The notes beneath the pieces are model-generated. The model had not been told where the DNA came from and searched no databases. It worked only from the letters and a program-made list of their open reading frames with translations. A program made the position numbers and the translations under genes. Of a stretch of DNA of 39,119 nt, positions 1-39,119 are shown in pieces; the stretch's first letter is position 1, and each line of letters begins with the position of its first letter. Source of the DNA: a virus. The DNA lies in the IMG/VR virus record IMGVR_UViG_3300032236_001418, positions 1-39,119 of that record; one strand, given 5' to 3'.

Positions 1-776
1 ACTGCCATGTTAGGCACTGACCAATCTGCTGTTTTAGCACTTTCAGCAAATGTTAAGTCATCCGGTTGAACAACAACACCTTTGCGATTTCGCATAGCCA
101 CATGAGTTAGTTTGCTCTGTTTAGCAAATGCGTATTCAACATAACCAATTGATCCTGCTAGTTGTTGAACATTGGCAGCAACACCTGCGTTGCCTTTTCC
201 TGCTGTGAGGTTAGCAGGTTTCCAAGTAACGGTTTTACCTGTTCCTGTTCCTGTTTTAAACTCAGGATTTACTTTGCTGAGATAATCAGTAAACACAGCA
301 GTGGTTCCGCTACTATCAGCACGAACCACTACATTGATAGACATATCAGGCAATGCCAATCCTGGATTAAGTTTAACAATAGCAGCATCGTTCCATTTAG
401 CAATCTTGCCTTGGTAAATGTCTGCTAGAGTTTTACCATCAAGAATCATTTTACCTGCTTCGATACCTTTGATATTAATCACAGCAACCAGTCCACCAAT
501 TACCGACGGAAATTGATAAAGTCCAGCTTCTTTTAATTTAGCATCTGCTGTAGGATCATCACTGGCTCCAAAGTCTACAGTTTTGGCCATGATTTGAGAA
601 ACACCACCACCGCTACCAATTGGGTTATAGTTTACGCTCGTTCCAGTTTCTTTATTGTAGGCTGCTGCCCATTTTGAATAGATAGGAGCAGGGAAAGTTG
701 CACCGGCTCCGGTAATTTGTGCTTGTGCGGCAAATGCAGCCGCAGATAATAGAACACCTACTAGTAGTTTCTTCAT
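1..776 (-). CDS. pstS: Phosphate-binding protein PstS (C-terminus cut by window edge)
   Basis: Periplasmic phosphate-binding subunit of the Pst ABC transporter, expected to raise phosphate uptake during infection. About 258 residues are visible and the reading frame runs off the left edge. It starts [20 protein letters not shown], a signal peptide, followed by the family hallmark [16 protein letters not shown], then [10 protein letters not shown] and the phosphate-contacting RADSSGTT stretch. The start is the ATG at 776, with AAGGAGAC 7 nt upstream. A Pho-box-like direct repeat lies just upstream. PstS is a well-known auxiliary gene in cyanophages and pelagiphages. Only the missing C-terminus is uncertain. 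Confidence 0.95.
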
Positions 777-818
777 ATGCTGTCTCCTTGATATGTGCTA
801 CTATTTAAACACACAAAT

Positions 819-836
819 ATTACAGCAATATTACAA
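819..836 (-). promoter_or_regulatory. Pho box upstream of pstS
   Basis: On the minus strand the sequence reads TTGTAAT-ATTG-CTGTAAT: two 7-nt direct repeats separated by 4 nt, giving the 11-bp period of a PhoB site (consensus CTGTCAT-N4-CTGTCAT). It ends 42 nt before the pstS start. The geometry and sequence match the enterobacterial/proteobacterial Pho box rather than the cyanobacterial type, so host PhoB probably drives pstS under phosphate limitation. An AT-rich stretch TTTAAATA follows at 802-809 and could supply the -10 or a weak late element. Confidence 0.65.
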
Positions 837-846
837 ACATTAAATA

Positions 847-1161
847 TTATCGACTTTTTTTGCCAGAATCTAAAAATTGATTATTCTCTCCAATGGAGAT
901 AACACAGGCAGCACCTTGGTTGTATTGAATTATGGTCCAGGTGTCTGTGCTCTTATTAACTAATACGCTATACCTAATTTCTGGATCGTTGCTAATTCCT
1001 ATCCAAAAAGGCAATTCTTTGATGTTATTGCTATTGAGATCTTCCAGCACTTCTGCCAGTGGAGCACAATTTATTTTTTTAGTATATGTTTTGTATTCAG
1101 CACAGGCGGGCAATGCCGCACCGAGTCCAAACAGTAAGGCCATTGCGGCAATTTTTTTCAT
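847..1161 (-). CDS. Small secreted protein of unknown function
   Basis: A 104-residue protein with an N-terminal signal peptide (MKKIAAMALLFGLGAALPACA, cleavage probably after ACA). The mature part is about 83 residues with two cysteines (NCAP near residue 32 and AACV near residue 85) that could form a disulfide in the periplasm. AAGGAAAC lies 4-5 nt before the ATG. It follows the PD-(D/E)XK-like gene by 26 nt and precedes pstS, so it may be read from the clpS operon. I do not recognise the family. Confidence 0.75.
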   Translation of the reverse strand: MKKIAAMALLFGLGAALPACAEYKTYTKKINCAPLAEVLEDLNSNNIKELPFWIGISNDPEIRYSVLVNKSTDTWTIIQYNQGAACVISIGENNQFLDSGKKSR

Positions 1162-1187
1162 TTTGTTTCCTTAATATTATTGGAATT

Positions 1188-2717
1188 TTAAGCAGAGCCC
1201 ATAGGAATTTTACTACCTAAGGTACGGGTTTGATTTTGTATACTGGCAGGAACTTCAGCGGTTTGTTGTTTTTGTGTAGGATCAAGTTGTGGAAATAGTT
1301 TGATCAGTTCAGCAGATAATTGATTTATAGGAGTTCCAGAATCAATCAATTGTTTTGCTTGTAGAGTAATTTTGGATTTTAAATCTTTATCATACACTTT
1401 GTTTCGCAACATTAAATTAGAAACAAAATCATTAAGAGCTGTATCTATAGATTTTTCAACTTCAGTTTTTTGTCTTAGTTCTGGAAATTGTCCATAAATT
1501 TGCGGGTCCGGATCACTGAATTTTAATTTTTTGTTTTGGTAGAGATCTAAAAGGAAATTGGTGATTTCATCTGCTAGTCCAGGAGTTCTATTACGATTTT
1601 TTGCCACTATGAATCGAGCATACTTATCGGCCCATGTTACAACATCTTCGTCTGAAGTTCCTTTTTTAATTTTTTCGACCTTTTCAACCTTTTCAGGTCT
1701 CAAACCTACAGACGGGACAATACCTCTACTTGCCCATTCTTTATTAGCTGAAATTAATTTAACACCAGGGGTGTATAAATCATCATACATTTTTTCAGGA
1801 TCGTCGTAATATTTCAATTCCTGAAGAGGAAAACTCATAAGCATAACACCGTCAAATTTGGTATTTTCAGGTCTTCCACGGTAAGCATTATAGGCTACTA
1901 TAGTATAGGGTTTGTAAAGGTCAGTCCCGCTAACCATGGCATTAACTAGTGGACTAATGTCTGCCCAGTCTTTCCCTTCAAAAATATAACCAAATAATTC
2001 TTCAGCGAATTGGGTGGTAGTGGTAGGATCAAGATTGGCTTTTTTAAGCAGTTGTTCAAATTCTCTTAGGTTGAGATTTTCACTTGGGTCGACTTTAAAA
2101 CCCTCGGGCATATATGAATTAATAATTTCTGGAACACGTTGATGTTGTAAAAATCCAGTGGATCCTAATCTCCCACCACTTGTTGATTTTTCGCCGGCAG
2201 CCGCTTTAACTTCAATATTATGATTGCCAATTTTGAGATCTCCGGCACCAAAAATACTAATATCTGGACTCAGTGCAGCTAACGCAAATTCTCCAGGACC
2301 TTTCTGTTCATTAGCCCCTATAAGTTTTAATCCATTGAATACACTGACAATAAAACTAATAGGGACATTAGTTTTATTAGGGGTTAATAGGTCTTCGAAA
2401 TGAACTCGTTTTCCACTGAGCATTTCTTTTATATTCACATAACCTTTATCTAACCCTTCGGCAAACAGCAGTTTATCTTCATACCTGCCTGGGGTATTAA
2501 CAATGACTTCAACGATTTCGTCTATGTATCCTTTGATGTCCCTGTCATTTTGATTTAGTGCTGCTCCAATTCGCTGAGTAATGTTGGTCCTATTCAGTGC
2601 CGAATAAATTTTGTCTAGCAGAGTAGCATCATCGGTAGTTTCAATGGATTTGATAACCTTATTCTTTAAGGTAGATAAATCATCTTCAATAAGTCTTAGG
2701 AATTCTCTTGCTCGCAT
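1188..2717 (-). CDS. Putative PD-(D/E)XK-fold phage protein with capsid-targeting-like N-terminus
   Basis: A 509-residue protein. It begins MRAREFLRLIE, the recurrent N-terminal motif seen on several unrelated proteins here, which resembles T4 capsid-targeting peptides and contains an LxE-type cleavage site. Residues about 139-187 (KGPGEFALAAL ... GAGDLKIGNHNIEVKAA ... GGRLGS) carry D160-x8-E169-V-K171, a PD-(D/E)XK nuclease signature, with an upstream conserved Glu (E143). The rest is unassigned and mostly helical. A perfect TATAAATA late element sits 7 nt upstream of the ATG, and it also follows the bilin reductase by 10 nt. Inference: a nuclease-like protein packaged in the head and perhaps injected. 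The nuclease call rests on one motif. Confidence 0.6.
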   Translation of the reverse strand: MRAREFLRLIEDDLSTLKNKVIKSIETTDDATLLDKIYSALNRTNITQRIGAALNQNDRDIKGYIDEIVEVIVNTPGRYEDKLLFAEGLDKGYVNIKEMLSGKRVHFEDLLTPNKTNVPISFIVSVFNGLKLIGANEQKGPGEFALAALSPDISIFGAGDLKIGNHNIEVKAAAGEKSTSGGRLGSTGFLQHQRVPEIINSYMPEGFKVDPSENLNLREFEQLLKKANLDPTTTTQFAEELFGYIFEGKDWADISPLVNAMVSGTDLYKPYTIVAYNAYRGRPENTKFDGVMLMSFPLQELKYYDDPEKMYDDLYTPGVKLISANKEWASRGIVPSVGLRPEKVEKVEKIKKGTSDEDVVTWADKYARFIVAKNRNRTPGLADEITNFLLDLYQNKKLKFSDPDPQIYGQFPELRQKTEVEKSIDTALNDFVSNLMLRNKVYDKDLKSKITLQAKQLIDSGTPINQLSAELIKLFPQLDPTQKQQTAEVPASIQNQTRTLGSKIPMGSA

Positions 2718-2724
2718 AATAAGG

Positions 2725-2732
2725 TATTTATA
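2725..2732 (-). promoter_or_regulatory. Late promoter element TATAAATA
   Basis: Perfect T4-type late element 7 nt before the ATG at 2717. If initiation follows T4 spacing, about 6 nt downstream, the transcript would be almost leaderless. There is no Shine-Dalgarno sequence between the element and the ATG. Confidence 0.6.
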
Positions 2733-3399
2733 TCGTTTCTGGGAACAATACGTATTCTACGAATTCGCGAATAACAGGTTCAGACACACCCATACTCACC
2801 ATGCTTTTTACTACATGCGGGTTTTGTTTTTGATAACGGCAATAACGATTTTGTGCCATGTGATAATCACTACCACTTTCTTGACTGTGTCCTACATTAC
2901 TCAAATAATAGTCAAATGTTCTCAGTGCCAAATGACACAATAGATTTAGTTCTTCTTCTGTATTAACATTACCTGCTGCTACCATAGCAGGACTGAATAT
3001 AGCTTTTGCCCAATCAGGCAAATCCCTTGGTTTATTCCATTCCAAGTCTTGAGTTTGTTCATCGAACCATTGCATCATAGGATGGCTACGGTCGCCGGAT
3101 GCTGAGTAATCTAAAAACGCACCAGTGATTTTATTCGGCCCACATACAGCATCGAACCCGAATATAGGACTGGAATCATTATAGTGAGGAAATACTGTGC
3201 AATGTAGTATATAAATCTTGTGGCTATCCCTACGATCTACTACTTCAACATGAGCTCTGCGGTAGTGATTACTTTTATAGATGGTATTATCCCAATCGTA
3301 GTTGGGATTTTGTACAACATATGGATCGCCGGATTTTTCTAGTATGTGATTAAACTGTGTTGCTAAGTGACTAATTTTTTCCCAAACATTGATCGTCAT
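2728..3399 (-). CDS. Ferredoxin-dependent bilin reductase (PcyA/PcyX/PebS family)
   Basis: A 223-residue enzyme that should reduce biliverdin IXalpha, made by the heme oxygenase encoded just upstream, to a phytobilin using ferredoxin. Family features seen: H66 in ILHCTVFP, aligning with the catalytic His of PcyA; D83 in IFGFDAV, aligning with the catalytic Asp; E52 in AHVEVVD, a candidate for PcyA Glu76; then AFLDYSAS, RDLPDWAKAIFS and the typical C-terminus YCRYQKQNP with a final LFP. Its start overlaps the 3' end of the heme oxygenase gene by 29 nt, so translation is coupled. The product (phycocyanobilin, phycoerythrobilin or another) cannot be told from sequence alone. Phage members (PebS, PcyX) are known from marine phages. 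Confidence 0.9.
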   Translation of the reverse strand: MTINVWEKISHLATQFNHILEKSGDPYVVQNPNYDWDNTIYKSNHYRRAHVEVVDRRDSHKIYILHCTVFPHYNDSSPIFGFDAVCGPNKITGAFLDYSASGDRSHPMMQWFDEQTQDLEWNKPRDLPDWAKAIFSPAMVAAGNVNTEEELNLLCHLALRTFDYYLSNVGHSQESGSDYHMAQNRYCRYQKQNPHVVKSMVSMGVSEPVIREFVEYVLFPETI

Positions 3400-3916
3400 A
3401 TGTTTCCAATACTTTTATTGCCCAATCAAAGGCTTTGTTGGCTTCGTCGCCTAGACTGTCATCTAATTTAGCCCTGAGAACTTTTGCTATTTCCGGTGCA
3501 TTATCAAATTCCAAACTGAGGTGACTACCAGGTGCTAATTTTTTAATCATCTGTCCACCAAAGATATCGCCCAGGTGCCAAGTATAGATATGCGCCAAAA
3601 CTGAATCAGATCCTAGCTTACCAACATAGTTAGTATAATCTTCAACTACGGGATGATGTTTTGAATAACCTAGTCGGTATTCTCGGACATTGTTTTCGTA
3701 ATCTTGAAAAATCAGTGGACCTCGAACCAATCCACCTAACCCATCAAGTAGTCCATGAAACTTGGCCTTGGTTTCAATATTGTGGTAGATACTCCATTTT
3801 TGATAAAGGAAGTCTGTCCATACTGCAGGTGTTATACTGCGATCAAATACGCTTTTCATAAAGGCGGTATTTTCCGCCAGGCTGTGTTTTTCCGCCGTAA
3901 GTTCTTTTAGACTCAT
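3371..3916 (-). CDS. ho1: Heme oxygenase
   Basis: A 181-residue enzyme that opens heme to biliverdin, CO and iron. The proximal heme ligand is H11 (LTAEKHSLAENTAFM). The distal helix carries the glycine-rich kink GDIFGGQMI at residues 116-124, preceded by LAHIYTWHL. Length and motifs fit bacterial and phage HO. The ATG overlaps the clpS stop by 4 nt (ATGA), and the 3' end overlaps the bilin reductase, so the three genes form one translationally coupled unit. With the reductase it gives a two-step heme-to-bilin pathway. Heme breakdown for iron is an alternative role, but the adjacent reductase makes bilin synthesis more likely. Confidence 0.93.
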   Translation of the reverse strand: MSLKELTAEKHSLAENTAFMKSVFDRSITPAVWTDFLYQKWSIYHNIETKAKFHGLLDGLGGLVRGPLIFQDYENNVREYRLGYSKHHPVVEDYTNYVGKLGSDSVLAHIYTWHLGDIFGGQMIKKLAPGSHLSLEFDNAPEIAKVLRAKLDDSLGDEANKAFDWAIKVLETYDDQCLGKN

Positions 3917-4218
3917 TCTGCCTCGGCTTTGAGTTTTAATGGAAAGTTATTGGCTTTGGCCAATTCAGTAGCATCTACGATTTTTTGTTCAGCTACTTCA
4001 TGTGAATACACACCAGCAATGGCACTGCCGTTATTGTGGATGTGCATGGTTAGATCATACGCAGTGCTTTCATCATGCCTAAAAATCCTCATCAGCATGA
4101 TAATAACAAACTCCATGGGAGTAACATCGTCGTTAAGGACCAAAACCTTGTATCTGGGCGGAGATTTAAGATCCTGATCGGTGACTTCATTTTTTTCAAT
4201 AATGGTATCAGTAGACAT
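3913..4218 (-). CDS. clpS: ClpS, adaptor of ClpAP (N-end rule)
   Basis: A 101-residue protein covering the whole ClpS core: PPRYKVLVLNDDVTPMEFV (N-end-rule binding pocket, NDD at about residues 29-31), the helix MLMRIF, MHIHNNGSAIAGVYSHEVAEQK, and a C-terminal LKAEAE. It is expected to deliver N-degron substrates to host ClpA or modify its choice of substrate. It is first in the clpS/heme oxygenase/bilin reductase operon. A perfect TATAAATA lies 6 nt before the ATG and no Shine-Dalgarno sequence is visible, so the message may be leaderless. No clpA is in the window. Confidence 0.95.
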   Translation of the reverse strand: MSTDTIIEKNEVTDQDLKSPPRYKVLVLNDDVTPMEFVIIMLMRIFRHDESTAYDLTMHIHNNGSAIAGVYSHEVAEQKIVDATELAKANNFPLKLKAEAE

Positions 4219-4224
4219 AATCTT

Positions 4225-4232
4225 TATTTATA
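4225..4232 (-). promoter_or_regulatory. Late promoter element TATAAATA for clpS operon
   Basis: Perfect late element between the hsp20 3' hairpin and clpS, only 6 nt before the clpS ATG. Expected initiation is within 1-2 nt of the start codon. Confidence 0.65.
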
Positions 4233-4237
4233 GGGTT

Positions 4238-4259
4238 AGGGTGGGGGAATCCCCACCCT
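4238..4259 (-). terminator. Strong hairpin after hsp20
   Basis: A 9-bp GC-rich stem (AGGGTGGGG / CCCCACCCT, 4-nt loop) immediately after the hsp20 stop. No U-tract follows on the minus strand, so it may act as an mRNA 3' end or stabiliser rather than a classical intrinsic terminator. Confidence 0.5.
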
Positions 4260-4263
4260 TTGA

Positions 4264-4707
4264 TTAACCAGCCTTGAGTTTTAGAACACGAGGTTTGAGT
4301 GCTTCTGGAACAACACGCTTAAGGCCAATGGTTAGAACACCATTCTTAATGGTGCCTTCACTGACTTCAATGTGTTGACCCAATTCCCAACTGCGAGTGA
4401 AATCTCTGCTGGCCAGTCCGCGGTGTAGGTAAGTAGGTTCTTTAATATCTACTTCTTTACGAGCACCACGAACAACGAGATTGTTTTGATCAATCTCAAC
4501 TGTAACCTCATCCTTGTCAAATCCTGTCACAGCGATTTCAATCTCATAGGTATCGTCATCGTGTTTAAGGATGTTGTAGGGCGGATAAGTGTTGTTGATT
4601 TGGTTTGCGAAGCGAGTTTCAAAGTTATTGAAAATGTCGTCAAATCCAATAAGAGCTCTGTTGAGCTGGTTGAGAGCGTTGGTGTCAAAACGAACTAATT
4701 GATTCAT
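4264..4707 (-). CDS. hsp20: Small heat shock protein Hsp20 (IbpA-like)
   Basis: A 147-residue holdase chaperone with an alpha-crystallin domain at about residues 40-130: YPPYNILKHDDDTYEIEIAVTGF, then LASRDFTRSWEL, the conserved GVLTIGLKR near residue 124, and a C-terminal PRVLKLKAG in place of a clear IXI tail. Such proteins are common in T4-like cyanophages and relatives. GGAGAAAAGCA precedes the ATG. The upstream region holds a composite early/late promoter and a hairpin in the leader (4740-4754), suggesting expression throughout infection. Confidence 0.93.
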   Translation of the reverse strand: MNQLVRFDTNALNQLNRALIGFDDIFNNFETRFANQINNTYPPYNILKHDDDTYEIEIAVTGFDKDEVTVEIDQNNLVVRGARKEVDIKEPTYLHRGLASRDFTRSWELGQHIEVSEGTIKNGVLTIGLKRVVPEALKPRVLKLKAG

Positions 4708-4739
4708 TGCTTTTCTCCTTTTTTAAGTAAGAATCGATC

Positions 4740-4754
4740 TGGGTATTTTACCCA
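4740..4754 (-). promoter_or_regulatory. 5' leader hairpin of hsp20
   Basis: TGGGTA-AAA-TACCCA, a perfect 6-bp stem with a 3-nt loop in the hsp20 leader, about 20 nt before the Shine-Dalgarno sequence. It may stabilise the message or tune translation. Confidence 0.45.
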
Positions 4755-4787
4755 TTTGCGTAATAGCCATTAGGTCTACTACACATT

Positions 4788-4821
4788 TATTTATTATAGA
4801 TACACAGAAAACTCTTGTCAA
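4788..4821 (-). promoter_or_regulatory. Composite early/late promoter of hsp20
   Basis: Minus strand: TTGACA (4816-4821), 17-nt spacer, TATAAT (4793-4798), a perfect sigma70 promoter. The -10 overlaps an AATAAATA late element (4788-4795), giving the fused string TATAATAAATA. The -35 lies over the end of the next gene (4818-5015). Confidence 0.75.
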
Positions 4822-5015
4822 ATGATTTGATTATTATTTTGTTCTTTTTTTAGTAGTGGATGAAGTAGTTTTTCTTCTATCCTACGAGCCATATCCTGCA
4901 TAATAACTGTGATATCCTCTCCCTTGGCTAGACGTTGCAGGGCAAGCCCATGCTCATACATTCGAACACGTTGGCACCAGGATTCGTAGCTTTCATCAGG
5001 ATTAAGTTTCATCAT
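4818..5015 (-). CDS. Small phage protein, unknown
   Basis: A 65-residue mostly helical protein (MMKLNPDESYESWCQRVRMYEHG...) ending in a basic, Asn-rich tail. Its ATG overlaps the stop of the upstream small gene, indicating coupled translation. Last gene of a run of small genes ending before the hsp20 promoter. Not recognised. Confidence 0.7.
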   Translation of the reverse strand: MMKLNPDESYESWCQRVRMYEHGLALQRLAKGEDITVIMQDMARRIEEKLLHPLLKKEQNNNQII

Positions 5016-5239
5016 CCATATTTAAGAGCAAACCAAGTGGCCCATTTGCCTTCGTAGAAAACAAATCTAGTATGCTTACGCACAAATTTACCCTGTTCGT
5101 CATCCCATTTTGGGGTTTGAGGTTGATGGTAGTAAAAGTCGAAGTCCTGATTGATCCGTAACCCTTGCTCTTTTAATTCGTAGACTATACGGCTAACATC
5201 GCTAGTGCTGAGATCATTAATTACAACTTCTTCAGCCAA
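5012..5239 (-). CDS. Small phage protein, unknown, TTG start
   Basis: A 75-residue protein. The only in-frame start near the 5' end is TTG at 5239, overlapping the stop of the upstream gene, with GAGAAA a few nt before it. The C-terminus TRFVFYEGKWATWFALKYG matches the end of the 5232-5486 product (DFVFYDGRDATMFMLAHGG) and more loosely that of 6576-6839, so these are members of one small fold family. Function unknown. Confidence 0.65.
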   Translation of the reverse strand: MAEEVVINDLSTSDVSRIVYELKEQGLRINQDFDFYYHQPQTPKWDDEQGKFVRKHTRFVFYEGKWATWFALKYG

Positions 5240-5486
5240 TATATTTCTCTACGGCTTCTACAGTTAGTTGTTGACTAGAGATGTATTGACCACCGTGTGC
5301 CAACATAAACATAGTAGCATCTCTGCCATCATAGAAAACAAAATCTATCCATTCCGAGCAAACGTGCGTTTCAAATCGTTCGCCGGGTAATCCAAACAGT
5401 TCTATGGCACCGGCAGAGGCCTCATCCCAGCGGTTAACATCTTTAACAAAGGTATTGTAAAAATAAATTCTAACTGTGGTGTTCAT
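5232..5486 (-). CDS. Small phage protein, paralogue of neighbour
   Basis: An 84-residue protein starting at the ATG at 5486 (a TTG three codons earlier is less likely). It contains the F-V-F-Y-x-G-x-x-A-T-x-F-x-L motif in its centre, shared with the adjacent downstream gene, which points to duplication. It overlaps the phosphoesterase gene upstream by 17 nt. Function unknown. Confidence 0.7.
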   Translation of the reverse strand: MNTTVRIYFYNTFVKDVNRWDEASAGAIELFGLPGERFETHVCSEWIDFVFYDGRDATMFMLAHGGQYISSQQLTVEAVEKYIG

Positions 5487-6261
5487 GTATTTCAAAATAG
5501 AAAGCAGGATTAAATTGACTGGTATCCTCGTGCCCTACGTAGCCACGCGGATTGCTTACTACCCGAGTAGTTCCTATTTCATAGTTCACCGGATCGTGAC
5601 AGTGTCCGTGAACCCAATAGACTATTTGAGGATTGTCTAAAATCAACTCACTTAGATCACTAGCAAATGATCCATTCATATGATGATCATGCCTATACTT
5701 TTCGTGTATACTTAGCTGGGTCGGCGCATGATGGGTAATTACCACTACCTTGCTGTTTTTATAATAAGGTAATTGAGTATTAAAATATTCTATTGTATCT
5801 TTGTGTGTGCGATATATAAACTCGGGACTGAGTTTATGATAATTTCCTGTGTCTTTGTAATAATTTTGAATTGCTCTAAAGTCGTTCATTCCAGCTCTAG
5901 CAACTTCGATCGTCACAGGATCGCCGCGATTAAAATCGGTCCATAGTGTAGCACCCATAAAAACTACACCACGATATTCTACTGCTTGATTTTCCAGCAG
6001 TGTAACATTAGAAGGCAGCAGTGCTTTAAGATCATCGTAGGTTGTATCCAAACGATGTTTATATGATTCATGATTACCTAGCACCATGAATACTTGTTCG
6101 TATTTAGAGCACTGCTGATTGAAAAAATCTACAACAAATGATTGTTGTTTTTTAAAAGTTCGATATTCGCAGATATCTCCGGCCAGTATCAGAATCTCTC
6201 CACCAGGTAATTCCAGTGGACCAAATTCCAAATGTGTATCACTGACCAGAGATATTTTCAT
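5470..6261 (-). CDS. Calcineurin-like metallophosphoesterase
   Basis: A 263-residue phosphoesterase with the complete metal-binding signature in order: SDTHLEF (D8-x-H10), LAGDI, LGNHES, ITHHAPT and WVHGHCHD. This is the dinuclear metal site of the family. The substrate is unknown: candidates are cyclic or linear nucleotides, RNA ends or phosphoproteins. It sits between the HTH gene (8-nt gap) and two small genes that overlap it in series, and it is probably read from the early promoter at 6528-6556. Confidence 0.9.
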   Translation of the reverse strand: MKISLVSDTHLEFGPLELPGGEILILAGDICEYRTFKKQQSFVVDFFNQQCSKYEQVFMVLGNHESYKHRLDTTYDDLKALLPSNVTLLENQAVEYRGVVFMGATLWTDFNRGDPVTIEVARAGMNDFRAIQNYYKDTGNYHKLSPEFIYRTHKDTIEYFNTQLPYYKNSKVVVITHHAPTQLSIHEKYRHDHHMNGSFASDLSELILDNPQIVYWVHGHCHDPVNYEIGTTRVVSNPRGYVGHEDTSQFNPAFYFEIHEHHS

Positions 6262-6269
6262 TTTTACAT

Positions 6270-6494
6270 TTAAGCGGCGTTAACACGACGGCTAACTGCA
6301 TAAACAGTTTTGCCGCTGGCGTTTACATCGGTGCGAACGCGATAGCCTGCTTTACGCAACTCACTCATACGGGCACGAAGATTCTTGATGCCATAAAGTG
6401 AACGTGCCTGTGCCTCACTGAGGGTACGGCCGGTGCCACGAAGATGGCTAACGAGGAACTCGTTTTGAGTGGTTGTAATAGTAGTGAATGACAT
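6270..6494 (-). CDS. Small winged-helix/HTH protein
   Basis: A 74-residue protein whose centre (LSEAQARSLYGIKNLRARMSELRKAGYRVRTD) fits a winged helix-turn-helix, with GKTVYAVS as the wing. It is common in phages as a small DNA-binding regulator. It is first in its unit, behind a perfect sigma70 promoter with an AAGGAG ribosome binding site, so it should be made early. The target is unknown. Confidence 0.75.
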   Translation of the reverse strand: MSFTTITTTQNEFLVSHLRGTGRTLSEAQARSLYGIKNLRARMSELRKAGYRVRTDVNASGKTVYAVSRRVNAA

Positions 6495-6527
6495 AAAATA
6501 AACTCCTTGTGTTTTTATGTGTCTTAT

Positions 6528-6556
6528 ATTATAGCAATAGTAAACTAGTGTGTCAA
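6528..6556 (-). promoter_or_regulatory. Perfect sigma70 promoter (early)
   Basis: TTGACA (6551-6556), 17-nt spacer, TATAAT (6528-6533). Both hexamers are perfect. Drives the HTH gene and probably the phosphoesterase and small genes downstream. Confidence 0.85.
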
Positions 6557-6575
6557 CGGTGTGTTTTGCCGTTTA

Positions 6576-6839
6576 TTATGTCCACTTTAGTAAGAACCAT
6601 TGATATTCTTTTTCTGTAGCCATTAGTATCCGCAGATTTCCATGTTCAGAATCCCATGACCATTTGGTGGGCTTTTCTTTTAGAAAAGTAATCAGAGATT
6701 GTTCGCAGCTAGGACCCCACTGTTGCCAACACCATTCTCTAATTTGGCAAAATAATTCTTTTTCGTTATGTTCACATTTTGCCATATACTTAAATCGGTG
6801 AAATCCGTTGTATCTGGCATCCAGTTTAGTTGGTTTCAT
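6576..6839 (-). CDS. Small phage protein, unknown
   Basis: An 87-residue protein (MKPTKLDARYNGFHRFKYMAK...) ending LRILMATEKEYQWFLLKWT, a pattern loosely shared with the small genes at 5012-5486. The ATG overlaps the stop of the DexA-like gene by 4 nt. Function unknown. Confidence 0.7.
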   Translation of the reverse strand: MKPTKLDARYNGFHRFKYMAKCEHNEKELFCQIREWCWQQWGPSCEQSLITFLKEKPTKWSWDSEHGNLRILMATEKEYQWFLLKWT

Positions 6840-7369
6840 CTCTGCTCTCGGATATTGAGTTTACGATATATATTCTGAACACCTACTGCCTGTCGAATAG
6901 CATCCTGTAGTGCATCATGTTTACTGCCCTGTGGCATTTCAGGATCATGCCCTAAGTCAAATAGTGTGCGAGTATCTCGCAATTGCCAATAGTTCCACGG
7001 CAATGGCTTATTCAATTGGCGATAGATATTTTCTAGTATAACCAAATCAAAGGTAGCACCGTGGCTCCAAAAGGCACTGCAACCCCACGCAAACTTATGG
7101 AACTGGTCCATTGCATCTACTAATGGTATACGATTGTCTGGACTAAATGCTTCTTCCATAATGGCAGGGTCCTGCTTTGACCACCATTCAATCGTTAAGG
7201 GATCTACTTCACGTCCAAGTGCATCTTGGTCATCGATGTCAATACGAAAATAAAGACTATCGCTATATCCAGTGCCATACGGGTCAAAGTGTACGGCGCC
7301 TAAACTAAGAACAACAGCGGATGGGGAGACAGCCATGGTCTCCATGTCAATCATACATTGGCGAGACAT
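6836..7369 (-). CDS. dexA: DexA-like 3'-5' exonuclease (DEDD family)
   Basis: A 177-residue exonuclease of the DEDDh type: MIDMETMA (D8, E10), the middle Asp in WSHGATFDLVIL, and the KHDALQDAIRQA motif (His and last Asp). LRDTRTLFDLG is also typical of T4 DexA and Rv2179c-like nucleases. Likely acts on DNA or RNA 3' ends during nucleotide recycling. It follows the methyltransferase gene by 15 nt, with GAGAATATT before the ATG. Confidence 0.85.
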   Translation of the reverse strand: MSRQCMIDMETMAVSPSAVVLSLGAVHFDPYGTGYSDSLYFRIDIDDQDALGREVDPLTIEWWSKQDPAIMEEAFSPDNRIPLVDAMDQFHKFAWGCSAFWSHGATFDLVILENIYRQLNKPLPWNYWQLRDTRTLFDLGHDPEMPQGSKHDALQDAIRQAVGVQNIYRKLNIREQR

Positions 7370-7384
7370 AATATTCTCTTTATG

Positions 7385-8314
7385 TTAAACAAATAGATCA
7401 GGCAGTAATTGTTTTTTAAAATCAGCTATACGATCATCGGCAAACTGCTTATAGTCAGTATCAATGTCGAATCCTATATAATCTAATCCGCATTTAATGG
7501 CTGCGACGGCACTTGTGCCAGACCCCATAAATGGATCTACAAGGACTCCGGATTTCACCCCACTAAATTTAATACATTGTTCAATTAGAGCTACAGGATA
7601 TGTTGCAGGATGACTACCTCTATGTTTTTCTCTGTTGGCAATTGTGTCATAAGGCACAAACCAGCTGTTACCTTTACAACGAGTATCCGGACGAGGAGCC
7701 TTGTTTTCCAATTTAGTTGCCAATTCTTTTTCAAACTTTGTTTTTATTTCGATATCAGCATTTTTGTTAAAATCTTTGATATCTTTAAATCCATATTTTT
7801 TTGCTAGACGTCCGCGGACCCTACCGGAATTGTCGATATTGCAATCCCACATGTAAGGAACACCTACTGCTAATTTGTCACAGGCAACTGCACCTGTTTT
7901 TGTGAAATGAAACAAGTGTTCCCATGTTGGGTTTGAAAATCGACTACTGTTAATAGGTTTAAAGTGTCCAGACGTTACGTCGTCAATTGCAATACTTTTA
8001 ACCCAGACAAAATTATTTTGTAGGATAAAATGTCTACGAGCAATATTGCCCACATCCATACCTACCCAAGGGTCAATGTTGCTATAACCTACGTTGAGCC
8101 AAAAATGACCGTCATCTTTAAGACAATGCTTGACTGCGACAAATACCTTGTCCAACCATTCTAAATATTCTTGCCTAGGCTTGTTGTCTTGATATGTTCC
8201 ATAATCAATACCCAAATTATATGGAGGCGAAGTTGTAACAATGTCTACACTCTTAGCGGGTAGGTCCAACATTCCTTCGACACAATCTTGCAAATGAATA
8301 ATATTTGTTTTCAT
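7385..8314 (-). CDS. DNA methyltransferase (N4-C or N6-A, beta-type order)
   Basis: A 309-residue SAM-dependent amino-methyltransferase. The catalytic motif TSPPYNLGIDY is near residues 28-38 and the SAM-binding motif DPFMGSGTSAVAA is near residues 263-275. This order (catalytic before SAM motif) marks the beta class. A perfect TATAAATA lies only 4 nt before the ATG. The gene directly follows a small PD-(D/E)XK-like gene (8337-8792), suggesting a modification/cleavage pair, though an orphan methylase protecting phage DNA is as likely. Confidence 0.9.
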   Translation of the reverse strand: MKTNIIHLQDCVEGMLDLPAKSVDIVTTSPPYNLGIDYGTYQDNKPRQEYLEWLDKVFVAVKHCLKDDGHFWLNVGYSNIDPWVGMDVGNIARRHFILQNNFVWVKSIAIDDVTSGHFKPINSSRFSNPTWEHLFHFTKTGAVACDKLAVGVPYMWDCNIDNSGRVRGRLAKKYGFKDIKDFNKNADIEIKTKFEKELATKLENKAPRPDTRCKGNSWFVPYDTIANREKHRGSHPATYPVALIEQCIKFSGVKSGVLVDPFMGSGTSAVAAIKCGLDYIGFDIDTDYKQFADDRIADFKKQLLPDLFV

Positions 8315-8318
8315 GTTT

Positions 8319-8326
8319 TATTTATA
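8319..8326 (-). promoter_or_regulatory. Late promoter element TATAAATA
   Basis: Perfect late element 4 nt before the methyltransferase ATG, the tightest spacing in the window. The predicted start site falls on the start codon. Confidence 0.55.
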
Positions 8327-8336
8327 GAGCTCTTTA

Positions 8337-8792
8337 TTACCGAATATTAAACAAGGCACTTTTTTCTTTAATTGATATTTTTCCAGAAGGATATTTCTCA
8401 ACTAGTTCTGTTCCTGTTTTAAATACAATTCTAACTTTAGGAAACTCTGTAATATCACTAAGAATATAATCAATGGTCTTTGCATGTTCATGCAGCTTTG
8501 CTTCATTGATTTTTCGACCGGCACCTAACATATTAGAAGGTGCGTATGAAGCACCACCTTTGGTAAACCCCTTAAGATCAAACTTGCGACCTGTTTTTTT
8601 ACTAACATGATCGTAACCATCTTGATCAACAAATTCCAAATCAGGAAACCAGGAAGGAATGGTGTGTTCTAAGAACTTCGAAGCTACACGACCATCTTGA
8701 AATAATTTATGTAATTGATCCAATGGCATTGCACCAAATTGGACTTGACCTTGTAAATCAAATTCATAAACTTCGTTTAAATTATATTCCAC
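8337..8792 (-). CDS. Putative small restriction-like nuclease
   Basis: A 151-residue protein from a GTG at 8792, preceded by AGGA at 7-nt spacing. A GTG nine codons upstream lacks such a site. The segment DQDGYDHVSKKTGRKFDLKG (D61 ... D72-L-K74) could be a PD-(D/E)XK core with Asp in the third position, and basic residues follow (GAGRKINEAKLHEHAK). It is preceded by a perfect sigma70 promoter and followed by a DNA methyltransferase. Inference: an early nuclease paired with a methylase. It could instead be a non-enzymatic phage protein. Confidence 0.45.
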   Translation of the reverse strand: MEYNLNEVYEFDLQGQVQFGAMPLDQLHKLFQDGRVASKFLEHTIPSWFPDLEFVDQDGYDHVSKKTGRKFDLKGFTKGGASYAPSNMLGAGRKINEAKLHEHAKTIDYILSDITEFPKVRIVFKTGTELVEKYPSGKISIKEKSALFNIR

Positions 8793-8830
8793 GATGATTT
8801 CCTGTTTACTTGTTAACACGTTATGAATAT

Positions 8831-8859
8831 ATTATATAGGAACCACTACCATATGTCAA
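8831..8859 (-). promoter_or_regulatory. Perfect sigma70 promoter (early)
   Basis: TTGACA (8854-8859), 17-nt spacer, TATAAT (8831-8836), upstream of the nuclease-like gene and methyltransferase. Confidence 0.85.
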
Positions 8860-8907
8860 GCGGGAACAGCCCTACATAGGGCTATGTTGTTTTTCTACAA
8901 CACTAAA

Positions 8908-9144
8908 TCAGTAAAGTTTTTTGGGCAGTTCGTTATCGCGAAGTTTCTTACGCCAACGAGCCTTGGCAGCACCTGCCTTGCGTTTACGAACTGTGGTTGG
9001 CTTTTCGTAGAACATGCGTTCTTTGACTTCTTCTAACAGACCAGCATCATCTATTTTTTGTTTGAATTTCTTCATTGCCACATTAAATGGCATGTCGCCC
9101 ACGATGACTTTTAGTCCACGAGCGGTTTCTTTTTTATAACCCAT
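8908..9144 (-). CDS. rpsU: Ribosomal protein bS21
   Basis: A 78-residue bS21 homologue: [21 protein letters not shown] aligns with the N-terminal helix, and [23 protein letters not shown] with the strongly conserved FYEKPTxxRKRxxxxAxxR core. The start is the ATG at 9144, with AAGGAAA directly upstream; a TTG six codons earlier is less likely. It overlaps the clpX 3' end by 11 nt. Phage bS21 is known from pelagiphages and large phages. It may replace the host copy near the anti-Shine-Dalgarno site and bias translation initiation. Confidence 0.95.
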
Positions 9145-10360
9145 TTTCCTTACCGTTTTCAAAAATTAATGTAGCCGGATTTCCTTCTACAGTATCTTTA
9201 CTTATAATAATTTTCTTCAAACCGCGTTCTACAAGGTTTACAGCGTCAAACTGATAAGGTAATAGACATTTTTCTATAATGTTTTTAAGTCCACGAGCAT
9301 TGGTTTTTAATTCTTTGGCCTGTTTTGCTATTGTGGTTAATGCAGCTTCTTCAAAAGACAATTTAATTCCATCTAATTCGAAAATATATTCATATTGTCT
9401 AACAAAACTATTGCGTGGCTCTTTAAGAACCTGCACAAGATTTTCTACACTTAATTCATCTACATTGATCACCAATCCAAAGCGTCCAATAAATTCCGGA
9501 ATAAGCCCATATTGTATAATATCTTTGTTAGTAGCCAGTTGATAGATTTTATCAATTTCTTTTTGATCCTGGACTGCTGCTTGAAATCCTATACTCTTAG
9601 AGTTAATTCGCTGTTGAATAATTTTATCTAATCCAACAAACGCTCCACCGCAGATAAACAGTATATTGCGAGTATCGATTTCCTGCATATCGCCACTAGG
9701 GTGTTTTCGTTTACCGGTAACTGGCACACGAACTATGCTGCCTTCAATGATTTTTAACAGTGCTTGTTGAACGCCTTCTCCGCTAACATCTCTAGTAAGA
9801 CTGACATTTTCTCCCTTACGAGAGATTTTATCAATTTCATCGATGTATACTATACCCAAGCTGGCTTTTTCAATATCACCATCTGCTTCGGTGATCAATC
9901 TGGATAATATACTTTCAACATCATCACCAACATATCCTGCTTCGGTTATACCTGTAGCATCGCAAATAGCAAAAGGAACATCTAAGTATTCGGCAATTTT
10001 ACGAGCCATCATAGTCTTGCCACAGCCAGTCGGCCCTAGCATGAGGACATTGGTTTTTTCTATTTCTATATCTTTACTGGGATTGTTAATACGTTTGAAA
10101 TGCTGGCTAACTGCTACACTGAGTGCTATCTTGGCATCATCCTGTCCGACAACATATTGATCTAAATAGTCTTTTATTAGTACAGGATTTAGTGTTTTGT
10201 TTTCCAGTGAAACTGTTTTAACTTTTTCGTCGGTCAGTATTTCGATACAGAGATCTACACAATCATTACAGATTGCCGCTTGATCGCCTACGATTAATTT
10301 TTCTACTTCTTCTCTATTTTTTCCGCAGAAGTCGCATGTATGTTTTGAATTTTTAGTCAT
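9134..10360 (-). CDS. clpX: ClpX, ATP-dependent unfoldase
   Basis: A complete 408-residue ClpX. Zinc-binding domain with C9, C12, C31, C34; Walker A GPTGCGKT (109-116); pore loop GYVG (142-145); Walker B IVYIDEID (170-177); [20 protein letters not shown]; the ClpP-docking loop IGF (257-259); sensor-2 region [10 protein letters not shown]. It therefore keeps what is needed to dock on host ClpP and unfold substrates, including ssrA-tagged proteins; the window also encodes a tmRNA with an ALAA tag. The start is the ATG at 10360 (a TTG lies just before it). It overlaps the upstream gene by 8 nt and bS21 downstream. Confidence 0.97.
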
Positions 10361-10742
10361 CAAATGCCTGTTCTAAGAAGTGCTCCATTTTGAGAACACG
10401 TCGATTGCTGATATATGAGTATATACTAGCAAGGTTTTCATTATCCGTTCTATAATAAAAATTATTCTTTCCTAATATATAACCAGATAGTGCTTGTGTG
10501 ATTTCGTTTTGATTGTCTAAATTTATGAACTTATGTGAACAGCATCCAATAGCCCATAAAAGCCAACCTATATCACTTTCTCTGTTATAAACATAAAAAT
10601 TACAGTCTATAACTAATTTATTTTCGGTTAACCACCGACTGATTAAATCTTGATCCTTTTCTTGAAGGTTTACAAAAAGTATACTGGTATTAGAATTTTC
10701 GTAGATATCAGGCGGGGTAATTAGTGTAACTTTTCCCGTCAT
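10353..10742 (-). CDS. Conserved T4-like phage protein, unknown
   Basis: A 129-residue protein (MTGKVTLITPPDIYENSNTS ...) with an acidic N-terminal half, SGYILGKNNFYYRTDNENLA and a C-terminal helix RVLKMEHFLEQAF. I recognise the style of a protein conserved in marine T4-like phages next to head and tail genes but cannot assign a function. It lies 4 nt after the membrane protein gene and overlaps clpX. Confidence 0.75.
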   Translation of the reverse strand: MTGKVTLITPPDIYENSNTSILFVNLQEKDQDLISRWLTENKLVIDCNFYVYNRESDIGWLLWAIGCCSHKFINLDNQNEITQALSGYILGKNNFYYRTDNENLASIYSYISNRRVLKMEHFLEQAFDD

Positions 10743-10746
10743 ACGA

Positions 10747-12006
10747 TTAAATTCGAGTCTTTACAATTGCTTGAAATTCAAATGGAACATCATCAATTGA
10801 CATTTGATTAGATTTAACCATTTCGATATAAGTTTTAATTTCTTCAGTTTTTTGAATGTGGACAGCTTTGTTATAGTCTTCTTTGGTAATAGTAGTATCA
10901 GTAGTGCTGGTCCAGAGATTACTTTCTGTCTGTTCCTCATTCTGAACATAAGTTTCAGGAACTGGAGGAGGTGCTCTACGAGGGAACACCTTGGTTCTTG
11001 GGGATATAGCATTTCCTCCCAATTTTACGGCGTTGGTGCTAGGAGTTACAATAGGCTCATCGAAAATAGATGATGTAACAACGGTGGCAGTTGTGGCTGT
11101 TGACAACTCTTCAATTTGTTCTTCTGTTAATGGGCCGTCATCTTGTTCATATGCGGCTTTTTCTTCTTCAGTTGGCTTCTCACCTACATCGGCAACATAT
11201 ACTGGGGTCATTTCTTCCTCTTCACGCTCTCTTTCTCTAAAACTTTGAAAACTTATTTGGCTGGCCAATAGCAGTATAAGAGCAAGCGGATCAAATACTA
11301 TGATCAGTGCTATGATTACCCAGGTTACTGCTTTTTCTAATATTGTAGAATCTGTAGCACCATAGATAAACCCGGCAATGTATTTGATCGGTCCTACTTC
11401 TGCTTCGACCTGCCTAAGTTCTTTGGCAATAGGGCTTCGTTCTTGGTTAAGGGCGCCGATACGGCTTTGCGAGCTAGCAATATCATTCTGGAGTTGGCTC
11501 CGTTCCCTCTGCTGACTTTTTCTAAGAGAGGCAGCTCTGGCAGCACCGGTCTCACTGGTGGATCTTGCCATAGTCTGGTCAACTGATTCATCCATTTGTT
11601 TAAGCGCTCTTTTGGCTGCATCAATGTTATCTCTCTCAGTTTGAATTTTACCATCAATAACTGCTAAACGATCTACCACATCACCACTGGGTATTGATTG
11701 ATCCAAATGGGCCTTGGATAAAAACCCAAATATACCCATACTGGTAATCATCATCAATACCGTAATAGCCACTACGAGATATGTCCTAATCAGTCTTGGA
11801 GCAATACTCCAATTCTGTTTAATCCATACTGTAGCTACAATCTTGCCTACTTCTAGTGATATACCCATAATAACGATGGGAATAACAGCACTAGCAAAAA
11901 TAGCAGCAAGGCCAGCTACACTATAGTAGACAGCCACTGCTGATACAGATAATCCGCTAATTAATGCTAGGTAGGCAATTAGCTTTTCATTAAATGAAAC
12001 ACGCAT
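10747..12006 (-). CDS. Membrane protein with coiled coil, unknown
   Basis: A 419-residue protein from the ATG at 12006; a TTG at 12024 is in frame but less likely. Transmembrane segments lie at about residues 10-45 and 65-95. A long charged coiled coil follows at about 115-200 (KIQTERDNIDAAKRALKQMD...), then a further hydrophobic pair (TWVIIALIIVFDPLALILLL). The acidic and Pro/Thr-rich C-terminal half is likely cytoplasmic. The layout resembles DUF4407-type membrane proteins. The role in infection is unknown. Confidence 0.75.
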   Translation of the reverse strand: MRVSFNEKLIAYLALISGLSVSAVAVYYSVAGLAAIFASAVIPIVIMGISLEVGKIVATVWIKQNWSIAPRLIRTYLVVAITVLMMITSMGIFGFLSKAHLDQSIPSGDVVDRLAVIDGKIQTERDNIDAAKRALKQMDESVDQTMARSTSETGAARAASLRKSQQRERSQLQNDIASSQSRIGALNQERSPIAKELRQVEAEVGPIKYIAGFIYGATDSTILEKAVTWVIIALIIVFDPLALILLLASQISFQSFREREREEEEMTPVYVADVGEKPTEEEKAAYEQDDGPLTEEQIEELSTATTATVVTSSIFDEPIVTPSTNAVKLGGNAISPRTKVFPRRAPPPVPETYVQNEEQTESNLWTSTTDTTITKEDYNKAVHIQKTEEIKTYIEMVKSNQMSIDDVPFEFQAIVKTRI

Positions 12007-12011
12007 CAAAC

Positions 12012-12019
12012 TATTTATT
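12012..12019 (-). promoter_or_regulatory. Late promoter element AATAAATA
   Basis: Late-type element 5 nt before the ATG at 12006, again with no room for a Shine-Dalgarno sequence. Confidence 0.5.
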
Positions 12020-12020
12020 A

Positions 12021-12410
12021 TCAACGCCTCATAGAGCTGATTTCTTTGGCTTCCTTATCACTAAAAACAGGAACAGAATTACTTTTATGTAGCTGGCCGA
12101 TTCCAATCATTTTTTCGCCAGTATAGACCTGTCGCGGAGCCTGTGTGCATGGTGCCCAGGTAGATTCTAAACTGGCAACACGAGCAGTCTCACGTCCTGG
12201 AGGAGGAGCAGGATTATACACCAATGGAGCAGAATTTAAGGCACGTTTCTTGCTACGCTCCGCCTGTTCAATACCCTGCCTTTTTAGTAGATCTTTCCAA
12301 TTGGCCTCTAGTGCTTCGGCTTGTCGCTTGGCTTCGGCACTGGCCCATTTGACTTTGCCTCGACGCTTGCCAGTAGTAGAAAGAGCAGGATGATGTAAAT
12401 GCATCGACAT
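12021..12410 (-). CDS. Small basic phage protein, unknown
   Basis: A 129-residue basic protein from the ATG at 12410 (MSMHLHHPALSTTGKRRGKV...). It is Lys/Arg/Ala-rich in the first half, with a helix KRQAEALEANWKDLLKRQ, and PAPPPGRE follows. It looks like a family conserved in phages and some proteobacteria but has no function I can name. Transcribed from a perfect sigma70 promoter 29 nt upstream. Confidence 0.75.
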   Translation of the reverse strand: MSMHLHHPALSTTGKRRGKVKWASAEAKRQAEALEANWKDLLKRQGIEQAERSKKRALNSAPLVYNPAPPPGRETARVASLESTWAPCTQAPRQVYTGEKMIGIGQLHKSNSVPVFSDKEAKEISSMRR

Positions 12411-12438
12411 GGTTCTATATTCCAAGTTGTAAAATTAT

Positions 12439-12467
12439 ATTATATACAGGTTAGAACAGTTTGTCAA
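12439..12467 (-). promoter_or_regulatory. Perfect sigma70 promoter (early)
   Basis: TTGACA (12462-12467), 17-nt spacer, TATAAT (12439-12444). A second TATAAT overlaps at 12434-12439. Confidence 0.85.
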
Positions 12468-12470
12468 TGT

Positions 12471-12497
12471 AAAATGGGGCATTTTCAGCCCCATTTT
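12471..12497 (-). terminator. Intrinsic terminator-like hairpin
   Basis: AAAATGGGGC / GCCCCATTTT, a 10-bp stem with a 7-nt loop. The stem's own A/T runs give a short U-run on the minus strand. The TGA ending the reading frame at 12485-12659 falls in the loop, and the -35 of the next promoter follows at once. Confidence 0.65.
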
Positions 12498-12659
12498 TCG
12501 TCATGTGTCGCCAAAGCCATAAATCTGGCTTGGCGTAATCTCTTTAGGATCGAATCTGGAAGTGGGATATCACTATCCGCAACTTCCGGGCGACGATAGC
12601 CCGCATGTAGGTCTAAGTCCTCAACAGTGGTGCCATCGTCGTCGTCATCCCAACAGAGA
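12485..12659 (-). pseudogene. Start-less coding-like frame (possible +1 frameshift extension)
   Basis: About 57 codons of protein-like sequence (LCWDDDDDGTTVEDLDLHAG ... LPDSILKRLRQARFMALATHDEKWG, stop TGA) with no ATG/GTG/TTG in its own 5' part. It lies directly after the stop of the Ala/Pro-rich gene and ends inside a terminator loop. Skipping one base at that stop (AAG-U-AAU) would join it to the upstream protein. Otherwise it is a remnant, or a sequence error hides the start. Confidence 0.4.
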
Positions 12660-12884
12660 TTACTTAGCTGCGGGAGCGGCCGTGGTAGCTGGCGCAGCAG
12701 CCTTTGCGTCGACCTTGGCAGGAGCCTTGTCTTCACTTTTGGCAGGCTTGGCGACAACTGCGGTGGCAGGTGCAGCAGGCGCGGCTGGAGCACTAGCGGC
12801 AGGCTTGGGCATTTCTTTGGATGGCTCAGCAGCGAAAGCGGTAGCAGCGAACAGAGTAGCGATTACGGTTGCGATTGTTTTCAT
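12660..12884 (-). CDS. Small secreted Ala/Pro/Lys-rich protein
   Basis: A 74-residue protein with a signal peptide (MKTIATVIATLFAATAFA) and a mature region made almost only of Ala, Pro, Lys and Val. It resembles the low-complexity periplasmic proteins of Burkholderiales. AAAAGGAAACC precedes the ATG. It follows the tmRNA terminator and may be extended by frameshifting into 12485-12659. Function unknown. Confidence 0.7.
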   Translation of the reverse strand: MKTIATVIATLFAATAFAAEPSKEMPKPAASAPAAPAAPATAVVAKPAKSEDKAPAKVDAKAAAPATTAAPAAK

Positions 12885-12978
12885 TTTGGTTTCCTTTTAG
12901 GTTAATCACAGTTTTGTCTGTGTATACTATTAACGCCTCGGTTAACTGTTCAGTTTACACATTTGGATAAATCAGTTC

Positions 12979-13006
12979 AAAATAATAGGCTCCGAAGAGC
13001 CTATTA
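12979..13006 (-). terminator. Intrinsic terminator after tmRNA
   Basis: A 10-bp stem TAATAGGCTC / GAGCCTATTA closed by a UUCG tetraloop on the minus strand, followed by ATTTTG. Lies directly after the tmRNA coding piece. Confidence 0.8.
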
Positions 13007-13009
13007 CTG

Positions 13010-13300
13010 GTGGGTTATTTTACAGAGTCTGTCCTACTCCGACACAGCCTTATGCGGCTAGTGCGAATACCTCATCATTGGCATTTATAGTTTTTGCTTG
13101 GATTACGTCCATCGCCTTTCGTGTAGATCCTGTCAATACTTATTGCCACGTCGAACCTAATTCGGGCCCATCAAAAGCACACTTGGAAGATTTATTAACC
13201 GCTGACTATTACTCTTCCCCAGCGTCACTACAGTATGCTTTTGGTGGACCCGGGGGAGAACTGCCCTCCCCGTCCGCAACACCTTTCTCTCTAGGCATTA
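13010..13300 (-). ncRNA. ssrA: tmRNA, circularly permuted (two-piece) gene
   Basis: Read on the minus strand. First comes a T-arm-like stem (GGGGAG/CTCCCC, 13253-13271), then the acceptor 3' strand CGGGTCC (13246-13252) with A73 and CCA (13242-13245). An intervening segment follows, then the acceptor 5' strand GGGCCCG (13163-13169), then TTAGGTTCGACG, the tmRNA D-region signature. The two strands pair over 7 bp with G3-U70, the alanine identity pair. The tag frame then runs through 13095-13050 and encodes AKTINANDEVFALAA and TAA (resume codon probably GCA at 13095-13097). Acceptor before tag is the order of permuted two-piece tmRNAs, known in alpha- and some betaproteobacteria and cyanobacteria. 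The ANDExxALAA tag favours a beta/gamma source. Outer ends are approximate. Confidence 0.88.
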
Positions 13301-13312
13301 AACTACAATTCT

Positions 13313-13630
13313 TTACTGGCGCACCAAAACTTCTTGCGATACGCCATTTACTATCATGATTTGTTTAGTATACGCTACTCCGTCAATAATCACAACCTGT
13401 GGCTGATCTACAACAACGGGTTGCTGAATATAAACCGGCTGTTGAACCACCACTGGAGCAGGACGAGTTAGTCCATATACTACAGCACCGCCGATCACAG
13501 CAGGTGCTACCCAACCCCAACCACCACCTCTATAAGGATGGTGATCAAAGTGTCTCATACCATAATGATGCTGTGCTGCTACAGGTGCGGACAGTAAACC
13601 AATAAATGCTGCTGCGATAATGTTTTTCAT
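13313..13630 (-). CDS. Small secreted Gly/His/Val-rich protein
   Basis: A 105-residue protein starting at the ATG at 13630 (AGGGA upstream): signal peptide MKNIIAAAFIGLLSAPVAA, then a His/Gly/Trp-rich segment (HHYGMRHFDHHPYRGGGWGW), a hydrophobic Gly-rich stretch, repeated QQPVV elements and a C-terminal IIDGVAYTKQIMIVNG. It resembles host outer-membrane-associated small proteins with glycine-zipper segments. It lies between a structured leader and the tmRNA and may be co-transcribed with it. Function unknown; the His cluster could bind metal. Confidence 0.7.
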   Translation of the reverse strand: MKNIIAAAFIGLLSAPVAAQHHYGMRHFDHHPYRGGGWGWVAPAVIGGAVVYGLTRPAPVVVQQPVYIQQPVVVDQPQVVIIDGVAYTKQIMIVNGVSQEVLVRQ

Positions 13631-13639
13631 GATACATTC

Positions 13640-13745
13640 CCTATATTTTGACGGAATCCGCAGGGCTAATAAGTGTCTCCGTCTAACTCCGGGGTCTCTC
13701 ACCCTCGCAACCAGCTATGCCGGTTTACCCCCGTCGGACACATAT
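13640..13745 (-). promoter_or_regulatory. Structured 5' leader, riboswitch-like
   Basis: Minus-strand RNA with three nested helices: an outer P1 (GTGTCCG, 13735-13741, with CGGAGACAC, 13673-13681), a 7-bp stem AACCGGC-ATA-GCTGGTT (13709-13725), and GGGT-GAGAG-ACCC (13692-13704). The 3' strand of P1 can instead pair as GACGGA (13678-13683) with TCCGTC (13650-13655), so two exclusive folds exist just before the ribosome binding site. No known riboswitch class was recognised. Confidence 0.5.
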
Positions 13746-13768
13746 ATTTACATGAAATATAGTAATCG

Positions 13769-14077
13769 TCAAGAGATTTCTACGGGGGCTCCTGGACCGT
13801 TTGAACCTGCAAAAACGTTTTGGCTACCCGAAGATGTAGCGATCCCTTTTGCTGTTCTAGCACCTATTACAGCAACTTTACGGTTTTCTGCATACACTGT
13901 AACAGGACTTTGAACTATAATATCGCCACGATTGCTCGGGCCTGCTGTTATACTACCAATTGTAGCAGTGCGGAATTTATCACTATCACCGTTGGTATAT
14001 ACTGTTTTAGCACCTGAGATAATTAAACTACCCGCTATGTCTTTAGCAACTCTAGCTACTGGATTATCTGCTGGCAT
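13769..14077 (-). CDS. PAAR-like baseplate spike protein
   Basis: A 102-residue protein built from two similar halves: GSLIISGAKTVYTNGDS...ATIGS and GDIIVQSPVTVYAENRKVAVIGA, each following the PAAR pattern (polar strand, T-V-Y/F-x-N-G/R, small hydrophobic, G). It ends SGSQNVFAGSNGPG. PAAR-type proteins cap the central spike of contractile tails (T4 gp5.4), which fits the structural gene 5 nt upstream. The classical metal-binding His residues are not obvious. Probable tail tip. Confidence 0.65.
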   Translation of the reverse strand: MPADNPVARVAKDIAGSLIISGAKTVYTNGDSDKFRTATIGSITAGPSNRGDIIVQSPVTVYAENRKVAVIGARTAKGIATSSGSQNVFAGSNGPGAPVEIS

Positions 14078-14082
14078 GGGTA

Positions 14083-14712
14083 TTAGACATCAAAATAAAC
14101 AGCTGATCTCAGTCCTAGCAAATTAGCTGTTTTAGACTTGATGGTAGCAAGACTAGGGGGTTCAACAGAAAGCACTGCTTGTTTATACTCTTCCAATTTT
14201 GCGGCTACTGTTTTATATACAGCAGTTCCTTGAGCATACACAGTTATATTTTTTAATGAATCCTGAAGCTGTTGGTTTATAAAACCTTCCACTCTAGCAA
14301 CACTTATCATATCCAAGGTGGTCTTAACTTGTGTCTTCATTCTTTCTTTAAAAGGTGCTAGTTGTGGAATATCTTGACTAGAGTCTGTCAACGCCTTCTC
14401 TGTTACAGCACGTTCAAAATCAGCAGCATCCTTTTGAATAGCAACTGATATTGCCTGATATGCATTAGAATCATTTTGAGCCGTTACCTGCGCTTCTGTA
14501 GCTATTTTTATAGAATGCAAAACATCTAACACTGCTTTACTGGTGTCAGCTATTCTCATCAATTGATACGCTATTAAATTAAGGTCGCTATCTATAGCAG
14601 TTAGTGTCCCTGGCAGAGCGGGGGCTTCTTGCCCGCCTATTCTTACGGCAATAGCTTCCTGTGCTACGGTTTGTGCCGCAATGGCTGCTGCTGATGCTGC
14701 ATCAATTGGCAT
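14083..14712 (-). CDS. Helical structural protein, unknown
   Basis: A 209-residue, Ala-rich, almost entirely helical protein (SAAAIAAQTVAQEAIAVRIG ... heptad-like stretches to the C-terminus). It has its own GATAAATA late element and a GGAG ribosome binding site, and is followed directly by the PAAR-like gene, so a tail or baseplate role is likely. Not recognised. Confidence 0.7.
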   Translation of the reverse strand: MPIDAASAAAIAAQTVAQEAIAVRIGGQEAPALPGTLTAIDSDLNLIAYQLMRIADTSKAVLDVLHSIKIATEAQVTAQNDSNAYQAISVAIQKDAADFERAVTEKALTDSSQDIPQLAPFKERMKTQVKTTLDMISVARVEGFINQQLQDSLKNITVYAQGTAVYKTVAAKLEEYKQAVLSVEPPSLATIKSKTANLLGLRSAVYFDV

Positions 14713-14735
14713 GATAAATTACTCCTTTATAAGTG

Positions 14736-14743
14736 TATTTATC
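14736..14743 (-). promoter_or_regulatory. Late promoter element GATAAATA
   Basis: Late-type element 23 nt before the ATG at 14712, with AAAGGAG between them. Confidence 0.55.
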
Positions 14744-15026
14744 TTAGGGCAATACCAGTGGTTCCTTGCATATACTGATCGGCAGCGTCCTTTTGACTAG
14801 GAACTGCGGCGAATACATGTGATTTACTTAATGTAATAGAGCTCTTAGCACCTAACATCATCCAAGGGATCATGCCTAATCCATCTCTACTCATGGTCAG
14901 TGCCAATGGCCTGTCTATAGTAATATCATCGGGTGTTTCACTTTCAAAACGTGCGATCAGTTCATCACCGTTGATTAATTTCAAACTGATGATATCGCCG
15001 TTACTAAATCCTTTATTGATTAACAT
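14739..15026 (-). CDS. Small Sm-like phage protein
   Basis: A 95-residue protein whose first 60 residues (DIISLKLINGDELIARFESETPDDITIDRPLAL) show the beta-strand/Gly/Asp spacing of an Sm fold (I-x-L-K-L-x-N-G-D-E-L). It belongs to a small family frequent in T4-like marine phages, with no established role. AAGGAAATT precedes the ATG, and it overlaps the upstream DUF2452-like gene by 14 nt. Confidence 0.65.
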   Translation of the reverse strand: MLINKGFSNGDIISLKLINGDELIARFESETPDDITIDRPLALTMSRDGLGMIPWMMLGAKSSITLSKSHVFAAVPSQKDAADQYMQGTTGIALR

Positions 15027-15504
15027 AATTTCCTTCTTTATCTACTTCAATCCAAGTGTGGTCACCTAACCACTTAACTTTACATATGTATTCATAATGA
15101 TCCGGAGCACCGGCACTCCAATCATCGGGCCCGTTATGTGTTAATATTGTGCCTTTTACCATGTGATCATAGGCTAGCCAATAGATCTGACCATGATAGA
15201 TTTGAAAATTGTATCGGGCAGCGTGAACAGCATCGGTGATTTCTAACCGCCTTTTAATACTAGCTGCTTGTTTTTGCAATACAGCAACCAATTCCATAAT
15301 GCGATCATATTCCTGTTGGGCATGCATTCTGGCCACATTGACCATAATGTCTTTCTGCTTTTCAACAGGGATAAGGTCAAACTTCGGTCCGCCTGCTTCT
15401 GTAGGATATGGAGTTACATTGCGATTAAGAAACGTAACTAGATTACCTCCTAGTTCTGCGTCGTAACTGTCTCTGCCTTTGAGAACGTTACTGCGTTCAG
15501 TCAT
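15013..15504 (-). CDS. DUF2452-like protein
   Basis: A 163-residue protein with the run NVTPYPTEAGGPKFDLIPVE, then DIMVNVARMHAQQEYDRIMEL, a helical middle and YEYICKVKWLGDHTWIEVD. I recognise this pattern as DUF2452, found in phages and gammaproteobacteria, with no known activity. The start is taken as the ATG at 15504 rather than the GTG before it. It overlaps the upstream gene by 8 nt. Confidence 0.75.
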   Translation of the reverse strand: MTERSNVLKGRDSYDAELGGNLVTFLNRNVTPYPTEAGGPKFDLIPVEKQKDIMVNVARMHAQQEYDRIMELVAVLQKQAASIKRRLEITDAVHAARYNFQIYHGQIYWLAYDHMVKGTILTHNGPDDWSAGAPDHYEYICKVKWLGDHTWIEVDKEGNYVNQ

Positions 15505-16003
15505 CACCGATTAGACGCTCTAATGTCTTGTAATGATCGTATGCTTTTTTCAATGCCGCAAACTTTTCCAACTTTTCAGGATCGGGTTCTTGTAGAATGG
15601 CCAGTCTGTCTTCGATCTTTTCCATCAGTTTGCCTAGACTGCGGCCCTTCCATTTGATGTCACCTTCAAAATCGGCATCACCTTTTACACTTAATCCAGT
15701 GCTGGGGTTAATGGTAGACCACTGGGCACCCACACCAGTGCTATAGAGATAGCCACCAGTAGTATAAGGGTTGGTGCTGGCACTACCGGCAGTACCGCCA
15801 CTGTTAATAACTACATTGCCATAACTGTTATGAAATCCACTGGTAGTGTAATTCATATTATTAAGGGTAGCAATATCAGTAGTAGTCAATGCGCTAAATG
15901 ATGACATACTATACAAACTGCCGAGATCTATAGACGGTATGCTGGCAATGTCCGTATTATCATCAACGTAGGACGATTTTGGAGTGTAATCATTGTTAGA
16001 CAT
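15497..16003 (-). CDS. Conserved phage protein, possible virion component
   Basis: A 168-residue protein with a Ser/Thr/Gly/Asn-rich N-terminal two thirds (low complexity, NPYTTGGYLYSTGVGAQW) and a conserved C-terminal domain: LSVKGDADFEGDIKWKGRSL, then a coiled helix KIEDRLAILQEPDPEKLEKF. This C-terminal module recurs in T4-like phage genomes. A structural role is an inference. It overlaps the glutaredoxin stop by 8 nt. Confidence 0.7.
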   Translation of the reverse strand: MSNNDYTPKSSYVDDNTDIASIPSIDLGSLYSMSSFSALTTTDIATLNNMNYTTSGFHNSYGNVVINSGGTAGSASTNPYTTGGYLYSTGVGAQWSTINPSTGLSVKGDADFEGDIKWKGRSLGKLMEKIEDRLAILQEPDPEKLEKFAALKKAYDHYKTLERLIGDD

Positions 16004-16232
16004 TTACCTGCTCTTTTAGATATTTTTGTAGATCCGTAAATCCGCCAATCAACCTGTCATCAATTAGTATTTGTGGAACAGTGCGAGCATTAGGAACAGC
16101 CTCTAACAATTCTTCTTTAGTGAATCCATCACCAATCTTACGCTCTTCAAACTCGATACCCTGTTGTTCCAATAATGCTTTTGCCTGATCACAAAAGGGG
16201 CAATGATATTTCGACCAAATAACTGCTTTCAT
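15996..16232 (-). CDS. nrdC: Glutaredoxin
   Basis: A 78-residue thiol-disulfide oxidoreductase with the active site C11-P-F-C14, the cis-Pro motif TVPQILID and the GGFTDL glutathione-binding segment. It probably reduces the ribonucleotide reductase encoded directly upstream (nrdB ends 13 nt before this gene), as T4 NrdC does. AAAGGATAAAA precedes the ATG. Confidence 0.95.
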   Translation of the reverse strand: MKAVIWSKYHCPFCDQAKALLEQQGIEFEERKIGDGFTKEELLEAVPNARTVPQILIDDRLIGGFTDLQKYLKEQVNV

Positions 16233-16245
16233 TTTTTATCCTTTC

Positions 16246-17346
16246 TTATAAATCTGGAAGTTCTTCATATAGAACCTGATCTGACATGGCGCCAATTACA
16301 TAGTTTGTTGATTCGGTTTCTTGAAGAGCTGATTGTTTTTTACCAATATTAACGTGTTTGTTAAACCACGGAATAGGACTACTACGGGGGTGGTCTGCTA
16401 GATACTTAATACCTATATCTTTAAGACGAGTAAATGCTGTATAGTCTACAAAATCTTTAAGAATAGCAGCATTAAGCCCGATAACTACTCCTTTCTTAAA
16501 AAGAAAATCGGCCCAGGCTTTTTCTTCAGCAATAACTTCCATATACATAGCATACACTTCATCTCGGCAAGAGTCAACAATGCTAGCAAATCTTTCGTCA
16601 TCTTTTACTACATTATTGATTAGCCAAGCGGTCCATTCTGCATGTAGTATTTCGTCTTGTAAGATTAGACTGATAATATTTCCATTACCAATAAAGATGC
16701 GATTCTCTACCATGGCCAAACTAGTAGCAAAACTAACCATAAAACGTAATGCTTCTAGCGCATAACTGGCGTTCAGTGCCAACCAAATGGCTCGAATATG
16801 ATCTTCATCGTTAACTTCTTGTCCAATTTCAAGTAGGCAATTTAATTTATGTAATTGATCATAATAACGACCAATGTTTGCTGCCATTACAACAATTTCT
16901 GTGGTGTCGTGAATTTTATTGAATTCTTCTTTAGGCACGCCGTATACATTACGAATAATGTGGCTATAGCTCTTGCTGTGAATATTTGTTTCGAAGAAAC
17001 TCCAATTGCTGACCAGTGCTTCCAACTCTGGAATACTGATAACAGGATTAAACACCTGTGCTGGAGCACGACCTTGAATACTGTCTAGTGCAGTTTGACG
17101 AAGAAGATTGCTGGTAAAGATATGTTTAATAGCATCACTGGATTCTTTATGATCCATTTTGTCTTTGGTTAAACTGATTTCCTCCGGAACCCAAAAGAAC
17201 CCACGGGCTAGGGATTCGAATAGTTGAATCTTATTATATTTTACTTCCTCAAATCGTTGAACTGTTACCGGGCCTTCTGGATCCAAAAACATCTTACGTT
17301 TTAGATAATTTGTTTGTTTTCGAAGATCGTATTGTGCTCTACTCAT
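16246..17346 (-). CDS. nrdB: Ribonucleotide reductase class Ia, beta subunit
   Basis: A 366-residue R2 subunit that holds the diiron-tyrosyl radical cofactor. Ligand motifs: D88 in LDSIQGR, E119 and H123 in FFETNIHSKSY with the radical Tyr at 127, the Glu in YALEALRFMVSF, and E/H in DEILHAEW. The spacing E119-x3-H123 is one residue longer than E-x2-H in E. coli NrdB (ETIHSRSY). The C-terminus YEELPDL is the usual docking tail for NrdA. A homing endonuclease gene separates it from nrdA and overlaps its start. Confidence 0.95.
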   Translation of the reverse strand: MSRAQYDLRKQTNYLKRKMFLDPEGPVTVQRFEEVKYNKIQLFESLARGFFWVPEEISLTKDKMDHKESSDAIKHIFTSNLLRQTALDSIQGRAPAQVFNPVISIPELEALVSNWSFFETNIHSKSYSHIIRNVYGVPKEEFNKIHDTTEIVVMAANIGRYYDQLHKLNCLLEIGQEVNDEDHIRAIWLALNASYALEALRFMVSFATSLAMVENRIFIGNGNIISLILQDEILHAEWTAWLINNVVKDDERFASIVDSCRDEVYAMYMEVIAEEKAWADFLFKKGVVIGLNAAILKDFVDYTAFTRLKDIGIKYLADHPRSSPIPWFNKHVNIGKKQSALQETESTNYVIGAMSDQVLYEELPDL

Positions 17347-17992
17347 TATGTATTTTCCTATGATTATCGACGTTTGCCTTAGTTACTAATTTTCCGCATA
17401 CTTCGCAAGAAAATCTCGGACGTTTTAAAGCAGCATTTGATATATTTTTCGAATGAGATTCTGATTTAGGTTTTCTCATTTTAATTTTAGTTTCTTCGGA
17501 TTTTTTAAGTCCCGTTGTCCTCTCTTTAATTAATTCTTTGACATGATCCGGAGTTGGAATACCTTTATTCCAGCTAGGAGTTCCCCTTGGAATATTTTTT
17601 CCTATATTCCACGGAATTCTCCCTTTCATTTTTAATTTAGATTCTTGAGTATGAGTTTTTCCTGCCATACTAAATATTTTTTGATTCTTTTCTTTACTAA
17701 TATAATATTTGTTAAGACATAATGGATTATCAATATTATTTTTTATATATTCTTGCTCGGTCCAATATACCAATTCAACATCTAAATTAGTATAAACAAT
17801 TTTAACTTCAAAGTTATCTTCTTGTTCTCGTAATTTTTTTATTTTAACAGAGGATGTAAAATATATTTCCCACAAATCGTTTTCTGGAAATCTATTTTCG
17901 TTAATGTTAGCAGATCGAAAACCGTAGTAAAACTTGCCGGTCGGTATATGCCTAATATAATAGACATAGGCGGGAATAGTATGTAAATACAT
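17339..17992 (-). CDS. GIY-YIG homing endonuclease between nrdA and nrdB
   Basis: A 217-residue free-standing homing endonuclease. The start is set at the ATG at 17992, with GAGGAG 9 nt upstream; ATGs further upstream lie within the conserved leader. The GIY-YIG core is YVYYIRHIPTGKFYYGFR at about residues 8-25, then a catalytic Glu region (LVYWTEQEYIKNN), NUMOD3 repeats (GKTHTQESKLKMKG, WNKGIP, GLKKSEETKIKM) and a C-terminal zinc finger FSCEVCGKL-x8-H-x3-H. It sits between nrdA and nrdB, a known homing hot spot in T4-like phages. Both flanking genes are intact. Confidence 0.9.
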   Translation of the reverse strand: MYLHTIPAYVYYIRHIPTGKFYYGFRSANINENRFPENDLWEIYFTSSVKIKKLREQEDNFEVKIVYTNLDVELVYWTEQEYIKNNIDNPLCLNKYYISKEKNQKIFSMAGKTHTQESKLKMKGRIPWNIGKNIPRGTPSWNKGIPTPDHVKELIKERTTGLKKSEETKIKMRKPKSESHSKNISNAALKRPRFSCEVCGKLVTKANVDNHRKIHNE

Positions 17993-18062
17993 TTGCTGTA
18001 ACTCCTCACAGTTATAGAGCCGGTGGATATTGTCAGTATCGCGATCGGCACCTTTATTTATC
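17993..18062 (-). promoter_or_regulatory. Conserved homing-endonuclease leader (copy 1) with late element GATAAATA
   Basis: GATAAATA (18055-18062), then GTGCCGATCGCGATAC, ATATCCACCGGCTCT, AAC, and GAGGAG before the ATG. Nearly the same series precedes the other two homing endonuclease genes (22504-22572 and 31522-31592). A stem GCCGAT / ACCGGC can form. Confidence 0.75.
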
Positions 18063-18085
18063 ATATCATATTCCATATCAAACAG

Positions 18086-20407
18086 CTATAATTTACAAGA
18101 TTCGCAATCTGTATCTTCGTAGATTGTGATCGGCATAGAATTAACCATATTACCACTTTGAGTGGTTAGAATATTTTTACTACCTACCTTGTCAATAAGG
18201 CTGTAGTAAATTGTTTTAATGCCCCAACGATAGGCCAACATTAAATTCTTAGCAATTACGGTGCCAGGAACTTTTCCGTCGGCAAAGTGTTTAGGGCTAT
18301 AAAAGGTGTTGGTGCTCAGGCTCTGGTCAATATAAGCGGCCAACACCGCGGCTGTTTTTAAGTAGCCTAGACAATCCGTCTGTTCCCACATAAGTTGATA
18401 GCGGTTTTTTAATCTACGATATTCAGGAACCACTTGTACAAAACTTCCAGCCTTGGATTCCTTAACGCTGATCAACTCCATCGGCATTTCAATGCCGTTG
18501 GTGCTGTTTAATACTACGCTGCTTGACTCGACAGGAGCCACTGCCATTAGTGTGCCATTGCGTATACCATATTTTTTCATACGTTCACGCAATGGTTCCC
18601 AATCCATACTGGGTGTAAAATCTGTTAATTCATCTACACCTTTATTTCTACGTTCCCACGGAAAGATTCCCTTACCATAGTAAGTATAACTGCTGCGTTC
18701 GCAAGCACCACGCTCCTGTGCTAGTTCTACACTGGCTTCGGTGAGGTAGTAGGCTTGATGTTCAATCCAACGCTTGACTTCTTTAAGAGCATCCGCCTCA
18801 CCATATTTGAGATGGCGGCGAGCATGCCAGTATGCTAAATTGGTAATACCAACACCTAGTGGTTCAAATTCGCTATTGGCCAATTTACTTTGAATACTGA
18901 GAAAGTCTTGGTAGTTCAGTAGATTGCTTAGGCTACGGACCAGCACACGACAGGCTCGACGCATTTCCTGTGGATTACGGAATGAACCCCAGTTTATGCT
19001 TCCAAGAGTGCAAAGAGCAATGCGTCCCTCAGGGTCTTCAATTCTCTGGAAAGGTCGCGTGGGTAAAAGTATCTCTTGGCATAGATTTGATTGATATATA
19101 GGATCGACAGTCGTATCAAACGGGCCTTGAGCAATGACATTGTCGATATTGACAAGATATATGCGACCTGTGTCAGTTCTCTCCTTAAGAATTCCGTTTT
19201 TGAATATTTCATCCGCTGATACGACCTTCTTTTTAATTTTCTTATCGAGTTCATATTTTAGGTATAGTTTTTCAAACTCAGCACTATTCCTGTAATATGC
19301 CTCGTAAAGATCGGGCACTTCATGTGGATCGAACAGTGTGATCATTTCTTTGTTTTTATAGCGACGCCAGAACATAGCACTAACTACTACGCTGTAATCC
19401 ATTTGGCGAACACGAGTTTCTTCTGTGCCTTGATTATTTTTCAGCACAATAAGATCTTCAAATTGATAATGCCAAATAGGGAAAGTCACTGTGCAACTGG
19501 CATTGCGAATGCCACCTTGACTGCAAGATCTCAAATCAGCGAACCATTTCTTTAAAAAGGGTATCATACCCGTATGCTTGATCTCACCGTTGCGAATTGG
19601 TGCTCCTAAGGGGCGAATTCTGCCAATTTCCAAGCCAATTCCGGCTCGTTTTGAAGCATATTTGGCCATCATTTCGCCACTTGCGAAGATGCTGTCTAAA
19701 GTATCGTCACTAGATATAAGAACGCAACTGCTAAACTGCTTAGTAGTGGTTCCGAGACCAGCCAATACTGGAGTCGCCAAAGTAAAATGTCCATCGCTTG
19801 CACATTGGTAATAATCTTTAACATAATTTAATCTTCGATCTTTGGATTCATTGTGAAATGCTGTTGCCGCAGCAATAGCATATCGTATTTGGGGTGTTTC
19901 GTATATTTTGCCTGTGGCACGATTTTGCACTAGATATTTTTCACATAGCTGCGCAATAGCTGCATAGGTGTAGCTTTCATCCTTATCGTGATCAATAAAG
20001 GATTCAATCGCATTCCATTCGCTTTCGGTATACCAGTCTAGTAATTCTGCTGTATACATACCGGCAGCCACATTGGTTTTTACTATGTCATAGATTTTAG
20101 GAGGATGGTAGTCTCCATAAACCTCTTTGCGTAGCATACTGACACGCTGCCTTCCTGCTACATATTGATAGTTAACATTGTTAATGTCAGGATTTTCGTT
20201 TTCGTCTATGAGATCCACCATGGCCTTGAGCAGCAGCTCATCAATGGTTTCGGTGGTCATTCCATCGTGAATTTCGATCTGTGCTTTGATTTCAATCATG
20301 CTGGGACTAACGCCATCTATCCCCCTACAAGCATTTGCTACTTGACGCTGTATTTTAGAGATGTCGAGAGGGACACGCTCCCCATTGCGTTTGACCACTG
20401 TGATCAT
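18086..20407 (-). CDS. nrdA: Ribonucleotide reductase class Ia, alpha subunit
   Basis: A 773-residue catalytic subunit reducing ribonucleoside diphosphates. An ATP-cone is at about residues 1-90 (VVKRNGERVPLDISKIQRQV). The active-site cysteines are in FSSCVLISSDD (about 227) and SNLCQEILLPT, with the Asn/Glu region LCTLGSINWG. The C-terminal redox pair is CESC in TDCESCKL, closer (C-x2-C) than in E. coli. Its length matches bacterial NrdA, with no intron or intein. AGGAATTAAAAAT precedes the ATG. It works with nrdB and the glutaredoxin downstream. Confidence 0.97.
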   Translation of the reverse strand: MITVVKRNGERVPLDISKIQRQVANACRGIDGVSPSMIEIKAQIEIHDGMTTETIDELLLKAMVDLIDENENPDINNVNYQYVAGRQRVSMLRKEVYGDYHPPKIYDIVKTNVAAGMYTAELLDWYTESEWNAIESFIDHDKDESYTYAAIAQLCEKYLVQNRATGKIYETPQIRYAIAAATAFHNESKDRRLNYVKDYYQCASDGHFTLATPVLAGLGTTTKQFSSCVLISSDDTLDSIFASGEMMAKYASKRAGIGLEIGRIRPLGAPIRNGEIKHTGMIPFLKKWFADLRSCSQGGIRNASCTVTFPIWHYQFEDLIVLKNNQGTEETRVRQMDYSVVVSAMFWRRYKNKEMITLFDPHEVPDLYEAYYRNSAEFEKLYLKYELDKKIKKKVVSADEIFKNGILKERTDTGRIYLVNIDNVIAQGPFDTTVDPIYQSNLCQEILLPTRPFQRIEDPEGRIALCTLGSINWGSFRNPQEMRRACRVLVRSLSNLLNYQDFLSIQSKLANSEFEPLGVGITNLAYWHARRHLKYGEADALKEVKRWIEHQAYYLTEASVELAQERGACERSSYTYYGKGIFPWERRNKGVDELTDFTPSMDWEPLRERMKKYGIRNGTLMAVAPVESSSVVLNSTNGIEMPMELISVKESKAGSFVQVVPEYRRLKNRYQLMWEQTDCLGYLKTAAVLAAYIDQSLSTNTFYSPKHFADGKVPGTVIAKNLMLAYRWGIKTIYYSLIDKVGSKNILTTQSGNMVNSMPITIYEDTDCESCKL

Positions 20408-20444
20408 ATTTTTAATTCCTAAATTATTTTGCTAAGTTTGATAT

Positions 20445-20879
20445 TTAGCGAGGCACCTTCAGCTCAACCAAGTTTTCTACCAAAAACTTGTCAGGCCAAG
20501 ATTCCAGCTGGATAGGGCCAGAATCTGTATAGTTAATAGCCCATTTGTTATCAACGCACACTATATTATATGACATATTCCGTTCAGAATCAACAACAGT
20601 GCGTATTTCAATGGGTGTATTTTCAAATCTCTTTGTCCACTTCAAACTGTAGCCAATCATTAGTGCTTTGGTAAAATCATCATACTTGTTTTCCACTATG
20701 ATTTCCCAAGGATTGGGCCAGTTACGAGGATAGAATGGATCTACATTAGGGTTGTAGGGCACAAAAGGAGCCGATTTCCAAAACTCCCAAGTTGCGGCAT
20801 AAGGATCGTCACACTGATCTAACTGAGCACGATGTTGTGCCCAGGATGACAACCTGTCATCGGGTGATTGTTTGAACAT
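20445..20879 (-). CDS. Conserved T4-like phage protein, unknown
   Basis: A 144-residue protein with a conserved-looking N-terminus (SSWAQHRAQLDQCDDPYAAT), WPNPWEIIVENKYDDFTKAL and a C-terminal beta-rich half. Similar proteins occur in marine T4-like phages, often near structural or nucleotide genes, with no known function. It lies between the tail spike gene (7 nt) and nrdA. Confidence 0.75.
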   Translation of the reverse strand: MFKQSPDDRLSSWAQHRAQLDQCDDPYAATWEFWKSAPFVPYNPNVDPFYPRNWPNPWEIIVENKYDDFTKALMIGYSLKWTKRFENTPIEIRTVVDSERNMSYNIVCVDNKWAINYTDSGPIQLESWPDKFLVENLVELKVPR

Positions 20880-20886
20880 TTATATA

Positions 20887-22464
20887 TTACGATAAAAAGC
20901 TAATTTGATACGAGAAATTATAAGGTTCACTGTTAGAATTAGTACAGGTTATTGTTACATAGTTATAGTTGGTAGCAGTGCTCAATGTGTAGTCTACATT
21001 AAATGTAGGATCAGTCACACTGGACACCCAGGAATAATCAAAATGATCATATGTAGATCCATAAACATCATTTCCGCCTTGCCCACTGGTAACATTGGCA
21101 ATCAACATGCCTTTTCTAGAATAATTGGCATTGCTCATGCTATATTCTAGTGTAATCTTTTGATCCTCACCTGTTAACGGTATTTTCACAATTTGTTCAT
21201 TTGTAACATTGGCTAGAATAGTAGCGGTATAGATCGCACCATTTGTTACCGTGGCTCTACCTTTAATCAGTGGATTATAGTAAAATACTGCGGTCATATC
21301 AGCAGCTTTAACCTGTCGTTCAAAATGATCATTTATTGAACGATTACCCGGACTAAAGAATGTTACAACTGGGCTAGCCACAGATACTGTTGCATCCCCT
21401 CTGGGATTTCCTATGGCATCGGGTCCAGTTCCTACTTCTCTAAATATATTATTCTCACTGACATGATTAGTTCTATTGGTTGCAGTGCTGACGAAAATAC
21501 CTTCTCTAATGATTTTTTCAAATCTATTAGCGATAATAACACCGTCTAACGGAGCAGTTAAGGTTGTTCCTGTGCTAAAATTAACACCTTGTTGTAGATT
21601 ACTAAACACACTGTTACTGATAACAGGATGAATAACAGTTCCGGTGCCTGATACACCAACACCAATACTAGAAAATTCACAATTATCAATGTAAATATCT
21701 TTACATTTTTCAGTTCCGCCACTTCCTTCACCGCTTAGACTAATACCTATACCGTAGTTGGTCATGGTAAATGTGCTGCTTGTAGTAAATCTTACATCTT
21801 TGATTTCTACATTAGCAACATCATCTAATGATAATAAAGCATAATTAGAATTTAGATTAGTAGCATACTCCAGTGTCATACCTTGTATAGTTACATGGTT
21901 GCTATCGAAACTTTTAAACATATTGGTTGAGGTGCTGGTTAAGATCAATTTGGTCAATCCAGATCCTTCACCAATTAATGTAGTATAAGAAGGTAGTGTT
22001 ACCGAACCGTCAATTATATAATTTCCGGCAGGAATACGCAATTGTCTACGATCGTTTTCTGTATTGCCAAAAAGATCACCTACTGCATTACGAAAGTTTA
22101 AAGTAATGTCAACTGCTGTTGAACTAGTGACTACACCAAAATCTGTTAGACCAACATAATCATCCAGTTTATGTTGAACCGAAGTGATATCTGTATGAGG
22201 TAAAACACCATCCCTGTATTCGTAAAGGGTTGTTAATGTTAATGTGCTGTTTGCACCTAGCAATGAGAAAATATTGTTGAGATCGTTTTCGGTAAGAATA
22301 CGACTGTTTTCGTCGGTGTTAGCACCTTCAGCAATACGCTTACCAATATAAAGATGTTCAGTATCTTCTGCCCATCCAAATTCGCCCGGATCTAATCGTG
22401 GAATTCCGGTTTGTAGTTCTTGCCCACGGCGGACCTGAATTTTCGCGATCTCAATTACGGCCAT
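20887..22464 (-). CDS. Tail spike with parallel beta-helix (pectate-lyase-like)
   Basis: A 525-residue receptor-binding or depolymerase protein. The N-terminal attachment domain (KIQVRRGQELQTGIPRLDPG, EFGWAEDTEHLYIGKR, about residues 7-45) is the module found on many T4-like phage fibres. Residues about 110-400 show right-handed beta-helix features: an N-terminal pectate-lyase-like entry (DFGVV, RQLRIPAGNYIIDGSVTLPS), short strand repeats and Asn ladders (IQGMTLEY, VEIKDVRFTTS, IYIDNCEFSS). The rest is a beta-rich C-terminal domain. It may bind or cut host surface glycans. A late element lies 22 nt upstream. Confidence 0.88.
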   Translation of the reverse strand: MAVIEIAKIQVRRGQELQTGIPRLDPGEFGWAEDTEHLYIGKRIAEGANTDENSRILTENDLNNIFSLLGANSTLTLTTLYEYRDGVLPHTDITSVQHKLDDYVGLTDFGVVTSSTAVDITLNFRNAVGDLFGNTENDRRQLRIPAGNYIIDGSVTLPSYTTLIGEGSGLTKLILTSTSTNMFKSFDSNHVTIQGMTLEYATNLNSNYALLSLDDVANVEIKDVRFTTSSTFTMTNYGIGISLSGEGSGGTEKCKDIYIDNCEFSSIGVGVSGTGTVIHPVISNSVFSNLQQGVNFSTGTTLTAPLDGVIIANRFEKIIREGIFVSTATNRTNHVSENNIFREVGTGPDAIGNPRGDATVSVASPVVTFFSPGNRSINDHFERQVKAADMTAVFYYNPLIKGRATVTNGAIYTATILANVTNEQIVKIPLTGEDQKITLEYSMSNANYSRKGMLIANVTSGQGGNDVYGSTYDHFDYSWVSSVTDPTFNVDYTLSTATNYNYVTITCTNSNSEPYNFSYQISFLS

Positions 22465-22485
22465 TATAATATCCCCTCTATGGGA

Positions 22486-22493
22486 TATTTATC
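22486..22493 (-). promoter_or_regulatory. Late promoter element GATAAATA for tail spike
   Basis: Late-type element facing away from the plus-strand TATAAATA at 22504-22511. GAGGGG lies just before the spike ATG. Confidence 0.55.
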
Positions 22494-22503
22494 TATCCAT
22501 TCA

Positions 22504-22572
22504 TATAAATATCTGTGCCGGTCGCGATACGCCAATATCCACCGACTCTAACGCTTACAAGGAGCATCAGCC
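22504..22572 (+). promoter_or_regulatory. Conserved homing-endonuclease leader (copy 2) with late element TATAAATA
   Basis: TATAAATA (22504-22511), then GTGCCGGTCGCGATAC, AATATCCACCGACTCTAAC, and AAGGAG before the ATG at 22573. A stem GCCGGT / ACCGAC can form. Confidence 0.75.
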
Positions 22573-23235
22573 ATGATATTTATTGACAACAAATATACCC
22601 GTTGGTATTATAACATCATAACCAACGCCAAGTCTCGTACCCCCACAGGATATACAGAGAAGCATCATATTATACCCAAATCTTGTGGAGGGGATAATTC
22701 GAAGGAAAACCTAGTTATATTGACCGCTAAAGAACATTTTATTTGTCATTTACTATTAACCAAATCCGTTACTGAAGATTATAGATCTAAAATGATATAT
22801 GCCTTCCATGGGTTAAGGGCAAAACAACCAAAACAGATTAGATACAGAAGTGGATTGGAGGTTAATTCATCACTTTATCAAAAGATCAGGGAAGAATTGA
22901 GCCTAATCAAAAAAGGGAAAGAACCGTGGAACAAAGGAAAAGTTGGAGTTCAGGTAGCATGGAACAAAGGGATATCTTCATCTTCTGAAACTAAACAGAA
23001 AATTAAAGAAGCTCGATCAAAACAAGATATGAGTTATCGTAAAGGCGTTTCTCCTAGTATTGAACAACGAGAGAAAATAAGTCAAACTCTTAAAGGTAAT
23101 ACTCCGTGGAATAAAGGAAAACAAGGAACTGGGTTCGGTGATACAAATATTATTAATCCTATGAAAAATCCAGAGTCTATTAAGAAGATGCTAGAAACAA
23201 GAAGAATTAATAAAGAAAAAAAGTTATCTAGTTAA
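22573..23235 (+). CDS. HNH homing endonuclease
   Basis: A 220-residue free-standing nuclease on the plus strand, opposite its neighbours, which marks it as an insertion. The HNH core is EKHHIIPKSCGGDNSKENLV followed by ILTAKEHFICH at about residues 28-60. It is followed by NUMOD3-like DNA-binding repeats (EPWNKGKVG, AWNKGISSSSETKQKIKEA, TPWNKGKQG). AAGGAG sits 8 nt before the ATG. It is convergent with the exonuclease gene, overlapping it by 12 nt. Confidence 0.9.
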   Translation: MIFIDNKYTRWYYNIITNAKSRTPTGYTEKHHIIPKSCGGDNSKENLVILTAKEHFICHLLLTKSVTEDYRSKMIYAFHGLRAKQPKQIRYRSGLEVNSSLYQKIREELSLIKKGKEPWNKGKVGVQVAWNKGISSSSETKQKIKEARSKQDMSYRKGVSPSIEQREKISQTLKGNTPWNKGKQGTGFGDTNIINPMKNPESIKKMLETRRINKEKKLSS

Positions 23236-23946
23236 CTTCCAATATTCTTCTACTTTGCTTAACCACATGTCCTGGTATTTGTTAAAATCTTGTGGCAGTA
23301 GATCAAACTGTTGATATACTTCGCCCCCGGGTTTCATTCCATCGTCTCCTCTACTGACCATAAAGATATGCCCTTCGCGCATATTGGTACCGTATACTTC
23401 GTTATGGGCCAATGTATAGGCCATTAATTGAAGATAATAATCCTCAACCCATTCTGCCTTTTTTGGTTTATTTGTTTGCTTGTAATCGGCTATACACGGA
23501 TTACCTTTATATACACATACTAAATCAGTGGTGCCGCTATATAGTCCAGGGAAGTATAGGCTTTGTTCCATTGCCCAAACTTCATCAACATCTTTTAATC
23601 CATTTTCAATGATAACATCAGCCATAGCATTGGCTTTGACATGCACTGGGTTATTTCCCGGTTGACGCTGCTCCCCAATAAGAAAACGTTCCAAATTGGC
23701 ATGAAGTCCCGTTCCGACCCCGGCAGCCTCTCTGGTAATTTGAGCAGCCTTATCCTCACCGATGCGTTTACGCCATTCATTCAGTGCTGTCATGTCTTTG
23801 GTAGCACCAAGGATGGTAGTCACACTAGGCAGTCTTTCTCCGTCAGGAGTTTGATAAACACGTTTCCTTGTAACAGGATCGTTTATTTGGACGCAGTTTT
23901 TATATTGGAATCGTTCGACAAAAGCAGGAGGATTGTAAGTTTTCAT
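23224..23946 (-). CDS. Cas4/RecB-like PD-(D/E)XK exonuclease
   Basis: A 240-residue nuclease. RLPSVTTILGATKD and AAGVGTGLHANLERFL give the conserved His region of the RecB/Cas4-like group. GTTDLVCVYKGNPCIADYKQ supplies the D ... D-x-K core, and YYLQLMAYTLAHNEVYG is the typical Q-x-x-x-Y helix. Probably a DNA exonuclease in recombination or end processing. Perfect sigma70 promoter 7 nt upstream of the ATG. Confidence 0.85.
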   Translation of the reverse strand: MKTYNPPAFVERFQYKNCVQINDPVTRKRVYQTPDGERLPSVTTILGATKDMTALNEWRKRIGEDKAAQITREAAGVGTGLHANLERFLIGEQRQPGNNPVHVKANAMADVIIENGLKDVDEVWAMEQSLYFPGLYSGTTDLVCVYKGNPCIADYKQTNKPKKAEWVEDYYLQLMAYTLAHNEVYGTNMREGHIFMVSRGDDGMKPGGEVYQQFDLLPQDFNKYQDMWLSKVEEYWKLTR

Positions 23947-23953
23947 GTAGTTA

Positions 23954-23982
23954 ATTATACTACAGAACTCGCATTATGTCAA
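23954..23982 (-). promoter_or_regulatory. Perfect sigma70 promoter (early)
   Basis: TTGACA (23977-23982), 17-nt spacer, TATAAT (23954-23959). The -10 ends 7 nt before the exonuclease ATG, so the leader is very short or absent. The -35 overlaps the stop of the upstream gene. Confidence 0.8.
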
Positions 23983-24323
23983 AGATTTGGTGTCAAATCT
24001 GTATTATTTGAAGCCATTTGATCCACAGTAGGACCGGTAGGCTTGTTGGCTGCTGCTTGTGCAGCGTCTTTCTTTTTAGTATTCAGTGTAACTACACCGG
24101 TGGTGGCATCCACATCAAACAGTGTATCACCGGTGCCGTCGATTTTATTTTTCAGTGCTATTAGTGCGTCGGGTGTTCCTACGCCGATTTCATCGCCATT
24201 GATATAGCGTTTAAAAGCGGCGAAGGGTATCTTGGCATTTTGGCCTAGACGATCTGCCAACCCCTTGACCACGTTCATAATACCGTTAACGTCTGCGGGG
24301 CTGGCTACTTCAAATAATCTCAT
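23979..24323 (-). CDS. Small phage protein with capsid-targeting-like start
   Basis: A 114-residue protein starting MRLFEVASPADVNGIM, similar to the MRxxEFL/MRxxEVL group. A compact domain follows (AFKRYINGDEIGVGTPDALIALKNKIDG) and an Ala/Lys/Thr-rich tail. The ATG overlaps the stop of the large internal protein gene by 4 nt. Probably a head protein; function unknown. Confidence 0.7.
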   Translation of the reverse strand: MRLFEVASPADVNGIMNVVKGLADRLGQNAKIPFAAFKRYINGDEIGVGTPDALIALKNKIDGTGDTLFDVDATTGVVTLNTKKKDAAQAAANKPTGPTVDQMASNNTDLTPNL

Positions 24324-26029
24324 CTGGCTAGTTTACTGATAATGCTGTGACTTTCTGCTAGTCTACGGGCACGACGTTGACTAGCACTTTCGCGCATTTC
24401 ACGTCCCGGTGTGCCTGCTCCAGCGGCAGCATCGGCAGCACCAAACTCATCACCGGCTGGTTCGTTCATTGTGTCTGGACCGGCCATATCCATCCCTGGC
24501 TCCATGCCTGGTTCAGCACCCATTGGTGTCTCTGGAATCTGCTCACCTGCTAGCACAGCAACAGCATTGCTGATTGCTTCGCGTTGTGCGGTTAGAACTT
24601 CTAGTGTAGCGGCTAATGCTGGTGCCACTGCATTCTTAAATGCTTCGGCTTGTTGAACACCAAAGTCACCACGGATGCTGTCACTTAGCTCAATCATAGA
24701 TTTTGTTTGGTATTGACCAACACGCTGCATCCAGCTGGTATAGTCATTAACAATATCGCCAGCAGCAGTAATAGCCTTGGCTTTGTCTTCTTCGTTTTCA
24801 CTTAGTAGATATGCTAGGCTTTCGTTAACAATCTTAACGTGACGCTTGAAGATGCGATGTGCTTCTTCTAGTTTGCCTTGCTTCTTTAACTTGTTACGAA
24901 CAGCACCGGCTACACGCTCACCAGCTTCTTTACTACCATAGCGCTTACCGGCATCTTTGGCAATCTTAGCAAAGTTCTTACCTGGCTTGCCTTCATCCTC
25001 ACCTTCATATACACCCATTCCGCACTCTTGTAACCCATGCACTGGGCAGCGTTTACCTTTGGCGCTGTGATTACATTCTTTTTCGCCAACAGCTTCGCCC
25101 ATTGCGGCTAAACGCTTGGCCTGGCTAGCACGTTTATCAATCTTAAGCATAGCGGCATCATAATCATCTTTGGTGCATTTCTTTTTGCCGATATAATAAT
25201 GTGTCTCACCATCTTTACGAACTTTACGTGGACCGGAATCATAATCTTGACTCTTGGCTTCGTCGTCTTTCTTAGCCTGTGTGTCAGCCTTAGTGCGAGC
25301 AGTGCCGGCTTTTTCTTTGTGAGGATCGTTGGTAAATTCTCCGCTCTTTTTTGTATAGCGAGTAACACCAGGCTTAGTCTCTTGTTTGTTAAACTTGCTC
25401 TTGGTATCCTGATCGCCGCCGCGTTTTCTTAGCTCTATACTCATATCATTTGCAGCATTGGTTGCAGCATTGTTTTCCTTAACTGGATATTCTTTACCAT
25501 CCACTTTGAATGAGTCTTGGTGTTGTGCTTTGGCTTTGGCCAATTCACCACTGAATTCATTACCTTCTAATTCTTTTCTATCTTTTTTGATGGCTTCTTT
25601 CATCTTGACATCTTTTGCAGCCTTTTTCATCGGCTCCGTCTTATCGCCGTTTTTGTTTAGATCTAAAAAGTCAGGTTTAGATCCTTTGGCTTTGGTAGTT
25701 CTGATGGGATCCTTCATGCTTTTCTTCCCTTCGTTGATAGCGTCTAGTTTGTCGCGTAATGTTTTGATGTCTTCGCCTAGCATTTCTTTAATCCTTGTAT
25801 TGAGCAATTGTAACATTGCCTTGTCTTTTTGATATGTTTCGTTGGTCAGTAAGTCATTTACGCCAGCGCTTTTTTCTGTTTGGTCCACCTTGGTACGAAG
25901 TAGATTTCTAACATTTTCCAGTCTTTCTCTGTCATATTTTTCCAAGGCAATACGTGTGCCGAATTGACGGAAAATATTTTCCTGTAGTTGGCTACTGGTC
26001 AGTGCGGGTTGAAAATCATTGGTCTTCAT
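24320..26029 (-). CDS. Large basic internal/prohead-type protein
   Basis: A 569-residue highly charged Lys/Asp/Glu-rich protein. It has a helical N-terminal part (1-95), a disordered Lys-rich middle (about 100-300), a Cys/His cluster CNHSAKGKRCPVHGLQEC (about 318-335) that could bind zinc, a helical domain (about 385-480) and an acidic Met/Pro/Gly-rich tail ending RRARRLAESHSII. Such composition is typical of internal head or scaffold-core proteins cleaved by the prohead protease; several LxE sites are present. A TATAAATA element lies 29 nt upstream. The exact role is inferred. Confidence 0.65.
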   Translation of the reverse strand: MKTNDFQPALTSSQLQENIFRQFGTRIALEKYDRERLENVRNLLRTKVDQTEKSAGVNDLLTNETYQKDKAMLQLLNTRIKEMLGEDIKTLRDKLDAINEGKKSMKDPIRTTKAKGSKPDFLDLNKNGDKTEPMKKAAKDVKMKEAIKKDRKELEGNEFSGELAKAKAQHQDSFKVDGKEYPVKENNAATNAANDMSIELRKRGGDQDTKSKFNKQETKPGVTRYTKKSGEFTNDPHKEKAGTARTKADTQAKKDDEAKSQDYDSGPRKVRKDGETHYYIGKKKCTKDDYDAAMLKIDKRASQAKRLAAMGEAVGEKECNHSAKGKRCPVHGLQECGMGVYEGEDEGKPGKNFAKIAKDAGKRYGSKEAGERVAGAVRNKLKKQGKLEEAHRIFKRHVKIVNESLAYLLSENEEDKAKAITAAGDIVNDYTSWMQRVGQYQTKSMIELSDSIRGDFGVQQAEAFKNAVAPALAATLEVLTAQREAISNAVAVLAGEQIPETPMGAEPGMEPGMDMAGPDTMNEPAGDEFGAADAAAGAGTPGREMRESASQRRARRLAESHSIISKLAR

Positions 26030-26058
26030 AAGTGGTGTGTTCCAGAATATACTAAATC

Positions 26059-26066
26059 TATTTATA
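26059..26066 (-). promoter_or_regulatory. Late promoter element TATAAATA
   Basis: Perfect late element 29 nt before the ATG at 26029; overlaps the end of the upstream gene. Confidence 0.6.
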
Positions 26067-26529
26067 AGATTTTCGTCAGTTTTTCAAAACTGTGCTCTAT
26101 ATCCCTACGACAGCGTTCTTTTTTCTCACGGTTTATCAAATTCTTAGCTGCCATTAGGTCATATCTGTCAATGGGTTGATTTTTACTGCGTTGTAACGCA
26201 CGACGATACAGTTGTTCTTTAAACAGAGCATATCCGTATTCTTGATCTCTTTTGATAATACTGCGATCTAAAAACTTGCGCAGGGCTAGATCATTGGCCA
26301 TAATAATCGCTGTTTGTGGTAGGTTAATACCGTCGATCTCTACTCTGTTTTTACTGTCTACTATAGTGTATAAATCATTACGATCTTTTACGATACGATA
26401 AGGACCTACACTGATAGTGCCGTCTTTGTTAGATACAGGAAGAACTAACCCGCGACAACGAAAGTCTTCCCGGACTTCGGCAGAAACTTCGACAAATTTT
26501 TTATAAAGCTCTTCAGCTGTGATCCGCAT
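26062..26529 (-). CDS. Conserved phage protein, unknown
   Basis: A 155-residue basic protein (MRITAEELYKKFVEVSAEVR...) with a beta-hairpin-like middle (VGPYRIVKDRNDLYTIVDSKNRV) and an Arg-rich helical C-terminus. It overlaps its upstream neighbour by 17 nt and lies in the head-protein cluster. Not recognised. Confidence 0.7.
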   Translation of the reverse strand: MRITAEELYKKFVEVSAEVREDFRCRGLVLPVSNKDGTISVGPYRIVKDRNDLYTIVDSKNRVEIDGINLPQTAIIMANDLALRKFLDRSIIKRDQEYGYALFKEQLYRRALQRSKNQPIDRYDLMAAKNLINREKKERCRRDIEHSFEKLTKIL

Positions 26530-26725
26530 CCTTGACAGCCCGTATTAAAGTGTTGTTATCTTTACTTATGTTATATAGGCCTTTGCGAACAAGGTTTTGA
26601 GCTAACCAAGCATCTCTATCATCTAGCGCAGTCAATCTCACGGCAGAACGATTACGATCAATGAATTTCTGTTCTTCATTGGTAACCATTATGTGATGGC
26701 CGGATAATAGTTGACTGATTTTCAT
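26513..26725 (-). CDS. Small phage protein, unknown
   Basis: A 70-residue protein (MKISQLLSGHHIMVTNEEQK...). Its short N-terminus is similar in style to the MRIxEVL group. The ATG overlaps the stop of the MRAREFV gene by 4 nt. Function unknown. Confidence 0.65.
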   Translation of the reverse strand: MKISQLLSGHHIMVTNEEQKFIDRNRSAVRLTALDDRDAWLAQNLVRKGLYNISKDNNTLIRAVKDADHS

Positions 26726-27150
26726 GCTGTTGGTTTTTGTTGTTGTGCATTGGCTAGATCTGTTAATGTTTTAGCATCAGCAGTAACATCGCCTATGTTG
26801 GGTATACGTAGTCTTATTCCAGGCTGTCCTGTGCTACCTGTTGTCTGTGCTGGTAATACTTCAACTTGTCCAGGTATTCCAGGATAGCTAAACTTTTTAC
26901 CAGGAGTCATTCCTGTTAAATTAGATTGTAGTTGTTGCGGTGTTAATTTAGCAGGCTCAGCTGGTTTACTAGCATCTGGTGTTGCTCCACCTGTCCCAGT
27001 AGTCCCAGTAGGTGCTACGGTGGAAGTACCTGGTTGAGTAGTTGAAGGACTTTTTGTAGAATCCTGCTGTGTTTTTGCTGCCTGACCGATATCAGCTGCC
27101 AGTGCTGTAACTAAAGGAGCCACTTCACTGACAAATTCTCTTGCTCTCAT
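26722..27150 (-). CDS. Low-complexity protein with MRAREF capsid-targeting-like start
   Basis: A 142-residue protein. It starts MRAREFVSEVA, sharing its first six residues with the 1188-2717 product. A Thr/Pro/Gly/Ser-rich linker follows (about 25-70), and a small beta domain (LTGMTPGKKFSYPGIPGQVEVL, IRLRIPNIGDVTAD). Likely a minor head or internal protein. It is followed directly by two overlapping small genes. Confidence 0.7.
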   Translation of the reverse strand: MRAREFVSEVAPLVTALAADIGQAAKTQQDSTKSPSTTQPGTSTVAPTGTTGTGGATPDASKPAEPAKLTPQQLQSNLTGMTPGKKFSYPGIPGQVEVLPAQTTGSTGQPGIRLRIPNIGDVTADAKTLTDLANAQQQKPTA

Positions 27151-27152
27151 GT

Positions 27153-27389
27153 TCAGGCCATCTTTGTTAGGATTGTTATTAATACTGTAAGCACACCTAC
27201 AACAACTGTGCCAGCTGTGCTGATAATAACTTTGACCATACTGCTATGGCTTTTTTCAATAGTTTCTTGTAGGTCACCTACTTTGGTTTCGATGGCATCC
27301 AAGCGTTTTTCTAAGTTTTCATATCTTTGGGCACATAGATCCACATGTGCTTCAAGATTTGTTTTTTCAATCTCTATGGTAGAGCTCAT
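27153..27389 (-). CDS. XhlA-like small membrane protein (possible holin/lysis factor)
   Basis: A 78-residue protein with an N-terminal coiled coil (about 8-45, YENLEKRLDAIETKVGDLQE) and a single C-terminal membrane segment (KVIISTAGTVVVGVLTVLITIL). This layout matches haemolysin XhlA-type proteins that accompany phage lysis genes. No endolysin is in the window, so the lysis role is tentative. Confidence 0.6.
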   Translation of the reverse strand: MSSTIEIEKTNLEAHVDLCAQRYENLEKRLDAIETKVGDLQETIEKSHSSMVKVIISTAGTVVVGVLTVLITILTKMA

Positions 27390-27450
27390 TTTTTAAAAAT
27401 CTCCAGGAAAAGGATCACTCGACAAAAATCAGTTGCCTGTGGGTTGATGC

Positions 27451-27879
27451 CTAAAAAATGCCTGGAAGAGCCTTGATTGTTGTGTTTTTATAGCGTTCAT
27501 CTTTGATATCAAAGATCGGCTTGTCAATATTTATACTCTCTGTTAAGTTTTTGACGATAGGAACTTCATGTAAATCATTAACAAGATAACCCAGTGGATC
27601 ACCCGACTCGTCTGCGTAGATGCCGGATCTATCGGGACTGAACCTAAAAGTCCATACCATTTGCTTGCCTTTGTAAGCAGATCCAAACCCAAGGGTTTTA
27701 ATATCTACCTTTTCGCAAGTGGGGCCTGTTTCATATTCAACTATGCTGCGTAATTCAACACACTGTGTAAGTGTAGTAAAATTTCTCTGTTGATCTAACT
27801 GTAATTGTGTTCCTTGAACAGGGCGATTGACTCTGGTCATGGTGATGTCAATTAAGGTTTGAATTTCGATAACTTCCAT
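27451..27879 (-). CDS. Conserved T4-like phage protein, unknown
   Basis: A 142-residue protein (IQTLIDITMTRVNRPVQGTQ, LDQQRNFTTLTQCVELRS, YKGKQMVWTFRFSPD). Similar sequences are common near structural genes of marine T4-like phages. It has its own TATAAATA late element and is isolated by the terminator at 27905-27937. A structural role is likely but unproven. Confidence 0.75.
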   Translation of the reverse strand: MEVIEIQTLIDITMTRVNRPVQGTQLQLDQQRNFTTLTQCVELRSIVEYETGPTCEKVDIKTLGFGSAYKGKQMVWTFRFSPDRSGIYADESGDPLGYLVNDLHEVPIVKNLTESINIDKPIFDIKDERYKNTTIKALPGIF

Positions 27880-27896
27880 AATATACCTATATTTGA

Positions 27897-27904
27897 TATT
27901 TATA
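27897..27904 (-). promoter_or_regulatory. Late promoter element TATAAATA
   Basis: Perfect late element 17 nt before the ATG at 27879, directly after the terminator of the upstream unit. Confidence 0.65.
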
Positions 27905-27937
27905 GAAAAAAGAAAAGGGAGTTAAAAAACTCCCTTT
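27905..27937 (-). terminator. Intrinsic terminator
   Basis: AAAGGGAGTT-TTTT-AACTCCCTTT followed by TCTTTTTTC on the minus strand: a 10-bp stem and U-rich tract. Confidence 0.85.
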
Positions 27938-27957
27938 GCTAGTTTGTTGAGTGTTAA

Positions 27958-28317
27958 TTAAACGTCAACAAATGTTAGACCAGTTAGTGTGGCCTCTGTA
28001 ACAGTAACACTGTCGATACCTGCTGTGATTAGGTTATCTAATAGTGTAGCGGCAGCAACTGAGGAACCGTCAACTTGACGACCGTCATAAGAAGCATAAT
28101 CAACACCGACAACAAAACCACTGCTAGTTGCTTCGCCAAGAACGACAACTGTAGCGACTGATTCGATAATTCTAACAGCACGTTCAAATTTGCTGTCTAC
28201 ATCAGCAGGGCTAGAATCGTAGCCTGTGTCAGCAATTTTAAACCAACGTAGTTGATATCCACCATGGAAAACTCCAGGAACTGTACCACCATGAATTCTT
28301 TCAATACCGTATGACAT
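27958..28317 (-). CDS. Insulated structural-type protein A
   Basis: A 119-residue beta-rich protein (MSYGIERIHGGTVPGVFHGG, FERAVRIIESVATVVVLGEA). It shares its start (MSYG), general layout and expression set-up with the 28427-28894 product, so the two are probably paralogues. Each has its own late element, a 5'-terminal hairpin, a GGAG ribosome binding site and a strong terminator, as expected for abundant virion proteins. The exact role is unknown. Confidence 0.7.
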   Translation of the reverse strand: MSYGIERIHGGTVPGVFHGGYQLRWFKIADTGYDSSPADVDSKFERAVRIIESVATVVVLGEATSSGFVVGVDYASYDGRQVDGSSVAAATLLDNLITAGIDSVTVTEATLTGLTFVDV

Positions 28318-28340
28318 AATATTTTTCTCCTTTATATGTC

Positions 28341-28359
28341 GAACACTTTACTAGTGTTC
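28341..28359 (-). promoter_or_regulatory. 5'-terminal leader hairpin
   Basis: GAACACT-5 nt-AGTGTTC, beginning about 3 nt after the predicted late start site of the 27958-28317 gene. Confidence 0.5.
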
Positions 28360-28367
28360 TATGTGTT

Positions 28368-28375
28368 TATTTATG
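28368..28375 (-). promoter_or_regulatory. Late promoter element CATAAATA
   Basis: Late-type element 50 nt upstream of the ATG at 28317, just downstream of the preceding terminator. Confidence 0.55.
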
Positions 28376-28384
28376 TCGGAAATG

Positions 28385-28411
28385 AAAAAAGGAGTCCGAA
28401 GACTCCTTTTT
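28385..28411 (-). terminator. Intrinsic terminator
   Basis: GGAGTC-TTCG-GACTCC flanked by A and U runs on the minus strand; a UUCG tetraloop terminator. Confidence 0.88.
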
Positions 28412-28426
28412 GTTGGGTTGTTTATA

Positions 28427-28894
28427 TTAATAATTAGCCCATTGAATATTAAATTCATCTTGTTCAGGGGAACCATGACCGTAAACATTAGGAGTTGTTG
28501 TTGTATCCCAGTTTGCGCTGATGTAATCTAAATAATCGCCTTCTTCCATCCATTGATCTTTTACCATCCATACACGAGTCAATAACGCATCATTGTCGAA
28601 CTCTTGTAATAGTTCTGTGATTGTGCTGGCTAAGGCACCAGTACCATCGTTGTTAGCGGTGTCGTATGCTAGACCAACAATAAATGTACCCCAGTTATCA
28701 GCAACACGAGGAACGCCTGCTAATATCAACTCTGCTTGAGTTTGAATAATACGTATGTAGGTAGTGTAATTTTCATAATCAATTGTTCCGTTGTTTTTTG
28801 TATCAGCGAAACGAACACGAAAATAAGCAATTTGACGACCGATAAAGCTACCTGGGTAGGCAGTATAATTTACTGCTGCAACGCCATAAGACAT
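28427..28894 (-). CDS. Insulated structural-type protein B
   Basis: A 155-residue protein (MSYGVAAVNYTAYPGSFIGR, RIIQTQAELILAGVPRVADN). It appears related to the 27958-28317 product: the same MSYG start, a Pro-Gly-x-F turn, and an R-I-I-E/Q helix followed by L-x-x-G. It has its own late element, 5' hairpin, AGGAGAA ribosome binding site and terminator, implying high late expression. Candidate decoration or tail component; not recognised. Confidence 0.7.
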   Translation of the reverse strand: MSYGVAAVNYTAYPGSFIGRQIAYFRVRFADTKNNGTIDYENYTTYIRIIQTQAELILAGVPRVADNWGTFIVGLAYDTANNDGTGALASTITELLQEFDNDALLTRVWMVKDQWMEEGDYLDYISANWDTTTTPNVYGHGSPEQDEFNIQWANY

Positions 28895-28917
28895 AATTTT
28901 TTCTCCTAATCTTTTTT

Positions 28918-28936
28918 ACACTTTCTTATAAAGTGT
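28918..28936 (-). promoter_or_regulatory. 5'-terminal leader hairpin
   Basis: ACACTTT-5 nt-AAAGTGT, beginning about 5 nt after the predicted late start site of the 28427-28894 gene. Confidence 0.5.
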
Positions 28937-28946
28937 TGTATGTTTT

Positions 28947-28954
28947 TATTTATT
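28947..28954 (-). promoter_or_regulatory. Late promoter element AATAAATA
   Basis: Late-type element 52 nt upstream of the ATG at 28894. Confidence 0.5.
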
Positions 28955-28963
28955 TTAAAAAAA

Positions 28964-29263
28964 TTATTCGTCTGGCTTAAGATCGCCATCGATTACCTGT
29001 AGACTACGAGCAGTTTCCTTATTGTCCCGTACCCTTCTTATACTGCGGACAAATTTACTACTATCCCCACCTTTGATACTGTTGATCATTCTGCGTTCCA
29101 GCTCGTAGGCCTGTTCCGGTGTGTAATTTTCCCTGATGAGATTCAGTAGATTGATAGCACTGTCAATGACATGTGTAGCACGACTCTCAATGATTTCTTC
29201 GCTGTTACGCTTTTTGGAAATATTGTTGAGCTCTTCTAGTAGACTACGAGTTGATCTTTTCAC
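28964..29263 (-). CDS. Small helical phage protein, unknown (GTG start)
   Basis: A 99-residue charged helical protein from a GTG at 29263, preceded by AAAAGGA (MKRSTRSLLEELNNISKKRN ...). The Arg-rich C-terminal half could bind nucleic acid. It is the first minus-strand gene beside the divergent plus-strand micro-gene cluster. Not recognised. Confidence 0.7.
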   Translation of the reverse strand: MKRSTRSLLEELNNISKKRNSEEIIESRATHVIDSAINLLNLIRENYTPEQAYELERRMINSIKGGDSSKFVRSIRRVRDNKETARSLQVIDGDLKPDE

Positions 29264-29338
29264 TTGGTCGAATCCTTTTGAATATTTAGTTGGTTTGGGG
29301 TAGGTTGTAAGTATTCATTTAATGACAGTCAAAATAGG

Positions 29339-29367
29339 TTGAGTTTTGCTGCAATGCCGCATAAAAT
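29339..29367 (+). promoter_or_regulatory. sigma70-like promoter for plus-strand micro-genes
   Basis: TTGAGT (29339-29344), 17-nt spacer, TAAAAT (29362-29367). Precedes the plus-strand cluster by about 55 nt; ACTAAATA lies just downstream. Confidence 0.5.
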
Positions 29368-29421
29368 TACTAAATACTCAGTAGAAACCATGAGTATCTA
29401 CTAACCAAAAGGAAACACAAA

Positions 29422-29577
29422 ATGTTTACACTACTTGAAAAATTTATTAGTTTACTAGATCGGTTTAGCAACCACCAAACTGATTTGGAAAGATTTATTA
29501 TTGCCAACAATCCAGCACACGGTGGTGATGTCGACAATCTTATCAAGCGTTACACTTACGGTAGGAGCGCATCATGA
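29422..29577 (+). CDS. Micro-protein 1 (51 aa)
   Basis: ATG after AAAAGGAAACACAA. Product MFTLLEKFISLLDRFSNHQT... ending TYGRSAS, an amphipathic N-terminal helix followed by a polar tail. Its stop overlaps the next start (ATGA). Real coding is supported by the ribosome binding site and coupling. Function unknown. Confidence 0.65.
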   Translation: MFTLLEKFISLLDRFSNHQTDLERFIIANNPAHGGDVDNLIKRYTYGRSAS

Positions 29578-29669
29578 AAGTTATTCGTAAATTTTATGAA
29601 TTCATGATAACTTGGACCGAAGCTGTCTATGCCTATCGTAGACATAATAAACTACATCACTATTATTAA
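29574..29669 (+). CDS. Micro-protein 2 (31 aa)
   Basis: A 31-residue aromatic and basic peptide (MKVIRKFYEFMITWTEAVYA...) whose ATG overlaps the stop of micro-protein 1. Likely translated by coupling. Function unknown. Confidence 0.55.
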   Translation: MKVIRKFYEFMITWTEAVYAYRRHNKLHHYY

Positions 29670-29675
29670 AATATC

Positions 29676-29747
29676 ATGTTAAATTTTATCATTTCTATGA
29701 TCTATTTTCTAAGATTTGATCCTAACAATTTTGAGGTGCATCCATGA
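29676..29747 (+). CDS. Micro-protein 3 (23 aa)
   Basis: A 23-residue hydrophobic peptide (MLNFIISMIYFLRFDPNNFE...), possibly membrane-inserted, starting 6 nt after micro-protein 2 and overlapping the next gene by ATGA. No clear ribosome binding site of its own, so weakly supported. Confidence 0.4.
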   Translation: MLNFIISMIYFLRFDPNNFEVHP

Positions 29748-29815
29748 ATACATGCTTTTGGCCAGTTACCGACGAGGAATGGGAACAATTAAATTTTCCA
29801 GAAAAGTTTAAATAA
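29744..29815 (+). CDS. Micro-protein 4 (23 aa)
   Basis: An acidic 23-residue peptide (MNTCFWPVTDEEWEQLNFPE...), with GAGGTG 6 nt before the ATG and coupled to micro-protein 3. Function unknown. Confidence 0.45.
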   Translation: MNTCFWPVTDEEWEQLNFPEKFK

Positions 29816-29838
29816 ACATATACTTTAAAGGTAAGATT

Positions 29839-30252
29839 ATGTCTACTAAATTTTCACATTCCAAAGCCTCCGAAGCAGAATTTAAAAGCGGAGGACTACG
29901 TGATTTTTTTGTTTATAGAGACTTAGGCGTAGCAGATGCTACTAACGGCAAGGTAGTTGCCCATATAACCAAGGCCAATATGCCACCCGAACAAGGCACC
30001 GGGTGGCATACCCATGTAGCAGACTTTCAAATAGTTTACATGTTAAAAGGTTGGGCCAAGTTTATGTATGAAGATAAAGAAACACTAGTACAGGCAGGCG
30101 ACTGTATTCATCAGCGTCCTGGTATTGTGCATTATTTGTTCGACTATAGCGAAGATATGGAGTATTTGGAAATTGTTGGTCCGGCCAACTTTGGCAGTGT
30201 TGATGCCGAAGCGCCCTGTGCTGTACCACCAGTAACCCCCTGGAGCCGATAA
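29839..30252 (+). CDS. Cupin-domain protein
   Basis: A 137-residue single-domain cupin. Motif 1 is TGWHTHVADFQIVYMLKGWA (two His and a Gln/Asp region) and motif 2 is GDCIHQRPGIVHYLF. The metal ligands H-x-H and the later His are present, so a metal-dependent enzyme or small-molecule binder is possible; the substrate is unknown. AAAGGTAAGATT precedes the ATG. Its stop overlaps the start of the hydrolase gene (TAATG). Confidence 0.85.
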   Translation: MSTKFSHSKASEAEFKSGGLRDFFVYRDLGVADATNGKVVAHITKANMPPEQGTGWHTHVADFQIVYMLKGWAKFMYEDKETLVQAGDCIHQRPGIVHYLFDYSEDMEYLEIVGPANFGSVDAEAPCAVPPVTPWSR

Positions 30253-30827
30253 TGAAACTGGTATATATTCACGGGGCCAGTGCCACCAGTGACAGTTTCA
30301 ACTACATTCGCAGCAAGGTAGGTAAAGGCATAGACATTAACTATGATAGTCGCAAAGGATTTGAAAATAATCTTGAGGACATGAAAGAAAGACTGTCTGA
30401 AGTTAAAGATATATTTTTTATTGCTCATAGCCTAGGCGGCATTTATAGCCTACACCTTGCTAATACTTTGCCTAACAATGTGCTAGGTGCTGTGACATTG
30501 AGCACCCCATATGGTGGTGCAGAAGTTGCTGATGTACTAACATTTTTCATGCCATTTAGTAGACTCATGCGTGATATAGGTCCTAGTAGTTGGGCCATGC
30601 GTCGAGCAGATTCTATTAAGATACAACATCCATGGACCAATGTGATCACTATGAAAGGGCAGAGTCCTTTCATTCCTGAGGACAATGATGGAATAGTTAC
30701 AATCAGCAGTATGAAACATCACATCGATATGGAGTTGGTAGAAGTCAACTTCAATCACTACGAGGTAGTGTTAAGTGATGAAGTAGTAAAAATTATTAAG
30801 GAAAGGATAGATAAGGTAAAGAAATAA
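30252..30827 (+). CDS. Alpha/beta hydrolase (lipase/esterase-like)
   Basis: A 191-residue hydrolase: oxyanion segment VYIHGASATSDSF, nucleophile elbow HSLGG with S60, a lid-like region with Gly-Ala-Glu-Val, the probable acid in EDNDGIVT, and the catalytic His in FNHYEVV. All three catalytic residues are visible. It could act on lipids or on a small ester. Coupled to the cupin gene; the pair looks like an acquired metabolic unit. Convergent with a homing endonuclease, with 7 nt between. Confidence 0.88.
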   Translation: MKLVYIHGASATSDSFNYIRSKVGKGIDINYDSRKGFENNLEDMKERLSEVKDIFFIAHSLGGIYSLHLANTLPNNVLGAVTLSTPYGGAEVADVLTFFMPFSRLMRDIGPSSWAMRRADSIKIQHPWTNVITMKGQSPFIPEDNDGIVTISSMKHHIDMELVEVNFNHYEVVLSDEVVKIIKERIDKVKK

Positions 30828-30834
30828 TTTGTGC

Positions 30835-31521
30835 TTAGGGTTGACTTTGTGTTTTACAATTATTTCCATGCCACCTATTAAAATTTCCTAGACTAATTTG
30901 TTTTAAACAATGAGGACATTCTAGTTTCGCTGGAGTTTTTCCTTTGTTAGGGCTTATTTTACCAAACATAGGGTTATTAATCCCACTTACTTTTGCTTTT
31001 GCCCTATCATTCCATTTCCATTTGCCCTTGACTCCTTTATTAGGATGAGTTTTTCCATACATAGGATTGTTTGAGCCAGATACATCGGCATGATTTTTTG
31101 ACATAAGATGCCGAGTTTCTTCGCTATGGCTTTTTTGATAAAAAGAATTATTTTTTCCAGTTCTACTTTGTTTAAATTCTGTTGTCCGTTTCTTACCTCG
31201 ATTTTTTTCTGCTATTCGTGCTACAATGGTAGGGTCAGGAATATATCCTGCTACACCGTCCCCGCCATCTGTCATATTTCGGAGTATCCCGGTGCCTATA
31301 TCGATTCTTCCATGTTCTTTTATCAGATTTATCTCCAAGGCAATTGCTTCCTCTTCTGATAAACAGTCAAAAAGTATCTGGATATTATTTAAATTATCGG
31401 GTAAAAGATCGGTTCCGTTCTTCCTTTTATGAGACACCCAGGCCCTGTCATTTTTTCCTTTACCTATATAGTAAGGTGTTCGATCTTCTCGAAGGTACTG
31501 ATAGACATAATAAATATTCAT
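30835..31521 (-). CDS. GIY-YIG homing endonuclease (second)
   Basis: A 228-residue nuclease starting at the ATG at 31521 with AAGGA upstream (MNIYYVYQYLREDRTPYYIG). The GIY-YIG core spans residues 3-25, and EEEAIALEINLIKEHG holds the catalytic Glu. NUMOD3 repeats follow (GKNNSFYQKSHSEETRHLMS, NNPMYGKTHPNKG, NNPMFGKISPNKG), and a C-terminal zinc finger LECPHCLKQ-x10-H-x4-C. It lies antisense between two plus-strand genes, as expected for an insertion. It shares the conserved leader with the other two homing endonucleases. Confidence 0.9.
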   Translation of the reverse strand: MNIYYVYQYLREDRTPYYIGKGKNDRAWVSHKRKNGTDLLPDNLNNIQILFDCLSEEEAIALEINLIKEHGRIDIGTGILRNMTDGGDGVAGYIPDPTIVARIAEKNRGKKRTTEFKQSRTGKNNSFYQKSHSEETRHLMSKNHADVSGSNNPMYGKTHPNKGVKGKWKWNDRAKAKVSGINNPMFGKISPNKGKTPAKLECPHCLKQISLGNFNRWHGNNCKTQSQP

Positions 31522-31592
31522 TGCTGATAGTTCCTTATAAACTGTTAGAGTCAGTGGATGGTGGTACATCGCGACTGGCACTTTTATTTATC
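31522..31592 (-). promoter_or_regulatory. Conserved homing-endonuclease leader (copy 3) with late element GATAAATA
   Basis: GATAAATA (31585-31592), GTGCCAGTCGCGAT, ATCCACTGACTCTAAC, AAGGA, then the ATG. Stem GCCAGT / ACTGAC: the A-U pair here replaces the G-C pair of copy 2. Confidence 0.75.
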
Positions 31593-31600
31593 CGTACCAC

Positions 31601-31634
31601 TTGTTATTATCTGGCATGATATGTATAATAAATA
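31601..31634 (+). promoter_or_regulatory. Composite early/late promoter
   Basis: TTGTTA (31601-31606), 17-nt spacer, TATAAT (31624-31629), fused with AATAAATA (31627-31634). The combined string TATAATAAATA is identical to that of hsp20. Confidence 0.7.
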
Positions 31635-31639
31635 CATAG

Positions 31640-31655
31640 GCAACAAGGTTGTTGC
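31640..31655 (+). promoter_or_regulatory. 5'-terminal leader hairpin
   Basis: GCAACAA-GG-TTGTTGC, beginning at the predicted start site of the transcript. Confidence 0.45.
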
Positions 31656-31686
31656 TTACAGAGACATACACACAAAGGAGAATATT

Positions 31687-31959
31687 ATGTCAAACCCAAT
31701 GGTACCTAAAATGCCCGAATTCCGGGCTACTAAGAACGGATATGAAATCCGCACAGACATTCTCGACATGGCTAAAAGCCTTATGGTCGAAGAATACCAC
31801 GCTAAATTCCACGGTTGGGAAATCTCGGCACAGCGTGATGATAAATCAGGAACAGTCGTTACCTCAGTAGGTATGCCACAGTTCCCTGGACTTGAGCAAG
31901 TGCTAGCAACTGCAGAAAAGATGTACGGCTTTGTTAATCAAGGCACTAAGTCAAAATAA
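31687..31959 (+). CDS. Abundantly expressed small phage protein, unknown
   Basis: A 90-residue protein (MSNPMVPKMPEFRATKNGYE ... VTSVGMPQFPGLEQVLATAE). The start is the ATG at 31687 with AAAGGAG 7 nt upstream. A composite early/late promoter, a 5' hairpin and a strong terminator point to high expression throughout infection. I do not recognise the family. Confidence 0.75.
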   Translation: MSNPMVPKMPEFRATKNGYEIRTDILDMAKSLMVEEYHAKFHGWEISAQRDDKSGTVVTSVGMPQFPGLEQVLATAEKMYGFVNQGTKSK

Positions 31960-31978
31960 TATAACTGGTGCATAGCAC

Positions 31979-32004
31979 AATAGGGCCTTAGGGCCCTATT
32001 TTTT
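31979..32004 (+). terminator. Intrinsic terminator
   Basis: ATAGGGCC-TTAG-GGCCCTAT followed by TTTTTT on the plus strand, ending the 31687-31959 unit. Confidence 0.88.
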
Positions 32005-32452
32005 ATAGTTCCTTAAGAACCGGAATCGTGTCCATACCTAATTCTATAGCACGAGCAATACGGTGATTGCCATTAATTATAAATCCACGACGAGATACCA
32101 CCGGAGTATGTTTCATTAAACTTTGATATGTAACATCATTCCTACGAATACGATTCATTTTATAATCATCTATACCCCACCCTTTGACTTTTTCAGGAGG
32201 TGTGTTACTGGGCCAACCACTTAGGTCGGATATCTCTCTATATTTTTCTGCTTCAGCAGCAGTAATGTTAATTAATTTAAATTTGCTGTCGATGTATTTG
32301 TCCGAGTCTATAGTATCACCTTGACTGTCAAGGTATTCTGCCACTACACTGCCTTTTACTACATCGCCTACCTGACCCCATCTAAGTCCAAGTTTTCTTT
32401 GTATAAAGTCTATTACACCTTCGTTGAGTGATAGGACTTCATTGATTCTCAT
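32003..32452 (-). CDS. ParB/Srx-like domain protein with capsid-targeting-like start
   Basis: A 149-residue protein. It starts MRINEVLSLNE|GVID with a candidate LxE cleavage site. The C-terminus PVVSRRGFIINGNHRIARAI carries the G-N-H-R phosphate-cluster motif of ParB/sulfiredoxin-like nucleases and ATPases. Its ribosome binding site and first eight codons are a near copy of those of the next gene upstream. Activity unknown; DNA or nucleotide handling is plausible. Confidence 0.7.
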   Translation of the reverse strand: MRINEVLSLNEGVIDFIQRKLGLRWGQVGDVVKGSVVAEYLDSQGDTIDSDKYIDSKFKLINITAAEAEKYREISDLSGWPSNTPPEKVKGWGIDDYKMNRIRRNDVTYQSLMKHTPVVSRRGFIINGNHRIARAIELGMDTIPVLKEL

Positions 32453-32466
32453 TTTTTCCTACCTCT
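32430..32466 (-). repeat. 37-nt direct repeat, copy 1 (ribosome site plus N-terminal codons)
   Basis: Matches 32920-32956 with two mismatches. It covers GAGGTAGGAAAAA and the codons for MRINEVLS, so it duplicates translation start and leader peptide together. Confidence 0.8.
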
Positions 32467-32942
32467 ACACCGGAAGCAGCCATAGGTGCGGGCTTGGTCA
32501 ATGCAAAATGATCACCGTACTGGTCTAACTTCCAAGTAGGCAATAGTCTATGCGCCATTCGTGCGTATAAACTTTGTCTTCTTGTTGTGGCTGCTGAAAA
32601 GTACAATCGTTGTACTCGATCACCCAAGTCTGCCAACAAGGTCTTTATAATGTCAATTACTGTGTTGAATACTTCTACTTCATTGCCTGTACCGGTGTTG
32701 TCAAATCCTGAAATGCCCTTGACCTTTTTCATAGATTGAAACTCAATGGACCAATCACCAGGATCGTCGCCTTCGTCGTCGTGTGAAGCATTAAACATAT
32801 AAACTACATCACCAACTTTAAATAGTGCTTGAGCAAATTCGTCATTGCGAAAACGCCACTCCCAAGAATTCACATGCTCTTCATTATCTTTTTTATTTGG
32901 ATCAATTCTAAATAATTCTGATAGGACTTCATCTATTCTCAT
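32439..32942 (-). CDS. Phage protein with capsid-targeting-like start, unknown
   Basis: A 167-residue protein starting MRIDEVLSELFRIDPNKKDN. The middle is acidic (SHDDEGDDPGDWSIEF). The C-terminal half (VQRLYFSAATTRRQSLYARM, then AHRLLPTWKLDQYGDHFALT) resembles a degenerate acyltransferase-like fold seen in phages. Overlaps neighbours by 4-14 nt. Function unknown. Confidence 0.7.
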   Translation of the reverse strand: MRIDEVLSELFRIDPNKKDNEEHVNSWEWRFRNDEFAQALFKVGDVVYMFNASHDDEGDDPGDWSIEFQSMKKVKGISGFDNTGTGNEVEVFNTVIDIIKTLLADLGDRVQRLYFSAATTRRQSLYARMAHRLLPTWKLDQYGDHFALTKPAPMAASGVEVGKNENQ

Positions 32943-32956
32943 TTTTTCCTACCTCT
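32920..32956 (-). repeat. 37-nt direct repeat, copy 2
   Basis: Pairs with 32430-32466 (35 of 37 identical); covers the ribosome binding site and the codons for MRIDEVLS. Confidence 0.8.
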
Positions 32957-34090
32957 GCGCATGTTCAACTGCCAACGAGCCAATTGACCTTTGCGACCTT
33001 TAGCATGACTGGCTTTTTCTAATTCGGCCATAGTGGCTTTTTTTGGAATACCATGTCTAACACTGTCTCCAGGACGACCAGGGCCCTTACCATCAGCAAA
33101 GTTTTCCACTACTGGTTTGCTGCGTAAGTATTCTGGATATTGTTTATTAAAATGACGCATAACCACACCGGCCACTTGGTGTGCTTGATTTTCTTCTGGG
33201 CTACCTGTGCGACCACTTTCATTATTGAGTTCATGATTGGTATCTTGTTTGTAATGCACCAACTCATGTGCTATGGTTCTTAGTATATCCACAGGATGAC
33301 GATTGGCTAATCCTACATACATTTTCTTTTCGTGATTAACATACATTCCAAAACTGGGTTGATCCGGACTTGTAATATAATCATCAAACTCAAATTCTGG
33401 TAGACTGTCTAATCCAATCACTTCCATTGCTAATGGCAAGAAGTCTTGAAACATCCTTACAAATTTCTTGCGATTTTTACCCGAACCGTCTGTGCCTTCA
33501 TGTAGTGCCTGTGTGTTACCCGCTGGTCCTACATAATAAGCACGAAAATCTATATCAGGATATTCCGACTTTAACTCCTTAAACACTACTAGGTTAGTTT
33601 TACTGTCATCGTATAATCTAATATGATCATAACGCCCTGTATCAGCATAGCGCCTAACATAGACTGCTTTCTTTTCAGCAGGTATAGCATCACCTGGTAA
33701 ATTACCAGCACGATGAACATGTACCTGGCTCATGTCAATGCCCAGATCTGTAAAGGTTTTTAGGAATAAATCTCTATTATCAAAGTCGGCACGAGCAGTC
33801 AGCATAATCACATCACTGTTGTCGCTGTGTGCCAATATAGTCTTTAGTTTGTGAATCATAGGTTCAATCGGTTCGCTTTCTTGATTGAACTTTTCAGCAG
33901 AACGGAATTCACCGAAGTCAAACTGTTCGCCGGGTTGTAGTTCGTAGTTATTAAATTCTTGATTAGTTAGTTGACGAACAACTCGCCCATCTTGAACCAC
34001 CTTAATCTTGGCTGTTGTATGTAATAGTGTATCGTCTATGTCAAAAATGACTAGGCTACGACGGGGTTGGGCGAATTCACGGCTGCGCAT
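32939..34090 (-). CDS. HAD phosphatase fused to HExxH peptidase-like domain
   Basis: A 383-residue two-domain protein. It starts MRSREFAQPRR, the shared N-terminal motif. Residues about 11-190 form a HAD fold like polynucleotide-kinase phosphatases: VIFDIDDTLLHTTAK (D16, D18), VIMLTARADFDNRD, and HIRLYDDSKTNL. The middle and C-terminal part has the zinc-peptidase motif AHELVHYKQD (HExxH) at about residues 270-280 and a basic tail GPGRPGDSVRHG...RWQLNMRRGRKK. Possibly a packaged protein that repairs nucleic acid ends and cleaves protein. ACTAAATA lies 7 nt upstream. Confidence 0.8.
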   Translation of the reverse strand: MRSREFAQPRRSLVIFDIDDTLLHTTAKIKVVQDGRVVRQLTNQEFNNYELQPGEQFDFGEFRSAEKFNQESEPIEPMIHKLKTILAHSDNSDVIMLTARADFDNRDLFLKTFTDLGIDMSQVHVHRAGNLPGDAIPAEKKAVYVRRYADTGRYDHIRLYDDSKTNLVVFKELKSEYPDIDFRAYYVGPAGNTQALHEGTDGSGKNRKKFVRMFQDFLPLAMEVIGLDSLPEFEFDDYITSPDQPSFGMYVNHEKKMYVGLANRHPVDILRTIAHELVHYKQDTNHELNNESGRTGSPEENQAHQVAGVVMRHFNKQYPEYLRSKPVVENFADGKGPGRPGDSVRHGIPKKATMAELEKASHAKGRKGQLARWQLNMRRGRKK

Positions 34091-34198
34091 AATGTAGTAT
34101 TTAGTGGGAGTTACTTTATCTCCCGGCCAATTAACGCATGGCAGTTCAATTGCGCGGACGCTTATACCGTGACATCAACGGATCCTAAGGTGGGATTC
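34091..34198. other. Intergenic stretch with hairpin
   Basis: 108 nt between the secreted nuclease gene and the HAD/peptidase gene. It holds the GGGAG/CTCCC hairpin (34106-34124) and the weak ACTAAATA element. No tRNA or small gene is seen; it is more GC-rich than other gaps. Confidence 0.5.
34098..34105 (-). promoter_or_regulatory. Possible late element ACTAAATA
   Basis: Weak late-type element 7 nt before the ATG at 34090, next to a hairpin GGGAG/CTCCC at 34106-34124. The spacing matches the other very short leaders. Confidence 0.3.
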
Positions 34199-34915
34199 TT
34201 ACTGGCCTAGATTAAACCGCATTCCTGTTGCCTGCTCGACCGCAGTCATAGTGGTTTGATATTTGGGCCAATCTGTTGCTGGTGAGATTGGTCCATTGGG
34301 CATTAAGTATGCTTGAACTTGGCGCGAGTTCCGTTCAATAATGATTTTGTACAAACGTGTGGGAATGCCTAGTCCATTGCCAGTGACTGGATGCCCTTCA
34401 TCAAAAATTCCACCACTGATGATATAAAAGTCAGTGCCAGGAGACTGTGCCCACTGTCGTTCAGCAGCTTCCAGTAGTCTCCATCCGCCGCGATTATTGT
34501 TGGCATTTTGTGCTGTCATGTTGCTGAGGAAAAACGATTCTGACATGACCTGATCGTTTAGTGTGTTATTACCCGCTGGGCTTAAATGCCCACGATCATG
34601 TGTTTTGCCCACTGTAGCATAGTCGGCTAGGCTGGCTTGACACTCAGGTGTTACTGCTGGATCTGGACGAAAGTTATCCTTGCGTTTGGCAGGGCCCGAC
34701 ATGGTAGCCACGGTCAAATGTTCAAATACTGCCACTGGTGCCTTAACATCGCAGCGATGAATCACAGCATAGTTCATGTGGCAGATTTCTTGATCACCTG
34801 GACGCGGTTGATACTGTGGTGTGCCGTTCACTGTAAACTGCGGGCATTGTTGATTGATCTGTGCTGTGGCTAATCCTGTGGCTGCTAGTAGCAGTATAAA
34901 TAGAATCTTTTTCAT
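34199..34915 (-). CDS. Secreted DNA/RNA non-specific endonuclease (NUC family)
   Basis: A 238-residue nuclease with signal peptide MKKILFILLLAATGLATA. The catalytic motif is DRGHLSPAGN (H110), followed by the metal-binding stretch SNMTAQNANNNRGGW (N-x2-x-Q-N ... W). These identify the beta-beta-alpha-metal NucA/EndA family. It is expected in the periplasm, where it could degrade DNA (for example of competing phages) or salvage nucleotides. Perfect TATAAATA 26 nt upstream and AAAGG before the ATG. Confidence 0.92.
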   Translation of the reverse strand: MKKILFILLLAATGLATAQINQQCPQFTVNGTPQYQPRPGDQEICHMNYAVIHRCDVKAPVAVFEHLTVATMSGPAKRKDNFRPDPAVTPECQASLADYATVGKTHDRGHLSPAGNNTLNDQVMSESFFLSNMTAQNANNNRGGWRLLEAAERQWAQSPGTDFYIISGGIFDEGHPVTGNGLGIPTRLYKIIIERNSRQVQAYLMPNGPISPATDWPKYQTTMTAVEQATGMRFNLGQ

Positions 34916-34941
34916 AGAATACCTTTATTAAGTTGGTATTT

Positions 34942-34949
34942 TATTTATA
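34942..34949 (-). promoter_or_regulatory. Late promoter element TATAAATA
   Basis: Perfect late element between the tail fibre stop and the secreted nuclease gene. Confidence 0.65.
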
Positions 34950-37900
34950 TTACGACCAATTACCTGTAGCAGAATTAGCACCAATCGGTCCTATTGCTAT
35001 TAATTTAACATATGATCCAGCAAATACGGTCCAGACAGGCGATCCGCCTTGGTCCTGTGATACCATAAAGTTTACATTCGTTCCTGTAGTCACATCGATA
35101 GTACCGTAGATTATAGTATGTTGGAATCCGTTAGCTAAATCACCAATACCATTTTGGGCAACAATATTTGTACCGGTAGCATTGTAACTCATCATAGTTA
35201 TACCAGCAGTATATCCATCAATTGTTGTAGTTTTATTACTTTGTGCAGTATAGTTGTGTTGTGCTATACCTGTACTTGTTGATAAAGCATAACTCATCAC
35301 ACCGCTAGGCTTATTAAATTGTGTATTAAACAATAATTCATATTGATATCGAGTATTCGATTGTAGGCTAACACCATTTGATAATCCAAATAAACTGTAT
35401 GAAGTATTTTGTCCACCACCTATGGTTCGTGAACCGTTCAATATATAAGTTAATTGATTGGTTATTGTACTGCCATAAGTTACATTATTTTGTGTTGTCC
35501 AAACAGTAACAGCACCCGTCGATGTTGATACTGCCGTGCCTGTACCTGCTGTAATACTAGTAACACCGTTTACGCCCGCTGGGCCTTGTGGTCCTTGTGG
35601 TCCTGCTACATTACTTACACCACTCGGTCCCTGTGGTCCCTGTGGCCCGGTGACTCCCTGAGGTCCTTGAGCACCAGCAACTCCTTGTGGTCCTGTATTA
35701 CCAGTTGGACCTTGAGGACCGGTAACTCCTTGTGGTCCTGTATTACCAGTTGGACCTTGAGGACCGGTAACTCCTTGTGGTCCCTGTGGCCCGGTGACTC
35801 CCTGTGGTCCTGTATTACCAGTTGGACCTTGAGCACCAGCAACTCCCTGTGGTCCTGTATTACCAGTTGGACCTTGTGGTCCGGTAACTCCTTGTGGTCC
35901 TTGCGGTCCTTGAGCACCGGCGACTCCCTGTGGTCCTTGCGGCCCAGTAACACCTCGCGGGCCTTGAGCACCAACTACCCCCTGCGGTCCCTGCGGACCG
36001 GTAATACCTACTCCAGTTGGACCTTGTGGTCCTGTATTACCAGTTGGACCTTGAGGACCGGTAACTCCTTGTGGCCCATAACTACCATCAATCCATACTG
36101 TGACATCACCGGTGCTGGTACTGACATGTGTACCTGTGCCAGCAAATATTCTGGTAACAGCGTTGGTACTGGTAAAGGCTGTGATTTGTCTAGTATTGTC
36201 TTGGAATGTGATGCCAAGATTGGTAGTGGTATTGCTAGCAGGTAATGTCAATCCAGTTGTATCAATTTGCGCCGATAGAGTTCTTTGTGCCTGTCCAATA
36301 GGACTAGTATAGAATTTTATAGCAGAACCAATAGAACCGGAAGTATAATTTTCCTTGGCTACAAATTCTATACTATGCGGACTACCGCCAGTATTAACTG
36401 TAAGATAGTTAGCCATACTATAACCAATAGCACTGAGTCTAAACAGTACATCACCGGCTTGTGTATTTGTAGGCGATGACGCTGTTCCTCTCGCTCCTCG
36501 ACCTGTAATCGACGCAGAGCCAGTGGCATAACTAGTACCAAATCCATCCAGTGTGATTTTACCGGCAAGATTGTCATTGCCGGTAATGTGTAGCATATTA
36601 CCGGCACCGCTTACTAACTGATAACTACCATCACTGCTGCCCACAATGTTTAGTGCGCCAGCATCCTGTAAAGGTATGTTAGGAGTGCGTATGCTTACTC
36701 TACCATTACGGTCTATAGTAAATGCCGCTGTACTAGCAGTAGTGTTAACCTGTATAGGACGATTGATAACAAAAGAGCCGGTAGCAGTAGTTGTACCAAG
36801 GATAATATCTCGAGCAGGGTTGGCAATTTTAATTTGATTATCGCGGAATGTGAATTCACCAACCTGTAAACCTACGCCACCTTGTAAGTATACAACACCA
36901 TCTCGGGCACCAATGGCAGTATCAGTGCCCAGTGTTTCATCCAATATGTAGATAGTACCAGCACCTACCCAGACATGACGCCAACGCTTACCTGGACTGC
37001 CTAAATCCCATTGGTTGTTGGTCGATGGTATAACAGCACCGTTGGCAATAATATTGCCGCCTATGCCAGGAAATAACCCAATGTCTGTAATCGGTTGTGT
37101 GGTAATAGCAAGATTAGCGTTTAGAGTATTACGCCCAACTAAAACCGTACTTCCCGGAGTGGGTAATGTTGGATTAAGTCCATACTCACTGTAATCGCTA
37201 TAGCCAACGACATAGTTTGTATATGTTCCGGTCCCAACCGATAAGACCACAGTACCTGTGAAACCCAATGATCCGCCGGGTAATATATTAGGTATGCCGG
37301 CACCACTTAGGATATCTCCTACTTGTAGAGCAGGATCGGGTGTTTGTGTAAATTCATAAACAGCATACGGTGCCGGAATACCATTAGTAATACCATATTC
37401 ACCCACTGTTAATGTATCAGTCGATGTATGGCTGTAACTAACCACATTGGTCAAAGTCAGCGATGCCAAGGTATAGATACTGGCAGTATTACTGGCCAAA
37501 ATAGTTCCAACTGGAATGTGTAATGAATCTACACTGACACTACCGTTACCTTGGTTTAAACTCAGTGTAGAACTGTTTAAAGCCTGTATGTTGTCAACAT
37601 TAAAACTGGTTGCGGTAAAGGTGGCTACAATACTGTCTGTGGTATCCGTTGGACCCACAAAGAATGTAATATTGCTGGCTGTAGTACCAACGGCTAAGTT
37701 TCCAGCATCTACATAAACATATGCGTCACCGGCACCGTTGATAACCCAGGTACCGGTGCTGTAACCAGTACTGTTAATACCCATATCAATAAAGTGGCTG
37801 CTGTCACTGCCATCATCTGCGGTAACTACAAAATCGCCCGATGCGTAAGGATCGCTACTGTGATTTTGTAATATGACCTGTGTGTATTCATTGGCATTGG

Positions 37901-39119
37901 TATCTATCTGTAATACAGCATTGGTATAGGTCTGTGCTAGATTCACACTACCAAAGTTGGCCTGACCAGTGACGATTAACTTAGACAGTGTGCTGGTAGT
38001 GGCTACGAGATGCTCGGTTTGGAATCCAGTAGTACTGTCTGTAAACCAATAGTCGTTACCATTGTTATAGTTCCATAATAACTTAACTTCACCAGTAGGG
38101 CTTGTAGCAGTGCTGCCTAATACTATTCCACCTTGATTTATTTGACTGACATTGGTGGCTGTTTGTGCTAGATATATTCTATAACCTTCAACAGTGCTGG
38201 GAATAGCATTAGTGTATGTGCCATTAACTGTGATATTATTAACTGTAATACTGTCAAAACTCACGCTGGCTGTGCTGGCAATATTCTGTGGTATACTGAC
38301 AGTACCATTGGTGTCGACATTAATATTATCGCCTACAATCACACTGCCGAGTGCTGATTTAGATGCCGGAACATTTGGTCCTATTGGTCCTTGTGGTCCA
38401 GTGACTCCTTGAGGTCCCTGCGGCCCGGTAACACCCTGCGGTCCTTGTGGTCCAGTGACACCTTGCGGTCCTTGTGGCCCGGGAATATCGCTAACTCCAC
38501 TAGGGCCTTGCGGTCCCTGCGGTCCAGTTACTCCTTGTGGTCCCTGTGGTCCTGTATCGCCTTGCGGTCCTTGAGGTCCTGTATCGCCTTGCGGTCCTTG
38601 CGGTCCGATGTCGCCTTGTGGTCCCTGTGGTCCGATGTCTCCCTGGGGTCCCTGCGGTCCCTGCGGTCCTGTATCGCCTTGCGGTCCCTGCGGTCCTGTA
38701 TCGCCTTGCGGTCCCTGCGGTCCTGTATCGCCTTGTGGCCCTTGTGGTCCTGTATCGCCTTGCGGTCCCTGTGGTCCGATGTCGCCTTGTGGTCCCTGCG
38801 GTCCTTGTGGTCCGATATCTCCTTGAGGTCCTTGTGGTCCTGTGTCGCCTTGTGGACCTTGTGGTCCTTGAGCACCAGTATCTCCCTGCGGTCCCTGTGG
38901 TCCTTGTGGTCCGATATCTCCTTGAGGTCCTTGTGGTCCTGTATCGCCTTGCGGTCCTTGTGGCCCTGTATCGCCTTGCGGTCCTTGAGGTCCTGTATCG
39001 CCTTGTGGTCCCTGTGGTCCTGTATCGCCTTGTGGTCCCTGTGGTCCTGTATCGCCTTGTGGTCCCTGTGGTCCTGTATCGCCTTGTGGTCCCTGTGGTC
39101 CTGTATCGCCTTGTGGTCC
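34950..39119 (-). CDS. Giant collagen-repeat tail fibre (N-terminus beyond window)
   Basis: The frame is open from the stop at 34950 to the right edge, about 1389 residues. The GTG at 38342 lies in the middle of the frame and is not the start. Going N to C: a long GPQG(D/V)TGPQGPQG collagen-like block (39119 to about 38370), a large beta-rich region of about 750 residues with Ser/Thr-rich strands (38340-36090), a second collagen block (about 36075-35584), and a roughly 210-residue tip ending [14 protein letters not shown]. Collagen-like Gly-Pro-Gln triplets form trimeric rods in phage fibres; the tip probably binds the receptor. Confidence 0.9.
35584..36075 (-). repeat. Collagen-coding repeat block 2
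   Basis: Imperfect 9-nt-based repeats coding Gly-Pro-Gln, Gly-Val-Thr/Ala and Gly-Asn-Thr triplets. Higher-order units such as [15 protein letters not shown] recur. Confidence 0.85.
38372..39119 (-). repeat. Collagen-coding repeat block 1 with perfect 27-bp array at the edge
   Basis: 9/18/27-nt repeats coding GPQGPQGDT. From 39001 to 39119 there are 4.4 exact copies of a 27-bp unit (ccttgtggtccctgtggt plus cctgtatcg), so the window end may reflect an assembly break or a length-variable array. Confidence 0.9.

Follow-up and report, generated by a model that had tools for sequence, protein, structure and literature searches.

Three homing endonuclease genes with a common leader

We analyzed a stretch of 39,119 nt (IMG/VR record IMGVR_UViG_3300032236_001418, positions 1 to 39,119), referred to here as the window. 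The window is from a T4-like phage whose nrdA is closest to those of Xanthomonas and Stenotrophomonas myophages (53-60% identity). It contains three homing endonuclease genes. The initial annotation described a conserved leader in front of each (17993-18062, 22504-22572 and 31522-31592), with the same blocks in the same order, and our check of the sequence agreed. The features of the three loci are listed below; P3 and P1/P2 are hairpins of a predicted antisense RNA, and R1 is our covariance model of it.

17339..17992, minus strand: homing endonuclease 1 (GIY-YIG, SegE-like, 217 aa), between nrdA and nrdB (phrog_314; nrdA and nrdB by Pfam)
18055..18061, minus strand: late-promoter box ATAAATA of nuclease 1, predicted +1 at 18049 (sequence; 5-nt spacing to the stem in 100/108 leaders)
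17983..17989, plus strand: antisense late-promoter-like box GTAAATA inside the nuclease 1 ORF, predicted +1 at 17995 (sequence; frame-independent conservation; spacing)
17995..18061, plus strand: predicted antisense structured RNA, copy 1, with P3 at 17996-18017, P1/P2 at 18019-18049 and a U-rich tail at 18050-18061 (R1 87.4 bits; fold -19.2 kcal/mol, z -2.6)
22573..23235, plus strand: homing endonuclease 2 (HNH and NUMOD3, 220 aa), oriented opposite to both neighbors (Pfam NUMOD3/HNH; phrog_655)
22505..22511, plus strand: late-promoter box ATAAATA of nuclease 2, predicted +1 at 22517 (sequence; spacing)
22577..22583, minus strand: antisense late-promoter-like box ATAAATA inside the nuclease 2 ORF, predicted +1 at 22571 (sequence; frame-independent conservation; spacing)
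22505..22571, minus strand: predicted antisense structured RNA, copy 2, with P3 at 22548-22570, P1/P2 at 22517-22546 and a tail at 22505-22516 (R1 81.7 bits; fold -20.1 kcal/mol, z only -0.6)
30835..31521, minus strand: homing endonuclease 3 (GIY-YIG and NUMOD3, 228 aa), oriented opposite to both neighbors (Pfam NUMOD3; MNIYYVYQYLR...YYIGKG)
31585..31591, minus strand: late-promoter box ATAAATA of nuclease 3, predicted +1 at 31579 (sequence; spacing)
31510..31516, plus strand: antisense late-promoter-like box ATAAATA inside the nuclease 3 ORF, predicted +1 near 31522-31523 (sequence; frame-independent conservation; spacing)
31523..31591, plus strand: predicted antisense structured RNA, copy 3, with P3 at 31524-31548, P1/P2 at 31550-31579 and a tail at 31580-31591 (R1 84.8 bits; fold -20.5 kcal/mol, z -2.3)

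We found ATAAATANNNGTGCCRRTCGCGAT, with up to three mismatches allowed, at exactly three places in the 39-kb contig, each before a homing endonuclease. The reversed control of this sequence had no match in the contig, and ATCCACYGRCTCT matched perfectly at the same three leaders. The covariance model, built from 85 relatives that include the three window copies themselves, also found only these leaders in the window (82-87 bits, E about 1e-27 to 1e-29). The leader was missing at the other ATAAATA boxes of the window. DNA similarity among the three copies ended at the leader, except for the motif TATTTAY a few bases inside each ORF. The three nucleases are unrelated or at most distant relatives, and not recent duplicates: BLASTP gave no significant match between nucleases 1 and 3 or between 3 and 2, and the only part shared by nucleases 1 and 2 was a NUMOD3-like patch of 42 residues.

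Two other features of the window were noted. A phage-borne permuted tmRNA of the betaproteobacterial type lies at 12980-13341 on the minus strand (RF04321, 128 bits; RF01850, 108 bits). Its tag reads ANDEVFALAA, it was missed by ARAGORN, and its type hints at a betaproteobacterial host. At 34950-38342, also on the minus strand, is a gene for a protein of 1130 aa with collagen-like repeats that is probably a tail-fibre protein.

The structured RNA is antisense to the nuclease gene

The pairing pattern in helix P1 distinguishes the two strands. Read on the nuclease strand, P1 in 108 distinct leaders had 458 Watson-Crick cells, 82 A.C cells and no G.U. Read on the antisense strand, the same 82 exceptions were all G.U and none was A.C. 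RNA helices tolerate G.U and not A.C. Judged by these wobble pairs, the structured strand is the antisense strand of the nuclease gene. Predicted folds agreed: the antisense strand folded better for P3 in 102, for P1/P2 in 96 and for the whole element in 103 of the 108 leaders, with a mean for the whole element of -20.2 kcal/mol compared with -14.0 kcal/mol for the sense strand. The sense folds of the three window copies were no better than those of shuffled sequences (z of -0.8, +0.3 and -0.3). Since the antisense z of copy 2 was also only modest, fold energies of single sequences are insufficient alone.

Covariation was strong on the antisense strand. In 85 aligned antisense sequences, 93.8% of the pairs were standard (100% in P1 and P2), and 235 cells were doubly changed, compared to 64 +/- 12 in shuffles. 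Controls in which the structure was slid along the alignment were paired at most 48%. With divergent copies included (116 distinct sequences), 426 cells were doubly changed compared to 103, and P1 and P2 were 100% and 98.7% paired; this alignment was made to the model and hence leans toward its structure. These statistics are for 85 to 116 distinct sequences from metagenomic contigs that are partly near-duplicates. In divergent copies P2 was replaced wholesale, from GAUN/NAUC to GGAAU/AUUCC, GAGA/UCUC or GGUAU/AUACC.

The antisense RNA thus drawn has hairpin P3, then hairpin P1/P2 with two invariant bulged Gs, and then a U-rich tail. The bridge pair between P1 and P2 varies among G-C, G-U and A-U, and the two Gs that flank it were invariant in 121 of 121 sequences. 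The P3 loop complements the Shine-Dalgarno sequence of the nuclease (CCUU/UCC), and 81 of 85 sequences had such an anti-SD loop, which is rich in C and U. The initial annotation had proposed a covarying stem in the leader. The covariation is real, as both alignments indicate, and the RNA structure belongs to the opposite strand; the A.C "mismatches" in the stem as first drawn are a consequence of reading the wrong strand. The data do not support a hairpin in the leader of the nuclease mRNA, since wobble pattern, covariation and folds all point to the antisense strand. Nor did we find an mRNA hairpin, of the kind known for I-TevI, that would hide the nuclease ribosome-binding site; sense folds were weak.

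Late-promoter boxes face each other across the leader

We found that the element is bounded by two promoter-like boxes. In 100 of 108 leaders, 5 nt separated the end of the outer box (NTAAATA) from the first base of P1. It lies directly upstream of the nuclease, as the late promoter of I-TevI-type genes does, and reads ATAAATA in all three window copies; elsewhere it is usual and can be degenerate (L148, L015, L240, L253). The inner box went unnoticed in the first description of the element. It appears inside the nuclease ORF as TATTTAY, sometimes TACTTAT, which is the reverse complement of a late-promoter box (RTAAATA), and it points inward. The late promoters of S-PM2 and T4 are given as NATAAATA/TATAAATA (PMC2984593).

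A motif TA[TC]TTA[TC] was present near the start of 97 of the 104 ORFs listed; roughly one leader in five has ATAAGTA as its inner box instead of ATAAATA. Counting from the first base of the start codon, the motif begins 3, 4, 5 or 8 nt further on, so that all three reading frames are used. Between the motif and the end of P3, the expected start of the RNA, lay 4-6 nt in 99 of 105 leaders (5 nt in 71) regardless of the position of the ATG. Conservation of the inner box is tied to the RNA and not to the protein. The inner box is a candidate for an active promoter.

The RNA would end in the U-rich tail, which is moderately rich in U (mean of 7.5 U in 14). A simple scan for intrinsic terminators did not flag the tail of copies 1 and 3, and we therefore call it terminator-like only. 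Two GIY-YIG genes (L240:1139-1223 and L253:7845-7923) have kept the RNA structure and lost both boxes, and a terminator-like hairpin adjoins.

We also considered a helix, P0, formed between the two TAAATA boxes. Its appeal was that TACTTAT and TATTTAC, variants of the inner box, yield G.U when read on the antisense strand. The one pair in P0 that varies freely had no covariation (60 double changes compared to 62.1 expected, p = 0.91, from an unbiased alignment), and the double changes seen in the 116-sequence set are a product of an alignment fitted to that structure. Copies upstream of gp44 (see below) do not keep the helix. The two boxes are probably better read as promoters than as P0.

A new RNA family in viral metagenomes

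The RNA family has about 270 copies on more than 200 viral contigs, all of them metagenomic. Among 2.9 million viral contigs, 102 and more than 119 stretches matched two degenerate patterns, and 116 matched a third (P1 = GUCCG), part of the last by chance. Many GC-rich pattern matches are also chance, as the covariance model gives them no score. R1 (83 positions, 26 pairs) scored 107, 89 and 80 significant copies in three sets of collected loci; it is home-made and its E-values are rough. About a dozen of its copies were missed by every pattern. Because the patterns fixed the letters of TCGCGAT, ATCCA and CTC, conservation of these motifs is partly imposed; P1, P3 and position 4 of P2 were left free. 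Copies found by the model alone (L109, L132, L148 and others) agree with the core motifs.

The three leaders of the window belong to this family, which is new and absent from Rfam. Curated Rfam models gave no gathering-level match at the leaders, and a permissive search gave only chance-level matches. A description of the leader was not found in the open-access literature, which is weak evidence of novelty. No leader turned up in isolate phages in a blastn search set for distant matches, and the covariance model had no match in the complete genomes of S-SRM01, phiN3, RN05-S and Xanthomonas phage X1. Among five pattern matches in bacterial genomes one was genuine: L305, where leader and nuclease lie on a contig of 3.5 kb assigned to an Erysipelotrichaceae MAG; this is probably phage DNA present as a contaminant. 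A weak P1/P2-like hairpin (E 0.03) with a U6 tail lies before an unrelated 97-aa phage gene at L267:10720-10819.

Leader and nuclease travel together

An ORF lay downstream in 168 of 169 promoter-bearing matches, mostly at 22-25 nt. Almost all copies overlap the 5' end of a gene for a free-standing homing endonuclease, which may be of the GIY-YIG, HNH, DUF723 or NUMOD3-only kind. Among 97 representative proteins, matches were to PHROG 314 (63 members), PHROG 655 (35), NUMOD3 (35), SegE GIY-YIG (15), HNH (10) and one DUF723/zinc-ribbon protein (Pfam, PHROGs and NCBIfam). By motif, downstream proteins comprised 61 GIY-YIG, 16 HNH and 10 others. A 232-aa ORF behind a normal leader (L073:6967-7662) had no Pfam or PHROG match and is possibly an unrecognised nuclease family. 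The leader is not obligatory for such genes, since about two dozen nuclease-like ORFs on the same contigs had no detectable leader. A GIY-YIG homing endonuclease relative in cyanophage S-SRM01 (L197; MW015081.1 62515-63273) is annotated "translation initiation factor 2", and the same holds in B23 and Sf-CH5.

The proposal that the element is portable, structured and accompanies homing endonucleases of unrelated families held up, both in the family matches and in joint gain and loss. Relatives that lack the nuclease also lack the leader. For example, L023 and L147 have matching sequence as far as the last base ahead of ATAAATA, and the join falls at the TAAATA box. At this site the upstream gene takes its stop codon from the box, and the stop codon of the nuclease overlaps the ATG of the following gene. 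Nuclease domains are present or absent at otherwise conserved sites, as expected of free-standing cassettes. By these comparisons, leader and nuclease are gained and lost together.

Leaders also seem to move between cassettes. Identical P1/P2 modules of ~31 nt were found before both HNH and GIY-YIG genes for 8 of 66 distinct modules, including those of window copies 2 and 3. Three different P1/P2 modules were found at a single nuclease start (MYLQNKYTRWYY) whose P3 is identical in each case. Leaders have therefore probably been exchanged between cassettes.

The exceptions to the nuclease association are relics (L065, L224, L254) and one gene, gp44. In the relics (L065:3186-3250, L224:12404-12476 and L254:5469-5541) the nuclease is deleted or fragmentary and the P1/P2 hairpin survives; L065 has lost its nuclease and kept P1/P2. 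We looked for ordinary late genes behind the leader and found none except gp44, where the orientation is reversed, a result in favor of the initial annotation.

Copies upstream of gp44

P3 and P1/P2 lie upstream of the clamp-loader gene gp44 in many contigs, on the sense strand and without a nuclease (L203, L220, L204, L228, L259, L243, L215, L216, L223, L229, L231, L238, L193, L119 and L144). This is the only other gene served by the family. The RNA is a few to 15 nt, mostly 8-15 nt, from gp44. The gp44 proteins differ visibly between lineages, and P1/P2 is nearly unchanged. In two copies (L223, L229) an ATAAATA box is retained, about 6 nt ahead of the RNA; in L238 the hairpin is partly duplicated in tandem. 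The gp44 copies may descend from a nuclease cassette that was lost and left a domesticated relic, or they may be the origin from which cassettes captured the module. In either case the RNA seems to be valuable without the nuclease.

A model for the element, and alternatives

We tentatively favor, as the most probable single reading, that in T4-like phages the element serves as the 5' control region of a mobile cassette encoding a homing endonuclease, with an antisense RNA that represses the nuclease. The outer box would drive the nuclease mRNA. The inner box, in the first nuclease codons, would drive a structured RNA of ~65-75 nt from the opposite strand that ends in the U-rich tail. Facing transcription from these convergent late promoters may limit nuclease mRNA. 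Late in infection, antisense pairing would start at the P3 loop and mask the ribosome-binding site. The structured strand and the inner promoter-like box would fit transcription from the opposite strand across that site. Because the RNA would be fully complementary to the leader, including the ribosome-binding site, we infer that it most likely represses nuclease translation. The basis is sequence comparison: structure, strand, family-wide conservation, association with nucleases, and joint gain and loss. Simple antisense pairing does not account for how deeply P1/P2 and its bulged Gs are conserved, nor for the copies that stand alone before gp44. The bulged Gs and gp44 copies suggest that P1/P2 does something beyond pairing, for example protein binding or protection of the RNA end. 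It is conceivable, and quite unlikely, that within one infected cell the antisense RNA works in trans on all cassettes whose leaders match, so that incoming and resident cassettes silence each other, with one copy domesticated as the gp44 leader.

The RNA might instead be a cis-acting 5' leader or insulator for the next gene on its own strand, with the late promoter and hairpins keeping that neighbor expressed after a cassette lands. In 45 unique loci the nuclease runs opposite to both of its neighbors, which places the RNA on their coding strand; the upstream gene is opposite to the nuclease in 64 of 107 called loci; and the sense-strand position close to gp44 in many lineages, with the box kept in two copies, fits such a role. 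However, the upstream gene is parallel to the nuclease in 43 loci (e.g., nrdA at window copy 1), where no neighbor would be served. Boxes were equally kept in parallel (40/43) and opposed (58/64) loci, with a mean of 7.47 U in both, so the RNA is probably not mainly for the next gene. We regard this role as possible but unlikely. It is also unlikely that a phage or host protein uses the RNA, as a binding site or as a small RNA acting in trans, with P1/P2 and its two bulged Gs as the part recognised, and that mobile nucleases captured it. The invariant Gs flanking a covarying bridge pair, and the survival of P1/P2 at gp44 and in relics (L065, L224) after nuclease loss, fit such a role, but we identified no candidate protein, and the core motifs are partly imposed by the search patterns, even though model-only finds agree.

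A role for the element as DNA, either as single-stranded hairpins or as a protein operator for mobility or autorepression like the I-TevI operator, appears improbable. The outer box does coincide with the cassette boundary, and folded ssDNA also tolerates G.T pairs. However, autorepressor operators are specific to their nuclease, whereas here the same element precedes unrelated ones; compensatory changes with a preference for G.U are typical of RNA; and the gp44 copies are always on the sense strand. Least probable of all is translational control by a sense-strand hairpin of the nuclease mRNA, the arrangement known from T4 I-TevI and Aeh1 mobE. The leader does form the 5' UTR of the nuclease, and late promoters of T4 type plus leader hairpins are the known phage control of homing endonucleases (PMC2988022), but the nuclease strand has A.C in place of G.U throughout and folds no better than shuffles in the window.

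Discussion

In type I toxin-antitoxin systems and plasmid copy control, a small structured antisense RNA lies over the leader or ribosome-binding site of its target within a selfish element. The RNA described here is similar in having a hairpin loop complementary to the Shine-Dalgarno sequence. It differs in that its target would be a homing endonuclease, its promoters are of the phage late type, and repression is predicted. HEARO (OgeuRNA) is an HNH endonuclease-associated RNA, now known as the omega-RNA of IscB. It too is a structured RNA tied to HNH-containing mobile genes, but size, structure and strand differ, there was no Rfam match to our leaders, and the nucleases here are small GIY-YIG and HNH homing enzymes.

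Control by late promoters and RNA hairpins has been reviewed for T4 I-TevI, I-TevII, I-TevIII and segB and for Aeh1 mobE (PMC2988022). As in those cases, a T4-type late promoter lies directly before the homing endonuclease, control would act at the ribosome-binding site, and unrelated families would be controlled alike. In I-TevI-type control, read-through transcripts hide their own ribosome-binding site by folding, whereas here one homologous RNA family, on the antisense strand, appears to be swapped between nucleases. In cyanophage S-PM2, the antisense RNA CfrI covers a homing endonuclease gene and psbA (Millard et al. 2010; PMC2984593). As described, it resembles our RNA in being antisense to a homing endonuclease gene in a lytic T4-like phage. 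It differs in being about 225 nt and in linking the nuclease gene to psbA, and the account in PMC2984593 does not describe a cassette-borne family of structured RNAs.

Our results carry a warning that the structure of a leader may belong to the opposite strand. At each jump, free-standing homing endonucleases have to fit the expression program of a new host. The T4 reviews give solutions gene by gene; here several nuclease families would share one mobile solution, in a few hundred copies. The element adds a new structured RNA family with strong covariation, which may have been domesticated before gp44.
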